Shown here: positions 1-64,000 of the stretch, piece by piece
How positions within the stretch are numbered: position 1 is the stretch's first letter
How the letters are laid out: every line of letters starts with the position of its first letter
Origin: Gallionella sp.
GTDB taxonomy: Bacteria; Pseudomonadota; Gammaproteobacteria; Burkholderiales; Gallionellaceae
NCBI GenBank assembly: GCA_028707275.1
Contig: JAQTUP010000005.1
Location: forward strand, 62,001-126,000
Direction of reading: 5' to 3'
Length of the DNA: 64,000 nucleotides
The notes under the pieces: model-generated
Told to the model about the DNA's origin: nothing
The model's database searches: none
What the model saw: the letters and a program-made list of their open reading frames with translations, nothing else
Program-made: the position numbers and the translations under genes

Positions 1-612
1 GATGAAGCCGGGCGCGGCTTCAGTTTCAGGTTTGATGCGCCCTTGGATATGCGCATGGATACGAGTCGCGGGATGACCGCCGCACAGTGGTTGGCAACGG
101 TGGACGAGGGGCGGCTTACGGAGGTTATACGTGATTACGGTGAAGAACGGTTTGCTAAGCAGATTGCAAGAGCGGTTGTTGCTGCGCGCGAGACGCAACC
201 CATCCAGACCACGCGGGAGCTCGTCGAGCTGGTTAGCAAGACGGTTCGTACCCGTGAAGCGGGCAAAAATCCGGCGACACGCACCTTTCAGGCTATACGG
301 ATTTATCTCAATCAGGAGCTCGAAGAGTTAGAGCGAGTCCTGCCCCAGTGCGTGGCGCACCTGAATCCTGGCGGACGCCTGGTGGTCATCAGTTTTCACT
401 CGCTCGAAGATCGCATGGTGAAGCATTTCATGCGAGATATGTCAGACGCCGATAAATTGCCGCGCAATGTGCCCATACGCGCATGCGATGTGCCGCAGGG
501 GAAACTCAAACTGGTCGGGCGGGGGATAAAGGCCGGGGATGCCGAGTTGCAGCTCAATCCTCGTGCGCGAAGCGCGGTGATGCGTGTGGCCGAGCGTGTT
601 TATGTGGCGTAG
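1..612 (+). CDS. rsmH: 16S rRNA (cytosine1402-N4)-methyltransferase, 5' end missing
   Basis: The frame is open from base 1, so the gene starts upstream of the window. The translation begins [20 protein letters not shown], which matches the conserved RsmH/MraW block near the SAM site (usually DGPLDMRMD; here DAPLDMRMD). The rest of the C-terminal half is intact, including [19 protein letters not shown]. RsmH methylates C1402 of 16S rRNA in the ribosomal P site and is normally the second gene of the division/cell-wall cluster after mraZ. The stop overlaps the start of ftsL by 11 bases, which supports one transcript. The only oddity is that it is partial. Confidence 0.95.
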
Positions 613-898
613 TGGAGTGTTGCTGCTGGTGTCGCTGGTGCTGGGTGCGCTGAGTGCGGTCACGGCGCAACACCAGGCGCGCAAGTCCTTTATAGTCTTG
701 CAGCAGGAAAAACAGCTCGCTCGTCAAATGGAAGTCGAGTGGGGACAGTTGCAACTGGAACAAAGCACGCTGGCCGCACCTGCGCGCGTGGAGAAAATCG
801 CGTCAGAACAGTTGCAAATGCGGTTGCCAGCTCAAGTGAGCCTGATCAGGACCGGGCCTGTTTCAACAGATGACAATGGATTGAAACAACGACCATGA
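602..898 (+). CDS. ftsL: cell division protein FtsL
   Basis: A 98-residue bitopic membrane protein. A short cytoplasmic start (MWRS) is followed by one hydrophobic segment at about residues 5-24 and a periplasmic coiled coil rich in Q, E and L (about 30-75). FtsL pairs with FtsB in the FtsQLB divisome complex that activates FtsWI. I chose ATG 602 because it places the membrane segment at the extreme N-terminus; an in-frame ATG at 584 would add six residues inside the rsmH overlap. Identification rests on topology, size and position between rsmH and ftsI, since FtsL sequence is poorly conserved. It overlaps ftsI by 4 bases. Confidence 0.88.
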
Positions 899-2649
899 AC
901 TATGCGGAAAGCGATAAGGGCAAAACTTCGGGCAAGTTGCCGGAGTGGCGCGCGAAGGGCTTATTCGCGTTGCTGCTGCTGTGCCTGTTCGGGTTGTTAG
1001 GCCGTGCCGTCTATTTGCAGGGTTTTCATGACGATTTTTTGCAGGAAAAAGGCAGCCAGCGATACAGCCGGGTTGTCGAGGTCAGCGCACACAGGGGTAT
1101 GATCACCGACCGCAATGGAGAGCCGCTGGCTGTCAGTACGCCGCTCGAATCGGTGTGGGCCAGCGCATCGGACATCAAAATTAACGACACAAAAGGCGCC
1201 AGACTCAATGAGCAGCAGCTGGCGCAGCTGGCACGAGTCCTTGAAATGCGTGTGGATGAGGTGCAAAGTCGCCTCGCGGATACGACGCGGGATTTTGTTT
1301 ACCTGAAGCGGCAGTTGCCCCCCGAACAGTCCGGGCGTGTCGCCAGTCTGAATCTGCCGGGGATCTCATTGCAACGCGAGTACCGGCGTTATTACCCCGC
1401 AGGCGAAGAATTTGCCCAGATGCTGGGTTTTACAGGTCAGGACGATAACGGGCAGGAGGGACTGGAGCTGGTCTTGCAGCAGCAGCTTGCCGGTAAGCTT
1501 GGCAGTCAGCGCGTGATTCAGGACAGGCGCGGTCGTATCGTCGAGGATGCGGGAAGTCTGAATCCGCCCAGGCCGGGTGCTGACATAGCACTCAGTCTGG
1601 ACAGTCGTGTGCAGCATCTGGCATATCGTGAATTAAAACTGGCGGTTCAGCAGAACCAGGCGAAGGCCGGTGCCATCGTCGTGCTCGATGCCCGCAGCGG
1701 CGAGGTGTTGGCGCTGGCTAATTATCCGAGCTATAACCCGAACAATCGCCTCAATGTCAGTTCGCAGGCGATGAGAAATCGCGCCGTGACGGACGTATTC
1801 GAGCCGGGTTCAACGATGAAACCCTTCACGATTGCGACCGCCTTGGATGTGGGGCAGGTCACGCCTGATACGCAGATTAACACTCAGAACGGCGTATTGA
1901 TGGTGGGTAACAAAAAAATACACGATACGCATTCGGCGCCGATGTTGACTGTGTCAGAAGTGATACAAAAATCCAGCAACGTGGGCGCGGCGAAGATTGC
2001 TCTCTCGATGGAGCCGCAGGTGCTGTGGCAGGCTTTTTCTTCTGCCGGTTTCGGCGCTCATACCGGGAGTCATTTTCCCGGTGAAGCGCTCGGTATGCTG
2101 CGCGAAGCCAATACCTGGCGTCCGATCGAGCAGGCCACCATGGCATTCGGGCACGGAATTTCAGTCAATCTGCTGCAACTGGCACGCGCCTACACGGTAT
2201 TCGCCGGTGACGGACAAATCAAACCCGTTTCATTGCTGAGGCAGGATGCGCAGCCCTCCGGGCATCAGGTGTTTTCCAGCAAAACAGCCTCCCAGCTGCG
2301 CGTCATGCTGGAGTCTGTCGTCCTGCCCGGTGGCACAGCACCGCTGGCTCAGGTGGCAGGTTACCGCGTTGCGGGAAAAACCGGCACGGCACATAAGCTG
2401 GACGGCGGACATTATGTCAATCGTTATGTAGCCTCTTTCGTGGGGCTGGCGCCTGTGTCGAATCCGCGCCTGATCGTGGCAGTGATGATAGATGAGCCCA
2501 ATAGTGGGAAATATTACGGTGGCCTGGTGGCCGCTCCCGTCTTCAGCCAGGTGGTCAGTGGTGCATTGCATTTGTACAACGTGCCCAATGACGCACCGCT
2601 CAATAACGTCATTGCAGCGCCCGTGGAAGTTATCAGGGAGGAAATATGA
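895..2649 (+). CDS. ftsI: peptidoglycan D,D-transpeptidase FtsI (PBP3)
   Basis: 584 residues, the normal length for a class B penicillin-binding protein. A membrane anchor lies at about residues 21-40. A PBP dimerisation domain starts at SAHRGMITDRNGEPLAVS. The transpeptidase domain has all three active-site motifs: STMK in EPGSTMKPF (nucleophile near residue 305), SSN in KSSNVGAAKIA (about 360), and KTGT in AGKTGTAHK (about 495). It makes septal peptidoglycan cross-links in the periplasm as partner of FtsW, which is encoded further along this cluster. It overlaps ftsL and murE by 4 bases each, so translational coupling is likely. Confidence 0.97.
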   Translation: MNYAESDKGKTSGKLPEWRAKGLFALLLLCLFGLLGRAVYLQGFHDDFLQEKGSQRYSRVVEVSAHRGMITDRNGEPLAVSTPLESVWASASDIKINDTKGARLNEQQLAQLARVLEMRVDEVQSRLADTTRDFVYLKRQLPPEQSGRVASLNLPGISLQREYRRYYPAGEEFAQMLGFTGQDDNGQEGLELVLQQQLAGKLGSQRVIQDRRGRIVEDAGSLNPPRPGADIALSLDSRVQHLAYRELKLAVQQNQAKAGAIVVLDARSGEVLALANYPSYNPNNRLNVSSQAMRNRAVTDVFEPGSTMKPFTIATALDVGQVTPDTQINTQNGVLMVGNKKIHDTHSAPMLTVSEVIQKSSNVGAAKIALSMEPQVLWQAFSSAGFGAHTGSHFPGEALGMLREANTWRPIEQATMAFGHGISVNLLQLARAYTVFAGDGQIKPVSLLRQDAQPSGHQVFSSKTASQLRVMLESVVLPGGTAPLAQVAGYRVAGKTGTAHKLDGGHYVNRYVASFVGLAPVSNPRLIVAVMIDEPNSGKYYGGLVAAPVFSQVVSGALHLYNVPNDAPLNNVIAAPVEVIREEI

Positions 2650-4220
2650 CGAATGCGGATTTCCTGCCTGCGTCGGCACGGCAGACAGGCGGATTGCCTG
2701 CCTGTAGGGGGATTGCGGAAAAGCTGGCTGGCGTGAAGGTGGATCGCCTGGTCACAGATAGCCGAAAAATACAGCGCGGCGATACCTTTGTCGCCTACCC
2801 CGGCGAAAATTCTGACGGGCGCCGGTTTATTGCACAGGCCATAGAGCGTGGCGCGAACGCGGTGATATGGGAGGCTGACAATTTTGTGTGGGATGCGGCC
2901 TGGGACATTCCAAATTTTCCGTTATCGGATCTGCGCCATAAGGCCGGCTTGATTGCCGATGAGGTGTACGGCGCCGCTTCTGCTCCGCTTTGGATGGTGG
3001 GGGTGACCGGAACCAACGGCAAGACTTCAACCTGTCACTGGATTGCGCAGGCTCTGACCGAGGCTGATAAAAAATGTGCGCTGATTGGTACGCTGGGTAA
3101 CGGTTTTGCCGACGCATTGCAAGCTACGATCAATACGACGCCGGATGCGATCCGGGTTCACGGCTTGCTGGCCGAATATCTGCATGAGGGCGCAAAGGCG
3201 GTGGCGATGGAGGTGTCATCTCATGCCCTGGCTCAGGGACGGGTCAACGGTGTTCGTTTCGATGTGGCATTGCTGACTAATTTGAGTCGCGATCACCTGG
3301 ATTATCACGGCGATATGGAAAGTTACGCCGCGTCAAAACGCCGTCTGTTCGACTGGCAGGCGCTGAAGTTTGCGGTGATCAATCTGGACGATGCCTTCGG
3401 TGCGGTTTTGGCGGAGCAACTGCGAGACCTGCCGGTGGAAGTCATCGGTTATGGGTGGTCAGATGCCGCGCGGCAACTGGCCGTGCGAGAAGGGATACGC
3501 ATGGTGTACGGGAACCTGCTGGAGATGACAGGGCAGGGCATGCGCCTGGAAATCCATTCGAGCTGGGGGGGCGGCGAGCTGAACAGTTCGCTGGTGGGCA
3601 GGTTCAATGCGGCCAATTTACTGGGCGTGCTGGCGGTGTTGCTGGCAAGCGATATCAGCCTGATTGATGCCGTGCGCTCGTTGAGCCGGGTTCTGCCGGT
3701 TGCCGGGCGGATGCAAAGGGTGAGTCAGGCAGGAGAGCCTGCTGTGATCGTCGATTACGCACACACGCCGGATGCCCTGGAAAAAGTGCTGTTGGCGCTG
3801 CGCGAAGTCTGTCTCAAACCCGGCGTGGCGGTAAGCGGCAAGCTGATCTGTGTGTTCGGCTGCGGGGGCGACCGTGACCGGGGCAAGCGCGCCATGATGG
3901 GTCGTGTGGCTGAGAAGTTTTCAGACTGCTGTATCGTGACCAGCGATAACCCGCGCAATGAGGATCCGGAGCAGATTATCGGCGACGTGTTGGCGGGCAT
4001 GGAATTGGACAATCACGAAATTATAATCGACCGAGCAGCGGCGATAGCGCGTGCCATCGGGCTGGCAAAACCCGGTGACACCGTATTGTTGGCGGGCAAG
4101 GGACACGAGGAATATCAGGAGATTAAAGGCGTGAAGCACTGTTTTAGCGATGTAAAAATGGCTGTTCAAGCCTTGAGTCATTGGCCTTTGGCCTCCGCTG
4201 GTCCGGGGGGCGTTTTATGA
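2646..4220 (+). CDS. murE: UDP-MurNAc-L-Ala-D-Glu:meso-DAP ligase MurE
   Basis: 524 residues. Adds the third stem-peptide residue to UDP-MurNAc-dipeptide in the cytoplasm. Seen: the P-loop GVTGTNGKTSTCHW (about 120), MEVSSHALAQGRV, the NAANLLGVLA block, VDYAHTPDALEK, and DNPR in TSDNPRNEDP (about 433), which marks meso-diaminopimelate specificity. The N-terminus is odd. Residues about 6-23 (FLPASARQTGGLPACRGI) are encoded by DNA carrying the CCTGCC/GACAGGC element that recurs at 23806 and 26090-26310, so the first domain seems to have gained or exchanged a short stretch. ATG 2646 overlaps the ftsI stop by 4 bases, and the gene overlaps murF by 4 bases. Confidence 0.96.
   Translation: MTNADFLPASARQTGGLPACRGIAEKLAGVKVDRLVTDSRKIQRGDTFVAYPGENSDGRRFIAQAIERGANAVIWEADNFVWDAAWDIPNFPLSDLRHKAGLIADEVYGAASAPLWMVGVTGTNGKTSTCHWIAQALTEADKKCALIGTLGNGFADALQATINTTPDAIRVHGLLAEYLHEGAKAVAMEVSSHALAQGRVNGVRFDVALLTNLSRDHLDYHGDMESYAASKRRLFDWQALKFAVINLDDAFGAVLAEQLRDLPVEVIGYGWSDAARQLAVREGIRMVYGNLLEMTGQGMRLEIHSSWGGGELNSSLVGRFNAANLLGVLAVLLASDISLIDAVRSLSRVLPVAGRMQRVSQAGEPAVIVDYAHTPDALEKVLLALREVCLKPGVAVSGKLICVFGCGGDRDRGKRAMMGRVAEKFSDCCIVTSDNPRNEDPEQIIGDVLAGMELDNHEIIIDRAAAIARAIGLAKPGDTVLLAGKGHEEYQEIKGVKHCFSDVKMAVQALSHWPLASAGPGGVL
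2666..2712. repeat. GC-rich CCTGCCTG/CAGGC palindromic element inside the 5' end of murE
   Basis: Contains CCTGCCTGCGTCGGC, then GCAGACAGGCGG and GCCTGCCTGTAGGGG. These words match the palindromic GACAGGCAGGCCTGTG element seen in the intergenic repeats near 23806-23825, 26090-26115 and 26277-26300. It is read in frame by murE and is the likely source of its unusual N-terminal residues. Boundaries are approximate. Confidence 0.5.
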
Positions 4221-5662
4221 TGCTGATCTCACAAGCTGTCCGCGTGCTGAACGCGCGCCTGATTCACGGCAGCGTGAGCGGGCGTTTTACGGGCGTGAGC
4301 ACTGACACGCGTAAACTGGCTCAGGGTGATTTATATGTGGCGCTGCGCGGCGAACATTTCGACGGCGCCGATTTTATCTCGCAAGCCGAGCAAAGCGGCG
4401 CGGTGGCAGCGTTGGTAAATCAGGATTCAGGATTCAGGATTCAGGATGCAGGATTTCCGATCATCTTGGTTGAGGATACGCGTCTGGCGCTGGGCCAGCT
4501 GGCCGCGTACTGGCGTCGTCAGTTCGATATTCCGCTGGTCGCGATTACCGGCAGCAACGGCAAGACCACGGTCAAGGAAATGCTGGCCTCGATTTTGCGC
4601 AGTGCGGCGGGCAGTGTTGACGCGGTGCTGGCGACCAAAGGCAATTTCAATAATGACATAGGCATGCCGCTGACGCTTTTGCAGCTGAACAAACAGCACA
4701 GGTATGCCGTGATCGAAATGGGCATGAATCATCCGGGCGAAATCGATTACCTGACACATATCGCCTGCCCGCAAGTTGCGCTGATTAACAATGCCAGCGG
4801 CGCCCACCTCGAAGGCATGGGTTCTGTCGAGGCGGTGGCCGAGGCCAAGGGTGAAATCTTCGCGGGTTTGCAGCATGAGGGCAGTGCGATCATCAATGCC
4901 GATGACGAATATGCGCCCTTATGGCGCAGTCTTGCGGGGGTGCATTCCTTGCTGGAGTTTGGCTTGAGTCGGCCGCTGTCGAATCCCGATGTGTCAGGTG
5001 TCTGGACGGCCAATGCCACCGGTTTGCGTCTGACGGCTCAGACACCGAGGGGGGATTTTACGGCTGATTTGCAAGTGCCAGGTGAGCACAATGCGCGCAA
5101 TGCGCTGGCCGCGACAGCCGCTGCGATTACGTTGAATCTGCCGCTGGAGAGCATCGTTGAGGGGCTGGAGAAATTTACCGGCGTGGCAGGCCGCCTGCAG
5201 CGCAAGTCGGCGCGCAATGGCGCCATCGTCATAGACGACACCTATAACGCAAACCCGGCTTCCTTGCATGCGGCGATTGCGGTGTTGGCCGAAACGCCGG
5301 GACATCGTGTGCTGGTGTTGGGCGATATGGGCGAACTGGGCGAAAATGCCGCCGACTTTCACGCGCAGATCGGTGTGCAGGCGCGTGCTGCCGGCATCGA
5401 ATCTCTTTACGCGCTGGGTGAACTAAGCCGTGAAGCGGTGCGTGCATTTGCCGGGGGCGCGCGGCATTTCGATCGCGTTGAAGATTTGCAGGCCGTTCTG
5501 GAAAACGAATTGAATGCCGACACGACTGTGCTGGTTAAAGGATCGCGTTTCATGAAGATGGAACGGGTAGTCAAGTATCTGGTGAGTAGTGAGTCGGAAG
5601 TGGTGGGTGGAATCAGCGCATCCCACTTGCCACTTACCACTGTCCACTTACCAAAGGAATAA
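4217..5662 (+). CDS. murF: UDP-MurNAc-tripeptide:D-Ala-D-Ala ligase MurF
   Basis: 481 residues, longer than the usual 450-460. Attaches D-Ala-D-Ala to the UDP-MurNAc-tripeptide. Seen: P-loop [14 protein letters not shown] (about 110), [32 protein letters not shown] and LGDMGELG. Start ATG 4217 overlaps the murE stop (ATGA); the frame runs open to 4181 but the extension is not MurF-like. Two repeat-derived stretches are visible. Residues about 69-81 ([12 protein letters not shown]) come from five CAGGATT-type 7-mers inside domain 1. The last about 25 residues, after VVKYL, come from a GTGAGTA/CACTTAC array. The catalytic core between them looks intact. Confidence 0.96.
4421..4455. repeat. 7-bp tandem array, unit CAGGATT, inside murF
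   Basis: Five consecutive heptamers: CAGGATT three times, CAGGATG, CAGGATT. Read in frame by murF as the [12 protein letters not shown] stretch, between the conserved AALV and ILVEDT segments of the N-terminal domain. Three units are 21 bp, so the array encodes a 7-residue periodic peptide. Confidence 0.95.
5582..5651. repeat. bipartite 7-bp array at the 3' end of murF
   Basis: Left arm 5582-5609 reads GTGAGTA, GTGAGTC, GGAAGTG, GTGGGTG. A 14-base spacer follows. Right arm 5624-5651 reads CACTTGC, CACTTAC, CACTGTC, CACTTAC. The right arm is close to the reverse complement of the left, so the RNA could fold. It encodes the C-terminal tail of MurF and ends 12 bases before the mraY start. Confidence 0.9.
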
Positions 5663-5663
5663 A

Positions 5664-6749
5664 ATGTTATTAGCACTTACACAATGGCTGGCTGAAGACA
5701 TGCGGTTTTTCAGCGTTTTTAATTACATCACGCTGCGCACGGTGCTCTCTGCCATGACGGCGCTGGGGATCTCGTTTCTGGTGGGGCCTGCGATGATACG
5801 CAAACTGACGGCCTATAAGATCGGTCAGTCCGTGCGCACTGACGGGCCGCAGACGCATCTGGTCAAGGCCGGTACGCCGACGATGGGCGGGGCGCTGATC
5901 CTCACGTCCATTGCAATCACCACTTTGCTGTGGGGAGATTTGCACAACCGTTACGTGTGGGTGGTGCTGTTTACGACCCTGGGCTTTGGCGTGATCGGAT
6001 GGATTGATGACTATCGCAAAGTGGTGCACCGCAATCCCAAGGGATTGTCCGCCAGAGCCAAAATGTTCTGGCAGTCCATCGTCGCCCTGCTGGTCGCGGT
6101 CTATCTTTGGCATACGGCGAGTCTGCCCGCACAGACAGAGCTGATCGTGCCCTTCCTTAAATTCCTGGTGTTTCCGCTGGGCGCGGTTTCGTTTGTCGCC
6201 CTGGTGTATTTCGTGATCGTCGGCACAAGCAACGCGGTGAATCTGACCGACGGGCTGGACGGGCTGGCGATCATGCCCACTGTGATGGTGGCCAGCGCGC
6301 TGGCGTTATTCGCCTATGTCGCAGGAAATGTGGTTTTTGCGAAATACCTGGGGATACCTTATATCCCCGGCGCGGGTGAGCTGGCGGTATTTTGCGGCGG
6401 GATAGCGGGGGCAGGGCTGGCCTTCTTGTGGTTCAACGCCTATCCGGCCGAAGTCTTCATGGGGGACGTCGGCGCTCTGGCGCTGGGTGCGGCGCTGGGT
6501 GTGGTGGCGGTCATCGTGCGTCAGGAACTGGTGTTGTTCATCATGGGCGGGGTGTTCGTGGTGGAGACCTTATCCGTGGTTATTCAGGTTGCCTCGTTTA
6601 AACTGACGGGAAAACGCGTGTTTCGCATGGCGCCTTTACACCATCATTTCGAACTCAAGGGCTGGAAGGAAACGCAGGTGGTGGTGCGCTTCTGGATTAT
6701 CACCATGCTGCTGGTATTGCTGGGACTGGCGACGTTGAAGCTGAGATAG
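5664..6749 (+). CDS. mraY: phospho-MurNAc-pentapeptide translocase MraY
   Basis: 361 residues, the normal size. An integral membrane enzyme that transfers phospho-MurNAc-pentapeptide to undecaprenyl phosphate, forming lipid I. Seen: [16 protein letters not shown], the aspartate pair in [32 protein letters not shown], and [11 protein letters not shown] near the C-terminus, with about ten hydrophobic segments. I use ATG 5664, preceded by AAGGA at 5654-5658. The upstream open frame (from 5589) is only the repeat array at the end of murF. A 7-bp array begins directly after the stop. Confidence 0.97.
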
Positions 6750-6751
6750 CA

Positions 6752-6800
6752 GGAAGTGGGAAGTAGGAAATGGGAAGTGGGAAGTGGGAAGTGGGAAGTG
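6752..6800. repeat. 7-bp tandem array, unit GGAAGTG, between mraY and murD
   Basis: Seven consecutive heptamers (GGAAGTG, GGAAGTA, GGAAATG, then four GGAAGTG) starting two bases after the mraY stop. A weaker complementary stretch with TTCCACTCACTGC follows at about 6829-6842. Together they fill most of the 119-base mraY-murD gap. Confidence 0.92.
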
Positions 6801-6868
6801 GGAGGGCGGTTTTCCTGCTCACTGTGCCGTTCCACTCACTGCTTGCCCTTTATAAAACAGGAGATGCA

Positions 6869-8347
6869 TTGAAAAGTTGGGCGAAAAAACATGTGCTGGT
6901 GCTGGGACTGGGTGAGAGCGGGTTATCCATGGTGCGTTATCTGGCAGCCAGGGGGGCGCGCCTGCGCGTGGCGGACAGTCGCGCAGCTCCGCCAGGCCTG
7001 GAAGAGGTTGTCAAAATTGTCCCTGCCGGACAGGTGTTTTGCGGTCCGTTCAGTGATGCGTTGTTTGCGAGTATAGAGCTGATTGCGATCAGCCCCGGCG
7101 TGCCCTTGTCCGACCCGTACGTGGCCGCAGCGCGGGCGCGCAGTATTCCGGTCGTCGGCGACATCGAACTCTTTGCGCAACAGATACAGGATTCAGGATG
7201 CAGGATTCAGGATTCAGATGGCGCGGCTAAGGTTATTGCAATAACCGGATCGAACGGCAAGACGACAGTCACCAGCATGGTGGAGCACCTGTGCCGCGCT
7301 CTGGGCGTCGACGCCGTGGCGGCGGGCAATATCTCGCCGGCCGTGCTGGATGTGGTGATGGAGCGCGGTGAAAAACAGCCGGCAGTGTGGGTGCTGGAGT
7401 TATCCAGTTTTCAGCTGGAAACGACTTTCACACTCAACGCGGATGCGGCGACGGTGCTCAATATCAGCGAAGACCATCTGGATCGCTATGCGGGAATGGA
7501 CGACTATGCTGCGGCCAAACAGGGGATATTGGCGGGCTGCGGCGTACAGATCCTCAATCGCGATGATGCGCGCAGTATCGGCATGAGGCGCGCGGGCGTC
7601 GATCTGGTAAGTTTTGGTTTGAATGCCGCTGCGCGTGATACAGACTTTGGCATCGAGCGCGAAAACAACGAAGTATGGCTGGTTCAGGGGCGTCAACGGC
7701 TGATGAGGGCCTGTGAGTTACACGTGGCCGGGCTGCACAATGTGGCCAATGCGCTGGCAGCCCTGGCTTTGTGTCGCGCGATTGACTTGCCGATGAAGGG
7801 CTTGCTCGAAGCGCTGCTCGATTTCAAGGGATTGCCGCATCGCGTGGAATTTGTCGCTAAGTTAAATGATATTGCCTATTACGATGATTCCAAGGGTACC
7901 AATGTGGGCGCGACCGTCGCGGCTCTGGAAGGGCTGGGTTGTCCTGCGGTATTGATAGCCGGCGGGGAGGGCAAGGGGCAGGACTTTTCACCGTTGAAGC
8001 TGGCCGTTGCAAAAAATGCGCGGGCGGTCGTGCTCATAGGCCGTGATGCGCCCCTGATCGCGGCGGCTTTGCACGGCTGTGACATTCCTCTGACCTTCGC
8101 AAAGGACATGGGGGATGCCGTACGGCAGGCTGCGGGTCTGGCGGTGGCAGGGGACGCCGTGCTGTTGTCTCCGGCTTGTGCCAGTTTTGATATGTACAAA
8201 AATTACGTGCACCGGGCGACCGTGTTTGTCGGGGAAGTACGCCAACTCGTCAGCGAACGCGGCCTTTTCGTTGAAAGTGAGGCATTATCGCCAGGCTCGG
8301 AATCATCACGCGAACTTCAGATGACGAGGAACGCATGGTCTCGCTAG
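6869..8347 (+). CDS. murD: UDP-MurNAc-L-alanine:D-glutamate ligase MurD
   Basis: 492 residues, against about 440-450 in most MurD. Adds D-Glu to UDP-MurNAc-L-Ala. Seen: [16 protein letters not shown] at the N-terminus, [10 protein letters not shown]-loop [13 protein letters not shown] (about 127), [32 protein letters not shown] and [11 protein letters not shown]. Start is TTG 6869, with AGGAG at 6859-6863. The only upstream ATG frame (6770) is array sequence. Residues about 107-119 ([13 protein letters not shown]) are encoded by a CAGGATT array in the linker before the P-loop domain. The C-terminal tail overlaps ftsW by 13 bases. Confidence 0.95.
7187..7214. repeat. 7-bp tandem array, unit CAGGATT, inside murD
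   Basis: Four heptamers: CAGGATT, CAGGATG, CAGGATT, CAGGATT. It is the same unit and orientation as in murF, translated in the same register ([11 protein letters not shown]), and lies between the N-terminal and central domains of MurD. Confidence 0.93.
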
Positions 8348-9498
8348 TCAGGACGCGCACGCCCCCCCCCCAGTCACAGTACGACGTACTGTTGATCTGG
8401 GTGTTTATCACCCTGCTGGCAGTCGGCCTGGTCATGGTTTATTCCTCGTCCATCGCAACCGCCGAAGGCAATAGTTTTACCGGACATCAGGCCACGTATT
8501 ACCTGGTACGGCACAGTATGTACATCGTCGTCGGTTTGCTGGCCGGTGCGATCGCGTTTCAGGCGCCTGTGCAGCTCTGGCAGACGCATGCGGCCTTGCT
8601 GTTTCTCATCGGCATCGGATTGTTGGTCGCGGTGCTTATCCCGCATTTCGGTCGCGAAGTGAATGGCAGCCGTCGCTGGTTGTCTTTATTCGTCATTACC
8701 TTGCAGCCTTCCGAGCTGATGAAGTTATTTGTGGTGATGTATGCCGCCGATTACACGGTGCGTAAAGCTCATGTGAAAAACTCGATTATTCCGGCCTTTT
8801 TACCGATGTTGGCGGTCATGCTGGTGACAGGCGGATTGTTGTTGCTCGAACCTGATATGGGTGCCTTTGTGGTGATCTTGTCGATTGCCATTTGTACCTT
8901 GTGGCTGGGCGACTTAAATATCAAGATATTCGCCGCCTTGCTGGTGGCATTGCCGATGGCCTTTGCCGCCCTGATACTTTCCTCGCCATACCGGATGGAG
9001 CGCATCGTCGGCTTCATGAATCCATGGGCAGAACCCTTCGGCAAAGGCTATCAGTTAAGTCACGCACTGATCGCCTTCGGGCGCGGCGAATGGTTCGGCG
9101 TGGGCTTAGGAGGCAGTGTCGAAAAATTATTCTATCTGCCCGAAGCGCATACCGACTTTTTGATGGCAGTCATCGCAGAGGAGCTGGGATTGGTGGGTGT
9201 GATGTGCATATTGGCTCTGTTCGGGCTGGTGGTGGTGCGCGCATTTCATATCGGCCGCGACGCGGCATTTCTGGATCGAAATTTTTCCGCGCTGGTCGCC
9301 TACGGCCTGGGCGTATGGATAGGCGTCCAGGCGGTCATCAATATCGGCGTGAATATGGGGGTGTTGCCGACCAAGGGGCTGACCCTGCCTTTTTTGAGTT
9401 TTGGCGGCAGCGGCGTGGTGGTCAACTGCATTGCGGCAGCCGTGCTGTTGCGTGTGGATTATGAAAACCGCAGATTAGCCCGTGGGATGCCAGTATGA
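8335..9498 (+). CDS. ftsW: septal peptidoglycan glycosyltransferase FtsW
   Basis: 387 residues with about ten hydrophobic segments. A SEDS-family enzyme that polymerises lipid II at the septum with FtsI. Seen: [10 protein letters not shown] near the N-terminus, the [15 protein letters not shown] loop, [22 protein letters not shown], the [31 protein letters not shown] region, and the conserved [11 protein letters not shown] block. ATG 8335 overlaps the murD stop by 13 bases. A run of eight or more C lies at codons 9-12 (about 8362-8370) and could be a slippage or sequencing-error site, but the frame is intact. Confidence 0.96.
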
Positions 9499-9502
9499 GC
9501 AC

Positions 9503-9544
9503 CGGGATGCAGGATGCGGGATTCAGGAGCCAGGATTCGGGATT
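9503..9544. repeat. 7-bp tandem array, unit C(A/G)GGAT(T/G), between ftsW and murG
   Basis: Six heptamers in a row (CGGGATG, CAGGATG, CGGGATT, CAGGAGC, CAGGATT, CGGGATT), starting 5 bases after the ftsW stop codon. They occupy half of the 79-base gap before murG. Confidence 0.9.
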
Positions 9545-9577
9545 GAAGGTTTTGCAGTTTGATCGAGGAGGAGTCCT

Positions 9578-10639
9578 GTGAGTCGCAGTATTTTGATTAT
9601 GGCCGGCGGTACCGGGGGGCATATCTTCCCGGCGCTGGCGGTTGCCGACATCCTGCGCCAGCAGGGGTGGCAGGTCATCTGGCTGGGTGCGCCGAACAGC
9701 ATGGAGGCTGATCTGGTGCCCAAACAGGGGTACCCGATGGCGCGGGTCGATTTTTCAGGCTTGCGCGGCAAGGGGTTGATGCGCAAATTGATGTTGCCCC
9801 TGAATCTGGCGGTGGCCTTGTGGCAGAGCGCGGTGTCCATTTTCCACTACAGACCCGACGTGGTGCTGGGCATGGGCGGCTACATCACCTTCCCGGGAGG
9901 ATTGATGGCGGCATTTTTGCGCAAACCTTTGCTGATCCACGAACAAAATTCCGTGGCGGGACTGAGTAACAAGGTGTTGGCGCTGATGGCGACTCGCGTG
10001 TTGAGCGGATTTCCCGACGTCCTGCCCAAAGCGCTCTGGTGCGGCAATCCGGTGCGCAGCAGCATCGCGGCATTGCCCGATCCCGCTGAGCGCTATTCGG
10101 GGCGTACGGGAAAATTGTGCGTGCTGGTGGTGGGGGGGAGTCTTGGTGCGGCCGCGCTCAATCAGGCCGTGCCGCAGGCGCTGGCGAAGCTGCCCGAGGC
10201 GCTGCGGCCTCGCGTGGTGCATCAAACCGGAAAGCAGCATCATGCAACGGTTGAGGCTCTGTACCGGCAGGCGGGGGTAGAGGCGGAAATTCTGCCTTTT
10301 ATCAGCGATATGGCGGCAAGCTATGCGGGCGCTGACCTGGTCATTTGCCGCTCAGGCGCGCTGACGGTGGCGGAACTTTCTGCCGCCGGTGTAGCCAGTG
10401 TGTTGATTCCGTTTCCTTTTGCCGTGGATGATCACCAGACGCATAATGCTCGTTTTCTGAGCGAGCGGGGGGCTGCTGTGCTGTTGCCTCAGTCGCTGCT
10501 CAGTGCAGACAAGCTGGCTCAGTTGTTAGGAACGTTGAGTCGTGAACAGTTGATGGCGATGGCGCAAACGGCGCGCAGTCTGGCCAGGACGGATGCGGCG
10601 GATGCAGTCGCTAATATATGCAAGGAGTTGGCGCAATGA
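9578..10639 (+). CDS. murG: UDP-GlcNAc:undecaprenyl-PP-MurNAc-pentapeptide GlcNAc transferase MurG
   Basis: 353 residues. Converts lipid I to lipid II at the inner face of the membrane (GT28, GT-B fold). Seen: the G-loop [14 protein letters not shown] at the N-terminus, [19 protein letters not shown], second G-loop [28 protein letters not shown], and [14 protein letters not shown] for UDP-GlcNAc binding. Start is GTG 9578, preceded by a strong GAGGAGGAG at 9565-9573. Overlaps murC by 4 bases. Confidence 0.97.
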
Positions 10640-12114
10640 AACATAAAATCAAGCATATCCATTTTGTCGGTATCGGCGGATCCGGGATGAACGGGATTGC
10701 CGAGGTGCTGCTCAATCTGGGTTTTTCAGTGAGCGGCTCTGATCTGGGTGAAAACGCGGCGACCAGGCGATTGAGTCAGTCGGGCGCCGTGATTTCTCTC
10801 GGACACGACGAACTGAATTTGACAGATGCGGATGTCGTGGTGGTATCGACGGCCGTGGGCGCCGACAACCCGGAAGTGATGGCCGCGCGCGCGCGAAATA
10901 TTCCGGTGGTGCCGCGCGCGATGATGCTGGCCGAGTTGATGCGCCTGCGTCAGGGTATCGCGGTGGCCGGTACGCACGGCAAGACGACAACCACGTCGCT
11001 CACCGCCAGTGTGCTGGCGCGCGGCGGCTTCGATCCCACTTTCGTGATCGGCGGGAAACTCAACAGCAGCGGCACCAACGCCAAGCTGGGTACGGGTGAA
11101 TTCATCGTGGTAGAAGCCGATGAGTCGGACGCATCCTTTTTGTATCTGCAGCCGATACTCGCCGTGGTGACCAATATTGACGCAGACCATATGGAAACTT
11201 ATGGCCATGATTTCTCGCGCCTCAAACAGGCGTTCGTGGACTTCATCGGGCATCTTCCCTTTTACGGCCGCGCCATCGTGTGCGTGGATGATGTCAATGT
11301 GCGCGAAATCTTGCCGCGCTTAACCAAGCCTGTGACCACTTACGGCTTCTGCGAAGAGGCGCAGGTTCGGGCGGTGAATGTCCGTGCACAGGGCGGTCAG
11401 ATGTGCTTTACCGCAGTTTGCCGTCAGAACGGAAGCCCTAAAGACCTGGATATCACCCTGAATCTGGCCGGGCGACACAACGTGCTGAACGCGCTGGCGG
11501 CGATTTCCATTGCGCTGGAGATTGGCGTGGCCGATGAGGCCATTATCGCCGCGCTGGGTGAATTCGAGGGCGTGGGCAGACGCTTTCAGCGCTACGGAGA
11601 AATCCCATTGTTGAGGTATGCAGCGAGTTTACCCCCATCCCAACCTTCCCCCTTAAATGGGGAAGGGGCAAACGATTCCGTTCCGCAAAGCCGGGACGGA
11701 AGTTTTACGCTTATTGACGATTACGGTCATCACCCTATCGAGATGGAGGCGACCCTGGCGGCCGTACGCGGCGCGTTTCCCGGACGTCGTCTGGTGCTGG
11801 CATTTCAGCCGCATCGCTACACGCGCACCCGTGATTTGTTCGAGGATTTTGTCAGGATTTTGTGCAGCGTGGATGTATTGGTGCTGGCGGAAGTGTATGC
11901 CGCAGGCGAGATGCCGCTGGTGGCGGCCGATGGCCGGGCGATGATGCATGCGCTGCGACTGGCAGGTCAACGCGAAGCTGTTTTTGTCGAGCAGATTGCC
12001 GACATGCCACAGGCCATTTTGCAACTGGTGCAAGATGGCGATGTGGTGCTGACCATGGGGGCCGGATCCATAGGCAATGTGCCGGGCGCGATCAGGCAGA
12101 TGGCAGCCGAATGA
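10636..12114 (+). CDS. murC: UDP-MurNAc:L-alanine ligase MurC
   Basis: 492 residues. First stem-peptide ligase. Seen: [18 protein letters not shown]-loop [13 protein letters not shown] (about 112), [58 protein letters not shown] and [12 protein letters not shown] 10636 overlaps the murG stop. Between RRFQRYGE and [13 protein letters not shown], where MurC normally has only a few residues, there is an insertion (about residues 333-355, [20 protein letters not shown]) encoded by a palindromic element at 11633-11680. Flanking motifs are undamaged. Overlaps murB by 4 bases. Confidence 0.96.
11633..11680. repeat. palindromic REP-like element read in frame inside murC
   Basis: Core inverted repeat: CCTTCCCC at 11644-11651 and GGGGAAGG at 11659-11666 with a 7-base loop, preceded by ACCCCCATCCCAA. 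It resembles small palindromic intergenic elements of proteobacteria, and a related CCCTCGCC...GGGCGAGG hairpin occurs at about 60091-60120. It encodes the [12 protein letters not shown] insertion of MurC, so its length keeps the reading frame. Outer limits are approximate. Confidence 0.75.
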
Positions 12115-13169
12115 GCCTGGCGGACGTAAAGCTGACAGAAGGTCGCTGTGTTTCAGCGACGGCAGGCCAACTCGCGGGGGCGATCACGCGGGCGCCGACG
12201 GACGTCAGCCCCTGTGTGTTGCGTGGTGAATTGCGTCAGAATGAGCCGATGCGACGGCATGTCAGCTGGCGCGCAGGCGGGGTAGCGCAACATTTGTATA
12301 TCCCCGCCGATCTGGACGATTTGCGTTGTTTTTTGCGTACAACGACAGATACCGTCACAGTCGTCGGGCTGGGCAGCAATTTGCTGGTACGGGACGGCGG
12401 CATTGCGGGCACGGTGCTGATGCTGCATGGTGCATTGAGAGCGTTGACGAGGTTAGCCGATGGCAGCATTTATGCGCAAGCTGGTGTTCCTGGCGCAAAG
12501 CTGGCAAGATTTGCCGCATTACAGCAGCTGGCCGGGGCGGAATTCTTCGCCGGCATCCCTGGCACCCTGGGGGGCATGCTGGCAATGAATGCCGGCTGCT
12601 ATGGCAGCGACACCTGGCAGCACGTCGTGAAGGTGCAGGTCGTGACGCGCAGCGGTGAGCTGATCGAGCGCACGCCGCAGGAATATGAAATTGGTTATCG
12701 GAGCGTTGAATTCATAGGGAAGAGGGAAGAGGGAAGAGGGAAGGGAAAACCGGGTTCTGTCCCTTCTCCCTTCTCCCTTCTCCCTTCTCAGCCAGAATTC
12801 TTTGTAGGAGCCTGGCTGTCATTTGCGCCAGGTGACGAGCAGGCTTCGCGGCAGCAGATCAGGGAATTGCTGGCCAAACGCATCATGAGTCAGCCTTTGA
12901 ATCTGCCCAACGCAGGATCGGTGTTTCGTAATCCGCCGGGCGACCATGCCGCGCGCCTGATCGAACAATGCGGGCTCAAGGGGTATCGTATCGGCGGCGC
13001 ACAAGTATCAGAAAAACATGCAAATTTTATTGTCAATACAGGCGGCGCCACGGCGGCGGACATCGAAAATCTGATCAACGATGTGCGCGAGACGGTCGCC
13101 GAACAAACCGGGGTGCTATTGCACCCTGAAGTAAAAATAATCGGTGAGTACACAAGCAATCATGGATAA
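12111..13169 (+). CDS. murB: UDP-N-acetylenolpyruvoylglucosamine reductase MurB
   Basis: 352 residues; FAD enzyme making UDP-MurNAc. Seen: [25 protein letters not shown], the FAD-domain block [18 protein letters not shown], the catalytic serine region [38 protein letters not shown] and the terminal HPEVKIIGE glutamate. The GSVFRNP form fits type II MurB. ATG 12111 overlaps the murC stop; a longer open frame back to 11862 is a shadow of murC. Residues about 203-226 ([24 protein letters not shown]) are encoded by a 7-bp array pair between YRSVEF and FFVGAWLSF, a surface loop in the family. The frame is preserved. Confidence 0.95.
12717..12788. repeat. purine/pyrimidine 7-bp array pair inside murB
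   Basis: Left arm 12717-12744: GGGAAGA three times and GGGAAGG. A 16-base spacer follows. Right arm 12761-12788: CCCTTCT four times. The arms are complementary in character but not in exact unit order (GGGAAGA against GGGAGAA), so pairing would be imperfect. It is fully inside murB and in frame. Confidence 0.95.
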
Positions 13170-14136
13170 CAAGATAAGCAATCCTCGAACCCCGCCTCTG
13201 AATCCTGAATCCTCAATCCTCGATCCTGGTTCTTTTGGAAAAGTCGCTGTGTTGTCCGGCGGACGTTCCGCCGAGCGGGAAGTTTCGCTCAAGAGCGGTG
13301 CTGCCGTATTGGCCGCCTTGCAAAAAAGCGGGGTGGACGCGCACGCGTTTGATCCGGCGCTGATGAATCTGCAAGCGCTGGCAGATGAGGGCTTTGATCG
13401 CGTATTCATTGCCTTGCACGGACGCTTTGGTGAGGATGGTACGGTGCAGGGCGCACTGGAATTGCTGGAAATCCCTTATACTGGCAGTGGCGTTATGGCA
13501 TCGGCACTCGGGATGGATAAATGGCGCAGCAAGCTGGTGTGGTATGCAGGCGGGCTGCCGATACCCGATTTTTTGTTGATTGACGAAAACAGTGATGTTG
13601 AGGCCGTCGCGGGGCAGCTGGGTTTTCCCTTGTTCGTCAAACCGGCGAATGAAGGTTCCAGCGTGGGAATCAGCAAAGTCAAGTGTGCCGCCGACTTGCA
13701 GGCGGCTTACCTGGCTGCGGCCAAACACGATAAGCTGGTGATTGCAGAACGTTTTATAGGCGGGGGTGAATACACAGTGGCGATTCTGGGCGAGAGGGCC
13801 TTGCCTGTGATCAAGATTGAACCTGCCAATGAGTTTTATGACTACGAGGCAAAATACACGCGTGACGACACCCGCTATCTGTGTCCTTGCGGGTTGAATG
13901 CGGAGCAGGAAGCCCGGATGCAGGGCCTGGCGCTACAGGCCTTCGCGCTGGTAGGCGGGCAAGGCTGGGGGCGGGTGGATTTTTTGATGAGTGAAACCGG
14001 AAAAATGTTCGTGCTGGAGGTCAATACCTCGCCGGGGATGACAGATCACAGCCTGGTGCCTATGGCAGCGGGCAAGGCAGGCATCAGCTTCGGGGAGTTG
14101 GTGTTGCAGGTTTTAGGATCGGCTCATGTGGGATAA
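13162..14136 (+). CDS. ddl: D-alanine--D-alanine ligase
   Basis: 324 residues from ATG 13162, or 330 from GTG 13144; neither has a clear ribosome-binding site, and translation may be coupled to murB, whose stop it overlaps by 8 bases. ATP-grasp enzyme supplying D-Ala-D-Ala to MurF. Seen: [80 protein letters not shown], and the metal/phosphate region [18 protein letters not shown]. The conserved core begins only at residue about 24. The residues before it ([19 protein letters not shown]) are mostly encoded by a heptamer array, so the original N-terminus has been displaced. Confidence 0.94.
13201..13228. repeat. 7-bp tandem array, unit AATCCTG (complement of CAGGATT), at the start of ddl
   Basis: Four heptamers (AATCCTG, AATCCTC, AATCCTC, GATCCTG) with a further AATCCTC at 13180. 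The unit is the complement of the murF/murD unit, so the element is in opposite orientation here. It lies between the ddl start codon and the conserved core. Confidence 0.88.
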
Positions 14137-14854
14137 TGCGCCATTGCTGCGCAGTATCGCAAACGCACTGCTTTATTTTTGTGCGCTGGTCGTGTTGTAT
14201 GATGTTGCTTATTATGTATTGCATGCGGAGAAATTGCTGCCGATACGGAGTGTGCGCCTGGTGGCTGTTCCCGGGCGGGTTGTGCCGGACGATGTGCGGG
14301 CGATGGTGCAACGTGAAGTACGCGGTAATTTTTTGACGGTGGATATCGACAAGCTCAGGCAGTCGCTGGCGACAGTGCCCTGGGTGCGCCAGGTCAGCAT
14401 ACGCCGCGAATTTCCCGATGGCCTGGCCGTGGCGTTTGACGAGCATCAGCCGCTGGCCAGGTGGAATGATGCCGCGCTGGTCAATTTGCAGGGCGAGGTT
14501 TTTGTGGCTGAAACCAAGGAAGACTTGCCGCTGTTTGAGGGGGTGGATGGAAGTTCGGCAGAAGTCGCGCGGGAGTATGCTCTGTTTAACCGGCAACTGG
14601 CTGCCTTGAATTTGCGGGTGACACAACTGGCCTTATCCCCGCGTCATGCCTGGCAATTGCGCCTGAGCAATGACATGGTGGTTGAATTGGGTCGTGAATT
14701 GATGCAGCAGCGCCTGAAGAGATTTGTGTCAGTTTATCCTTATAGTCTGGGTTCGCCAACTCATGCAACAGGGCTTTCTGCAAAAGAACTGCAGGTGTTT
14801 GATATGCGCTACCGCAATGGATTCGCCGTGCGAATGCGGCGCAAAAATGCATAG
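14126..14854 (+). CDS. ftsQ: cell division protein FtsQ
   Basis: 242 residues. Short cytoplasmic N-terminus, one membrane segment at about residues 12-30 ([19 protein letters not shown]), a POTRA domain (about 38-110: [47 protein letters not shown]), then the FtsQ beta domain. Scaffold of the FtsQLB complex that recruits and restrains FtsWI. ATG 14126 overlaps the ddl stop by 11 bases. Normal gene order ddl-ftsQ-ftsA-ftsZ supports the call. Confidence 0.95.
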
Positions 14855-14891
14855 CAAATGAAATACGTATAACGGCGGTGGAGATCATTTG

Positions 14892-16115
14892 ATGAGCAGA
14901 GGCAAGGAAGCAAAGAATCTGGTGGTGGGCCTGGATATCGGCACGTCCAAGATTGTGGTCATCGTAGGCGAAGTCAAGTCTTGCGGCCAGCTGGAAGTGA
15001 TCGGCATGGGGATGCATGAATCATCCGGCATGAAAAAGGGCATGGTGGTCAACATAGAAGCGACGGTTGACGCGATCAACCGCGCGCTCGAAGAAGCGCA
15101 GCTGATGGCGGACTGCCGGATTACCGAGGTGCATACCGGCATCGCCGGCAGTCATATACGCAGCGAGAATTCGCGTGGCATGGTTAAAATCAAGGAAAAG
15201 GAAGTTGCCCAGGCTGACATCGAGCGTGTGCTCGAAACAGCCAGCTCCGTCAGTCTGCCGGGCGATCAGCAGATTCTCCATGTTCTCGAACAGGCGTTCA
15301 GCATTGACGGTCAGGAAGGTATCAAAAAGCCGCTGGGCATGAGCGGCATGCGTCTGGATGTCGAGGTGCACATTGTCACGGGCGCCACGGCGGCCGTGCA
15401 AAATATCATGAAGTGCATTCATCGCTGCGGACTTGAAGTCAACGAGCTGATTTTGCAACCCCTGGCATCAAGCCGGGCGGTGTTGGCGGACGATGAGATG
15501 GATTTGGGCGTCTGCCTGGTGGATATAGGCGGCGGAACTACCGATATCGCGGTGTTTACCGGAGGATCTATCCGGCATACTGCGGTGATTCCGATTGCCG
15601 GTGATCAGATTACTAACGACATTGCCATGGCACTGCGCACCCCGACTCAGGATGCCGAGAAGATCAAGATTCACCACGGGTGTGCGCTGCGTCAGTTGGC
15701 GGATGACGGCGTGATCGAGGTGCCCGGTGTCGGGGATCGCGGGCCGCGTATGTTGTCCCGGCAAACCCTCTCCGAGGTGATCGAGCCGCGAGTAGAGGAA
15801 TTGTATGCGCTGGTGCAGGCGGAGTTGCGCCGCAGTGGCTTCGATGATTTATTGTCATCGGGTATCGTGATTACAGGTGGCAGCAGCGCGATGCAGGGCA
15901 TGGTCGAACTGGGTGAGGAGATATTCCATTTGCCGGTCAGGTTGGGCGTTCCGAAATATATGGGGAGTTTGTCCGATGTGGTTAAAACGCCACGCATGGC
16001 AACCGGAGTAGGGCTGTTATTGTATGGCCTGGAGCACCACAAAAAAAATGAGGAGACACGCAAACAGTCGAATTCGTTTAGCGATGTCCTGGCGATAATG
16101 AGGTCGTGGTTCTAG
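14892..16115 (+). CDS. ftsA: cell division protein FtsA
   Basis: 407 residues; actin-like ATPase that tethers FtsZ to the membrane. Seen: phosphate-1 motif VVGLDIGTSKIVVIVGE at the N-terminus, VNIEATVDAIN, GMSGMRLDVEVHIV, phosphate-2 VDIGGGTTDIAVFTGG, the adenosine region GIVITGGSSAMQGM, and a C-terminal amphipathic helix (FSDVLAIMRSWF). I use ATG 14892; the TTG just before it is an unlikely start. Normal length and no insertion. Confidence 0.97.
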   Translation: MSRGKEAKNLVVGLDIGTSKIVVIVGEVKSCGQLEVIGMGMHESSGMKKGMVVNIEATVDAINRALEEAQLMADCRITEVHTGIAGSHIRSENSRGMVKIKEKEVAQADIERVLETASSVSLPGDQQILHVLEQAFSIDGQEGIKKPLGMSGMRLDVEVHIVTGATAAVQNIMKCIHRCGLEVNELILQPLASSRAVLADDEMDLGVCLVDIGGGTTDIAVFTGGSIRHTAVIPIAGDQITNDIAMALRTPTQDAEKIKIHHGCALRQLADDGVIEVPGVGDRGPRMLSRQTLSEVIEPRVEELYALVQAELRRSGFDDLLSSGIVITGGSSAMQGMVELGEEIFHLPVRLGVPKYMGSLSDVVKTPRMATGVGLLLYGLEHHKKNEETRKQSNSFSDVLAIMRSWF

Positions 16116-16176
16116 CTTTTAGTGAGCGTAAGGACACACTACGATCAGTTTAAATTATGTAATTAAGGAGACGACT

Positions 16177-17343
16177 ATGTTTGAAATCATGGAGTCACAA
16201 TCTAACGATGCAGTCATCAAGGTGATAGGCGTCGGGGGCTGTGGTGGTAATGCGGTTGATCATATGATAGAGCAGGGCGTACAGGGTGTTGAATTTATTG
16301 TCATCAATACCGATGCGCAGGCGTTGAACCGCAGCAAGGCGCGGACCCAGCTGCAAATAGGCGCGGCAATTACCAAGGGGCTGGGCGCGGGCGCGAAACC
16401 CTCGGTGGGCCGTGCTGCCGCAGAAGAGGACAGGGAGCGCATCAAGGAGATGATCAGCGGGGCGAACATGGTGTTCATCACGGCCGGTATGGGGGGCGGT
16501 ACGGGTACGGGGGCGGCGCCCATCGTCGCGCAAATCGCGCGCGAGATGAATATTTTGACGGTGGCGGTGGTCACCAAGCCGTTTGCCTACGAAGGCAACC
16601 GCATGCGTTTTGCGGCGGAAGGCATCAAGGCGCTGCACGAGCATGTGGATTCGCTGATTATCGTCCCCAATTCCAAGCTGATGGAAGTGCTGGGTAACGA
16701 AGTGACCGTACCCGAAGCCTTCAAGGCCGCCAACGGCGTGTTGCAAGGTGCGGTGGCGGGTATTGCCGAAGTCATCAACGTGCCGGGGATGATTAATGTC
16801 GATTTTGCCGACGTGCGCACGGTGATGTCGGAAAATGGCATGGCCATGATGGGTTCGGCCGTGGCCTCGGGGCCTGACCGTGCCAGGGTTGCTGCAGAGC
16901 GCGCCATCGCCAGTCCCTTGCTCGAAGATGTGGACATGACAGGCGCTCGCGGCGTGCTGGTCAATATCACCTCCACCAGTTCCCTGAAGGTCAGGGAAAT
17001 GGAGGAAGTGATGGCATGTGTGCAGTTTGCGGCCGAAGAAGCGACGGTTATCTTAGGGTCGGTGTTCGACGAATCCATGGGGGATGATTTGCGCGTGACC
17101 GTGGTCGCAACCGGCCTGGGTTTGCCTATGGAAAGTCGAAAAGCCAAGCCTGAAATGGTGGTGGTCGATCAGGAATACCGTAAAACAGGTACGCACGATG
17201 GCGTTGCTTCGGGCGTTAATTACCGCGAACTGGAAACGCCGACCGTGATGCGGACAGGGCGTCGTGCCGCCGTTGAAGCGCTGGAGAAGTCCGGCGTGGA
17301 CACCTACGATATTCCGTCTTTCCTGAGGAAACAGGCAGACTAG
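16177..17343 (+). CDS. ftsZ: cell division protein FtsZ
   Basis: 388 residues; tubulin-like GTPase forming the Z ring. Seen: IKVIGVGGCGGNAV, NTDAQAL, the tubulin signature GGGTGTGAAP (about 107), PFAYEGNRM, NVDFADVRTVM, the T7-loop region, a short linker and the conserved C-terminal peptide YDIPSFLRKQAD that binds FtsA and other partners. AAGGAG lies at 16165-16170. Downstream is not lpxC but a gene on the other strand whose stop overlaps the ftsZ stop through a shared CTAG (17340-17343). Confidence 0.98.
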   Translation: MFEIMESQSNDAVIKVIGVGGCGGNAVDHMIEQGVQGVEFIVINTDAQALNRSKARTQLQIGAAITKGLGAGAKPSVGRAAAEEDRERIKEMISGANMVFITAGMGGGTGTGAAPIVAQIAREMNILTVAVVTKPFAYEGNRMRFAAEGIKALHEHVDSLIIVPNSKLMEVLGNEVTVPEAFKAANGVLQGAVAGIAEVINVPGMINVDFADVRTVMSENGMAMMGSAVASGPDRARVAAERAIASPLLEDVDMTGARGVLVNITSTSSLKVREMEEVMACVQFAAEEATVILGSVFDESMGDDLRVTVVATGLGLPMESRKAKPEMVVVDQEYRKTGTHDGVASGVNYRELETPTVMRTGRRAAVEALEKSGVDTYDIPSFLRKQAD

Positions 17344-17936
17344 CAGGTCTGCCAGGCAGGATCCCGGAAAGCGACTTTGCGCGCGACAAGTGCGACGGCT
17401 ATTCTGTAGTCGTTGATTTGTCGGCAAGGCGGAAGTTCGCACTCGGCGTAGGCGCGCTCACGAACAGCATTGATCTCCGACAGCGGCAAGTCCAGCGCCT
17501 TGCAGCATGCCTCTGTCTGCGCCCACTGTTTTGCGAAGATTGAGCCGCGAAGTTCAGGTGTTGCGACGAGCACGCAAAGGCATGCCGCTTCGGGTAGATA
17601 GAGTCTGGACAGCGCCTCAATCTCGGGGAAATGATCAATGGCGACGATGTCAACCCCCAGCGCGTGGCGACAGGATAAGCCGATTAACACTTTGTCCGTC
17701 GCATAACTTAAGCTGATCGTTATATTCGATCCTGCAAGCGTTGGCCCGCCCGGCGTTTCAACAAGTTCAGCCCCCGGCGACAGTCTGCCGAGTATCTCTT
17801 TTAATACGACGCGCGCCTGTATTCTGGCGTCTTGCCGACGGCAGCCTGATGTCAGCAGAATCAGCGCCAGCCCGTTTGTATCAAAACTGACCGGGCAATC
17901 CGGCCAGATCGCAGCTTGCAAGGCGGGGTGTTCCAT
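17340..17936 (-). CDS. 4'-phosphopantetheinyl transferase superfamily protein
   Basis: 198 residues, Sfp-like in size. Seen: the core ISLSYATDKVLIGLSC, the magnesium-binding GVDIVAID (Asp96), and WAQTEACCKA (Trp138, Glu142), equivalent to the family WxxKEAxxKA motif but with Thr141 where Lys is usual. Transfers phosphopantetheine from CoA to a carrier-domain serine. It lies 55 bases downstream of, and in the same direction as, a single-module NRPS with one carrier domain, so activation of that protein is the simplest role (inference). N-terminal part is divergent. It converges on ftsZ with a 4-base overlap and no visible terminator. Confidence 0.82.
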   Translation of the reverse strand: MEHPALQAAIWPDCPVSFDTNGLALILLTSGCRRQDARIQARVVLKEILGRLSPGAELVETPGGPTLAGSNITISLSYATDKVLIGLSCRHALGVDIVAIDHFPEIEALSRLYLPEAACLCVLVATPELRGSIFAKQWAQTEACCKALDLPLSEINAVRERAYAECELPPCRQINDYRIAVALVARKVAFRDPAWQTC

Positions 17937-17991
17937 TCTTAAACCCTCAGTTCAATCCGATTTTTCAGGTTCATGCGCGTCGCTGTCTTTT

Positions 17992-20900
17992 TTAGTTTAT
18001 CCAGGGTTCTGCCGGAGAGCCGATCCAGCGTGTTCCCTGAGGGATGTTTTCGCCCTTCAGGATTAAAGTAAGCGGTCCTAGTGTCGCACCATCACCGATG
18101 TGCGCGCCATACAGAATGGTGGTGCGTGCCCCGATGGTGACGCCGCGACCGATATGTACCACGCCTATTTTCATGATGCGATCTTCGAACAGGTGGGTCT
18201 GAGGGCCGCACCAGCTATTGAGCGCGGAATAATCGCCTATGTGTACGCAATCGAATTCTGTCATCTGGGTGGTATCCATGTAAATTCCCTTGCCGGTTTT
18301 GCAACCGAGCAGGCGCATGCAGGGCGGCAACATCGGAGTCCCGCGTAAAAAGTCCACAAAATTAGGCACGGCTATTGATTCATAAAGATTCGTGACCGCT
18401 TCGCTCGTCCAGACAAAGGCTGTCCACATCGGAGCTGAACGCGGCTTGTAGCGCCCGACCACCAGCCATTTGGTGAGTGCCACGAAGAGAAAGGAGCCCA
18501 CGCCGTAGAGAAAACCGGCGAGCGCGAGCGCGAGCGCGGTATCCATGAAGCGTCCGGCACCTGCCAGTGGCATGACCAGTTCAACGGTCAGATAGCCTAC
18601 GGCGATCACCACGGCCATCGGCATGACGATGCGCAAACCTTCGACCAGTCCGCGGCTCAGACGGCGCTGCATGCTGGGATGAAAAGTAAGCTTAGGGTCG
18701 AAACCTTCGAACTGTTCGCGGGCGGGCAAAATGATGGGCGGGTTTCCCACCCAGGTGTCACCCGGTTGCATGCGGCTATTTTCCGGAACGCTCGATTGCA
18801 CGCCGATCAGTACATCGTCGGGGATGACGCTGCCGTCGGGCACAAAGGCGCCGTTGCCCAGGAAGGTGCGATTGCCGATGACGGTGGGGCGCAAGCTCAT
18901 CCAGCCCCCCTCGATGCGCTCATCACCCAGCATCACGCCATCGGCGACAAAACTGTCGGCGCCGATGGTGAGCATGTCAGGGACCACGCCCAACGCGGTG
19001 GAAATTTCGGTGCCAGGCCCCACGCGGGCGCCCAGCAGTCTGTACCACCAGGGGGCATACACGGTGGCATATAGTCCGTGCAGTACAAACAGGCTCGATT
19101 CCTGTATCTGGTTGCCTAACCATTTGCCAAAATACACCGCGCTGTGAACAGACCAGCTGCCAGGCTCCAGGCGTGGCAGCACCAGATAGCGAAATCCGGC
19201 CGAGGCTAGCACGGTGGCCAGTACCAGCACAGCACTGGCAGGAATCGACACGATCAGGAAAGTGAAAAACGCACTGAACGGCGACAGATGGGCTTCCACT
19301 TCTTTGATCCAGTGTGCATCAATCCAGTCGATCAGGATAAAGCTTGGGAATACCGGCAGGAAAAAAACCACGGCAACCAGGTTTGCGCCCATGAAGTAGA
19401 CCAGTGTCTCCCACGCGGTGCGGGCTTTTGAAACCGGCAAGCGCGCTCTTCGGGCTTTAATATTGACGGCCTTCGCAAAATGCGCAGGCGAACCTTCCCA
19501 TTGTTGCGCGGCGGGGATGCGATGCCCTGATGCCAGCGAAGAGAGTCCGCCCAGATGTGCGTAATCGCCTATCATGGTGTCGCCTTCCATGACCGCATAT
19601 GAATCCACCACGGCTTCATGACCGATACTGATCGAACCTAGTATCAGTTCGCCCCGGTCGACTCTGGCGTTCTCAAAATTCACCGAAGAGCCGATTGATA
19701 CACCATTGCCAATGCTCAGCAGATCAGGCGCGCGCACTGCCAGCGCGCCGATGAGCACCTCGCTGCCGATTTTAGCCCCCAGGGCGCGCAGGTACATCGC
19801 ATTGAGCGAAGAGCCTGAGAGCAGGTGGCGCGGCGGGACTTCCGATATGCGGTCTGCCAGCCACCAGCGGAAGTACATGCCACCCCACAGCGGATAACGC
19901 CCGGGTTTGAGTCGTCCTACGACCAGCCATTTTGCGGCGATCACAAACAGGAAGCCGGCGAAATTGACAAACAGATAAACCAGCAGCGCGGCCATGATGG
20001 CGTGCGGCATACTGTCGCCCTCTTCACCGGTGAAATAGTGGTAGGTGAAAAAAGGTGAAAGCCATTGCGCCATTTTGAGGCAGACCAGCAACGGGATGGT
20101 CGCCGCTTGCGCCAGGCTGCATAAAATTCGGCGTCGCCTGGGTGTTTCAACGATTGTTGCCTCGGCAGCTGCGCCAGAGACCTGTTTTTTCGCAAGGGCT
20201 GAAGCGATGGCGCCAATCCGGCGCTCGCAGTAGATGTCGTGCACCGTTACGTTAGCAAAGCGACTATCTTCGCGCAGACGCGATACCAGTCTTGCCGCTA
20301 ACAGGGAATGTCCGCCCATGTCGGCGAAGAAATCGGCAGCACGCTGCAAAGGCTGTCCGGGAAAGAGCTGTCTCAAAACTGAAAACAACACCTCTTCAGC
20401 CGCGCCTTCAGGAATGTCTGATTCATCCTCTGTATTGGCCGCCTCGCTCAAGGGCTGAGCGCGCAATGCTTTGCGGTCGATTTTCCCGGAGGTCAGGCGC
20501 GGCAAGATCTGTACTTCCTCGAAGCGTGCGGGCACCATATAAGGTGGCAATTGCAGGGCCATGCGTTTGCGTAAATCGACAGGTGCCGTCTTTGCACTGG
20601 GTACAAAATAAGCCACCAGCTGCTCTATTTCGCCGACGAGCTTTAGCACCACCGCCACCGTGCCGATGCCGGGCTCTTTGGCGAGTACGGCTTCGATTTC
20701 GCCCAGCTCGACGCGATAACCGCGAATTTTAACCTGGTCGTCTACCCGCCCCAGACACTGAATGTTCCCGGCTTCGTCGATGCGTGCCAAATCGCCCGTG
20801 TGATAGAGTCTGGTCTCATGCGCGCCCTCAGCATGCGGGTTGGTGACGAATTTTTCCAGGGTAAGGTCGGGGCGTCCCAGATAGCCTTCCGCCACGCCCG

Positions 20901-21969
20901 GTCCTGTGATGCACAGCTCGCCTGTTTCACCCGCTGGCAGCAGTTTGAGTTCGGCATCGACCACCATCAGTCCGTAATTGGGCAGCGGGCGACCGATGGT
21001 CACCGCTTCGCCGCGATTTAATCGGGCAAGACTCGCCGATACGGTCGCTTCAGTCGGGCCGTAAGTATTAAAGAGCAGCCGTTCAGGGGTGGCCCAGCGC
21101 TCGACCAGCGGCTGCGGGCACATCTCCCCCCCGAGATTGATCAGTCGCAGGCACGCGATGTCGCGCGGGAACAGTGCCAGCAGGGTGGGCACCGCGTGCA
21201 GCACGCTGATCCTGTTTTTTTCGAGCATTTCAGGCAGTACGTCCGGATCGCCCACGATGTCGCGCGGTGCGAGCCACAAGGTGGCGCCGACCAGGTAGGA
21301 AATCCAGATTTCCTCGAAGGACATATCGAATGCAACGGAGAAACCCTGATACACACGGTCATCGGCATGTATTCCCAGGACTTCGTTCTCGCTGCGCAAG
21401 AAGTGGGTAATGCTGCGATGATTGACAAGGATGCCCTTGGGCTTGCCGGTGGAACCTGAGGTATAGATGACATAGGCCGGGTGATCCGGCGTGAACGCGT
21501 CAGACCTGCGGGTAAACTCTGTGCCGTGAGATTCGAGCAGATCTTCCAGTATCCATACAGGGCGCGTGTAACCCTCCAGCATGGGCAAAAATGCGCGACA
21601 GGTGAGTAGCCCCGGACTTTTTGCATCGTCGAGGCACACTTCTATCCGGTTGGTCGGGGTGTCTGCATCAAACGGTAACCAGGCGGCTCCCGCCTTGCTG
21701 ATGCCCGCTTGTGCTATCAAAAGGTTCAGCCCGCGCGGCAGCCATAAGCCTGCTACCTGTCCTGGCTGTACTCCTGAATCTATTAGTCCGCCGGCTATTT
21801 TTTCCGAAGCGGCGTTCAATTCCGCATAACTGAGCGTCAGTTCACCAAAGATCAGCGCCGTTTTATCCGGCTGCCTGAGGGCTGTGGCTTCAAGAAGATC
21901 GGGGAGGGTTTCGTCTCTTAAGAGATCAGGGCGATGCGAGCCGCGCAGAATCATATATCTGGACTTCAA
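17992..21969 (-). CDS. Pls/PosA-type membrane NRPS (A-T-six TM-three beta-helix domains)
   Basis: 1,325 residues. Adenylation domain about 1-510: YTSGSTGKPKG, FDMSFEEIW (Asp215, which binds the substrate amino group), NTYGPTEATV, YHTGDL, GRVDDQVKIRGYRVELGEIE, TSGKIDRKAL. Carrier domain with Ser555 in DMGGHSLLAARL. Then three repeated units, each of two membrane segments, a KWLVVGR-like segment and a hexapeptide-rich left-handed beta-helix domain (membrane pairs near 628-700, 850-930, 1090-1160). There is no condensation or thioesterase domain. This order and length match Pls of Streptomyces, which makes epsilon-poly-L-lysine; the C-terminal repeats catalyse chain growth there. The substrate here is unproven but a basic amino acid is plausible. 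Start TTG 21969 or ATG 21954; neither has a good ribosome-binding site. Confidence 0.88.
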   Translation of the reverse strand: MKSRYMILRGSHRPDLLRDETLPDLLEATALRQPDKTALIFGELTLSYAELNAASEKIAGGLIDSGVQPGQVAGLWLPRGLNLLIAQAGISKAGAAWLPFDADTPTNRIEVCLDDAKSPGLLTCRAFLPMLEGYTRPVWILEDLLESHGTEFTRRSDAFTPDHPAYVIYTSGSTGKPKGILVNHRSITHFLRSENEVLGIHADDRVYQGFSVAFDMSFEEIWISYLVGATLWLAPRDIVGDPDVLPEMLEKNRISVLHAVPTLLALFPRDIACLRLINLGGEMCPQPLVERWATPERLLFNTYGPTEATVSASLARLNRGEAVTIGRPLPNYGLMVVDAELKLLPAGETGELCITGPGVAEGYLGRPDLTLEKFVTNPHAEGAHETRLYHTGDLARIDEAGNIQCLGRVDDQVKIRGYRVELGEIEAVLAKEPGIGTVAVVLKLVGEIEQLVAYFVPSAKTAPVDLRKRMALQLPPYMVPARFEEVQILPRLTSGKIDRKALRAQPLSEAANTEDESDIPEGAAEEVLFSVLRQLFPGQPLQRAADFFADMGGHSLLAARLVSRLREDSRFANVTVHDIYCERRIGAIASALAKKQVSGAAAEATIVETPRRRRILCSLAQAATIPLLVCLKMAQWLSPFFTYHYFTGEEGDSMPHAIMAALLVYLFVNFAGFLFVIAAKWLVVGRLKPGRYPLWGGMYFRWWLADRISEVPPRHLLSGSSLNAMYLRALGAKIGSEVLIGALAVRAPDLLSIGNGVSIGSSVNFENARVDRGELILGSISIGHEAVVDSYAVMEGDTMIGDYAHLGGLSSLASGHRIPAAQQWEGSPAHFAKAVNIKARRARLPVSKARTAWETLVYFMGANLVAVVFFLPVFPSFILIDWIDAHWIKEVEAHLSPFSAFFTFLIVSIPASAVLVLATVLASAGFRYLVLPRLEPGSWSVHSAVYFGKWLGNQIQESSLFVLHGLYATVYAPWWYRLLGARVGPGTEISTALGVVPDMLTIGADSFVADGVMLGDERIEGGWMSLRPTVIGNRTFLGNGAFVPDGSVIPDDVLIGVQSSVPENSRMQPGDTWVGNPPIILPAREQFEGFDPKLTFHPSMQRRLSRGLVEGLRIVMPMAVVIAVGYLTVELVMPLAGAGRFMDTALALALAGFLYGVGSFLFVALTKWLVVGRYKPRSAPMWTAFVWTSEAVTNLYESIAVPNFVDFLRGTPMLPPCMRLLGCKTGKGIYMDTTQMTEFDCVHIGDYSALNSWCGPQTHLFEDRIMKIGVVHIGRGVTIGARTTILYGAHIGDGATLGPLTLILKGENIPQGTRWIGSPAEPWIN

Positions 21970-22351
21970 AAGTGGGAGGAGGGGAAAAAGATGTGCTCAT
22001 GCGGAGTCAGGATGAATTTTCTTGTGTTGAGTCCATCAGTTTCATTCCTGTTCGGGTATCTTTTCAGTCCGGTTGCGGGCTTCAGGTATGTATAATTCGT
22101 ATCAGTCTGTGCAGCTTAACATGCCATCCGGTATATAACAGCATGCTTATATGTTCCTGGCGCCTCGCCTGATGCCGAAAGATATTCGGGCGATTTGCAG
22201 AAGAGGGTGGTCAATTTTTACAGATCCTCACTGGCGTCAACCTGCTCGAACTGTCAGGATGCGCCTCATCCGGCTATGCCTGCAAATTTCAGGGGTATAG
22301 TGAGCGGGCTGGTTTTTTGAATGATGCAAAATATTCTCTGATGAGGACACC
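21970..22351. other. intergenic region upstream of the NRPS, no gene seen
   Basis: 382 bases between the divergent NRPS and lipoprotein genes. Open frames here are short and lack protein character. It is AT-richer than its flanks and must hold the promoters for both directions, but I see no convincing consensus pair, riboswitch or repeat. Confidence 0.5.
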
Positions 22352-22537
22352 ATGAACGTTTACATCGCCCTGTGCGCGCTGCTGCTTGCCGCCTGTAGTC
22401 CGGATGAGCCCAAAGTACCCGTCCCCAAACTGTTTGCGCCGCAACGCGAGGCGCTCGATAAAGCCCGCGCCGTAGCTCCCGCGCAACAGCAACAGGCTCA
22501 GGAACAACGCAAGGAAATCGAGCAGCAGACGCAGTAA
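22352..22537 (+). CDS. small lipoprotein
   Basis: 61 residues. Signal peptide of type II with lipobox LLAAC (Cys at residue 15), then a short charged and Gln-rich tail (AQQQQAQEQRKEIEQQTQ) likely to be helical. Lipid-anchored, probably small periplasmic protein; function unknown. Possible ribosome-binding site GATGAGG at 22340-22346. Low complexity makes homology assignment unsafe. Confidence 0.65.
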   Translation: MNVYIALCALLLAACSPDEPKVPVPKLFAPQREALDKARAVAPAQQQQAQEQRKEIEQQTQ

Positions 22538-22628
22538 TTGCCGGTGATATCCTTCTGGCAGGTAGAATGGAGCCGGACTGCCTGCATGGAATTTGTCAAC
22601 TTTTCGCAGGGCTTAAAAAGGAGAAAAA

Positions 22629-23219
22629 ATGCTGAACAGAAAAACGTACTTTATCCGCGAACACGTAGGCTTCATGAAGCTGTCGGACACCTACGACATT
22701 CTGGATCCAGAAACACAGGCACAGTTGGGGATCGCGAAGGAAAAGCCGGGTACGCTCATTCATGTGCTGCGTTTTCTGGTAAACAAACATTTTTTGCCGA
22801 CCAAGGTTTTTGTCTATGAAGGCGCCGATCATGAGGACGAGAGCCGCTTGTTGTTTTCGATTCAACGCGGTTTTACCCTGTTCAGATCCCGGGTGGATAT
22901 TTTCGATCGGTATGGAATGGTGATCGGCCGTTTAAAGAGCAAGGCGTTTTCGATCGGTGGCGCATTCTATGTTTTCGACGCCTCGGACAACGAAGTGGCC
23001 TTCGTCAAAGGGGACTGGAAAGGCTGGAACTTTCGTTTTCTGGACAAACAGGAAAATGAAACAGGCACCATCACCAAGAAGTGGGCGGGAATCGGCAAGG
23101 AACTGTTCACCTCGGCTGACAATTACATCATCGCGCTCAACCAGGAGCCTACCCCCGCGAATGCTATTTTGCTGCTCGCCGCCGGGCTGGCCGTGGATAC
23201 CATCTACAAGGAGGGATGA
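22629..23219 (+). CDS. LURP-one-related / phospholipid scramblase-like protein
   Basis: 196 residues. Beta-rich Tubby-C-terminal/LOR-like fold suggested by repeated short strands: VDIFDRYGMVIGRLKSK, GGAFYVFDASDNEVAFVKGDWKGWNFRFLD, ETGTITKKWAGIGKELFTSADNYIIAL. The last block is characteristic of bacterial LURP-one/scramblase family proteins. No membrane segment or signal peptide is obvious apart from a hydrophobic C-terminal stretch (NAILLLAAGLAVDTIY). Biochemical role in bacteria is not established. AAGGAG lies just upstream. Overlaps the next frame by 4 bases (ATGA). Confidence 0.78.
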   Translation: MLNRKTYFIREHVGFMKLSDTYDILDPETQAQLGIAKEKPGTLIHVLRFLVNKHFLPTKVFVYEGADHEDESRLLFSIQRGFTLFRSRVDIFDRYGMVIGRLKSKAFSIGGAFYVFDASDNEVAFVKGDWKGWNFRFLDKQENETGTITKKWAGIGKELFTSADNYIIALNQEPTPANAILLLAAGLAVDTIYKEG

Positions 23220-23443
23220 GTCTGAAACTGTTCAGGAAAAGTACGAAATTGACCCGTTTTTTCTCCGGCAAGTTTTTATTGTCACCCGCTGACATGCAGG
23301 AGTTAATGGATGTTCGAAAAAATCGCGAAAAGAATGTCGCCGATTTTCAGGCATTCTTTGCCGTATCGGATGCGCTTCTCAAGCCCGCTGCCAATGCGCT
23401 AACCGATGCTGACGTGGTGCGTTTGGTCAATGAAGTTCGGTAA
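23216..23443 (+). CDS. probable antitoxin of a PIN-domain toxin-antitoxin pair
   Basis: 75 residues. The C-terminal half (FQAFFAVSDALLKPAANALTDADVVRLVNEVR) resembles antitoxins encoded directly before PIN-family toxins, which end in a DxDVxxxVxxVR-like segment. The N-terminus is basic. It overlaps the start of a 34-codon PIN remnant at 23430, in the arrangement typical of these pairs. It also overlaps the upstream LURP-one gene by 4 bases. Whether it is still functional without an intact toxin is unknown; the assignment rests on context plus motif resemblance. Confidence 0.5.
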   Translation: MSLKLFRKSTKLTRFFSGKFLLSPADMQELMDVRKNREKNVADFQAFFAVSDALLKPAANALTDADVVRLVNEVR

Positions 23444-23534
23444 ACGTATCGTGCTGGATACCAGCACATTGTTGATGCTGAATCCATATGCAGGCGTTCA
23501 GGTTCTCACCCCGGCAGCGTATTTGGCAGACTGA
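23430..23534 (+). pseudogene. PIN-domain toxin remnant with internal deletion
   Basis: A 34-codon frame reads MKFGKRIVLDTSTL directly followed by LMLNPYAGVQVLTPAAYLAD and a stop. The first part matches the N-terminus of PIN-family toxins (VLDTSTLV, with the first catalytic Asp). The second matches their C-terminus (LLALHPxxGIxILTPADFL). About 100 central residues with the other acidic residues are missing. The reading frame is still intact across the junction, which points to a clean in-frame internal deletion. Confidence 0.62.
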
Positions 23535-23663
23535 CGCTCCGTGTATCCACAATTTGACTGGGCTTCTCATTTGACAGGCGCCTCGCGATACCGGGAGAAA
23601 AGCTGGTAAAACTGCAAAGATCCGATGCATATTCGATACGGGAGACTTGGGGGGATTAAAGCA

Positions 23664-23771
23664 ATGAAACTGCAATCCCCGCTCATCATCGGCGTCACCC
23701 TTCTGGCGGGTTGTCGGCAAGTCGTGTTCGTTTGCCCCGTGCCGACGGAAGTGAGTGTAATTCGAGGCTAG
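23664..23771 (+). CDS. very small putative lipoprotein
   Basis: 35 codons: MKLQSPLIIGVTLLAGC and an 18-residue tail (RQVVFVCPVPTEVSVIRG). The signal peptide has a good lipobox LLAGC. GGGGGA about 8 bases before the ATG could be a ribosome-binding site. No recognisable function. It could be a chance frame, as support is only the lipobox and spacing. Confidence 0.35.
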   Translation: MKLQSPLIIGVTLLAGCRQVVFVCPVPTEVSVIRG

Positions 23772-23790
23772 CCCCGCCGCTGCAACTTCT

Positions 23791-23830
23791 TCGGCGGCGC
23801 ACAGGCCTGCCTGCTGCAGGCAGGGGGTGA
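23791..23830. repeat. GC-rich palindromic element (CCTGCCTG-CTG-CAGGCAGG)
   Basis: Starts TCGGCGGCGCACAGG, the same word that ends the 240-bp dispersed repeat, then a perfect 8-bp stem, CCTGCCTG 23806-23813 and CAGGCAGG 23817-23824, with a 3-base loop. Similar CAGGCAGG palindromes occur in murE and at 26098-26300. Confidence 0.7.
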
Positions 23831-23892
23831 GGGCGGAATAAAATGGTTCTATGTGATTTTCAGTGGATATGCGAATTTACAAATTTACTTTT

Positions 23893-24133
23893 GCCGGTGG
23901 CAGACCGGCAGCTGGCCACCTTCTTTTGCGTCGCCAAAAGAAGGTGGCTCAAGAAAAGGCGACCCCGGCTTGCCGCGCCAGCCTGTCTTGCATAAGGCTG
24001 GCTGGCGTACCCTTGATAGCCAGCAAACAGCGGGGCTGCGGAACTCGCACGATCCGCTTCGCGGCCACGTACTCAAACAGTCCTCGCCCAACGGCACCGC
24101 TGTTTACCCGCTATCTGCGGCGGCGCACAGGGG
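23893..24133 (+). repeat. dispersed repeat, copy A (left of the ApeA-like gene)
   Basis: About 241 bp. Outer end GCCGGTGGCAG, then a hairpin with a perfect 14-bp stem (23915-23928 with 23935-23948) containing CTTCTTTTG. A central conserved part holds GGGGCTGCGGAACTCGCACGA and ACTCAAACAGT, and the inner end is GGCGGCGCACAGGGG. The same layout is found at 57415 (same strand) and 58438 (opposite strand). Open frames crossing it are non-coding in my view. Confidence 0.88.
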
Positions 24134-24501
24134 TTAAGGGTGGTACTGAAAGTGCGTAATTTCATCGTGCTGTTTATTTTGGAGTTTTCAAATCACCCAC
24201 TGCATTTCACATCGAGCCAATAAAATTAAGTCGGGTTTGGATAGGTGGTTTTTGCGTCCCCGGCGACGACTTCAGGGCGGGGGGCAGCAAGGATGAATGA
24301 CTGGTTTGTGCCAATTGCTGCTATTCGGTGAGTTTACCAAGTGATTGGTGCTCCATTCAAAACAGGAAAAAAACTCCTGTGTAAGCCTGCCTATTTGAAT
24401 TAGGTCTCCTTACTTAACGCTATTTTTAGCTCAGCCAATTTTACATTGTATGCTATGCGGAATCGGGTGAAATTGTGACCTCCCCCACAATAATTCCCAC
24501 T
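24134..24501. other. intergenic region, nothing recognised
   Basis: 368 AT-richer bases between repeat copy A and the 3' end of the ApeA-like gene. No open frame with protein character, no clear hairpin terminator and no known RNA motif seen. Confidence 0.5.
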
Positions 24502-25896
24502 CTACGAATTGGCATCCCATCCCGCTTCTATCAAGTCAGAGGCAGCGAAGGTGAACTCCAATGCATCGGTTAGAAAACTCATTAGAGGCTCAATTGCAGC
24601 ATAGTTGAAGTTGTCAGAGCCACCGTGAACGAAATAATTACGACATTTGACAGAGGTCTTCAATACTAACGTTAATTCCGGAAATTTGTGCCCAAGGTGA
24701 CGTGCCACTATATCACCCCTATGCAACACTTTCGTTGTCAAAGAAGGCTTACCCATTCTGCCCAGAGCATTCATTATGCTGTCTCGTTCAATGCCACGTA
24801 GACTCTTGAAAATCGTGCGGCATTGAGTTTGTGCTGCCACAAGTTCGGTTGACATTTCTGGAGCAATGGGGACTGCTTCTTTCGGGAGAAGATCGAACAT
24901 GTTGGCTGCCGCAATCAAACGGTTGGTATCGTATGAGTTTCCTTGGCGCAAACATTCGTTGTAGCGCGCTCGGGCGATCCTCCAGGTAGAATCGCGAACA
25001 ACCCAGTCTTTTAAGGCTGTAGCGAATTCTTCCGGCCTGTGTACAGCGTCAAGTGGAATGTCACCTGGATGCGGCACTTCAACGGACTTGTCGTTTTTTT
25101 TATAGCCTTGCGGTGCAAAGCTCCAACTTAAATGCAGTGGTGCGTGCGGTTGGACTGACTCATCTGCAATATCCAAACAAACCGACTTGACACCTTGTTT
25201 TCGACCGGCGAGTAGCGTTAGAAATCTAACTACAGTCATAGTCAGTTCAATGCAGTCGTCAAAGGCAACTGGGGTTACAGGAGTTACCGTAACCATTATT
25301 TTATTCTTTATAAAAACACCGTTGGGGCCACCCATATTGTAACTGGGACAGTGATTAACTGAGATTCTGCCAATCACAGTGTCGACGGAAATTATTTCGC
25401 GCTTGCCTGTGAAGTATGTGATCAGTGGCATACCCCCTACTGCAATCTCTCGATCTATATTGTTAGATTTAACAACATTTTCAATGAGCGGTTTTGAATC
25501 AATAACATGACCGAAAGCATCAAAGTCGTAAAAGATAGAAGAAATATCGGTAACAGTGAAATGCACAGCTTTGATAGAAGGCTGATCCGGTTGAAGATGT
25601 TGTGATCCTATCGTTACGAAATGGGGGAACACATCAGCATGGCAATACCTCTCCTCATCCATGGCCCCTGAATTCCCCCAGAAAGTGCAAATGCACTGTA
25701 TGCAGCTAACTTTAGAAAGGTCATGTAGTTGGCCGTGAATAAGACGGGGGATTTTTGGCTGATGATTAGTTCCTTCAAGGCGTAATTTCAGTGTGCTGTT
25801 GCGGCCCTTCAGACGAAGCTCTCCGAAAACTTCGGAGCCATCAGGCAATGCAAATTTACCTAATTTCCGCGATTTTTTAGAAGCTACTTTCTTCAT
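24502..25896 (-). CDS. ApeA-like HEPN-domain protein, probable anti-phage defence
   Basis: 464 residues. The N-terminal part (KLGKFALPDGSEVFGELRLKGRNS, RLIHGQLHDLSKVSCIQC) resembles the ApeA N-terminal domain. The C-terminal part is helical and holds RNYFVHG, an R-x4-H motif (Arg419, His424) diagnostic of HEPN ribonuclease domains. ApeA proteins act in abortive infection, presumably by RNA cleavage; function here is inferred. The gene is visibly AT-richer than its neighbours and uses different codons. It stands alone, and lies between inverted copies of a dispersed repeat (23893-24133 and 26085-26330). This suggests horizontal acquisition. Confidence 0.75.
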   Translation of the reverse strand: MKKVASKKSRKLGKFALPDGSEVFGELRLKGRNSTLKLRLEGTNHQPKIPRLIHGQLHDLSKVSCIQCICTFWGNSGAMDEERYCHADVFPHFVTIGSQHLQPDQPSIKAVHFTVTDISSIFYDFDAFGHVIDSKPLIENVVKSNNIDREIAVGGMPLITYFTGKREIISVDTVIGRISVNHCPSYNMGGPNGVFIKNKIMVTVTPVTPVAFDDCIELTMTVVRFLTLLAGRKQGVKSVCLDIADESVQPHAPLHLSWSFAPQGYKKNDKSVEVPHPGDIPLDAVHRPEEFATALKDWVVRDSTWRIARARYNECLRQGNSYDTNRLIAAANMFDLLPKEAVPIAPEMSTELVAAQTQCRTIFKSLRGIERDSIMNALGRMGKPSLTTKVLHRGDIVARHLGHKFPELTLVLKTSVKCRNYFVHGGSDNFNYAAIEPLMSFLTDALEFTFAASDLIEAGWDANS

Positions 25897-26084
25897 CCTA
25901 TTTGTCCATTAGTCGGTTGGGCACTGCGGGCACTGCGAATTCTAAACTGATCATTGTATAGAGTGGTTATTCTCCGACGTCCGCTGTGTCTCGTTTGCCG
26001 CATGTCATGAGCGACTGCATTCGGGCGATGCGCTTATGAGGTTAAATTGTCGTAATGGGGCGTTGATGCCAGCGCGGTTCCCAT

Positions 26085-26330
26085 CCCCTGTCCGCCGACA
26101 GGCAGGCCTGTGCGCCGCCGAAGACTGCCTGTACACAGGCAGAAAGGCAAACAACGGTGTGGGTAGGCGAGCACTGTTTGAGCACGTAGCCGCGCAGCGG
26201 ATCGGGCGAGTTGCGTAGTCCCGCCTGTTTGCGGTTATCAAGGGAACTCCGCCTGACTGTCACCTGCCTGCCATGTCCGCCGACAGGCAGGCCTGTGCGC
26301 AGCCCCGTTTGTTTGCGAAAAGCTCGGGAT
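26085..26330 (-). repeat. dispersed repeat, copy B (right of the ApeA-like gene, degenerate)
   Basis: Reverse orientation relative to copy A. The inner end (CCCCTGTCCGCCGACAGG, CTGTGCGCCGCCGAAG) faces the ApeA-like gene. The central part has ACTGTTTGAGCACGTAGC and GGCGAGTTGCG. A second partial fragment (CCGACAGGCAGGCCTGTGCG followed by CAGCCCCGTTTGTTTGCG) follows at about 26277-26330. The terminal hairpin seen in copies A, C and D is missing, so this copy is truncated or rearranged. Confidence 0.75.
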
Positions 26331-26351
26331 CTGGAAAAGATATGCTGCTAA

Positions 26352-26442
26352 TTCACCCTTCACCCTTCACCCTTCACCCTTCACCCTTCACCCTTCACCC
26401 TTCACCCTTCACCCTTCACCCTTCACCCTCCACCCTTCACCG
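26352..26442. repeat. 13-unit 7-bp tandem array, unit TTCACCC
   Basis: Eleven perfect consecutive TTCACCC units (26352-26428), then TCCACCC and TTCACCG. It is the longest and most uniform heptamer array in the window. It ends 4 bases before the dbpA stop codon on the opposite strand, so it forms the immediate 3' flank of dbpA. No unique spacers, so not a CRISPR. Confidence 0.97.
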
Positions 26443-26446
26443 CTTT

Positions 26447-27862
26447 TTACAACGCCCTGACCTTCACGGACTTGCCCTTGACCTTGCCGGCATTCAATTT
26501 GCGCACGGCCTCATTGGCGATGTAGTGCGCGACCGCCACGTAGGTTGAAAAATCAGTCACGTTGATTTTGCCGATTTGCTCGCGCGTGAATCCGGCGTCT
26601 CCTGTGAGTGCGCCCAGCACGTCGCCTGCGCGGATTTTCTCCTTGCGGCCACCCAGAATCTGCAAGGTCACCATCGGTGGCACCAGAGGTGCATCATCCT
26701 CGTCCTTGAGTTCGCTGATCTCGTGCCATTCGGGCACGCTGCCGGTCATCTTGGCGATGCTGACGATGCGCTGACGGTCAGACGGGCCGCACAGCGAGAG
26801 CGCCCAGCCATCCTGGTCGGCGCGCCCCGTGCGTCCGATGCGATGGACGTGAATCTCAGGGTCGGGCGTGACATCGACGTTGATGACCGCTTCGAGTTGT
26901 GCGATATCCAGACCCCGCGCTGCCACGTCGGTCGCTACCAATACCGAACAGCTGCGGTTGGCGAACTGGATCAGCACCTGATCGCGCTCTCTTTGTTCCA
27001 TGTCGCCATTCAGGGTCAGCGCATAAATGCCCTGCGCATGCAGCACTTCGAGCAAGGATCTGCATTGCTGTTTGGTGTTGCAAAAAGCCAACGTGCTGAC
27101 CGGGCGGTAATGGCGAAGCAAGCGGCCTACCGCCGCCAGACGTTCCTCGTTGCTCACTTCATAGAAACGCTGACGTATCTTGCCCGTTTCATGCTGTTCG
27201 GCCAGTTTGACTTCCTGCGGATGGCGCATGAACTGGCGCGCCAGGCGGCTGATGCCTTCCGGATAGGTCGCCGAAAACAACAGGGTCTGGCGATCGCTCG
27301 GGCAACGCTTGGCAATGAAGGCCATGTCGTCGTAAAAGCCCATGTCCAGCATGCGGTCGGCTTCGTCGAGCACCAGGGTGTTGAGCGCCGACAAATCAAG
27401 CGTGCCGCGCTCCATATGATCCATGATGCGTCCGGGCGTGCCCACCACGATGTGCGCGCCGTGCTCCAGGCTCGCGATCTGCGGGCGCATGGTGGAACCG
27501 CCGCAAAGCGTGAGGATCTTGATGTTGTCCTCTGATCTGGCCAGTCGGCGTATCTCCTGGGTGACCTGATCGGCCAGCTCACGCGTCGGGCACAGCACCA
27601 TCGCTTGCACCGCGAAGCGGCGCGGGTTCAGACGGGTGAGCAGAGGCAGTGCGAAGGCCGCTGTCTTGCCGCTGCCGGTCTTGGCCTGCGCGATCAGATC
27701 GTGCCCTGCCAGTGTGACAGGCAGGCTGGCCGCCTGTATCGGCGTCATCACAGAATAGCCTAACTGCTGCAAGGTCGCCAGTAGGCCGGGCGAGAGGGGC
27801 AGTTCGTTGAAAGGTCGCGAGGCAGACGCGGGCGAAAATGGGTTTTGTGTAGTATCGTTCAT
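26447..27862 (-). CDS. dbpA: ATP-dependent RNA helicase DbpA
   Basis: 471 residues. DEAD-box core: Q motif GYSVMTPIQAASLP, motif I AQAKTGSGKTAAFALP, Ia PTRELADQV, Ib TPGRIMDHM, DEAD as VLDEADRMLDMGF, SAT as LLFSATYPE, VATDVAARGLDIAQ, HRIGRTGRA. The C-terminal about 75 residues form the DbpA RNA-binding domain (VTLQILGGRKEKIRAGDVLGAL), which targets 23S rRNA helix 92 for large-subunit assembly. I chose ATG 27862; the TTG two codons upstream is also possible. A 13-unit heptamer array follows the stop. Confidence 0.95.
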   Translation of the reverse strand: MNDTTQNPFSPASASRPFNELPLSPGLLATLQQLGYSVMTPIQAASLPVTLAGHDLIAQAKTGSGKTAAFALPLLTRLNPRRFAVQAMVLCPTRELADQVTQEIRRLARSEDNIKILTLCGGSTMRPQIASLEHGAHIVVGTPGRIMDHMERGTLDLSALNTLVLDEADRMLDMGFYDDMAFIAKRCPSDRQTLLFSATYPEGISRLARQFMRHPQEVKLAEQHETGKIRQRFYEVSNEERLAAVGRLLRHYRPVSTLAFCNTKQQCRSLLEVLHAQGIYALTLNGDMEQRERDQVLIQFANRSCSVLVATDVAARGLDIAQLEAVINVDVTPDPEIHVHRIGRTGRADQDGWALSLCGPSDRQRIVSIAKMTGSVPEWHEISELKDEDDAPLVPPMVTLQILGGRKEKIRAGDVLGALTGDAGFTREQIGKINVTDFSTYVAVAHYIANEAVRKLNAGKVKGKSVKVRAL

Positions 27863-27971
27863 GCGCAATTATCCCAGCTTGTGATCTTGTTTGCCTGAAA
27901 TTATTACACGCCCTCCGAAAAATATTCGATTCCATACAAATCTTTCGACAGAAAGTTTGCGGTATGGCTCG

Positions 27972-27977
27972 TATAAT
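27972..27977 (+). promoter_or_regulatory. candidate -10 box for ppsR
   Basis: A perfect TATAAT, 30 bases before the ppsR start in the divergent dbpA-ppsR gap. The best -35-like hexamer (TTCGAC, 27944-27949) is too far for standard spacing, so support is limited to the -10. Confidence 0.3.
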
Positions 27978-28006
27978 AGAGCCGTCACACTATTGTCGGG
28001 TGAGCC

Positions 28007-28837
28007 ATGAAGTGTCGCACGGTCGCGCTGATTTCGGATGGAACTGGTATCACGGCGGAAACGCTGTGTAACGGCCTGCTCTCGCAATTCGAGGGCATCG
28101 AATTTCGCTACGTGCGCTATCCCTTCACCGACAGTCTGGAGAAGGCGGATGCGTGTTTGCAGCGCCTGACTGAACTGGCGCAGGAAGATGGCGTGCGCCC
28201 GCTGGTCGTCATGACACTGATGGATGCGCAATTGACCGTCCACTTGCGCCAGGCGGACGCGCTGTTTCTGGATTTGTTCGACACCTTCATCGCGCCGCTG
28301 GAGCAGGAGCTGGGGCGCAAATCCACGCACAGCGTAGGGCTCAGTCACGGTCAGGAAACGCGCGAATATGCCAGACGTATCGCTGCTATGAATTTTGCCC
28401 TGGCGCACGACGACGGCATTTCGGCCGCCGACTTTAAAAATGCCGACGTGATTCTGGTGGGCGTCTCGCGCAGCGGCAAGACCCCCACCAGCTTGTACCT
28501 GTCCTTGCAGTTCGGTCTCAAGGCCGCCAACTATCCGCTGATTCCTGAAGATTTCGAACGAGGCTGTTTGCCCGAATCGCTGCTTGCCTTTAGGGACAAG
28601 CTGTTCGGGCTTTCCATCGCGCCCGAGCAGCTGCATCGCATCCGGGAAGAGCGTCGCCCGCACAGTCATTACGCGTCCATCGAAAACTGTCGCGCAGAGG
28701 TGGCGGCCGCCGAGAGGCTGATGCGCCGCGAGGGGATAGACTGGCTCGATATGACCTCGCGCTCGATCGAGGAAATGTCCGTGCATTTACTACAGTTGAT
28801 TCATAAAAAACAGGAAGCCGTAAACCGTAAACCGTAA
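28007..28837 (+). CDS. ppsR: PEP synthase regulatory protein (kinase/pyrophosphorylase)
   Basis: 276 residues, DUF299 family. Reversibly inactivates PEP synthase by ADP-dependent threonine phosphorylation and phosphate-dependent dephosphorylation. Seen: [15 protein letters not shown] at the N-terminus, P-loop-like [26 protein letters not shown]. Its target ppsA follows 14 bases later in the same direction, as is usual. The last four residues (VNRK P) and the stop are encoded by three CCGTAAA heptamers, so the C-terminus is repeat-derived. Confidence 0.95.
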
Positions 28838-28838
28838 A
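28818..28838. repeat. 7-bp tandem array, unit CCGTAAA, at the end of ppsR
   Basis: Three perfect units. The last one provides the ppsR TAA stop (28835-28837). It lies 13 bases before the ppsA start codon, just upstream of AGGAG. Confidence 0.9.
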
Positions 28839-28851
28839 CAGGAGACTCATC

Positions 28852-31221
28852 ATGCACCCGTACGTGATTTCGTTCCAGTCTTTAGGTATTTCTGACATAG
28901 CTCAGGTCGGCGGCAAGAATGCCTCGCTGGGCGAAATGATCAGCCAGCTCAGTGCCACGGGTGTCTGCGTACCGGGCGGCTTTGCCACGACGGCGCAGGC
29001 TTTTCGGGATTTTCTGGCGGTGAACGGTCTGGATCAGCGCATATCCGCTGCGCTGGCCGCGCTCGATACGGAGGATGTGGCCGCTCTGGCTAAAACCGGC
29101 GCCGAAATACGCGGCTGGATTTTGGCTGCCACCTTGCCGGAGAAGCTGGTGCAGGAGATAGGCGAACACTATGAGCGTATGACGGGTGACGTCGACGGGA
29201 GTTTTGCCGTGCGCTCGTCGGCCACCGCAGAAGATCTGGCTGACGCATCGTTCGCCGGGCAGCAGGAGACCTATCTGAATATTCAGGGGCTGGACAATGT
29301 GCTCCATGCCGTGAGAGCAGTGTTCGCCTCCCTTTACAACGACCGTGCCATCTCCTATCGCGTGCATACCGGCTATGCCGATGCGGGGGTCGCGCTGTCA
29401 GCCGGTGTGCAGCGCATGGTGCGCTCGGATCTGGGGGCATCCGGCGTGATGTTCACGCTGGACACCGAATCCGGGTTTCGCGATGCGGTGTTTATCACGT
29501 CAAGCTACGGTCTGGGCGAAATGGTGGTGCAGGGGACGGTCAATCCGGACGAATTTTATATCCATAAACAAAAGCTCGAAGAAGGTTACCCTGCAATCGT
29601 CAGGCGCAGCCTGGGCTCCAAACAGCAGCGCATGGTATTCGACAGCGGCTGTTCTTTGGGGCATTCGACGCTGATCGAGGAGGTGCCGCAGCCCTTGCGC
29701 GATCAATTTTCACTGACCGACGAAGACGTGTTGCAGCTGGCGCGTTATGCGGTATCAATCGAGAAGCATTACGGTCGCCCGATGGACATCGAGTGGGGGC
29801 GGGACGGGCAGGATGGCCGCTTGTATATTTTGCAGGCCAGGCCTGAAACGGTGCAGTCGCAGCGCGTATCGGGCGGGGGCGGGAAATATGTGCTGGGGCA
29901 GCGCGGCGAAGTGCTGATCGAAGGGCGCGCGATCGGCCAGAAAATCGGCACAGGTCCGGTGAGGCTGGTCAGCGGCCCGTCCCAGATGGGGCGCGTGCAA
30001 ACAGGCGATGTGCTGGTCACCGACATGACCGATCCTGACTGGGAACCTGTGATGAAGAAGGCATCGGCGATTATCACCAATCGCGGCGGGCGCACCTGTC
30101 ATGCGGCGATCATCGCGCGCGAGCTGGGGATTCCTGCCATCGTCGGCTGCGCTCGTGCGACCGATGCGCTGCCCGACGGCGAAATCGTCACGGCCTCCTG
30201 CGCCGAGGGCGACACGGGTTTTGTGTATCGTGGCCGATTGCCGTTCGAGATCGTCGCGGAAAGTTCTGCGGCGCTGCCCGCATTGCCTGTGAAATTGATG
30301 CTCAATGTGGGCAATCCGACGTTGGCCTTCGAATTCGCGCAAATGCCCTCCGACGGCATCGGTCTGGCACGCCTTGAATTTGTCATCAACAACATGATAG
30401 GTGTACACCCCAAGGCGGTGCTCAATTTCAAGACTTTGTCCGAACCCTTGCAGGAGCAGGTGTTGCAGCGTTCGCGCGGCTATGCCGACCCGGTTAGCTT
30501 TTATGTCGATAAGTTAAGCGAGGGCATCGCCTGTCTGGCTGCCGCCTTCTGGCCCCGGCCTGTCATCGTGCGACTGTCGGACTTCAAGTCCAACGAGTAC
30601 AGCAAGTTGTTGGGCGGGGAGCTTTTTGAGCCGGTCGAAGAGAATCCCATGATAGGTTTTCGCGGGGCGGGGCGCTATGTCGCCCCGGAATTTACCGACT
30701 GCTTCGAGCTGGAATGCCGGGCGATGAAGAAGGTGCGCGAGGTGATGGGCTATACCAATGTGGAGGTCATGATCCCGTTCGTGCGTACCGTGGGCGAGGC
30801 GCGCGAAGTGGTGGATGAACTGGCGAAAAACGGCCTGCGTCGCGGCGAGTCGGGTCTGCGCCTGATTATGATGTGCGAGATTCCCTCCAATGCCCTGTCC
30901 GCCGAAGCATTCTTGCAGTATTTCGACGGGTTTTCGATAGGCTCCAACGATCTGACCCAGCTGACGCTGGGGTTGGACCGTGATTCCAGTCTGGTGGCCA
31001 ACCGCTTCGATGAGCGGGATGCGGCTGTCAAGCTTCTGTTGCAGATGGCAATTTCCGCCTGTAATCGGCTGGGGAAATATGTCGGCATCTGCGGTCAGGG
31101 GCCGTCCGATCACTTCGATTTCGCGCAATGGCTGATGGAGCAAGGCATACAGTCCATCTCGCTGAACCCGGATACCTTGCTGGAAACCTGGCGAAAACTG
31201 GGTGCTGTCGCAACACGCTGA
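28852..31221 (+). CDS. ppsA: phosphoenolpyruvate synthase
   Basis: 789 residues. Makes PEP from pyruvate and ATP in gluconeogenesis. Seen: N-terminal ATP-binding domain ([35 protein letters not shown]), swivelling domain with the catalytic histidine in [23 protein letters not shown], and C-terminal TIM barrel with [36 protein letters not shown] and the cysteine in [15 protein letters not shown] at 28840-28844 serves ATG 28852. Regulated post-translationally by PpsR encoded just upstream. Confidence 0.97.
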
Positions 31222-31360
31222 GCTTTTTTTCAGGAGTCGGCCGATGGATCTTTGCACAGGAATGAGGCCGGTGGCGTAAATCTCTCAACGCGGCTGTTGA
31301 TAATTCGGTAAGATTGCGCCTGCGTGCCAATCAGAGTGGCATTCCGTTCAGGCGATCAAT

Positions 31361-32527
31361 ATGAAAATTCACGAATATCAAGGTAAGGAAATCCTGCGCC
31401 AGTACGGCGTGCCAACGCCGCGCGGGGTGGCGTGCCTGGGGGTCGATGAGGCTGTTGCGGCCGCCCGGTCGCTGGGGGGGGCTGTTTGGGTGGTGAAGGC
31501 GCAGATTCATGCGGGCGGGCGCGGCAAGGGGGGCGGGGTCAAGGTCGCGCATTCGATAGACGAGGTGCGAGCCGCCGCTGTCGAGATACTGGGCATGCAT
31601 CTTGTGACACATCAGACGGGTCCTGCGGGGCAGGTCGTGCGCCGCCTTCTGATCGAGGAAGGCGCGAAAATAGCCCGCGAGTTTTATGTCGGCATGGTGA
31701 TCGACCGTGATGCGCAGCGCGTGGCTTTGATTGTCAGTCCCGATGGCGGAACGGATATTGAAGAGGTCGCCAGATCCCGCCCCCAGAGTATTCATACCTG
31801 GCGCACAGACCCTGTCGCCGGTCTGACGGCTGATGTGGCCGCGTCCGCTGCGCGTCAGATCGGTATTCCCGAGACTGCGATTGACGAGGCGGTTGTCGTG
31901 CTGCAAGGACTTTATCGTGCCTTCGTTGAAAAGGATGCGATGCTGGCCGAAATCAACCCGCTGGTGTTGACCGATGACGGGCGAGTGCTGGCGCTCGACG
32001 CCAAGTTTAACTTTGACTCCAATGCGCTGTACCGTCATCCTGAAATCGTGGCTCTGCGCGACCTTGACGAAGAAGATCCGGCTGAAATCGAGGCTTCAAA
32101 ATTTGATCTGAGCTACATCTCGCTGGACGGCGATATTGCCTGTCTGGTGAATGGCGCGGGTCTTGCGATGGCGACGATGGATATTATCAAGCTGTATGGC
32201 GGTAATCCGGCTAATTTTCTGGATGTGGGCGGCGGCGCCAGTCGCGAAAAGGTGACCGAGGCATTCAAGCTGATGTTGAAGAATCCCGGCCTGAAGGCGG
32301 TCCTGGTCAATATTTTTGGCGGCATCATGAAGTGCGATGTGATCGCGGAAGGTATCGTGGCCGCCGTGCGTGAAGTGCACCTGAGTGTGCCGCTGGTGGT
32401 TCGTCTGGAAGGTACCAACGTGGATCTGGGTAGAAAAATACTGGCAGAATCGGGTTTGCCGATTATTTCGGGCGGCGACATGGCGGATGCCGCTCAAAAA
32501 GTTGTCGCAGCCGCGAGGAACACATAA
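31361..32527 (+). CDS. sucC: succinate--CoA ligase, beta subunit
   Basis: 388 residues, normal length. ATP-grasp subunit of the TCA-cycle enzyme. Seen: [97 protein letters not shown] and [18 protein letters not shown] 31361 is used; only a weak upstream ribosome-binding site is visible. The stop overlaps sucD by one base (TAATG). Confidence 0.97.
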
Positions 32528-33408
32528 TGTCCATTCTGATTAATAAAAATACCCGGGTCATGACACAGGGCATGACAGGGCGTGTCGGGCAGTTTCATAC
32601 GGCCGGTTGTATCGCTTATGCCAATGGCGCAAATTGCTTTGTCGCCGGCGTCACGCCCGGCAAGGGCGGGCAGAATTTCGAAGGGGTGCCGGTTTACGAC
32701 AGTGTGCGGGAAGCCAAGGATCAGACGGGGGCTACGGTGTCGGTGATTTATGTGCCGCCCGCTTATGCGGCTGCCGCGATCGATGAAGCGGTCGAGGCCG
32801 ACCTTGATCTTGTGATTTGTATCACCGAAGGTATTCCTGTGCATGATATGCTACGCACTCGTTACAAAATGCAGGGGCGTCGCACGCGGCTCATCGGGCC
32901 CAATTGTCCGGGACTGATTACTCCGGATGAAATTAAGATAGGCATCATGCCGGGCCATATCCACAAGAAGGGGCGTATCGGCGTGGTATCCCGCTCGGGT
33001 ACGCTGACCTATGAAGCGGTCGGCCAACTCACGGCGCTGGGAATGGGGCAGTCATCCTGCGTGGGTATCGGCGGCGATCCTGTCAACGGGATGAAGCATC
33101 TGGACGTGCTGCAACTGTTCAACGATGACCCGGAAACGGATGCGGTGGTGATGGTAGGCGAGATAGGGGGCAGCGATGAGGAGGCCTGCGCACGCTGGAT
33201 CAAGGATAATATGGTAAAACCCGTCGTCGGTTTTATCGCCGGCATAACGGCGCCCCCGGGCAAGCGTATGGGTCACGCCGGTGCGATCATCTCAGGTGGC
33301 GTAGGTGGTGCTGATGATAAGTTGGCGGTGATGGAAGCATGCGGCATACATATCACTCGCAATCCCGCTGAAATGGGGCGGGTGATGAAGAAAATACTAA
33401 AAGGGTAA
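32527..33408 (+). CDS. sucD: succinate--CoA ligase, alpha subunit
   Basis: 293 residues. CoA-binding and phosphohistidine subunit. Seen: [69 protein letters not shown], and the phosphorylated histidine in [10 protein letters not shown]. Overlaps sucC by one base. The TAA stop lies inside the first heptamer of a 7-bp array, so the end of the gene coincides with the repeat boundary. Confidence 0.97.
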
Positions 33409-33477
33409 GTGGATAGTGGTAAGTGGTGAGTTGGTTACCCCACTTACTGCTTTCCACTTTGCCACTCACCATTTTTT
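33405..33477. repeat. bipartite 7-bp array after sucD, possible terminator
   Basis: Left arm 33405-33432: GTAAGTG, GATAGTG, GTAAGTG, GTGAGTT. Right part 33440-33470 contains CCACTTACTGC, TTTCCACTTTG and CCACTCACC, roughly complementary. A run of six T (33472-33477) follows the right arm. This gives the layout of an intrinsic terminator between sucD and terC. Confidence 0.8.
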
Positions 33478-33488
33478 AAGGGTTTTTA

Positions 33489-34229
33489 ATGTTAGAAATG
33501 CTTGTAACATCCTCATTTTGGGTGGATGTGCTGAAGATCATCATGATCGATTTGTTGCTCTCCGGCGATAATGCGGTGGTGATCGCGTTGGCCTGCCGCA
33601 ATTTGCCTGTTGCACAGCGTCGGCAGGGTATTATGTTCGGGGTGGGCGGCGCAATCGGACTGCGTATAGTGCTTACTTTTTTTGCAGTCAGCTTGTTGGC
33701 GCTTCCTTATTTGAAGCTGGTAGGCGCGCTGTTGCTGTTCTGGATAGGCGTCAAGCTGATCCTGCCCGAAGATGAGCACGACGAAAACAGCATCAAGGCC
33801 GACAACCGGTTGATAGGTGCGATCAAGACGATCATAGTCGCCGACTTTGTGATGAGTCTGGATAACGTGTTGGGGGTAGCCGCCGCAGCCAAGGGCAATG
33901 TGTCTTTGCTGGTGTTCGGCCTGTTGATCAGTATTCCGCTCATTGCCTGGAGCAGTCAGCTGGTACTCAAGTTGATCGACCGTTTTCCCTATATCATTTA
34001 TGCAGGTGGCGCGCTGTTGGGTTATGTGGCCGGCGAAATGCTGGTGGCTGAGGCGATATTTTCAACGCTTGCCCAGGCGCATCACTATTTGCACTGGCTG
34101 ATCCCGGCAGCTTCGGCTGTGATGGTGTTGGCTGTCGGAAAATGGCTGGCAATGCGCCGTGCCGTGGAAGCCAATGTAGTCGATCTGGTTGACGGGCGCG
34201 TATCTGTCATGCCGGGGAAACAGGAATAA
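33489..34229 (+). CDS. TerC family integral membrane protein
   Basis: 246 residues with about seven hydrophobic segments. The signature IMIDLLLSGDNAVVIALACRNLP near the N-terminus, and the second half-repeat VADFVMSLDNVLGVAAAAKGN, each carry the conserved Asp-Asn pair of TerC/Alx proteins. Members are linked to tellurium resistance and manganese export; the substrate here is unknown. No yybP-ykoY riboswitch is visible upstream, where the space is filled by the heptamer array. AAGGG at 33478-33482 is the likely ribosome-binding site. Confidence 0.9.
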   Translation: MLEMLVTSSFWVDVLKIIMIDLLLSGDNAVVIALACRNLPVAQRRQGIMFGVGGAIGLRIVLTFFAVSLLALPYLKLVGALLLFWIGVKLILPEDEHDENSIKADNRLIGAIKTIIVADFVMSLDNVLGVAAAAKGNVSLLVFGLLISIPLIAWSSQLVLKLIDRFPYIIYAGGALLGYVAGEMLVAEAIFSTLAQAHHYLHWLIPAASAVMVLAVGKWLAMRRAVEANVVDLVDGRVSVMPGKQE

Positions 34230-34267
34230 GAGTTCTTGCTAAGGGTTGTTTTCTCTGATGAAACAGA

Positions 34268-34468
34268 ATGATCGCCCTGGCCATTTATGGAACACTTGGT
34301 CATTTTACGAGGTGTTTAGCCGAAAAATATTTGGCCGAACCCGCGAAGAAAGGCAATCCGGTGGCAGGTATTCACCCCATCCTCTCATTTTTCATGTGGG
34401 AGCGGGAAGACCCGTTTTTCGAGTTTTATGCTAAGAGGGCAAGAAATGAAACTGTTGATTCCGCTTGA
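34268..34468 (+). CDS. small hypothetical protein, doubtful
   Basis: 66 codons (MIALAIYGTLGHF...). Mildly protein-like composition but no family resemblance, no clear ribosome-binding site, and its 3' end overlaps the universal stress gene in another frame by 23 bases. A 62-codon frame in another phase covers the same DNA. Listed only so that the gap 34230-34445 is described; probably not coding. Confidence 0.18.
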   Translation: MIALAIYGTLGHFTRCLAEKYLAEPAKKGNPVAGIHPILSFFMWEREDPFFEFYAKRARNETVDSA

Positions 34469-34877
34469 TGGTTCGTCCGGGGCGCTGCGTGCCGTTGACT
34501 ACGTGATCAGTCAGATGGATGCGTTCAAACAGCCGCCGACGCTGCTGTTGCTGAACGTGCAATGGAAAATCGCGACGGGTAACGTCAAGTTATTCATCAG
34601 TCAGGAAACCATCAGCGACTATTACCGGGAGCAGGGCATGAACGCGCTGCAGGCGGCCCGCGCCGCGCTGGATGCAGCGCAGCTGCCTTATCAGTACCAC
34701 ATCAGCGTAGGCACACCTGCCGAGTCTGTCGCGCAATATGCGAGGGAGCAGGGGGTGGACCAGATTGTGATGTGCAGGCAGGGGCAGGGGCAGGGCAGTT
34801 TGCAGGTGTTTTTGTTAGGCTCGGTGGTAGCCAAGGTGCTGCATCTGGCAGACTGCCCGGTGTTGCTGATCAAATGA
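34446..34877 (+). CDS. universal stress protein (UspA family)
   Basis: 143 residues, single Usp domain. Seen: KLLIPLDGSSGALRAVDYVI at the N-terminus, a central helix-strand pattern, VGTPAESVAQYAREQGVDQIVM, and a C-terminal GQGSLQVFLLGSVVAKVLHLADCPVLLIK segment. The nucleotide loop G-x2-G-x9-G-S is present in a slightly degenerate form. ATG 34446 is preceded by GAGGGCAAG. The stop overlaps the PP2C gene (ATGA), so it opens a likely operon of signalling genes. Confidence 0.88.
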   Translation: MKLLIPLDGSSGALRAVDYVISQMDAFKQPPTLLLLNVQWKIATGNVKLFISQETISDYYREQGMNALQAARAALDAAQLPYQYHISVGTPAESVAQYAREQGVDQIVMCRQGQGQGSLQVFLLGSVVAKVLHLADCPVLLIK

Positions 34878-35710
34878 AAATCATGAACATGACAGACGTG
34901 CTGGAGATTGTCGCTAAAACCGACCCCGGGATGGTGCGTGCGCACAATGAAGACAGCGTGGAGATCGATGCTGCTTGCGGCCTTGTGGTGCTGGCCGATG
35001 GCATGGGCGGTTACAATGCCGGAGAGGTTGCAAGCGGGTTGGCGGTGTCGGTGTTGGTGAGCGAAATTACCGGCTCGCTCAAACACACCAGTCCGCTTAC
35101 GCGGGACGAAGAAACCGGTGACGAGCTGGGCGTGTCCCTGATCAACCGTGGCATACACAACGCTAATGCGTCTATCTATGATGCGGCCCGGAAGAATGAG
35201 CAATATGCGGGGATGGGCACGACCATCGTCACGGCGCTGTTTTATGACAACCGTGTGGTAGTGGGGCATGTAGGGGATTCTCGCCTGTACCGCCTGCGCG
35301 GCGGGATGCTAAAACCGATTACCCGGGACCATTCCTTGCTGCAAGAGCAGATAGACTGCGGAATGATCACTGCTGAAAATGCCCGTTATTCCAGGAACAG
35401 GAATCTGGTGACCCGGGGTGTCGGTATCGACGCTGAAGTTGTCCCGGAAATTCATCTGTATGACGTTGAGGTTGGTGACATATATCTGCTCTGCTCGGAC
35501 GGGTTGAACGATATGGTTGAAGACGACGATATTTATTCCGTACTCTACGCGATGCAGGGTAATCTTGCGCTCGCCGCAGAGCAGTTGATCCAGACTGCAA
35601 ACGATAATGGCGGCAGAGATAATGTTTCGGTGATTCTGGTCAAGGTTAAGCAGGATTTTGCACAACCGCGCAGTCGGCTGGCAAGGCTGCTCGATTGGTT
35701 TAAGAAATAA
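34874..35710 (+). CDS. PP2C-type serine/threonine protein phosphatase
   Basis: 278 residues. All metal-binding PP2C motifs are visible: RAHNEDSVEI, VLADGMGGYNAGEVAS, GMGTTIVTAL, VGHVGDSRLYRLRGG, ITRDHSLLQEQ, LCSDGLNDMVEDDDI and NDNGGRDNVSVILV. A soluble Stp-like phosphatase that would oppose Hanks-type kinases; two such kinases lie at 45921 and 47830. ATG 34874 overlaps the Usp stop. It is followed 15 bases later by an FHA-domain gene, a common phosphatase-FHA pairing. The open frame extends upstream to 34772 inside usp, which I reject. Confidence 0.93.
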   Translation: MKIMNMTDVLEIVAKTDPGMVRAHNEDSVEIDAACGLVVLADGMGGYNAGEVASGLAVSVLVSEITGSLKHTSPLTRDEETGDELGVSLINRGIHNANASIYDAARKNEQYAGMGTTIVTALFYDNRVVVGHVGDSRLYRLRGGMLKPITRDHSLLQEQIDCGMITAENARYSRNRNLVTRGVGIDAEVVPEIHLYDVEVGDIYLLCSDGLNDMVEDDDIYSVLYAMQGNLALAAEQLIQTANDNGGRDNVSVILVKVKQDFAQPRSRLARLLDWFKK

Positions 35711-35725
35711 ATGAGAGGCACGACT

Positions 35726-36604
35726 ATGACTGCAAAATTGATATTGACCCTTGATGGGGCGCTCATTCAGGAATATCCGCTGGACAAGGAGCGCATGACC
35801 ATAGGCCGCAAGCCGCACAACGATATTGTGATCAATAATCTTGCCGTGAGTGGAGAGCATGCGGCGATTATCACTATCTTGCATGACTCTTTTCTGGAAG
35901 ATCTGGAGAGTACCAACGGACTGACCGTAAATGGTCAGGCTACCTTAAAACATCTTCTGGAGAACAACGACGTCATCGAGATAGGCAAGTATAAACTGAA
36001 ATATGTGAGCGATCATGTAAGTCATACCAATGCGGCTGATTTCGAGAAGACGATGGTTCTGCGCTCGCCTGTGATGCCCGCAAAACCTGTTGCCGAGGCA
36101 CATGGAGATACCGGCTATTTTCAGCAGATACACGGCCATGTGGCCGGGCATGATCATACGGTTAAGTCGGCAAGTTTATTCGAAAGTCATCCGCACGAAG
36201 ATGAGGGAGCTGCCGATGCCGTTGAAATCAAGGGGGATGTGGGCAAGCGCGGCGCTGATGCCGACGGACAGGCGAGCGGGGTGCCTCACGCCGCTGAAAC
36301 GCCTCAGCCGGATGCCGTCGTCCACGGAGCGGCCGCAGCGCCCCTGGCCGCGATACAGATTTTGAACGGGCCGAGCGCGGGCAAAGAACTTAATCTGGTT
36401 AAAGGTCTCACGACCCTGGGTAAGCCCGGGGTGCAGGTGGCCGTGTTGACGCGCCGCCCGCACGGGTTTTTTATCACGCATGTCGAAGGCGCAAGTTTTC
36501 CTTCCGTGAATGGTCAGGTTTTGGGCGGGCAGCCGCATCTATTGAACGATCACGACCTGATCGAGTTGGCGGGTGTCAAAATGGAGTTCTATTTCAAAAA
36601 CTAA
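35726..36604 (+). CDS. FHA-domain protein (two FHA-like domains)
   Basis: 292 residues from ATG 35726 (preceded by GAGAGGCACG); ATG 35711 is an alternative. N-terminal FHA domain (about 5-100) with MTIGRKPHNDIVINNLAVSGEHAAI and LESTNGLTVNG, the phosphothreonine-binding Arg, Ser, His and Asn pattern. A variable, His- and Asp-rich linker (about 110-205) follows, then a second FHA-like fold (AIQILNGPSAGKELNLVKGLTTLG, PSVNGQVL, LLNDHDLIELAGVKMEFYF) lacking the usual GR and SRxH residues. Likely reads out kinase phosphorylation in partnership with the adjacent PP2C enzyme (inference). Confidence 0.88.
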   Translation: MTAKLILTLDGALIQEYPLDKERMTIGRKPHNDIVINNLAVSGEHAAIITILHDSFLEDLESTNGLTVNGQATLKHLLENNDVIEIGKYKLKYVSDHVSHTNAADFEKTMVLRSPVMPAKPVAEAHGDTGYFQQIHGHVAGHDHTVKSASLFESHPHEDEGAADAVEIKGDVGKRGADADGQASGVPHAAETPQPDAVVHGAAAAPLAAIQILNGPSAGKELNLVKGLTTLGKPGVQVAVLTRRPHGFFITHVEGASFPSVNGQVLGGQPHLLNDHDLIELAGVKMEFYFKN

Positions 36605-36651
36605 CGGGCCCGGTAGCTGAGGTTTTCTGAAATTGTGGAGAGTGATTGAGC

Positions 36652-37416
36652 ATGAGGTTTAGAGTGTTAGGCTGTAGTGGTGGCATAGGTGGCAATCTGC
36701 GCACCACATCGTTTTTGATCGATCGGGATATTCTGATCGATGCAGGAACGGGTGTGAGCGAACTCAGCCTGATCGAACTGAGTGAGATCGACCACATTTT
36801 TATCACTCACTCGCATATGGATCATATCTGTAGTCTGCCCCTGCTGCTCGACAGCGTGGGGTGTATGCGTGAGCGTCCCCTGATCGTACACGCCACGGCA
36901 GAAACCATAGAAATACTCAAGCGACATATTTTTAACTGGCTGATCTGGCCGGATTTCAGCGTCATTCCCAGCGCAGACCAGCCCTTTATGCGCTTTCAAG
37001 TGATTGCCCTGGGGGAAGTGACCGATTTGCAGGGGCGGATGATTACCGCTATTCCTGCGAATCATACCGTTCCGGCGGTGGGTTATCACATAGACAGCGG
37101 CGAGGGCAGTCTTGTGTTCAGCGGAGATACCTACATAAATGACAGCCTGTGGCAGGTGGTCAACCGGATCGATAATTTGCGCTATCTGATTATCGAAACG
37201 GCTTTTTCCAACGGTGAAAAGGAGCTGGCTTTTTTATCCCGGCATTTATGTCCGGACTTGCTGGCCGAGGAGTTGGCCAAGTTCAAAGGCGATGCCCGGA
37301 TATTCATCACCCATTTAAAGCCCGATGAGGTTGAGCTGATCATGTGTGAAATCGAAAACTGTGCGAGCAGGTTCAGTCCTGAGATGTTGATGAATAATCA
37401 GGAATTTGTATTTTAG
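36652..37416 (+). CDS. metallo-beta-lactamase-fold protein, class II cyclic-nucleotide phosphodiesterase-like
   Basis: 254 residues. Seen: MRFRVLGCSGGIGG, SFLIDRDILIDAGTG, the metal motif ITHSHMDHICSLPLL, ANHTVPAVGYHID, LVFSGDTYIND, and a late FITHLKP histidine. The start RVLGCSGG and THxHxDH spacing match class II 3',5'-cyclic-nucleotide phosphodiesterases; other MBL hydrolases (for example RNase Z-like) are not excluded. ATG 36652 chosen with GGAGAG upstream. It lies between the FHA gene and the GAF-PilB gene, and cNMP-binding kinases are encoded at 45921 and 47830, which fits a cyclic-nucleotide role. Confidence 0.75.
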   Translation: MRFRVLGCSGGIGGNLRTTSFLIDRDILIDAGTGVSELSLIELSEIDHIFITHSHMDHICSLPLLLDSVGCMRERPLIVHATAETIEILKRHIFNWLIWPDFSVIPSADQPFMRFQVIALGEVTDLQGRMITAIPANHTVPAVGYHIDSGEGSLVFSGDTYINDSLWQVVNRIDNLRYLIIETAFSNGEKELAFLSRHLCPDLLAEELAKFKGDARIFITHLKPDEVELIMCEIENCASRFSPEMLMNNQEFVF

Positions 37417-37516
37417 AATCGTTGCAAGCCAAAGTTCGTGTTGCCGTCACGGTGAGATTGAAATTGCTATACAGGTATAGTGGCCTGCAAAGGCTCGCAG
37501 CAAGACAGGAGCGGGA

Positions 37517-39901
37517 ATGAGGTTAGAAGAGAGCAGCGATATGGGTGTCAGGCTTGAGTTCACCAAGAATCTCAACCATGTCACCAACAAGATACACGCC
37601 ACCAGCAATATTGACGAGATCATGCTGGATGTCAGCAAGGATATTTGCAGTCTGTTCAACGCCGACAGGCTGACTATCTACGTCGTGGGCGACGACAGTG
37701 TCTCTCTGGTCTCCAAGGTCAAGACCGGACTCAATTCCTTCAAGGATCTCAAATTACCGATTGCGGAGCAGAGCGTAGCCGGCTACGTGGCGGTTCATAA
37801 GAAACTGCTCAACATCAAGGATGTCTACGATGAGCAGGAGTTATCCAGGTACAGCTCGCACCTGAGGTTTTTGCAGGAGGTGGACCGGCGCACGGGGTAT
37901 CGCACCAAGCAGATGCTGGTGGCGCCGATACTGGATGTACACAGCGGTGACTTGGTAGGCGTTATTCAGGTCATTAACAACAAGGCGGGTATCCCGTTTC
38001 CGGCACTGGTCGAGGACGGTGTGCGCGAGCTGGCCGAGACGATGGCGGTGGCTTTGCGCCAGCGGCAGGAAAAAGCCACTGTCAAAACCAAGTATGACTA
38101 TCTTGTGACAGGGGCCGTGTTATCCGCCGCCGAATTCGAGCTGGCAACCCGCACCGCGAGGCGCAAAGGGGTCGAAATCGAAGAGGTGCTGATAGACGAA
38201 TTTCAGGTCAATGTCGCAGCGCTCGGTAAAGCCTTGTCCAGTTTTTTCGGCGTGGCGTATGAGCCCTACAAACCGGATCGCATCAAGCCGGCCGAATTGT
38301 TGCGTAATCTCAAACGCGAGTATGTAGAGAGCAGTCACTGGTTGCCGGTAGATGAAGCGCAAGAAGGCGTGGTGATACTGACCACCGACCCTGAACGTAT
38401 TCAGGCGTCGCGCGTGGTGAATAATATTTTCCCCAGGAGCCGCCTTGTCTACAAGGTGTGTTCGCAACGCGAATTCAAGCAGACGCTGGATCAGTTCTAT
38501 GGCGGCGGCGGGGGAGGGGATGGCGGTTCGTCGGGTTCGATTGCCATGGATGAATCTTCCATGGACGATTTGTTGTCCAGCCTGGGCGGGGACGAGGACG
38601 AAAGTGCGACCGTCTCTCAGGATGACGTCAATGCGGCGGCCGACAACGAGCTGGTCAAGTTGGTCAACAAAATCATTGTGGACGCTTACCGGATGGGCGC
38701 ATCGGATATTCATATCGAGCCGCAGCCTGGCAAGCAAAAAACCCAGATACGGCTGCGCAAGGACGGATCGTTGCTCAATTACATCGAAGTGCCCTCCAAT
38801 TACCGCAACGCGCTGGTGACTCGCCTGAAGATCATGTGCGATCTGGATATATCCGAAAAGCGCAAGCCTCAGGATGGGAAGATCAAGTTTAAAAAATATG
38901 GCCCCCTGGATATCGAGTTGCGCGTGGCCACCATCCCGTCGCAGGGGGGGGTGGAAGATGTGGTGATGCGGATTCTCGCCTCAGGTGAGCCGTTGCCTTT
39001 GGAGAAGATGGGCTTTTCGGCGCGCAATAATGAATTGATCAAAAATACGGTCAGTAAACCGTACGGTTTGTTTTTTGTGTGCGGCCCGACAGGTTCGGGC
39101 AAGACCACCACCTTGCATTCCATCCTCAAGTATATCAACACGCCTGACACCAAAATCTGGACAGCGGAAGATCCTGTCGAAATTACCCAGAAGGGTTTGC
39201 GTCAGGTGCAGATCAACAAGAAGGCAGGACTCGATTTTGCCACCATCATGCGCGCCTTTTTGCGTGCCGATCCTGACGTGATTATGGTCGGCGAAATGCG
39301 AGACAAGGAAACGGTCTCCATCGGCATTGAAGCTTCGCTGACCGGCCATCTGGTTTTCGCCACCCTGCACACCAACAGCGCCCCAGAATCCATTTTGCGT
39401 CTGCTCGATATGGGGATGGATCCGTTTAACTTCGCCGATGCACTGCTCGGAATTCTGGCGCAGCGGCTGGCTAAACGATTGTGCGGAGACTGCAAGAAAC
39501 CGCATATTGCGACAGCCGATGAAATGAAAGCCATGCTGGCCGAATACAGCGAAGAGCTCAAGCATACGGTGCTCTGGAAGAAGGATCCGCTGGCCGCCAG
39601 CAAAGCGCTGTACGAGGACTGGGTCACCCTGTTTGCCAATGACAAGAAGCAATTCACGCTTTACAGCCCGGTGGGCTGTGAGAAATGTACCGGTACCGGT
39701 TACCGTGGGCGGGTGGGGCTGCACGAATTGCTCATCGGAAGTGATGCGGTGAAGAAAGCCATTCAGGAGCGCTCGCGCGTTGCAGAGTTGTTGGCCATCG
39801 CGCTGGACGAAGGCATGCACACCCTGAAGCAGGACGGCATGGAAAAAGTGTTGCAAGGCATCACCGATATGCACCAGATTCGTGCGGTTTGTATCAAATA
39901 G
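37517..39901 (+). CDS. GAF-domain type IV pilus/type II secretion ATPase (PilB/GspE family)
   Basis: 794 residues, longer than ordinary PilB (about 570) because of an N-terminal GAF domain (about 25-180: NIDEIMLDVSKDICSLFNADRLTIYVV, VAPILDVHSGDLVGVIQVINNK). Then a GspE/PilB N-terminal domain (about 190-325), a glycine- and acidic-rich linker (GGGGGGDGGSSGS near 329, then DDLLSSLGGDEDES), and the ATPase: Walker A GPTGSGKTTTLHS (522), Asp box AEDPVE (548), Walker B-region VGEMRDKETVSIGIEASLTGHLVFATLHTN (591), and the zinc tetracysteine CGDC (655) with CEKC (721). ATG 37517 with AGGAG at 37507-37511. Upstream genes suggest control by small-molecule and phospho-signals. Confidence 0.93.
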   Translation: MRLEESSDMGVRLEFTKNLNHVTNKIHATSNIDEIMLDVSKDICSLFNADRLTIYVVGDDSVSLVSKVKTGLNSFKDLKLPIAEQSVAGYVAVHKKLLNIKDVYDEQELSRYSSHLRFLQEVDRRTGYRTKQMLVAPILDVHSGDLVGVIQVINNKAGIPFPALVEDGVRELAETMAVALRQRQEKATVKTKYDYLVTGAVLSAAEFELATRTARRKGVEIEEVLIDEFQVNVAALGKALSSFFGVAYEPYKPDRIKPAELLRNLKREYVESSHWLPVDEAQEGVVILTTDPERIQASRVVNNIFPRSRLVYKVCSQREFKQTLDQFYGGGGGGDGGSSGSIAMDESSMDDLLSSLGGDEDESATVSQDDVNAAADNELVKLVNKIIVDAYRMGASDIHIEPQPGKQKTQIRLRKDGSLLNYIEVPSNYRNALVTRLKIMCDLDISEKRKPQDGKIKFKKYGPLDIELRVATIPSQGGVEDVVMRILASGEPLPLEKMGFSARNNELIKNTVSKPYGLFFVCGPTGSGKTTTLHSILKYINTPDTKIWTAEDPVEITQKGLRQVQINKKAGLDFATIMRAFLRADPDVIMVGEMRDKETVSIGIEASLTGHLVFATLHTNSAPESILRLLDMGMDPFNFADALLGILAQRLAKRLCGDCKKPHIATADEMKAMLAEYSEELKHTVLWKKDPLAASKALYEDWVTLFANDKKQFTLYSPVGCEKCTGTGYRGRVGLHELLIGSDAVKKAIQERSRVAELLAIALDEGMHTLKQDGMEKVLQGITDMHQIRAVCIK

Positions 39902-39906
39902 TTACG

Positions 39907-39934
39907 GTAAGTGGTGAGTGGGCAGTGGTACGTG
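39907..39934. repeat. 7-bp tandem array after the GAF-PilB gene
   Basis: Four heptamers GTAAGTG, GTGAGTG, GGCAGTG, GTACGTG, starting 6 bases after the stop. A weak pyrimidine-rich counterpart (TTTTTACCCTCCACT) ends about 7 bases before the next start codon. Confidence 0.82.
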
Positions 39935-40000
39935 GGGAAACTGGACTGCGTTTTTACTCGCCCATGATTCATCACGACTTTTTACCCTCCACTGATCGCT

Positions 40001-41626
40001 ATGTCATCTACCCATAATCTGATCGGCCGCTTAAAAGAACTCAACGAGATCGGCATCGCGCTGTCGCAGCAGCACGATATCAGCAGCCTGCTGGAAATGA
40101 TACTGGAAGCGTCCCGGCGCATCACGCATGCCGATGCGGGTACGCTCTATCTGTACGACCCTGAGCGCCGGGTATTGTGCTTTGAGATCGTCCGCACCGA
40201 CTCGTTGAATATTGTGATGGGTGGCGCCAGCGACGTGCCGATTACTTTTTATCCTATTCAGCTCTACGACGCGGCAGGCGAGCCCAACCATGCCATGGTG
40301 GTGAGTCACGCCGCGCTCAGCGGCGAAACGGTGAACATCCCTGATGCTTATGCCGCGCACGGGTTCGATTTTTCGGGAACAAAAAGTTTCGATCTCAAGA
40401 CGGGCTACCATTCCAGGTCTTTTTTGACCGTGCCGATGTCCAATCACGAGGGCGAGCTGATCGGCGTATTGCAGCTCATCAATGCGCAGGACAGAGACGG
40501 CGGGAAGATCGTCGCGTTTTCGGCGGACGACCAGCAGCTGGTCGAATCGCTCGCATCCCAGGCGGCCATCGCGCTGACCAACCGGCGTCTGATCAAGCAA
40601 ATGGAGGAATTGTTCGAGTCCTTCATCCAGCTCATCAACACGGCCATCGATGATAAATCCCCTTATACCGGCGGCCATTGCGCGCGCGTACCCGTGCTGA
40701 CCATGATGCTGGCGGATGCCGTGACCCGTACCCGCCAGGGGCCGCTCAAGGATTTTGTGCTGACCGAGGACGACAGGTATGAGCTGAAAATTGCCGGTCT
40801 GTTGCATGACTGCGGGAAAATCACCACCCCGGTGCATGTGGTGGACAAGCCGACCAAGCTGCACACTTTGTTTGACCGCATCGGCCTGCTCGATACCCGT
40901 TTTGAAATACTCAAACGTGACGCCGAGATAGCGATGCTCAGAAAAACAGGATGCAGGATGCAGGATGCAGAAGATGCGGAGATCCGTGCCGAATACGAGG
41001 CGCGCATCCGGCAGCTGGATGAGGATCGTGAATTCTTGCACCAGTGTAATTTGGGTGCCGAGAGGATGGCGGATTCGGCGCAGCAGCGTGTGCGAGATAT
41101 TGCCCGCTATCAATGGCGCGAGAGCACAGGAAAAATATGCGATTTTCTGAGCAGTGACGAGGTCGAAAACCTGACCATCACATCGGGTACCCTGACGCCG
41201 TCGGAGCGCCAAATCATCAATCGTCACATCGAGATTACCATCAAGATGCTCGAATCCCTGCCCTGGCCCAAACATCTGAAAAATGTCCCCGAATACGCGG
41301 CAGGACATCATGAGCGCATGGATGGCGGCGGTTATCCGCGCGGCCTGACCCGCGAGCAAATGCCCCTGCAAGCCCGGATCATGGGGATTGCCGACATCTT
41401 TGAGGCCCTCACCGCCGGGGATCGCCCCTATAAGACGGGTAAGACCCTGTCCGAGTCTCTCATTATTCTGGGTAAATTCAAGCTCGGCGGGCATATCGAC
41501 CCGGATTTATTCGATGTATTTGTCCGCGAAAAAGTATACCTTGAATACGCCCGGCAATTCATGCCGCCGGGGCAAATCGATGAAGTCGATCTGAACCTGA
41601 TTCCGGGCGTGAATCTGGATGAGTAA
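40001..41626 (+). CDS. GAF-HD-GYP domain protein, probable c-di-GMP phosphodiesterase
   Basis: 541 residues. N-terminal GAF domain (about 15-200: GIALSQQHDISSLLEMILEASRRITHADAGTLYLYD, LTVPMSNHEGELIGVLQLINAQ). HD-GYP domain about 205-520: GGHCARVPVLTMMLADAV, HD pair in LLHDCGKITTP, GHHERMDGGGYPRGL carrying the GYP signature, MGIADIFEALTAGDRPYK. The HD-GYP domain has an enlarged middle region (about 310-400) into which a 7-bp array adds KTGCRMQDAED. Degrades c-di-GMP in the family. ATG 40001 lacks a visible ribosome-binding site, since the array flank abuts it. The TAA stop lies inside another array. Confidence 0.93.
   Translation: MSSTHNLIGRLKELNEIGIALSQQHDISSLLEMILEASRRITHADAGTLYLYDPERRVLCFEIVRTDSLNIVMGGASDVPITFYPIQLYDAAGEPNHAMVVSHAALSGETVNIPDAYAAHGFDFSGTKSFDLKTGYHSRSFLTVPMSNHEGELIGVLQLINAQDRDGGKIVAFSADDQQLVESLASQAAIALTNRRLIKQMEELFESFIQLINTAIDDKSPYTGGHCARVPVLTMMLADAVTRTRQGPLKDFVLTEDDRYELKIAGLLHDCGKITTPVHVVDKPTKLHTLFDRIGLLDTRFEILKRDAEIAMLRKTGCRMQDAEDAEIRAEYEARIRQLDEDREFLHQCNLGAERMADSAQQRVRDIARYQWRESTGKICDFLSSDEVENLTITSGTLTPSERQIINRHIEITIKMLESLPWPKHLKNVPEYAAGHHERMDGGGYPRGLTREQMPLQARIMGIADIFEALTAGDRPYKTGKTLSESLIILGKFKLGGHIDPDLFDVFVREKVYLEYARQFMPPGQIDEVDLNLIPGVNLDE
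40947..40967. repeat. 7-bp tandem array, unit CAGGATG, inside the HD-GYP gene
   Basis: Three perfect CAGGATG units (21 bp, exactly seven codons) followed by CAG. It encodes the GCRMQDA stretch in a charged helical region. Same unit class as in murF, murD and the ftsW-murG gap. Confidence 0.9.
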
Positions 41627-41666
41627 CGAGTGGCGAGTAGCGGGTAAAAACGTACTCTGGCTACTC
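41621..41666. repeat. 7-bp array at the end of the HD-GYP gene
   Basis: GAGTAAC, GAGTGGC, GAGTAGC, GGGTAAA (41621-41648), with the HD-GYP stop TAA inside the first unit. A partly complementary GTACTC...CTACTCC follows, then TTTT. Could act as a weak terminator. Confidence 0.78.
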
Positions 41667-41834
41667 CTTTTGTGATATGTAGTGCGCATCCCATATCTTG
41701 TTCAGGTGACGAAATTTGTCACCTGACTGACGGTTTTGAGAAGAATGACTCACGGCTCTGTTCGTTGTCTTCAGTAGTGCAGGCTTCTGTTTAAAATAAA
41801 AAAGCACTGCAAGCCTTGAAAATACAGTGGGTTA

Positions 41835-41862
41835 CTGAATCCTGAATCCTGAATCCTGAATC
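41835..41862. repeat. 7-bp tandem array, unit CTGAATC, just upstream of the pilA promoter
   Basis: Four perfect heptamers ending 8 bases before the -24 element of the sigma-54 promoter. The unit is the complement of the CAGGATT class used inside murF and murD. Its position between promoter and any upstream activator site could affect DNA looping. Confidence 0.93.
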
Positions 41863-41870
41863 CTGTTCTT

Positions 41871-41886
41871 TGGCACGGCTATTGCT
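41871..41886 (+). promoter_or_regulatory. sigma-54 promoter of pilA
   Basis: TGGCACG, four bases, TTGCT: a perfect match to the -24/-12 consensus TGGCACG-N4-TTGCW. Transcription would start near 41898, giving a leader of about 80 bases. PilR-dependent sigma-54 control of pilA is the established pattern in pseudomonads and many betaproteobacteria; no pilR or pilS is in this window. Confidence 0.92.
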
Positions 41887-41976
41887 TATATACAGGCAAG
41901 ACACCACCGCTGTGTTGATCTGAAACCAGGCAGACCTGGAACTCGCAATACAAATTTAATTAAACTGGAGCTCAAA

Positions 41977-42435
41977 ATGAAAAACGTACAAAAAGGTTTT
42001 ACACTGATCGAACTGATGATCGTTGTGGCTATTATCGGTATTCTGGCAGCCGTTGCGATCCCGGCCTACGGCAATTACACCAAGAAGGCCAAGTTCACCG
42101 AAGTGACCATGGCGACTCAGGCTGTCAAGACGGCCGTTGAAATCTGCGCGTCCGATTTGGGTACTGCTACTATCGCAGGTTGTGGTTCTGGCAGCGGTGG
42201 TGTTCCAACTGATATCGTCGGAACTGCTACTACACCGGTCAGCGGTAAGTACGTTCAGTATGTTAAGACAGCAGACAATGGCGTGATTACCGCTGCTGCG
42301 ATCGGCGCTGCTGGTGCAGCTAACCAGGGTCTGAACGGTGAAACATACATCCTGACACCTACTTTCTCTGCATCGACTGGTGTTACCTGGACAGTTGGCG
42401 GCTCTTGCTTGACTGCTCCTGCAATCTGCAAGTAA
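41977..42435 (+). CDS. pilA: type IV major pilin PilA
   Basis: 152 residues. Class III signal with a short basic leader MKNVQKG and cleavage before the Phe of [36 protein letters not shown]; Glu5 of the mature pilin is present. The globular domain is small and rich in Gly, Ala and Thr, with cysteines in [17 protein letters not shown] and a C-terminal pair ([11 protein letters not shown]) forming the usual D-region disulfide. Expressed from the sigma-54 promoter at 41871 and followed by a strong terminator, so it is probably monocistronic and highly expressed. GGAGC precedes the ATG. Confidence 0.97.
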
Positions 42436-42451
42436 TCAGCACTGGTCTGAC

Positions 42452-42479
42452 AAAAGCCCCTCCTTGGAGGGGCTTTTTT
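42452..42479 (+). terminator. rho-independent terminator of pilA
   Basis: AAAAGCCCCTCC, two-base loop, GGAGGGGCTTTTTT: a perfect inverted repeat followed by a T run, 17 bases after the pilA stop. Confidence 0.95.
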
Positions 42480-42487
42480 ACGTACCT

Positions 42488-42568
42488 CCCTCGCCCTGAA
42501 GGGCGGGGTTTAGTGTAGTGGATGGGGTTTTTCCTTCCACCCCTGAATTCACCGGCCTGAAGGCCGGT
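42488..42568. repeat. paired TGAA-loop hairpins, IS200/IS605-end-like
   Basis: Two hairpins with the same loop TGAA: CGCCC/GGGCG (42492-42496 and 42501-42505) followed by GGGGTTT, and ACCGGCC/GGCCGGT (42551-42557 and 42562-42568). They are separated by about 45 bases without a transposase. The format recalls the subterminal hairpins of IS200/IS605 elements or a non-autonomous derivative; this is a resemblance only. Confidence 0.5.
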
Positions 42569-42607
42569 GACAAACTGGCTATGGCTGTATTTTCGGAGCA
42601 TGCAGGT

Positions 42608-44239
42608 ATGAGTAGTTTTCAAAAAGCAGCGCTGTGGGTTGTCCTGACAGGTTTGATGATCGCGGCGCTGTACGGTCAGTTCCTGCATAATCCGATCGTG
42701 TTCGACGATCTGGCTTTTTTCTTGCTGGACAATGACGGGCATTCGGCGATAGAGCCTTTCGGATCGCCTTTTTGGGGTGATTTGCGCGCCCTGCCTTATG
42801 CCACGCTGGCCTGGTCGGCGCAGTGGTTTGGCTACGGTTTGCCGCCGTTCAGAATTGAAAATTTGCTGTTGCACTGGCTGGTCGTTTTGGCCATGGCCTT
42901 GTTTGTCTCTCGCCTGTATCGCATGGTTCTCCCGTCAGCCGTGCTCCAGGGCGAAAATACCCGCATGATGACGGCGGTGCTGATTGCGGTCAGCCTGTTT
43001 GCCCTGCATCCGGTCGCCGTGTATGCCACGGGCTATCTGGTGCAGCGCAGCATCGTGATGGCCACCTTGTTTAGCCTGCTGGCCTTGTGGGCTTATCTGC
43101 AAGGCAGCGCCCGGCGCAGCCAGCTCTGGTTATGGGGCAGTGTGGTTCTGTATTTTCTGGCAACGCACAGCAAGGAGCTTGTGGTCATGTTGCCTGTTGT
43201 CATCGTTGCGATGACGGTTCTGGTGCATGATGACTGGCGCGCGCGCATGCTGAATAACTGGCCGGTGTTTGCAGGCTACGCGGCTGTGGCGGTGCTGACC
43301 ATTGCCCAGAAGCAGGGGGTGATCGGTCAATTTTATGAAATTAATTCGGTTGAAATGCTGGCAGGCGTACCGCCGGAGAACGCGCATTTTTACAGTGTAC
43401 TGACTCAGTCCTGGCTGTTTTTCAAATACGGTTTGCTGTGGCTGTTGCCCAATCCCGGCTGGATGTCGGTGGATATGCGCGAGCCGCTGGCATCAGGCGT
43501 GTTTACGGTTTACGGTTTGGCCTTTCTGGTTTATCTGGCGTACGGCCTGGTAGCGATTAAGTTGTTGATGAAAAGAGGGAAAGCGGGGCTGGTCGGTTTT
43601 GCCCTGTTATTTCCCTGGCTGATGTTCATGACCGAGTTTTCCACCGCGCGCATTCAGGAAATATTTGTCCTGTATCGCAGTTATACCTGGGCGCTGGGCG
43701 GCGTGATGCTCCTGCCCCTGTTGTTGATGCAGCTCAATGCCCGGCTGACGCTCATGATGTCGGTGCTGTTTGCCGCCACACTGTTCGTGCTTTCCATGGA
43801 GCGTTTATCTACTTTTTCTCACCCTGTCCTGTTGTGGGCAGATGCGGAGAAACTGGTCAAGGACAGGCAGTCTATGCCCGGGGTGTGGCGCATTTATTAC
43901 AACAGGGGGTCCGAGTGGCTCAAGGTGGACAAATATGATGAGGCCCTGGCCGATCTGATCATAGCGACCCGCCTGAATCCGGGCTTATCGGTAATTTTTT
44001 ATAATCTTGGGCTGGTCGAGACAAAAATGGGGCAGAGTGATCTGGCGATACAGGCATTTACCCGCGCTATTGAATTGAATCAGGAGCAAAAAAAGCGCCC
44101 GAGCCACAAGTATTACTATGCCCGTGCAGGTGTCTATGAAGCGCAGAACCGCCGCCTTGAGGCTGCGACCGACTACAAGGTGTCGTGCCTGCTGGGGAAT
44201 AAGGGGTGCGATAAGGCAGGTTCGCAGAGCGTGCCGTAG
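42608..44239 (+). CDS. TMTC-like GT-C membrane glycosyltransferase with C-terminal TPRs
   Basis: 543 residues. About ten hydrophobic segments (about 5-420). The first loop carries IVFDD, where GT-C enzymes of the TMTC/PMT type have catalytic acids. Further TMTC-like blocks are FRIENLLLHWLVVLAM and LFALHPVAVYATGYLVQRSIVMATLFSLLALWAYLQG. The C-terminal 110 residues hold two to three TPRs (KYDEALADLIIATRLNPG, LGLVETKMGQSDLAIQAFTRAIELNQ). Lipid-linked sugar transfer to proteins is the family role. Its place directly after pilA suggests pilin as acceptor (inference). I use ATG 42608; the frame is open to 42518 but that part is hairpin repeat. Its own promoter is not evident. Confidence 0.72.
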   Translation: MSSFQKAALWVVLTGLMIAALYGQFLHNPIVFDDLAFFLLDNDGHSAIEPFGSPFWGDLRALPYATLAWSAQWFGYGLPPFRIENLLLHWLVVLAMALFVSRLYRMVLPSAVLQGENTRMMTAVLIAVSLFALHPVAVYATGYLVQRSIVMATLFSLLALWAYLQGSARRSQLWLWGSVVLYFLATHSKELVVMLPVVIVAMTVLVHDDWRARMLNNWPVFAGYAAVAVLTIAQKQGVIGQFYEINSVEMLAGVPPENAHFYSVLTQSWLFFKYGLLWLLPNPGWMSVDMREPLASGVFTVYGLAFLVYLAYGLVAIKLLMKRGKAGLVGFALLFPWLMFMTEFSTARIQEIFVLYRSYTWALGGVMLLPLLLMQLNARLTLMMSVLFAATLFVLSMERLSTFSHPVLLWADAEKLVKDRQSMPGVWRIYYNRGSEWLKVDKYDEALADLIIATRLNPGLSVIFYNLGLVETKMGQSDLAIQAFTRAIELNQEQKKRPSHKYYYARAGVYEAQNRRLEAATDYKVSCLLGNKGCDKAGSQSVP

Positions 44240-44298
44240 ATGGACTCCCAGGGATGACGGCCTGCGGGTTTAAGAACCCGCCCTGAAAGCTCGTGACC

Positions 44299-45735
44299 TT
44301 ATTGTTTTTTCGCCTGCGCGGAGAGCATTTCTCGCAGTTCCCGCAAGTCTGACTCTATGGTCGATAGCTGGTAGAAATCCCCCCCGGCACGTTTTGCCAT
44401 TTCAAGTTGTTCGATGGCTGCGAATAAATTCCCCTGCCATGCATAGCTGTAGGCTTGCGCCTGATGTTGTTCGAGTGGCCGGTTCATCAGGCTGTAGCCG
44501 TGCGCCTGCAAATTGTACAGCGTGGTGTCTGACGGGTGCAGCGTGATTTGTTCGCCGAGCAGCTTGACGGCAAGTTCTGCATGCGAGCCTTGCAGCAGCA
44601 GATCGGCGTAGTCGTAAATCAGGGTGCGATGTTGCGGAAATTTTTGTACGGCAGTGCTGTAAAACGCCAGCGTGTCAGGATCGTTGGTCGCGCGCATCAC
44701 TTGTCCTGTGAGGGTGCTTATCATGGCATTGTTCTGCGCTGATGGCGTATTTTTGACCTGTTTGAGCAGTGCTGCAAGCGCTTCTTTGGCGCGCTCATGT
44801 TCCTTGTTGCGCAGCAGTGCGCTCACCAGTCCATATTGCTGGGCAATCGGGTTGCCGTGTCGGTGCGCACTCAGTGCATCTTCAAAATAGCCGATGGCAT
44901 CGCGGGTAGTTTTTTGTGCGCCGACGAGTTTGGTGCGTACCAGCTGGAAATCCAGGCTGTCGGGCAGCAAGCGGTAAGGTTGCCGGTTTACCCGATTTTC
45001 GATATCTGCGATCCGGTCGCTGGTGACAGGGTGGGTGCGCAAATAGTTGGGGGCGCCTCCTTCGAGCAAGCGGGTGGCCCTTTGCAGGCGTTCGAGAAAT
45101 TCCGGCATGGCGTGGGTATTGAAACCGGCCTTTTGCAGGATGTCAAAGCCGATGCGGTCTGCCTCCTGTTCATGGATGCGGGTAAAATCGAGCTGTTTTT
45201 GTGCGGCATGTGCCTGAGCACTGGCGAGCGCGGCCTGAGAGGCTTGCGCGTTGCTGCGAGCGGCCAGTATTGCGACAGCTAAGGCGGCCATTGATGCCAG
45301 GGTGTCTCCTCTTTGTGCGGAGACCATGCGCGCCAGATGGTGCTGGGTGACATGGGCAATTTCATGGCCTAATACGGAGGCTAATTCCGATTCGCTTTGC
45401 GTCGTGAGCAACAAGCCCGCATTGACCCCGATAAAACCGCCGGGCAGCGCGAAGGCATTGATGTTGTAGTCGTTCAGGGCGAAGAACTCAAAATTGAGCG
45501 AGGGTTCGTTACTGAAGGAGACCAGTTTATTGCCCAGTCGATTAAGGTAATCGCTGATTTCCGCATCATCTGAAAACTGTCGGCTTGCACGAATTTGCAT
45601 CATGCTTTGCTGGCCGATCTGGCGTTCTTGCATTGGGTTGATCGCGGCTTGTGACACATCGCCCAGATCGGGCAGGCCATCGGCTAGTGCGCGGCTTGAT
45701 AAAACCAACCATAAAATCAGCGTCATTTTTTTCAT
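44299..45735 (-). CDS. bepA: M48 family metalloprotease with TPRs, BepA-like
   Basis: 478 residues. Signal peptide (MKKMTLILWLVLSSRALA). Catalytic zinc motif HEIAH in VLGHEIAHVTQHHLARM, third ligand in HEQEADRIGFDILQ, and C-terminal TPR region (HAELAVKLLGEQITLHPSDTTLYNLQAHGYSLMNRPLEQHQAQAYSYAWQGN). BepA (YfgC) is a periplasmic protease/chaperone for outer-membrane protein assembly, including LptD. The start is set at residue 19 of the longer frame because the signal peptide begins there; upstream residues derive from array DNA. Confidence 0.92.
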   Translation of the reverse strand: MKKMTLILWLVLSSRALADGLPDLGDVSQAAINPMQERQIGQQSMMQIRASRQFSDDAEISDYLNRLGNKLVSFSNEPSLNFEFFALNDYNINAFALPGGFIGVNAGLLLTTQSESELASVLGHEIAHVTQHHLARMVSAQRGDTLASMAALAVAILAARSNAQASQAALASAQAHAAQKQLDFTRIHEQEADRIGFDILQKAGFNTHAMPEFLERLQRATRLLEGGAPNYLRTHPVTSDRIADIENRVNRQPYRLLPDSLDFQLVRTKLVGAQKTTRDAIGYFEDALSAHRHGNPIAQQYGLVSALLRNKEHERAKEALAALLKQVKNTPSAQNNAMISTLTGQVMRATNDPDTLAFYSTAVQKFPQHRTLIYDYADLLLQGSHAELAVKLLGEQITLHPSDTTLYNLQAHGYSLMNRPLEQHQAQAYSYAWQGNLFAAIEQLEMAKRAGGDFYQLSTIESDLRELREMLSAQAKKQ

Positions 45736-45796
45736 GGTCGATATATTATCAGGATTCAGCCCTCTTCTTCGATGCCGTTCGTCCCTCATTCTTTCC

Positions 45797-45845
45797 CCTT
45801 CATCCTTTTTGCCCGCCCCTTCATCCTTTACCCTTTACCCTTCGC
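45797..45845. repeat. 7-bp tandem array, unit CCTTTAC/CCTTCAT
   Basis: Seven heptamers: CCTTCAT, CCTTTTT, GCCCGCC, CCTTCAT, CCTTTAC, CCTTTAC, CCTTCGC. Degenerate but in strict 7-base register. It lies in the 185-base gap between the divergent bepA and kinase genes. Confidence 0.8.
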
Positions 45846-45920
45846 GCTTCTTTGCTGGACTTTGTTGCGGAAAGTGAGCAGAATTGCACCCTTTATCGGC
45901 ACAGTTACCAACACGAAGCG

Positions 45921-47225
45921 ATGAACAGAATCGGCAAATATGAAATCGTGCGTGTACTCGGCACAGGTTCGACCAGTACCGTGTATCTGGCCGTTGATCC
46001 GTTCAATAAGCAGCAGGTCGCCATCAAGTTGTTCGACTTAAAACACTTGCAGGATCCAAAACGCGCCAAAATCAACCGCAAGTTGTTGATGACCGAGGCG
46101 TCCCTGGCGGGGAAGTTGTCACATCCGCACATCGCAAAGATTCAGGATGCGGTGATGGAGGGCGATATCAACTACGTGGTGATGGAGTATGTGGAGGGCT
46201 GTACGCTGGAGCAATATGCCGATGTGGACAAGCTGCTGCCCATCAGTACGATCGCGGAAATCATCTACAAGTGCTGCAAGGCGCTCGAATACGCACAGCA
46301 TCAGGGCGTAATCCATCGCGACATCAAGCCTGCCAATATTCTGTTGCAGGGCGAAACCAATATCAAGATTTCAGATTTTGGCGCCGCCGTGTTGCAAAAC
46401 AATCAGAATACGACGCAGGTTGCAGGTGTCGGATCGCCGGCTTACATGTCACCCGAACAGGTGGAGGAGTTGACGCTGACCCATCAGACCGATATTTATT
46501 CCCTGGGCGTGGTGATGTACAAGCTGCTCTGCGGAAAGTTGCCGTTCGATACCGGCAGCAATCTGAGCATGATTTATCACATTCTCAATATTGATCCGCC
46601 CCTGCCCAGTGCATTTCGTTCGGAAATCCCGCAGGAGATGGATGCGATTGTACGGCGTGCCATGGAGAAGGATCAGTCCAGACGCTACCAGACCTGGGGT
46701 GAGTTTGCCGATGATCTGGTGGTGTTTTTTAGTCACGTGGCGCCCAATCATACGGAAATTTTCGATACCGAAAAATTTAATACGTTGCGTAGCCTTGAAT
46801 TTTTCAAGAATTTTGGCGATGTGGAACTTTGGGAGGTATTGCGCGTCACTGTATGGCGCAAGGTGCCCGAATCCGAGAAGATCTTGCGCGACGGTGAAAG
46901 CGGTCGTGATTTTTTCATTCTCGCTCAGGGTGTCGTGCATGTGCTGAAAATGGGAAAATCCCTGGGTCTGCTGGAGCGCGGTGACTGTTTCGGTGAAATG
47001 GCGCACTTAGCCGAGCATGATTGCAATCGCAGTTCAGACGTGATCGCCAAGAGTGAGGTGTTGCTGATAGAAATCGATCCGGATGCGCTGACACACGCGA
47101 CGACAGGATGCAGATTTCAGTTCGCAGATGCATTTTTGCATTTGCTGGTGAAACGCCTGGCACTGGCGAATGACCGCATTTCGCACTTGCTGGCCGATAA
47201 AAATCAAACAGGAATAACAATATGA
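45921..47225 (+). CDS. Ser/Thr protein kinase with cyclic-nucleotide-binding domain
   Basis: 434 residues. Hanks-type kinase about 5-265: glycine loop VLGTGSTSTVYLAV, lysine in VAIKLF, catalytic HRDIKPANILL (131), DFGAA, GSPAYMSPEQV, DIYSLGVVMYKLLCGKLPF; all catalytic residues are present. A CRP-like cNMP-binding domain (about 290-410) follows, with ILRDGESGRDFFILAQGVVHVL and the phosphate-binding cassette FGEMAHL...NRSSDV, where the Arg is kept. No membrane segment, so cytoplasmic. ATG 45921 chosen; the longer frame is array DNA. The 3' end overlaps the rhodanese gene by 4 bases. Paralogous to the gene at 47830. Confidence 0.9.
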   Translation: MNRIGKYEIVRVLGTGSTSTVYLAVDPFNKQQVAIKLFDLKHLQDPKRAKINRKLLMTEASLAGKLSHPHIAKIQDAVMEGDINYVVMEYVEGCTLEQYADVDKLLPISTIAEIIYKCCKALEYAQHQGVIHRDIKPANILLQGETNIKISDFGAAVLQNNQNTTQVAGVGSPAYMSPEQVEELTLTHQTDIYSLGVVMYKLLCGKLPFDTGSNLSMIYHILNIDPPLPSAFRSEIPQEMDAIVRRAMEKDQSRRYQTWGEFADDLVVFFSHVAPNHTEIFDTEKFNTLRSLEFFKNFGDVELWEVLRVTVWRKVPESEKILRDGESGRDFFILAQGVVHVLKMGKSLGLLERGDCFGEMAHLAEHDCNRSSDVIAKSEVLLIEIDPDALTHATTGCRFQFADAFLHLLVKRLALANDRISHLLADKNQTGITI

Positions 47226-47536
47226 CAGGTTTTAAAAATATCACCGCAGCAGAGCTTGTGACGATGATGCAGCAGCCGGGATTGAAGTTGATCGACGTGC
47301 GCACGGACGCGGAAGTCGTGCGAGGGATGATCCCGCAAGGGGTCGCACTGCCGCTGCATTTGTTGCCGTTGCGCCTGAGCGAGCTGGACAAGAATGTGAC
47401 GACGGTGTTTTATTGCCAGATGGGTGGGCGCTCGGCGCAGGCGGCCGCATTTGTTGCCGCGAACGGCTTTGCCGATGTGTATAACCTGCAAGGCGGGATT
47501 ACGGCCTGGGCGCACGCGGGCTTGCCTGTCGCATGA
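47222..47536 (+). CDS. single-domain rhodanese-like sulfurtransferase
   Basis: 104 residues, one rhodanese domain: ITAAELVTMMQQPGLKLIDVRTDAEVVRGMIPQGVALPLHLLPL, catalytic loop YCQMGGRSAQAA with Cys and Arg in the expected CxxGxR pattern, and GFADVYNLQGGITAWAHAGLP. It overlaps the kinase gene upstream (ATGA) and the TusA-like gene downstream by 4 bases, so all three should be co-translated. The same domain is fused to the second kinase (47830-49455). Confidence 0.93.
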   Translation: MTGFKNITAAELVTMMQQPGLKLIDVRTDAEVVRGMIPQGVALPLHLLPLRLSELDKNVTTVFYCQMGGRSAQAAAFVAANGFADVYNLQGGITAWAHAGLPVA

Positions 47537-47763
47537 TTGAATTCGATGTCGAGCTGGATGTGCGCCAGTTAGACTGTCCTTTGCCTATCCTGCGCGCCAA
47601 AAAATCCCTCTCGTCCATGCTGAGCGGGCAGGTGCTCAGGATTGCCGCCACAGATAAGGATGCACCGAAAGACTTTGAGGTGTTTTGCCGTCAGACAGGT
47701 AATGAGTTGCTCGCATCAGAGGCGTGCGAGGGTGAATTTGTTTTTTACCTGCGCAGGCGGTAG
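47533..47763 (+). CDS. TusA family sulfurtransferase
   Basis: 76 residues. Seen: LDVRQLDCPLPILRAKKSLSSMLSGQVLRIAATDKDAPKDFEVFCRQTGNELL, with the CPLP (CPxP) motif whose Cys carries persulfide. TusA proteins shuttle sulfur between rhodaneses and acceptors, which fits the rhodanese gene it overlaps. Whether it serves tRNA thiolation, cofactor synthesis or something linked to the kinase is not visible. Confidence 0.92.
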   Translation: MIEFDVELDVRQLDCPLPILRAKKSLSSMLSGQVLRIAATDKDAPKDFEVFCRQTGNELLASEACEGEFVFYLRRR

Positions 47764-47829
47764 ATCATGGCCATGAATTAACATGCGCGCCTGTACGAGG
47801 TTGATCATCCTGTAATTCTCAAACAGAAC

Positions 47830-49455
47830 ATGGATAAAATCGGCAAATATGAAATAATCCGCGAACTCGGTACCGGTGCGACCAGCACTGTGTATCTGGC
47901 GACCGATACTTTCAGCAAGCAGCAGGTTGCCGTAAAGGTAATTGATCTTAAAATAGCGCGCGATCCGGTTCAGGCTAAAATTTTCCGCAAACTATTGCTG
48001 ACAGAAGCTTCTCTGGCCGGGAAACTTTCTCATCCGCATATCGTAAAAATTCTCGATGCCGTGATCGACAGCAATGTAAATTACATTGTGATGGAATACG
48101 TTGAAGGCAGTACGCTTGAGAAGTATGCAGAAGTGAGTGGTTTGTTGTCATGCAGTTCTGTCGCGGAAATCATTTACAAATGTTGCAAGGCACTCGAATA
48201 CGCTCAGTCTCAGGGCGTCATCCATCGAGACATTAAACCGGCCAATATCCTGTTGCAGGGTGAAACCAACATCAAAATTTCAGATTTTGGTGCCGCCACT
48301 GTTCAGACCTTGCAGGTGACTCAGGTGAGCGGGGTGGGTTCGCCGGCCTATATGTCGCCGGAACAGGTCAAGGAATGGCCGCTCACTCATCAGACGGATA
48401 TTTATTCGCTGGGCGTGACGATGTATAAACTCCTGACGGGCAAGTTGCCATTTGACTCGGCCAATAAGTACAGCATGATTTATCAAACAATCAATGTTGA
48501 GCCGACGCAGCCCAGCATGCTCAGACGTGAAATTCCTCCCGAGTTCGATGCGATTGTGCTGCGTGCGATGGAAAAGGATCAGACGAAGCGCTACCAGACA
48601 TGGGATGAGTTCGCGCGCGATCTGGTCGGATTTTTTAGCCATGCAGCCCCCGCTCAAGCTGAGATTTTTGATACCTCGAAATTTGATATTCTGCGCGGCC
48701 TGTTGTTTTTCAAAAACTTCAGCGATGTCGAGCTTTGGGAAGTGTTGCGCATCAGCGAGTGGCGCAGAGTCTCGGAATCGGAATATATTCTTCGTGACGG
48801 CGAGTCTGGTTGTTCATTTTTTGTCCTGGCACAGGGTACCGTGCATGTGCTGAAGCAGGGGGACTTGCTCAGCGTATTGCATCGCGGTGATTGTTTTGGC
48901 GAAATGGCTCATCTTTCCGAGAGTGTATTCAAGAGGCATACCGATGTGGTCGCCAAGACGGATGTGGTGTTGATCGAGATCAATCCTGAATTGCTGATAC
49001 ACGCTACGATGGCTTGTCGACTGCTGATAGGGGATGCTTTTTTGCGCATTTTGATCAATCGCTTGTCGACCGCCAATGTGCGCGCATCAGAGGTGAAAGG
49101 TAAACAGAAACAGACGATACAGAAAACGAATGTAAAGTCCGTGGGTTTTAATTTTATAACGGCTATCGAGCTCAAGAAAAAATTGTCTCAGGGCGGCTTG
49201 CGTTTGATGGATGTGCGCACGGATGATGAGGTGGTGCGCGGCAAAATTCCTCAGGCTGACTCCTTGCCTTTGCATCTTATCTCGATGCTGTTGTATGAGT
49301 CGGACAAGAGTGTTCCTGTGGTGTTTTATTGTCAGAAGGGTAAGATTTCGGCGCAGGCTGCCAGGTTTGCAGTCGAGAATGATTTTGCCGATGTATGCAT
49401 ACTGCTGGGGGGGATCGCTGCCTGGGTACATGCCGGTTTACCGATCGCACCGTAA
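47830..49455 (+). CDS. Ser/Thr kinase-cNMP-binding-rhodanese fusion protein
   Basis: 541 residues. A paralogue of the 45921 protein over its whole length: kinase (ELGTGATSTVYLAT, VAVKVIDL, HRDIKPANILL at 132, DFGAAT, GSPAYMSPEQV), cNMP-binding domain (ILRDGESGCSFFVLAQGTVHVLKQ, FGEMAHL...FKRHTDV). A basic linker (KGKQKQTIQKTNVK) leads into a C-terminal rhodanese domain (about 439-541: FITAIELKKKLSQGGLRLMDVRTDDEVVRGKIPQ, FADVCILLGGIAAWVHAGLP). The rhodanese loop is CQKGKIS; the Cys is kept but the usual Arg is Ile. Looks like a tandem duplication in which kinase and rhodanese became one protein. Divergence is considerable, so the duplication is not recent. Confidence 0.9.
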   Translation: MDKIGKYEIIRELGTGATSTVYLATDTFSKQQVAVKVIDLKIARDPVQAKIFRKLLLTEASLAGKLSHPHIVKILDAVIDSNVNYIVMEYVEGSTLEKYAEVSGLLSCSSVAEIIYKCCKALEYAQSQGVIHRDIKPANILLQGETNIKISDFGAATVQTLQVTQVSGVGSPAYMSPEQVKEWPLTHQTDIYSLGVTMYKLLTGKLPFDSANKYSMIYQTINVEPTQPSMLRREIPPEFDAIVLRAMEKDQTKRYQTWDEFARDLVGFFSHAAPAQAEIFDTSKFDILRGLLFFKNFSDVELWEVLRISEWRRVSESEYILRDGESGCSFFVLAQGTVHVLKQGDLLSVLHRGDCFGEMAHLSESVFKRHTDVVAKTDVVLIEINPELLIHATMACRLLIGDAFLRILINRLSTANVRASEVKGKQKQTIQKTNVKSVGFNFITAIELKKKLSQGGLRLMDVRTDDEVVRGKIPQADSLPLHLISMLLYESDKSVPVVFYCQKGKISAQAARFAVENDFADVCILLGGIAAWVHAGLPIAP

Positions 49456-49529
49456 CAGAGGTTGATGTGAAAACAGCGGCGAATACACTGATCCGCCGCT
49501 GCTTACCGAAAACGGTTAACTGTAAATGC

Positions 49530-52355
<2,826 letters not shown>

Positions 52356-52427
52356 TGCAATACCTTGTGGCAATCAGCGGGATGAGCGCTTTTATGAAGC
52401 GCGAGATTATACAGCCAGACAGGGGCG

Positions 52428-52515
52428 GTAAGTCGTGAGTGGTGAGTCGTAAGTAAAACCAGGTGGCGAGTGACCACTTACCACTTACCACTTACCACTT
52501 ACCACTTACCACTTG
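52428..52515. repeat. bipartite 7-bp array between the hypothetical gene and valS
   Basis: Left arm 52428-52455: GTAAGTC, GTGAGTG, GTGAGTC, GTAAGTA. An 18-base spacer follows. Right arm 52474-52515: CCACTTA five times and CCACTTG. The arms are near reverse complements (TAAGTGG). The right arm supplies the last residues and stop codon of the minus-strand gene at 52499-53188. Confidence 0.95.
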
Positions 52516-53188
52516 CGTCTGCCTTATTCAGTGCCTCACGCAGCAGCCCGGGCAGTTCCTCCTTGAATTCGCTGACCGCCAGATCTACGGCCAGCCTTTG
52601 CAGTTGCGCGAGTTGGCTGTTGAGTCTGCTGATAAACACGGTTTCGAGATGAACTTCGAGTTGCTGCATTAACCGTTTTACCTGTTCCTCTGAGGCGGGG
52701 GATACCGGGGCGTCATGGATGATTTTTGCAGGCTGCGGTGAGACCTCCTGTTCGTCCATTAATTCGACCAGCGGGGCAGGCAGGCTTTCTTCCTCCATCA
52801 ATCCGGCGGGGGCTGAAAAATGAATCGGCGCGCTCTCTTGCTCTGACGCCAACTCTGCCAGATGCAGGCTTGTCTGCTCTTCATCGATGAATTCTGCATG
52901 AGCGGGGTTTTCTTCTTCGACCAGGGCCGTTGAAAAGCTGGCAGCTTCATCCGGCAAAGCTGCAGGCGCTGCCACTCCGTTATCAGTCGGAGATGCTGTA
53001 GTGTCCGTGATGTGCGCCGGATGCTGACTCGTGGCGTGACGCGCTTCTTCGGAGAGTAGCGGATACATGCCTGTTCCTGCATCGCCGATTTCCTCGGTGA
53101 GCAGCGGAAACTGGCCTGTTGCGGCGGCGCCGATGATTTCGGTGAGTACCGGCAAGGGTGCGGTTGGATCGTTAAGCTGATTTTGCAT
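52499..53188 (-). CDS. acidic hypothetical protein between holC and valS
   Basis: 229 residues. The N-terminal half is low-complexity and acidic, with a triplicated motif: LPVLTEIIGAAATGQ, FPLLTEEIGDAGTGM, YPLLSEEARHATSQ. The C-terminal about 60 residues (EEQVKRLMQQLEVHLETVFISRLNSQLAQLQRLAVDLAVSEFKEELPGLLREAL) are predicted helical and more conserved in appearance. No signal peptide or membrane segment. Family not recognised beyond being a holC neighbour. Its final residues (SGKW) and stop come from the heptamer array, so the C-terminus has been replaced. Two bases separate it from holC. Confidence 0.8.
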   Translation of the reverse strand: MQNQLNDPTAPLPVLTEIIGAAATGQFPLLTEEIGDAGTGMYPLLSEEARHATSQHPAHITDTTASPTDNGVAAPAALPDEAASFSTALVEEENPAHAEFIDEEQTSLHLAELASEQESAPIHFSAPAGLMEEESLPAPLVELMDEQEVSPQPAKIIHDAPVSPASEEQVKRLMQQLEVHLETVFISRLNSQLAQLQRLAVDLAVSEFKEELPGLLREALNKADASGKW

Positions 53189-53190
53189 GT

Positions 53191-53616
53191 TTAATTTGCC
53201 CGGGCTAAATCGAAATGGCGGATTTCATAGCCGCGATCGCGATAATATTTGTAACGTTCACGTCCCTGATGGCTGTCATTTGTGCCCACGATTTCGATGA
53301 CGCGGTCGAAACGACTAAAAAAAGGCAGACACTCCCGGCTCAGGTTGATCAGCATGTCGTGGTGCGGAAAATTGTCTCCGCTGTGGCTCAATACGACCGG
53401 ATACTCCGCCGATCCCGCATTCGTGGTATCACAGCGTCCGTGCGGGATAAAGGCAGTGTCAGGATAATGCCACAGCAGCCTGTCCAGCGCATCAGAAGTT
53501 GCCGCGTCGGGCAGGCTGATTGCCGTGAGCCGCCCGTGCAACATGGCTTTGTGACACAGCTGACAGGCGGTACGCAGCTTGTCGGCTGAGCCGGTATAAA
53601 AGTCGATTTGGGTCAT
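53191..53616 (-). CDS. holC: DNA polymerase III chi subunit
   Basis: 141 residues, typical length. Seen: TQIDFYTGSADKLRTACQLCHKAMLHGRLTAI, DRLLWHYPDTAFIPHG, PVVLSHSGDN (the VxLS block) and LINLSRECLPFFSRFDRVIEIVGTND. Chi links the clamp loader to SSB. The last about 20 residues (RERYKYYRDRGYEIRHFDL) match the family. Lies between pepA and valS, as in many beta- and gammaproteobacteria. Confidence 0.95.
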   Translation of the reverse strand: MTQIDFYTGSADKLRTACQLCHKAMLHGRLTAISLPDAATSDALDRLLWHYPDTAFIPHGRCDTTNAGSAEYPVVLSHSGDNFPHHDMLINLSRECLPFFSRFDRVIEIVGTNDSHQGRERYKYYRDRGYEIRHFDLARAN

Positions 53617-53662
53617 TTTTGTTCATTCCGCTGCAAAAGCGCGGTTGATCGCGCCCTCGATA

Positions 53663-55153
53663 TTATTTTGTTGCGTTCGAACGGTTGATCAAAAACCGGG
53701 TCAGCATGGGCACCGGGCGACCGGTAGACCCCTTTTCCTTGCCGGATTTCCAGGCGGTTCCTGCAATGTCCAGGTGCGCCCATCGGTATTCTTTGGCGAA
53801 TCGCGACAGGAAGCAGGCGGCGGTAACACTGCCGGCGGCGCGCCCGCCTATGTTCTGCATGTCGGCAAAATTGCTGTCCAGCTGCTGCTGATATTCGTCC
53901 CACAAAGGCATGTGCCATGCCTTGTCATTCGAGTAGTTGCCAGCTTCGAATAATTCGTGCGCGAGCGCGTCCTGATTGCTGAACAACCCGCTGGCGACCC
54001 CGCCCAGTGCAATCACGCAGGCGCCGGTAAGCGTTGCGATGTCGATCACCGTTTCAGGCTCAAATTTGGCGGCATAGGTCAGCGCATCGCACAGGATTAA
54101 CCGGCCTTCTGCATCGGTATTGAGGATTTCAATGGTGATTCCTGCCATGCTCTTTACGATGTCGCCAGGTTTGCTGGCCGCGCCGTCGGGCATATTTTCG
54201 CTGCTCGGGATGATGGCGACAACGTTCAGCTTGAGGGCCATTTCGGCCACTGCCTGCAAGGTGCCCAGCACGCTGGCCGCCCCGCACATGTCGTATTTCA
54301 TTTCGTCCATTTCAGCGCTGGGTTTGAGCGAAATGCCGCCGGAGTCGAAGGTCAGCCCTTTGCCTACCAGTACAATGGGTTTTTGCTTCTTGTCGCCGCC
54401 GCGATATTCGAGCGTGATGAGTTTTGCGGGTTGTCGGCTGCCGCGCGTGACGGACAACAAGGCGTGCATGCCGAGTTTTTCCATGTCCTTTTCTTCCAGG
54501 ATGGTCACTTTTAACTTGTGTTCGTCGGCTATTTTTTGAGCCTGTTCGGCCAGATAAGTCGGCGTGCAGATATTGCCGGGAAGATTGCCCAAATCCTTGG
54601 CCAGTTTCATGCCGTGTGCGGTGGCGCTCGCCTGATGAAGTGCTGTTTGTGCCGTGTTAGCGGGTTTGACCGCGCAGCCCAGCAGCAGTCGGCGCAAGCT
54701 GGGTTTGTCGGCCGGTTTGCTTTTTAACTTGTCGCTGCGGTACACGGATTCGGCCGCGTGCAACACGATTTGCTGGATTTTCCAGGCTTCATCGCGGTCT
54801 TTAACATTCAAGTCCGTGAAATAAAGCGCTGCGTCTTTGCAAATGGTGTTTTTCAGTGCGGCAAAAGTGGCCAGCAGCATCTCGCGAAACTGTTTTGCGC
54901 CAAATTCGTCCTGTTTGCCCAGTCCTACCAGTAAAACCCGCTCGGCAGTCACACCGGACAAGGTTTGCAGTATGACGGTAGTTCCAGTCTTGCCTGTCAT
55001 GTCGCCGCGCGCAATCAAATCGCTCAGCTGATGGCCGGAGGTCTGGTCGAGAATATGAGCTGCAGGAGATAGCTGGCCACCCTCAAAAACACCCAAAACC
55101 ACGCATGCACTACGCTGATTTTCCGGACTGCTTTGTTTTATGCTAAATTCCAT
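53663..55153 (-). CDS. pepA: leucyl aminopeptidase (M17)
   Basis: 496 residues, normal length. Cytoplasmic two-metal aminopeptidase. Seen: N-terminal macro-like domain, GKGLTFDSGGISLKPSAEMDEMKYDMCGAASVLG with the metal-binding Lys and Asp residues, the M17 signature NTDAEGRLILCDALTYA, and LTGACVIALGG. PepA can also bind DNA in E. coli (XerCD and carAB control); nothing here tests that. Divergent from lptF with 31 bases between starts, so promoters must overlap. Confidence 0.97.
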   Translation of the reverse strand: MEFSIKQSSPENQRSACVVLGVFEGGQLSPAAHILDQTSGHQLSDLIARGDMTGKTGTTVILQTLSGVTAERVLLVGLGKQDEFGAKQFREMLLATFAALKNTICKDAALYFTDLNVKDRDEAWKIQQIVLHAAESVYRSDKLKSKPADKPSLRRLLLGCAVKPANTAQTALHQASATAHGMKLAKDLGNLPGNICTPTYLAEQAQKIADEHKLKVTILEEKDMEKLGMHALLSVTRGSRQPAKLITLEYRGGDKKQKPIVLVGKGLTFDSGGISLKPSAEMDEMKYDMCGAASVLGTLQAVAEMALKLNVVAIIPSSENMPDGAASKPGDIVKSMAGITIEILNTDAEGRLILCDALTYAAKFEPETVIDIATLTGACVIALGGVASGLFSNQDALAHELFEAGNYSNDKAWHMPLWDEYQQQLDSNFADMQNIGGRAAGSVTAACFLSRFAKEYRWAHLDIAGTAWKSGKEKGSTGRPVPMLTRFLINRSNATK

Positions 55154-55184
55154 GCGTTACTCCCTAAAATAATTCCACGTTCAG

Positions 55185-56318
55185 ATGCCCGATTATCCGC
55201 AAACTAGCCGTATAAAGTCAAAGTTGTTTCACTCCACGCTGTTTCAGCGTGCGTTAGTGCTCGAATTTATCGGCAACGGCTTGCTGGTATTCGCGACTTT
55301 GTTGGGTATTGTGGTGATCAGTCAGCTGATTCGCTTTCTGGGTGAAGCGGTCAGCGGCAAGCTGGCGGTAGATGGAGTGCTGGCGCTGCTGGGTTTTAGC
55401 GCCTTGAATTACCTGCCTGTTTTGTTGTCCCTGAGCTTGTTTATCTCGATCTTGCTGACCTTGTCTCGCTGTTATCGCGACAGCGAAATGGTGGTGTGGT
55501 TTTGTGCCGGTATCGGATTGACGCGCTGGATACGGCCTGTTTTGTGGTATGCCATGCCTGTGGTGCTGTTGATCGCGCTGCTCAGTCTGGTCTTGTCTCC
55601 CTGGGCATTAAAAAAAGCGGATGAATACAAAAACAAACTGGAAAGCCGCGATGAGGTTTCCAAAATTACGCCTGGCGTGTTTCGCGAGTCGGGACAATCG
55701 GACCGGGTGTATTTTGTCGAGAGTGCCGACGTGGTTGGCGGCCGGATCGGCAATGTCTTTGTGCGCTCAGTGCAAAATGCACAACTGGGTACGATGGTGG
55801 CGCGCGAGGGGATTCAGGAGATATTGCCTAATGGCGACCGTTTTCTGGTGTTGTTAAATGGCACGCGTTATGAGGGTACGCCCGGCGCGCGTGATTATCG
55901 CATCGTGGAGTTCGAGCGTTATGCCATGAGAATTGACAGCGTGGCTGCCAAACAGTCGTTGCCCAATGTGCGCACCTTGCCCACCGAGGCCTTGTGGCGT
56001 CACCCCACGACATGGAATCTGTCCGAGCTTGAGTGGCGTCTGGGTCTGCCTATCAGTGCTGCTGTGCTCGCCTTGCTGGCGATCAGCTTGAGTTATGTCA
56101 ATCCCCGCGCCGGTCGATCGCTCAATATGGTGCTGGCGATGGTGCTCTATATGTTGTACAGCAACATGATCAGCGTGACCAATGCGTGGGTAGGTCAGGG
56201 CAAGTTATCGCCCGGTATCGGGTTGTGGGGCATTCACGCACTGATGTTGCTGATTACCGCACTGCTATTTTATTGGCGCATGACGCTGTTCTCGATGCGT
56301 CGGATATTCAAGAAATGA
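55185..56318 (+). CDS. lptF: LPS export ABC transporter permease LptF
   Basis: 377 residues. Six hydrophobic segments: three near the N-terminus (FQRALVLEFIGNGLLVFATLLGIVVI, YLPVLLSLSLFISILLTL, VLWYAMPVVLLIALLSLVLSPWAL) and three near the C-terminus, around a periplasmic beta-jellyroll (about 130-270). Part of the LptB2FG extractor that moves LPS into the Lpt bridge. The first about 17 residues (MPDYPQTSRIKSKLFHS) are longer than usual; a TTG start nearer FHSTLF cannot be excluded. Overlaps lptG by 4 bases. Confidence 0.94.
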   Translation: MPDYPQTSRIKSKLFHSTLFQRALVLEFIGNGLLVFATLLGIVVISQLIRFLGEAVSGKLAVDGVLALLGFSALNYLPVLLSLSLFISILLTLSRCYRDSEMVVWFCAGIGLTRWIRPVLWYAMPVVLLIALLSLVLSPWALKKADEYKNKLESRDEVSKITPGVFRESGQSDRVYFVESADVVGGRIGNVFVRSVQNAQLGTMVAREGIQEILPNGDRFLVLLNGTRYEGTPGARDYRIVEFERYAMRIDSVAAKQSLPNVRTLPTEALWRHPTTWNLSELEWRLGLPISAAVLALLAISLSYVNPRAGRSLNMVLAMVLYMLYSNMISVTNAWVGQGKLSPGIGLWGIHALMLLITALLFYWRMTLFSMRRIFKK

Positions 56319-57391
56319 AATTACTGACCCGTTATTTGTCCCGCGAAATATATGCAAGCGTGGGGCTGGTGTTTGCAGCCCTCATCATGTTGTTTGCCTT
56401 CCTTGATTTTATTCATGAATTGAGCGTGATGGGCTATGGACAGTACAGCCTGGGCTTCGTGGTGTTGTTCGTGGTGCTGACGATCCCGGGGCACATTTAC
56501 GAATTGTTTCCGGTTGCCGTCCTGGTCGGCACCATCGTAGCCCTGGTGCAGATGGCCGCGCGTTCGGAGCTGACAATCTACCGCGCCTCGGGCGCCTCGA
56601 CGGCGCAGATGTTGGGCGCACTGTGCAAGATCGCGCTGCCGATGATTATCATCAGTTTCATCTGCGGCGAATTGCTGGCGCCACCGGCAGAACGCATGGC
56701 ACAGAAACTGCGCCTCAAGGCGCTCAATACGCCTGTCTCCATGCAGGCGTTTCGCTCCGGGGTGTGGGTTAAAGACGAGCACACCTTTGTCAATGTCAAA
56801 AGCGTGATGCCTGATACGAGCCTGGCAGACATCGTGATTTACAGTTTCGATGCCGGTTTTCATCTTGACACGATCATCAGTGCCCGCCGTGCCAGCTACG
56901 CCCGCCCGGGAAGCTGGTTGCTGGCCGATGTGCTTCAGACGCGTTTTGACAAGTCGGGTGTGACGACTCAAATTCTGCAAACTCAGGAATGGCAATCCGC
57001 CCTGACGCCTGGCATTCTGAGCGTGATGCTGGTCGTGCCCGAACAAATGTCAGCTTATGATTTGTACAAATATACCGAGCATCTCAAGGAGAACAAGCAG
57101 CAGAGCGCGCGCTATGCAATTGCCATGTGGAATAAGCTGATTTACCCGTTCGCCTTGCTGGTGATGATGGTGCTGGCGCTGCCCTTCGCGTCATACCAGC
57201 GCCGCAGCGGCGGCATCAGCGTGATGATCTTCATGGGGATCGTGCTGGGGCTGATCTTTCACTTTACCGGTCGCCTGTTTGCCAGTCTGGGTGCGCTCAA
57301 CGACTGGCAGCCTCTGCTCAGTGCCACGGCGATGACAGGACTGTTCTTGCTGATAGGCGGCGTCATGTTGTGGCAGGTGGAACGGCGCTAG
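56315..57391 (+). CDS. lptG: LPS export ABC transporter permease LptG
   Basis: 358 residues. Same layout as LptF: MKLLTRYLSREIYASVGLVFAALIMLFAFLDFIHE at the N-terminus, ELFPVAVLVGTIVALVQMAARSELTIYRASGAS (the cytoplasmic coupling helix that contacts LptB), periplasmic domain, and three C-terminal membrane segments. ATG 56315 overlaps the lptF stop; the longer frame from 56033 is a shadow. A dispersed repeat copy with a strong hairpin starts 24 bases after the stop and may terminate transcription. Confidence 0.95.
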   Translation: MKLLTRYLSREIYASVGLVFAALIMLFAFLDFIHELSVMGYGQYSLGFVVLFVVLTIPGHIYELFPVAVLVGTIVALVQMAARSELTIYRASGASTAQMLGALCKIALPMIIISFICGELLAPPAERMAQKLRLKALNTPVSMQAFRSGVWVKDEHTFVNVKSVMPDTSLADIVIYSFDAGFHLDTIISARRASYARPGSWLLADVLQTRFDKSGVTTQILQTQEWQSALTPGILSVMLVVPEQMSAYDLYKYTEHLKENKQQSARYAIAMWNKLIYPFALLVMMVLALPFASYQRRSGGISVMIFMGIVLGLIFHFTGRLFASLGALNDWQPLLSATAMTGLFLLIGGVMLWQVERR

Positions 57392-57414
57392 GGAGCGTCA
57401 TGCGGTGATTTTTT

Positions 57415-57652
57415 GCCGGTGGCAGGGCAGGCACGGCGGGGTGCGGCTCCGCAGCCGGTGACTTTCTTTGCCCTGCCAAAGAAAGTCACCAAAGAAATGC
57501 CGCCCCGATCCGCCATCCCGTCGGGATTCCCTGCGTTGCTCGCCAGGTCAGGCGGCTGCGCAACTCGCACGATTCGCTACGCGTCCACGTGCTCAAACAG
57601 TGCTCGCCGACATCCCCTGGCCAGTCTGCGCTACTCGGTGGCGGATAAGGGG
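57415..57652 (+). repeat. dispersed repeat, copy C (left of the Mrr-like gene)
   Basis: About 238 bp. Outer end GCCGGTGGCAG. Hairpin with a perfect 14-bp stem (57457-57470 with 57477-57490, GGTGACTTTCTTTG type, 6-base loop). Central GGCTGCGCAACTCGCACGA and GTGCTCAAACAGTGCTCGCC, inner end GGTGGCGGATAAGGGG. Same order of blocks as copy A although individual blocks have diverged. Confidence 0.9.
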
Positions 57653-57791
57653 TTGTGGGTGTGGGGTTTATAGCTGTGCCGCAAATGAAAATCAACTGAA
57701 AGCCCCTTTAAAGCTGCCCATGATTTTGCTTTTTCGGAACGAGCCAGAGACTATATTTTTATTCGTTTTATCCGGACGTTTTGAGTCGATA

Positions 57792-58331
57792 TTAGATCGT
57801 TGATGAGCATGACGGGCATGTATGTTCGTTTTTAGAAACAAAAAATTGCTTGCTGCATTTATCGCAGTAACGAATATGTTCTGCGTCGCAACTGCTTGAT
57901 ATAGTCGCGCGAGTAACAACGCCGATGAAAATTTTATTCAGAAATTGCATTGAGAACTCGAGTGGAGTGCTGTCTTCGTGTAGTTCAATGCTGATAATAT
58001 TTTCAGACTGTGCAATTTTATTCGCTCCGGCTTGAAGCCCTAATGGGCTTACAATTATGCCGCCGTCCGCACCTGAGTCAATGATGCGATAAGCTAGGCC
58101 ACCAAGCTTCTCTTGGTTTTGCTTGGTTGTTGTGTACCTACGGCACTCTATGATCACAAAGCCCTCGTTGTTGTGGCGAATCCCTTTTGCATCAATGGCC
58201 CATGGGGTGCCTGATCGCTGTCCAATTATCGATTGTTTGGTTTCTACTCGCGACAGACCAAATTCTTTAGCGAACTCATTGAGTAAGTAGGCTGCAACTT
58301 CTTCATAGGTTTTCCACGGCATGTCAGTCAT
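57792..58331 (-). CDS. Mrr-like PD-(D/E)xK nuclease with C-terminal zinc ribbon
   Basis: 179 residues. The N-terminal part holds a restriction-endonuclease-like core: Asp47 in WAIDAKG and Glu62-x-Arg64 in FVIIECRRYT (ECRR in place of the common ECKR), then GGLAYRIIDSGADGGIIVSPLGLQAGANKIA, which matches the Mrr/PD-(D/E)xK block after the catalytic strand. The C-terminal 25 residues carry two CxxC pairs (156/159 and 172/175), a zinc ribbon. Likely cleaves or binds DNA; no methylase is nearby. Visibly AT-richer than neighbours and enclosed by inverted repeat copies C and D, so probably acquired. Confidence 0.75.
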   Translation of the reverse strand: MTDMPWKTYEEVAAYLLNEFAKEFGLSRVETKQSIIGQRSGTPWAIDAKGIRHNNEGFVIIECRRYTTTKQNQEKLGGLAYRIIDSGADGGIIVSPLGLQAGANKIAQSENIISIELHEDSTPLEFSMQFLNKIFIGVVTRATISSSCDAEHIRYCDKCSKQFFVSKNEHTCPSCSSTI

Positions 58332-58437
58332 ACAGATTCCTTTTCATAAGCTTAATAACTGATGTTACGCACAAGCTCAAAAAAATCGGGGTTAATGAGT
58401 TATTTTGAGGGGTAACCTTGGCGCTCCACCTTGAAAT

Positions 58438-58681
58438 CCCCTGTGCGCCGCCGAAGGCGGTCAGCAAATAACGGTGGGGTTCGGCGAGGACTGTTTGAGC
58501 ACGTGGATGCGTAGCAGATCGTGCGAGTTCCGCAGCCCCGTTGTTTGCTGACTGTCGAGGGAATCGCGCCGATCTGCCAGTGGCCGATCGGCGGGACGGC
58601 GCGCCGGGGTCGCCTTTTCTTTAGTGACTTTCTTTTGGCGACTCAAAAGAAAGTCGCCAGCAGCCGGGCTGCCCCCGGCAA
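58438..58681 (-). repeat. dispersed repeat, copy D (right of the Mrr-like gene)
   Basis: About 244 bp, opposite orientation to copy C. Inner end CCCCTGTGCGCCGCCGAAGG faces the nuclease gene. Central GAGGACTGTTTGAGCACGTGG and TCGTGCGAGTTCCGCAGCCCC. Outer hairpin 58624-58637 with 58644-58657 (14-bp stem with one G-T pair). Outer end GCCCCCGGCAA, 4 bases from the DUF3106 stop codon. Confidence 0.9.
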
Positions 58682-58685
58682 GGTA

Positions 58686-59087
58686 TTACGGCTGTACTGC
58701 AACCGGGGCGACGCCGCTGGCGGGGTGTTGCGCTTTGACGGTCTGGTTTTGTCTGACCATCAGTTTGACTTGTTCGCGTTTTTCGGCAGGCAGCTGGCTA
58801 AAGGCCCGGTATTTTTCCCGTGCCGCCTGGCGTTGCGCTGGAGTGAGTTGCGCCCAGGTTGTCAGGCGGCTCAGGAAGCGTCTTTTTTCATCCGCGTTGA
58901 GTTTTGGGTATTGCCGGGCTGTCTGGCGCAGGCTGTGCTGCTGAGCCTCAGGCAGGCTGCTCCATTGCGGCTGCAAAGGTGCCAGCGCCTGCTGTTCTGT
59001 CTGCGGCAGGGTGTGCCAGGGTTCGGCTGATGCCGCTGTGGCGTTAAGTGTGCAACAGAGTGCAACGGCGCAAACCAGGTTCTTCAT
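58686..59087 (-). CDS. DUF3106 domain protein
   Basis: 133 residues. Signal peptide (MKNLVCAVALCCTLNATAASA), then a helical Gln-, Arg- and Trp-rich domain with repeated turns: WHTLPQTEQQALAPLQPQWSSLPEAQQHSLRQTARQYP, WAQLTPAQRQAAREKYRAFSQLP. This pattern is that of DUF3106. Probably periplasmic; function unknown, though CpxP/RseB-like sensory roles have been imagined for such helical proteins (speculative). Last gene of a three-gene minus-strand unit after the sigma factor and DUF3619 gene; it abuts the DUF3619 stop. Confidence 0.85.
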   Translation of the reverse strand: MKNLVCAVALCCTLNATAASAEPWHTLPQTEQQALAPLQPQWSSLPEAQQHSLRQTARQYPKLNADEKRRFLSRLTTWAQLTPAQRQAAREKYRAFSQLPAEKREQVKLMVRQNQTVKAQHPASGVAPVAVQP

Positions 59088-59458
59088 TATTGATCAACAA
59101 ATATTTCGATAGGCAGATCATCGGTCAGAATTTCGAGATCCAGATTTTGATGGTCCTGCGAGCTTTGCCAGTAACCCGTCACGCCGATGACGATAGCCGC
59201 CAGTAAAATGGTCGCGGCTATCCATTGGTGTGGTGTGTGCGGCAGGGGCACTCGAACCCCTGCCGCACTGAATGAAAAGACCGGCTCGTGTACCCGCTGT
59301 TTTTGCAGTGCCCGCGCGCGCGCATGGCGCAGTGAGGCTAAAATTGGCTCGTCGAGCTGTTCTGTGCCGCGTGTGAGCAATTGGGCGATGCGCTGCTGAT
59401 TGCGCTGATACTCGCGCCGCGAATCAATATCGCCCCTGTGCCGTAATTGTTTTTTCAT
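59087..59458 (-). CDS. DUF3619 family membrane protein
   Basis: 123 residues. N-terminal cytoplasmic helical part, one membrane segment (WIAATILLAAIVIGVTGYW, about 79-97), and a short acidic periplasmic tail ending LDLEILTDDLPIEIFVDQ. This tail and the position between an ECF sigma gene and DUF3106 are typical of DUF3619. Single-pass topology next to a sigma gene suggests an anti-sigma-like role, unproven. Overlaps the sigma gene by 4 bases. Confidence 0.85.
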   Translation of the reverse strand: MKKQLRHRGDIDSRREYQRNQQRIAQLLTRGTEQLDEPILASLRHARARALQKQRVHEPVFSFSAAGVRVPLPHTPHQWIAATILLAAIVIGVTGYWQSSQDHQNLDLEILTDDLPIEIFVDQ

Positions 59459-60048
59459 GGTAGTTCGACTCCTGTCGCTTTGAGCATTGTCGCCAGTGTA
59501 TGGTTCGCCCGGGAACAGTGGGTTTTAACACTGCCTTCGGTGCAGCCCATGACATTCGCAGTCGCGGCTGTATCCAACCCTTCCCAGTAACGCAGCAGAA
59601 AGGCTTCGCGTTGACGAGCGGGGAGATTAGTTAAGGCAGCTTCAATCAGTGCGATGGTTTGTTTCTGCCCGAACGCGGCGTCAGGCATCGGCGGGGCGCT
59701 TTGATTTTCGCAGTCTTCGAGTACGTCCAGCGGATCGAATTCTTCTTCAGCCTGTTTTGAACTAAAGGCGGAAAACAGCGTGATCCAGTTGCTGCGGACT
59801 TTCTGGCGGCGGCAATGGTCACGGATCGTATTTTGCAAGATGCGATGAAACAGCAGCGGCAGTTCTTCGTAAGGCTTGTCGCCATATTTGTCCGCCAGTT
59901 TGATCATCGCGTCCTGTACTACATCCAGTGCCGTGTGGCTGTCGTGCATGGCAAACTGGGCATGTTTGTAGGCGCGGCGCTCGATTCGGCTTAAGAATTG
60001 GCTTAATTCTGCTTGAGTTGCCAGTTGTAGCTCCTTGCTAACGGGCAT
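59455..60048 (-). CDS. ECF-type RNA polymerase sigma factor
   Basis: 197 residues from ATG 60048, where the protein-like sequence begins (MPVSKELQLA). Sigma-70 region 2: FLSRIERRAYKHAQFAMHDSHTALDVVQDAMIKLADKYG...FHRILQNTIRDHCRRQK. A variable linker (about 95-125) follows, then region 4: AALTNLPARQREAFLLRYWEGLDTAATANVMGCTEGSVKTHCSRANHTL, with the helix-turn-helix. Alternative sigma factor; regulon unknown. Overlaps the DUF3619 gene, a probable regulator of its activity. Confidence 0.92.
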   Translation of the reverse strand: MPVSKELQLATQAELSQFLSRIERRAYKHAQFAMHDSHTALDVVQDAMIKLADKYGDKPYEELPLLFHRILQNTIRDHCRRQKVRSNWITLFSAFSSKQAEEEFDPLDVLEDCENQSAPPMPDAAFGQKQTIALIEAALTNLPARQREAFLLRYWEGLDTAATANVMGCTEGSVKTHCSRANHTLATMLKATGVELP

Positions 60049-60082
60049 GGCCTTGATGCCAACGCAATAGATAAAACACGCC

Positions 60083-60125
60083 AAGCCCGTTTCCCTCGCC
60101 ACAATCCTCTCCCGAAAGCGGGCGA
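60083..60125. repeat. small palindromic element upstream of ilvB
   Basis: CCCTCGCC...CCTCTCCCGAAAGCGGGCGAGG folds into an imperfect hairpin and resembles the REP-like palindrome inside murC. It lies in the divergent sigma-ilvB region. Confidence 0.45.
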
Positions 60126-60282
60126 GGAAGCTAACGAATCGCTACGCGAGTTTCACGTTCCTGAGTGCGGATAATAACAAATTGTGTATCATTTCGCCGG
60201 GTATCGCTGCAAGTAGTTGACCAAAAGCCCGCTTGCCTTTATCGTACGCAGTTCTTTTTGAATCAATCATAAGGTTTTTGTC

Positions 60283-61992
60283 ATGGAAATGACCGGTGCG
60301 GAAATAACCATCCGTTGTTTGCAGGAGGAGGGGGTCGAATATTTGTTCGGCTACCCCGGTGGTGCGGTGTTGCATATTTACGATGCGCTGTTTCAGCAGA
60401 ACAAGGTAAAACACGTTCTTGTGCGCCATGAACAGGCGGCCGTGCATGCGGCTGACGGCTACGCGCGCTCATCCGATAAGGTCGGTGTGGCGCTGGTAAC
60501 TTCAGGGCCTGGCCTGACCAATGCGGTGACCGGCATTGCAACGGCTTACCTGGATTCTATCCCGATGGTGGTGATCAGCGGCCAGGTGCCGACTTTTGCC
60601 ATCGGCGAAGATGCTTTCCAGGAAGTGGATGCGGTGGGCATTACCCGTCCGTGCGTTAAGCACAACTTTTTGGTCAAGGATGTCAAAGACATCGCATCGA
60701 CCATCAAAAAAGCGTTTTATCTTGCAAAGTCGGGACGCCCGGGGCCGGTGCTGGTAGACATACCCAAAGACGTATCTGCGCACAGGACCGAATTTGTTTA
60801 TCCGGCCAGTGTGAATATTCGCTCCTATCATCCACAGGGACGCGGCGATAGCAACCAGATCAGGCATGCGGCGCAGTTGCTGCTGGAGGCGAAAAGGCCG
60901 ATGGTTTATGCGGGCGGCGGTGTCGTGCTGTCCGATTCCTCGGCCGAGCTGACCGATTTAGTCCGGCTGCTGGGCTTTCCCTGCACCAATACCCTGATGG
61001 GATTGGGCAGTTATCCTGCCAACGATAAGCAATATGTCGGGATGCTGGGTATGCACGGCACTTACGAGGCCAACATGGCGATGCAGCATTGCGATGTGCT
61101 GGTGGCGATCGGTGCGCGTTTTGATGATCGCGTGATCGGCAATGTTGAGCACTTCGCTCAGGTGCTGCGAAAAATCATACACATCGACATTGATCCATCG
61201 TCGATAGCCAAGCGCGTCAAGGTCGATGTGCCTATCGTGGGCGATTTGAAGCTGGTGCTGGGCGAGTTGCTGGACGTGTTGCGCAGCAGTCGGCAAAAGC
61301 CTGCCGCGACTGATATGGCCGCCTGGTGGACGCAGATTGACGAGTGGCGAGTGACCGGCGGCGGAATGCGCTACAAAAATTCGAGCGAAATCATCAAGCC
61401 GCAATTTGTCATCGAGACTTTGCACAAGCTCACAGGCGGGGACGCATTCGTCACCTCCGACGTGGGGCAGCACCAGATGTGGGCGGCACAGTACTACAAG
61501 TTTAATCATCCGCGTCGCTGGATCAATTCAGGGGGGCTGGGGACGATGGGCTTCGGGTTGCCGGCGGCGATGGGCGTACAGCTCAAACATCCGGGAGAAA
61601 CCGTGGCCTGCGTGACAGGCGAGGGCAGTATTCAGATGAATATCCAGGAATTATCCACCTGCAAACAGTATCACTTGCCGATCAAGGTGTTATCGCTGAA
61701 CAACGGTTATCTGGGCATGGTGCGTCAGTGGCAGGAATTCTTTCACGGAAATCGTTTTTCGGAGTCCTACATGGACGCTCTGCCGGATTTTGTGAAAGTC
61801 GCCGAAGCTTACGGGCATATCGGCCTGCGCATTGATAAGCCCTCCGATGTGGAACCTGCTATGAAAGAAGCGTTTTCGCGCAAGAACGATCTGGTATTCA
61901 TGGACTTTCGTACAGATCCGACCGAAAATGTGTTCCCCATGGTGCCAGGTGGCAAGGGTTTATCTGAAGTTGTTCTGTCGGAGGATCTATAA
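60283..61992 (+). CDS. ilvB: acetolactate synthase, large (catalytic) subunit
   Basis: 569 residues; ThDP enzyme of branched-chain amino acid synthesis. Seen: EMTGAEITIRCLQEEGVEYLFGYPGGAVLHIYDALF, the catalytic Glu in RHEQAAVHAADGYAR, SGPGLTNAVTGIATA, FAD-domain ARFDDRVIGNVEHF, and ThDP-metal motif TGEGSIQMNIQELSTCKQ...LNNGYLGMVRQWQEFF (GEGS rather than the common GDGS, a usual variant in betaproteobacteria as far as I know). No Ile/Val/Leu-rich leader peptide is visible upstream. One-base overlap with ilvH (TAATG). Confidence 0.97.
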   Translation: MEMTGAEITIRCLQEEGVEYLFGYPGGAVLHIYDALFQQNKVKHVLVRHEQAAVHAADGYARSSDKVGVALVTSGPGLTNAVTGIATAYLDSIPMVVISGQVPTFAIGEDAFQEVDAVGITRPCVKHNFLVKDVKDIASTIKKAFYLAKSGRPGPVLVDIPKDVSAHRTEFVYPASVNIRSYHPQGRGDSNQIRHAAQLLLEAKRPMVYAGGGVVLSDSSAELTDLVRLLGFPCTNTLMGLGSYPANDKQYVGMLGMHGTYEANMAMQHCDVLVAIGARFDDRVIGNVEHFAQVLRKIIHIDIDPSSIAKRVKVDVPIVGDLKLVLGELLDVLRSSRQKPAATDMAAWWTQIDEWRVTGGGMRYKNSSEIIKPQFVIETLHKLTGGDAFVTSDVGQHQMWAAQYYKFNHPRRWINSGGLGTMGFGLPAAMGVQLKHPGETVACVTGEGSIQMNIQELSTCKQYHLPIKVLSLNNGYLGMVRQWQEFFHGNRFSESYMDALPDFVKVAEAYGHIGLRIDKPSDVEPAMKEAFSRKNDLVFMDFRTDPTENVFPMVPGGKGLSEVVLSEDL

Positions 61993-62483
61993 TGCGCCAT
62001 ATTATTTCCTTGTTGATGGAAAATGAAGCGGGAGCCTTGTCGCGCGTGGCGGGATTATTTTCGGCGCGCGGTTATAATATCGAATCGCTGACAGTTGCGC
62101 CGACAGAAGATGCAAGCTTATCCCGCATGACGATAGTCACCAGCGGTTCGGACGCTGTCATCGAGCAAATTACCAAGCAGCTCAATAAACTCATTGACGT
62201 CGTGTCGGTGATGGATTTGAGTGAGGGCGAGCATATTGAGCGCGAGCTTATGCTGGTCAAGGTGCGTGCCGAGGGCGATGCTCGCGATGAGGTCAAACGC
62301 CTGACGGATATTTTTCGCGGTCGCATTCTGGACGTGTCAGAGCACACTTATACCATCGAATTGACAGGCAGCTGTGTCAAACTGGACAGTTTTATCGATG
62401 CAATCGGTCGTGAACTGATTCTTGAAACAGTACGTACCGGCGCTTCCGGAATCGGACGCGGCAACCGAATCTTAAGCCTGTAG
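61992..62483 (+). CDS. ilvH: acetolactate synthase, small (regulatory) subunit
   Basis: 163 residues. Two ACT domains: RHIISLLMENEAGALSRVAGLFSARGYNIESLTVAPTED at the N-terminus and RELMLVKVRAEGDARDEVKRLTDIFRGRILDVSEHTYTIELTG. Confers valine feedback inhibition on IlvB. Normal length and intact. Stop to ilvC start is 78 bases. Confidence 0.97.
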   Translation: MRHIISLLMENEAGALSRVAGLFSARGYNIESLTVAPTEDASLSRMTIVTSGSDAVIEQITKQLNKLIDVVSVMDLSEGEHIERELMLVKVRAEGDARDEVKRLTDIFRGRILDVSEHTYTIELTGSCVKLDSFIDAIGRELILETVRTGASGIGRGNRILSL

Positions 62484-62513
62484 GTCAGGATTCATCCTGA
62501 CATGTCTGGTTAA

Positions 62514-63577
<1,064 letters not shown>

Positions 63578-63578
<1 letters not shown>

Positions 63579-63681
63579 GAAGTAGCCAGTGGGGAGTAGG
63601 GAGTGGGGGCGTTCCCCGCTCACGGCTTCCCAATTCTTCGCTACTGTTTTCCTACTTCCCACTCACCACTTTCCACTCACC
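63578..63681. repeat. bipartite 7-bp array between ilvC and psd
   Basis: Left arm 63578-63605: GGAAGTA, GCCAGTG, GGGAGTA, GGGAGTG. A GGGGCGTTCCCC palindrome and about 40 bases follow. Right arm 63649-63676: TTCCTAC, TTCCCAC, TCACCAC, TTTCCAC, then TCACC. The array starts on the last base of the ilvC stop and ends within 2 bases of the psd ATG, filling the whole gap. Confidence 0.92.
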
Positions 63682-63682
63682 A

Positions 63683-64000
63683 ATGACCCACTATCCTCAT
63701 CCTATCATCGCCCGAGAGGGTTGGCCGTTTCTGGCCATTTCCATCGTTTTAGCGATTGCAGCTACCGTATGGTGTGCATACTGGTCTATCCCCGTATGGA
63801 TCATCGCGCTGTTTGTGCTGCAATTTTTCCGTGACCCGCCGCGCGAAATTCCTCAGGATGCAGGGGCTGTGCTCTCTCCGGCTGACGGGCGTGTCATCAA
63901 GGTCGAGCGCACGCAGGATGTATACGGACAGCGAGAAGCGATTTTAATCAGCGTGTTCATGAACGTGTTCAATGTGCATTCCAATCGCAGTCCGGTAGAT
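63683..64000 (+). CDS. psd: phosphatidylserine decarboxylase, 3' end missing
   Basis: 106 codons are in the window and the frame is still open at the last base. Seen: [14 protein letters not shown] at the N-terminus, a hydrophobic pair ([31 protein letters not shown]), [19 protein letters not shown] and [18 protein letters not shown], all typical of the short, archaeal/betaproteobacterial-type Psd. Makes phosphatidylethanolamine in the membrane; the self-cleavage site lies beyond the window. No ribosome-binding site is visible, because the heptamer array runs up to the start codon. Order ilvC-psd is usual in betaproteobacteria. Confidence 0.93.

Follow-up and report, generated by a model that had tools for sequence, protein, structure and literature searches.

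An Mrr-like gene between inward-facing repeats in Gallionella: a possible arm-bounded exchange site among many in Gallionellaceae

The lptG/DUF3106 locus and its repeats

The DNA analyzed here is a stretch of 64,000 nucleotides from a contig of Gallionella sp. (JAQTUP010000005.1, positions 62,001 to 126,000), which we call the window. Toward its right end, a single small gene lies between two inward-facing repeats, designated copies C and D, and the whole arrangement is held between lptG and a gene for a DUF3106 protein. The features of this locus, in window coordinates, are as follows.

55185-56318: lptF, paralogue of lptG, matching PF03739
56315..57391, plus strand: lptG, conserved left neighbor (start set by homology; synteny)
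57406..57655, plus strand: copy C, left arm, an ancestral-type structured arm (basis, nhmmer), with its outer hairpin toward lptG and its inner end at GATAAGGGGTTG
57792..58331, minus strand: cargo gene, encoding a 179-aa Mrr_cat-like putative restriction endonuclease with a C-terminal Cys-rich stretch
58358..58684, minus strand: copy D, right arm, a hybrid (nhmmer match, 362 bits)
58358..58370, plus strand: ACTGATGTTACGC, a terminus of type-I MITEs (DNA pattern search)
58686..59087, minus strand: DUF3106 gene, conserved right neighbor (PF11304, E=4e-22)

The order of lptG, the DUF3106 gene and a sigma factor is conserved in relatives. Copy C begins 15-20 bp past the lptG stop codon (57391) and copy D abuts the DUF3106 stop codon (58686), which confirms the original prediction that the pair fills this gap; the predicted layout, an inward pair enclosing a single AT-rich gene on the minus strand, was also borne out (C plus, ORF minus, D minus). 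The two repeats measure ~250-330 bp, and the GC content of the enclosed ORF is 43%, against 55% around it. A degenerate core pattern of 37 bases, with up to 3 mismatches allowed, matches the window at exactly four places, copies A-D, as against 0.00 in 100 shuffles, and these four copies fall into different sub-types. Copy C is without MITE ends. Copy D combines a type-I MITE-like core and 3' terminus on its inner side, to which the MITE-type terminus is confined, with an outer side at the conserved arm position beside the DUF3106 stop; its ACTGATGTTACGC terminus sits 27 bp upstream of the start codon of the cargo gene, and ends of this type border 7-8 bp target duplications elsewhere in the same genome. 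The window yielded no Rfam match. It also contains, at 45921-48515, two tandem blocks of ~700 bp, 1909 bp apart and 72-86% identical, which are probably duplicated genes.

The cargo protein had been called an Mrr-like nuclease. This name is backed by a weak profile match and by ~55%-identical homologues on Streptomyces plasmids, one of them annotated as "restriction endonuclease", but the Mrr_cat (PF04471) match is sub-threshold, with 19.2 bits against a Pfam cut-off of 21 (E=0.0014). The 75 other genomes of the genus contain no homologue at E<=1e-6. No PDB match was found for the N-terminal domain, and a single-sequence AlphaFold2 model, made with no alignment, was uninformative (pLDDT 40).

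A second place in the window, at 23893-26330, had been described as a cassette of identical layout, and the two were counted as independent cases that make chance less likely. Its features are these.

23845..24218, plus strand: copy A, a complete type-II MITE bordering the ApeA "cassette" on the left
24502..25896, minus strand: ApeA-like HEPN gene (PF18862, E=9e-22; PF18739, E=1e-10)
26107..26270, minus strand: copy B, a degenerate core fragment, right border of the "cassette" (nhmmer)

Copy A is a stand-alone MITE flanked by an 8-bp target duplication of its own (AATAAAAT, 23837-23844 and 24219-24226); the left border of this "cassette" is therefore an independent insertion, and the argument from two cases falls with it. 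Nor is the layout identical, since copy B is a fragment without ends, covering only positions 158-300 of the nhmmer model, and the sub-types differ. A scramblase gene, the neighbor of the ApeA site, is absent from the other 75 genomes of the genus. At 26338-26449 there is a TTCACCC tandem array beside a DEAD-box helicase (dbpA-like) gene.

In the whole 3.17-Mb genome, the core pattern occurs at 49 places (reversed control, 0), a count based on pattern searches and retrieved stretches. Most copies are complete elements of ~350-450 bp with the ends CTGATGTTACGC...GCGTAACATCAG, and 20 of the 31 type-I copies are flanked by a 7-8 bp target duplication, compared with 2.0 in shuffles. These elements are MITEs, scattered singly over the genome rather than built as pairs. 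Two MITE families, which differ in their termini (CTGATGTTACGC and GGTTCTATGTGAT; about 45 copies), have captured the arm core and spread with 7-8 bp target duplications (for example at C12:651169 and C1:36564), and chimeric copies carry one CTGATGTTACGC-type and one GGTTCTATGTGAT-type end.

Inward pairs within ~3 kb in this genome enclose ApeA, Mrr, AIPR, petAB, a hypothetical gene, or nothing, and those of longer range also span housekeeping genes. The AIPR gene (PF10592, E=7e-36; C14:670016-671869, or L131:11517-13370) lies between inward repeats at C14:669489 and 671986 and, with them, takes up the space that separates ettA from a radical-SAM gene, making a third defence-type cassette; in relatives, no full arm was found beside the radical-SAM neighbor, only a single 16-bit remnant in genome G003. 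A further inward pair, of 5.5 kb (C12:440797-446819, L113), surrounds a PDDEXK_2 (Rpn-type) gene and a gene for a 1013-aa protein with a RelA/SpoT domain. Single copies of the MITE type dominate this genome, which makes a test of pairing in it weak, and the genome by itself gives a weak suggestion of a carrier.

Arms and cargo in related genomes

Relatives were searched with a covariance model of the repeat core, and core matches less than 6 kb apart were treated as pairs. All 37 close pairs, from 20 other genomes, face inward. Fifteen of them are empty, with 88-157 bp between the cores (six of these are in a different family of the order), and the remaining 22 are filled, with 0.67-3.6 kb between the cores. 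A pattern scan of named genomes found loci in Gallionella, Sideroxydans, Sideroxyarcus, Ferrigenium and other Nitrosomonadales, and a few in Sulfuricella, Thauera, Aquabacterium, Niveibacterium and gammaproteobacterial MAGs. When the arm profile was applied to 80 named-genome loci, 39 pairs were inward (at least 7 of which duplicate loci of the 20-genome set), against 3 direct and 1 outward, whereas random orientation would give a quarter inward; the four non-inward pairs are mostly fragmented or weak matches. About 65 non-redundant pairs elsewhere share the layout of C and D.

The cargo was analyzed in 40 cassettes, namely 36 non-redundant filled pairs, three from the window's genome and one from its nearest relative (G044). 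It is mostly a single ORF, rarely two or three, and its GC content is lower than that of the flanks in all 40. Defence-type Pfam matches above the cut-off were found in 15 of the 40 cassettes, and about six more are sub-threshold. The families above the cut-off are T5orf172/GIY-YIG, Abi_alpha, AbiJ_NTD4, DUF4145 (twice), Mrr, DUF3800, AAA_16/STAND-like, AAA_21 with RloB, a metallophosphatase with a weak STAND match, RelA_SpoT, TIR/SEFIR, AIPR, ApeA, and KAP with NACHT-HEAT; DUF4145, DUF3800, metallophosphatase and AAA/STAND cargo is counted here as of defence type in view of what is generally known of these families. Cargo proteins (44) matched 99 PADLOC families and neighboring proteins (44) matched 9, a control that measures enrichment over the chromosome rather than over other AT-rich accessory genes. 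The best E-values were 1e-106 (AbiU), 1e-94 (AbiLi) and 1e-47 (bSEFIR), and 20 cargo proteins, scanned singly, gave no convincing PADLOC match. About half of the cargo belongs to no recognized family. No housekeeping enzyme was recognized between the arms in relatives.

The check proposed with the original prediction, a search for inward-facing repeat pairs enriched in defence genes, accordingly had a positive outcome: the pairs are inward almost throughout and their cargo is strongly defence-biased. What stands of the idea of a repeat-bounded carrier of small defence genes is this pairing and, once the relatives are included, this bias, but not a jumping unit. An all-against-all BLASTP search found no homologous cargo between any of the 40 cassettes; the sole exception is a duplicated IS110 inside one of them. 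No integrase was recognized among the cargo ORFs of the 40 cassettes, one of which holds the IS110 pair. At locus L223, a TIR/SEFIR protein with a weak Macro match is encoded inside the arms, flanked by two identical IS110-type transposase genes.

The arms are structured, ~220-330 nt long, and usually start right after stop codons, convergent host gene pairs being common. From the outside in, the GC hairpin GCCGGGGGTAGCCCGGC is followed by a T-rich/A-rich hairpin (CTTTCTTTTG..CAAAAGAAAG), then by a small hairpin and a long-range stem; the core, with CTCAAACAG, comes next and CACAGGGG last. The structure is supported by covariation, with two-sided changes at 16 of 30 pairs in the family of the window's genome and at 21 of 37 in relatives. 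In 30 of 37 between-species comparisons, the non-coding arms are more similar than the coding flanks, and no recombination tract was observed in the arm comparisons. Arms that share a site resemble each other only a little more (identity 0.82) than arms from different sites (0.75), so the arms themselves turn over. No arm matched an Rfam family (the loci with arms gave only a tRNA, in three loci), blastn searches found no arm in PLSDB plasmids or INPHARED phages, and IMG/VR had no match to the core pattern.

A leader of ~40 nt, GTAGATAGGCAAAACAATTYGACTCCGGTACATTGG, is common to many unrelated cargos and lies about 60-96 nt inside the arm, often preceded by a hairpin, GGTGGGCAACAAGTTGCCCACC (loci L168, L170, L174, L176, L179, L182, L210, L214, L245, L261 and others). 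It always points inward, and in 18 of the 19 matches that can be scored for side it is on the gene-start side; the one end-side leader is a second copy in a cassette that also has a start-side leader. Away from the arms, a shorter related motif forms half of an inverted pair, GGTACCGGAGTCGATTT..AAACAATTCGACTCCGGTACC, so that the leader may derive from a REP-like element. The leader pattern has no match in the window's own genome.

One way to read such arms is as the ends of a non-autonomous transposon or a REPIN-like single-strand element that a transposase acting in trans, such as a Y1 (RAYT-type) enzyme, would mobilize; the filled pairs would then be cargo-bearing copies and the empty pairs miniature ones. 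Inverted pairs with a constant empty form do resemble REPINs, the arms are conserved hairpin arrays with covariation, 12 of the 13 genomes searched contain 1-5 Y1_Tnp genes, and single arms do move as MITEs in the window's genome, with the target duplications given above. Identity between partner arms ranges from 0.58 to 0.99, and the 97-99% identity of some partners is what young insertions would show. We nevertheless think this reading unlikely, considering that no target duplication was found around the 16 cassettes examined, that the Y1_Tnp genes are unlinked to the cassettes, that the outer limit of the inverted repeat differs from one cassette to another, and that the same sites are re-used across species. 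Matching target duplications at the outer arm ends, as a composite transposon would leave, were looked for in the same 16 cassettes and not found.

Reuse of sites and exchange of cargo

At 22 of 30 loci, a set that includes the window's own, lptG and the DUF3106 gene are adjacent without arms. In G044, a left arm is present at the lptG site, 82% identical to copy C over 265 nt and followed by total divergence, and a right-arm remnant lies behind the DUF3106 stop, in the same place as copy D. The cargo between them (L318, G044:C74, 2600-6870) encodes a KAP NTPase with pentapeptide repeats and a NACHT-HEAT protein, with no Mrr. This bears on the simplest reading of the window itself, namely that C and D are unrelated insertions that flank an acquired gene by chance. 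Copies are frequent in this genome and most are independent MITEs, copy A at the ApeA locus certainly is one, and copy D has a MITE terminus; however, arms at the same positions around other cargo in G044 largely refute this reading, and the exact filling of the gap and the layout shared with so many pairs elsewhere also speak against it. We regard chance flanking as very improbable.

All-against-all comparison of flanks identified many recurrent sites, at which the arms keep fixed chromosomal positions while the cargo differs. The six loci of the odhB/oxidoreductase site hold AbiJ-like, AbiL-type AAA with RloB, metallophosphatase-STAND, DUF4145 and two other cargos. The ubiX site holds AbiJ_NTD4, a STAND ATPase and others in the flank comparison; in a targeted inspection, 13 of 30 species had arm sequence downstream of the ubiX stop with differing cargo (AbiJ_NTD4 and, by eye, DUF2971-like in two species and HNH-like). 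Six of 17 arm-less ubiX sites retain a scar of the arm hairpin within 70 nt of the stop, compared with 2 of 603 background windows, indicating past loss.

The lptG site also receives accessory genes where arms were not detected, as with the HigA/HigB toxin-antitoxin-like genes (by eye) of L320 (G003) and L323 (G020), so that part of the pattern reflects a site between convergent genes that is permissive in general. Such genes fit a reading in which the arms are transcription insulators or terminators around accessory genes at permissive intergenic sites and play no part in exchange. The position of the arms right after stop codons, often between convergent genes, agrees with this, and a leader on the gene-start side of many cargos suggests a standard expression layout. 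On the other hand, a scan of the window region for Rho-independent terminators gave results not above chance, with fewer sites than in shuffles; empty pairs leave nothing to insulate, and the arms are shared by unrelated sites and species. A purely insulating role therefore seems quite unlikely to us.

The reading we prefer, with a probability of about 55%, is that copies C and D bound an exchange site of a kind that occurs many times on the chromosomes of Gallionellaceae. Each site would consist of two inward structured arms between conserved host genes, with an interior that is either empty (~100 nt) or occupied by AT-rich genes gained by horizontal transfer, normally a single one and rarely two or three, which very often belong to defence families. 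The arms would last at a site over species-level time, and the cargo would be replaced or lost. Because the arms differ little from site to site and from species to species, we infer that cargo is exchanged chiefly through homologous recombination in the arms once DNA has been taken up, so that each site could act as a landing pad for any cargo with the same flanking arms. Recombination between sites should then occasionally place the same cargo at two arm-flanked sites, and no such case was found. In the window's genome, a transposon family with CTGATGTTACGC ends would have captured the arm sequence and spread it as single MITEs, copy D being such a hybrid, which would explain why the pattern is blurred there.

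A bolder version, possible in our view rather than probable, is a dedicated integrase-free platform. An unknown recombinase or single-strand nuclease would recognize the paired arms and capture cargo behind a standard leader, and the dozens of fixed sites per lineage would make up a distributed library of single-gene defences, integron-like in function and mechanistically unrelated to integrons.

Comparison with known systems

Searches of the accessible open literature turned up no account of repeats like these, although they may have been published elsewhere, and the repeat-framed sites of these iron-oxidizing, Gallionella-type bacteria look like a previously undescribed gene-exchange platform. 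If so, they offer a possible route by which solitary defence genes enter and leave chromosomes without phage or transposon vehicles, in at least one family. The arms are also a simple search handle, and the family-less genes between them are candidate new anti-phage genes.

Several known systems share part of this picture. Defence islands and hotspots likewise have conserved flanking genes and variable defence content, but they usually comprise several genes and arrive with phages, satellites or transposons, whereas here single genes lie between arms for which searches of phage, plasmid and viral collections gave no match. REP/REPIN sequences with their RAYT are also dispersed palindromic repeats in inverted intergenic pairs; the Gallionellaceae arms differ in being about ten times longer and multi-hairpin, in regularly enclosing genes of 0.7-3.6 kb, and in that the RAYT is unlinked. 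Chromosomal integron arrays resemble these sites in their large pool of mostly single, AT-rich, unrelated genes, many of them for defence, beside conserved sequences, but here one gene occupies each dispersed site, with long inverted arms on both sides. TIME-COMP composites (PMC4133298, PMC13367494) and mobile insertion cassettes (PMC6542083) similarly hold passengers between inverted non-autonomous repeats and are transposase-free. Unlike MITE/TIME composites, the Gallionellaceae cassettes have no detected target duplication or fixed terminus, and their arms stay put while the cargo differs; MITE behavior, with terminal inverted repeats and target duplications, is limited to the single copies in the window's genome.

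Among described concepts, the minimal mobile element of Neisseria (Saunders and Snyder 2002) comes closest; a passage in PMC8627216 presents it as a conserved gene pair with strain-variable content between, homologous recombination being the sole mechanism of transfer. These elements often carry restriction-modification genes, their exchange is attributed to homologous recombination, and they are associated with DNA uptake sequences (PMC3388099). The Gallionellaceae sites likewise show conserved flanking genes with variable content (lptG/DUF3106, odhB, ubiX and other sites), and no transfer machinery or integrase was recognized inside the variable regions of the 40 cassettes. They differ in having empty arm pairs, mostly one gene per site and a leader common to many cargos. 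In minimal mobile elements, the flanking role is played by the conserved genes themselves, whereas the Gallionellaceae sites are framed by the same inward structured arms across sites and species.
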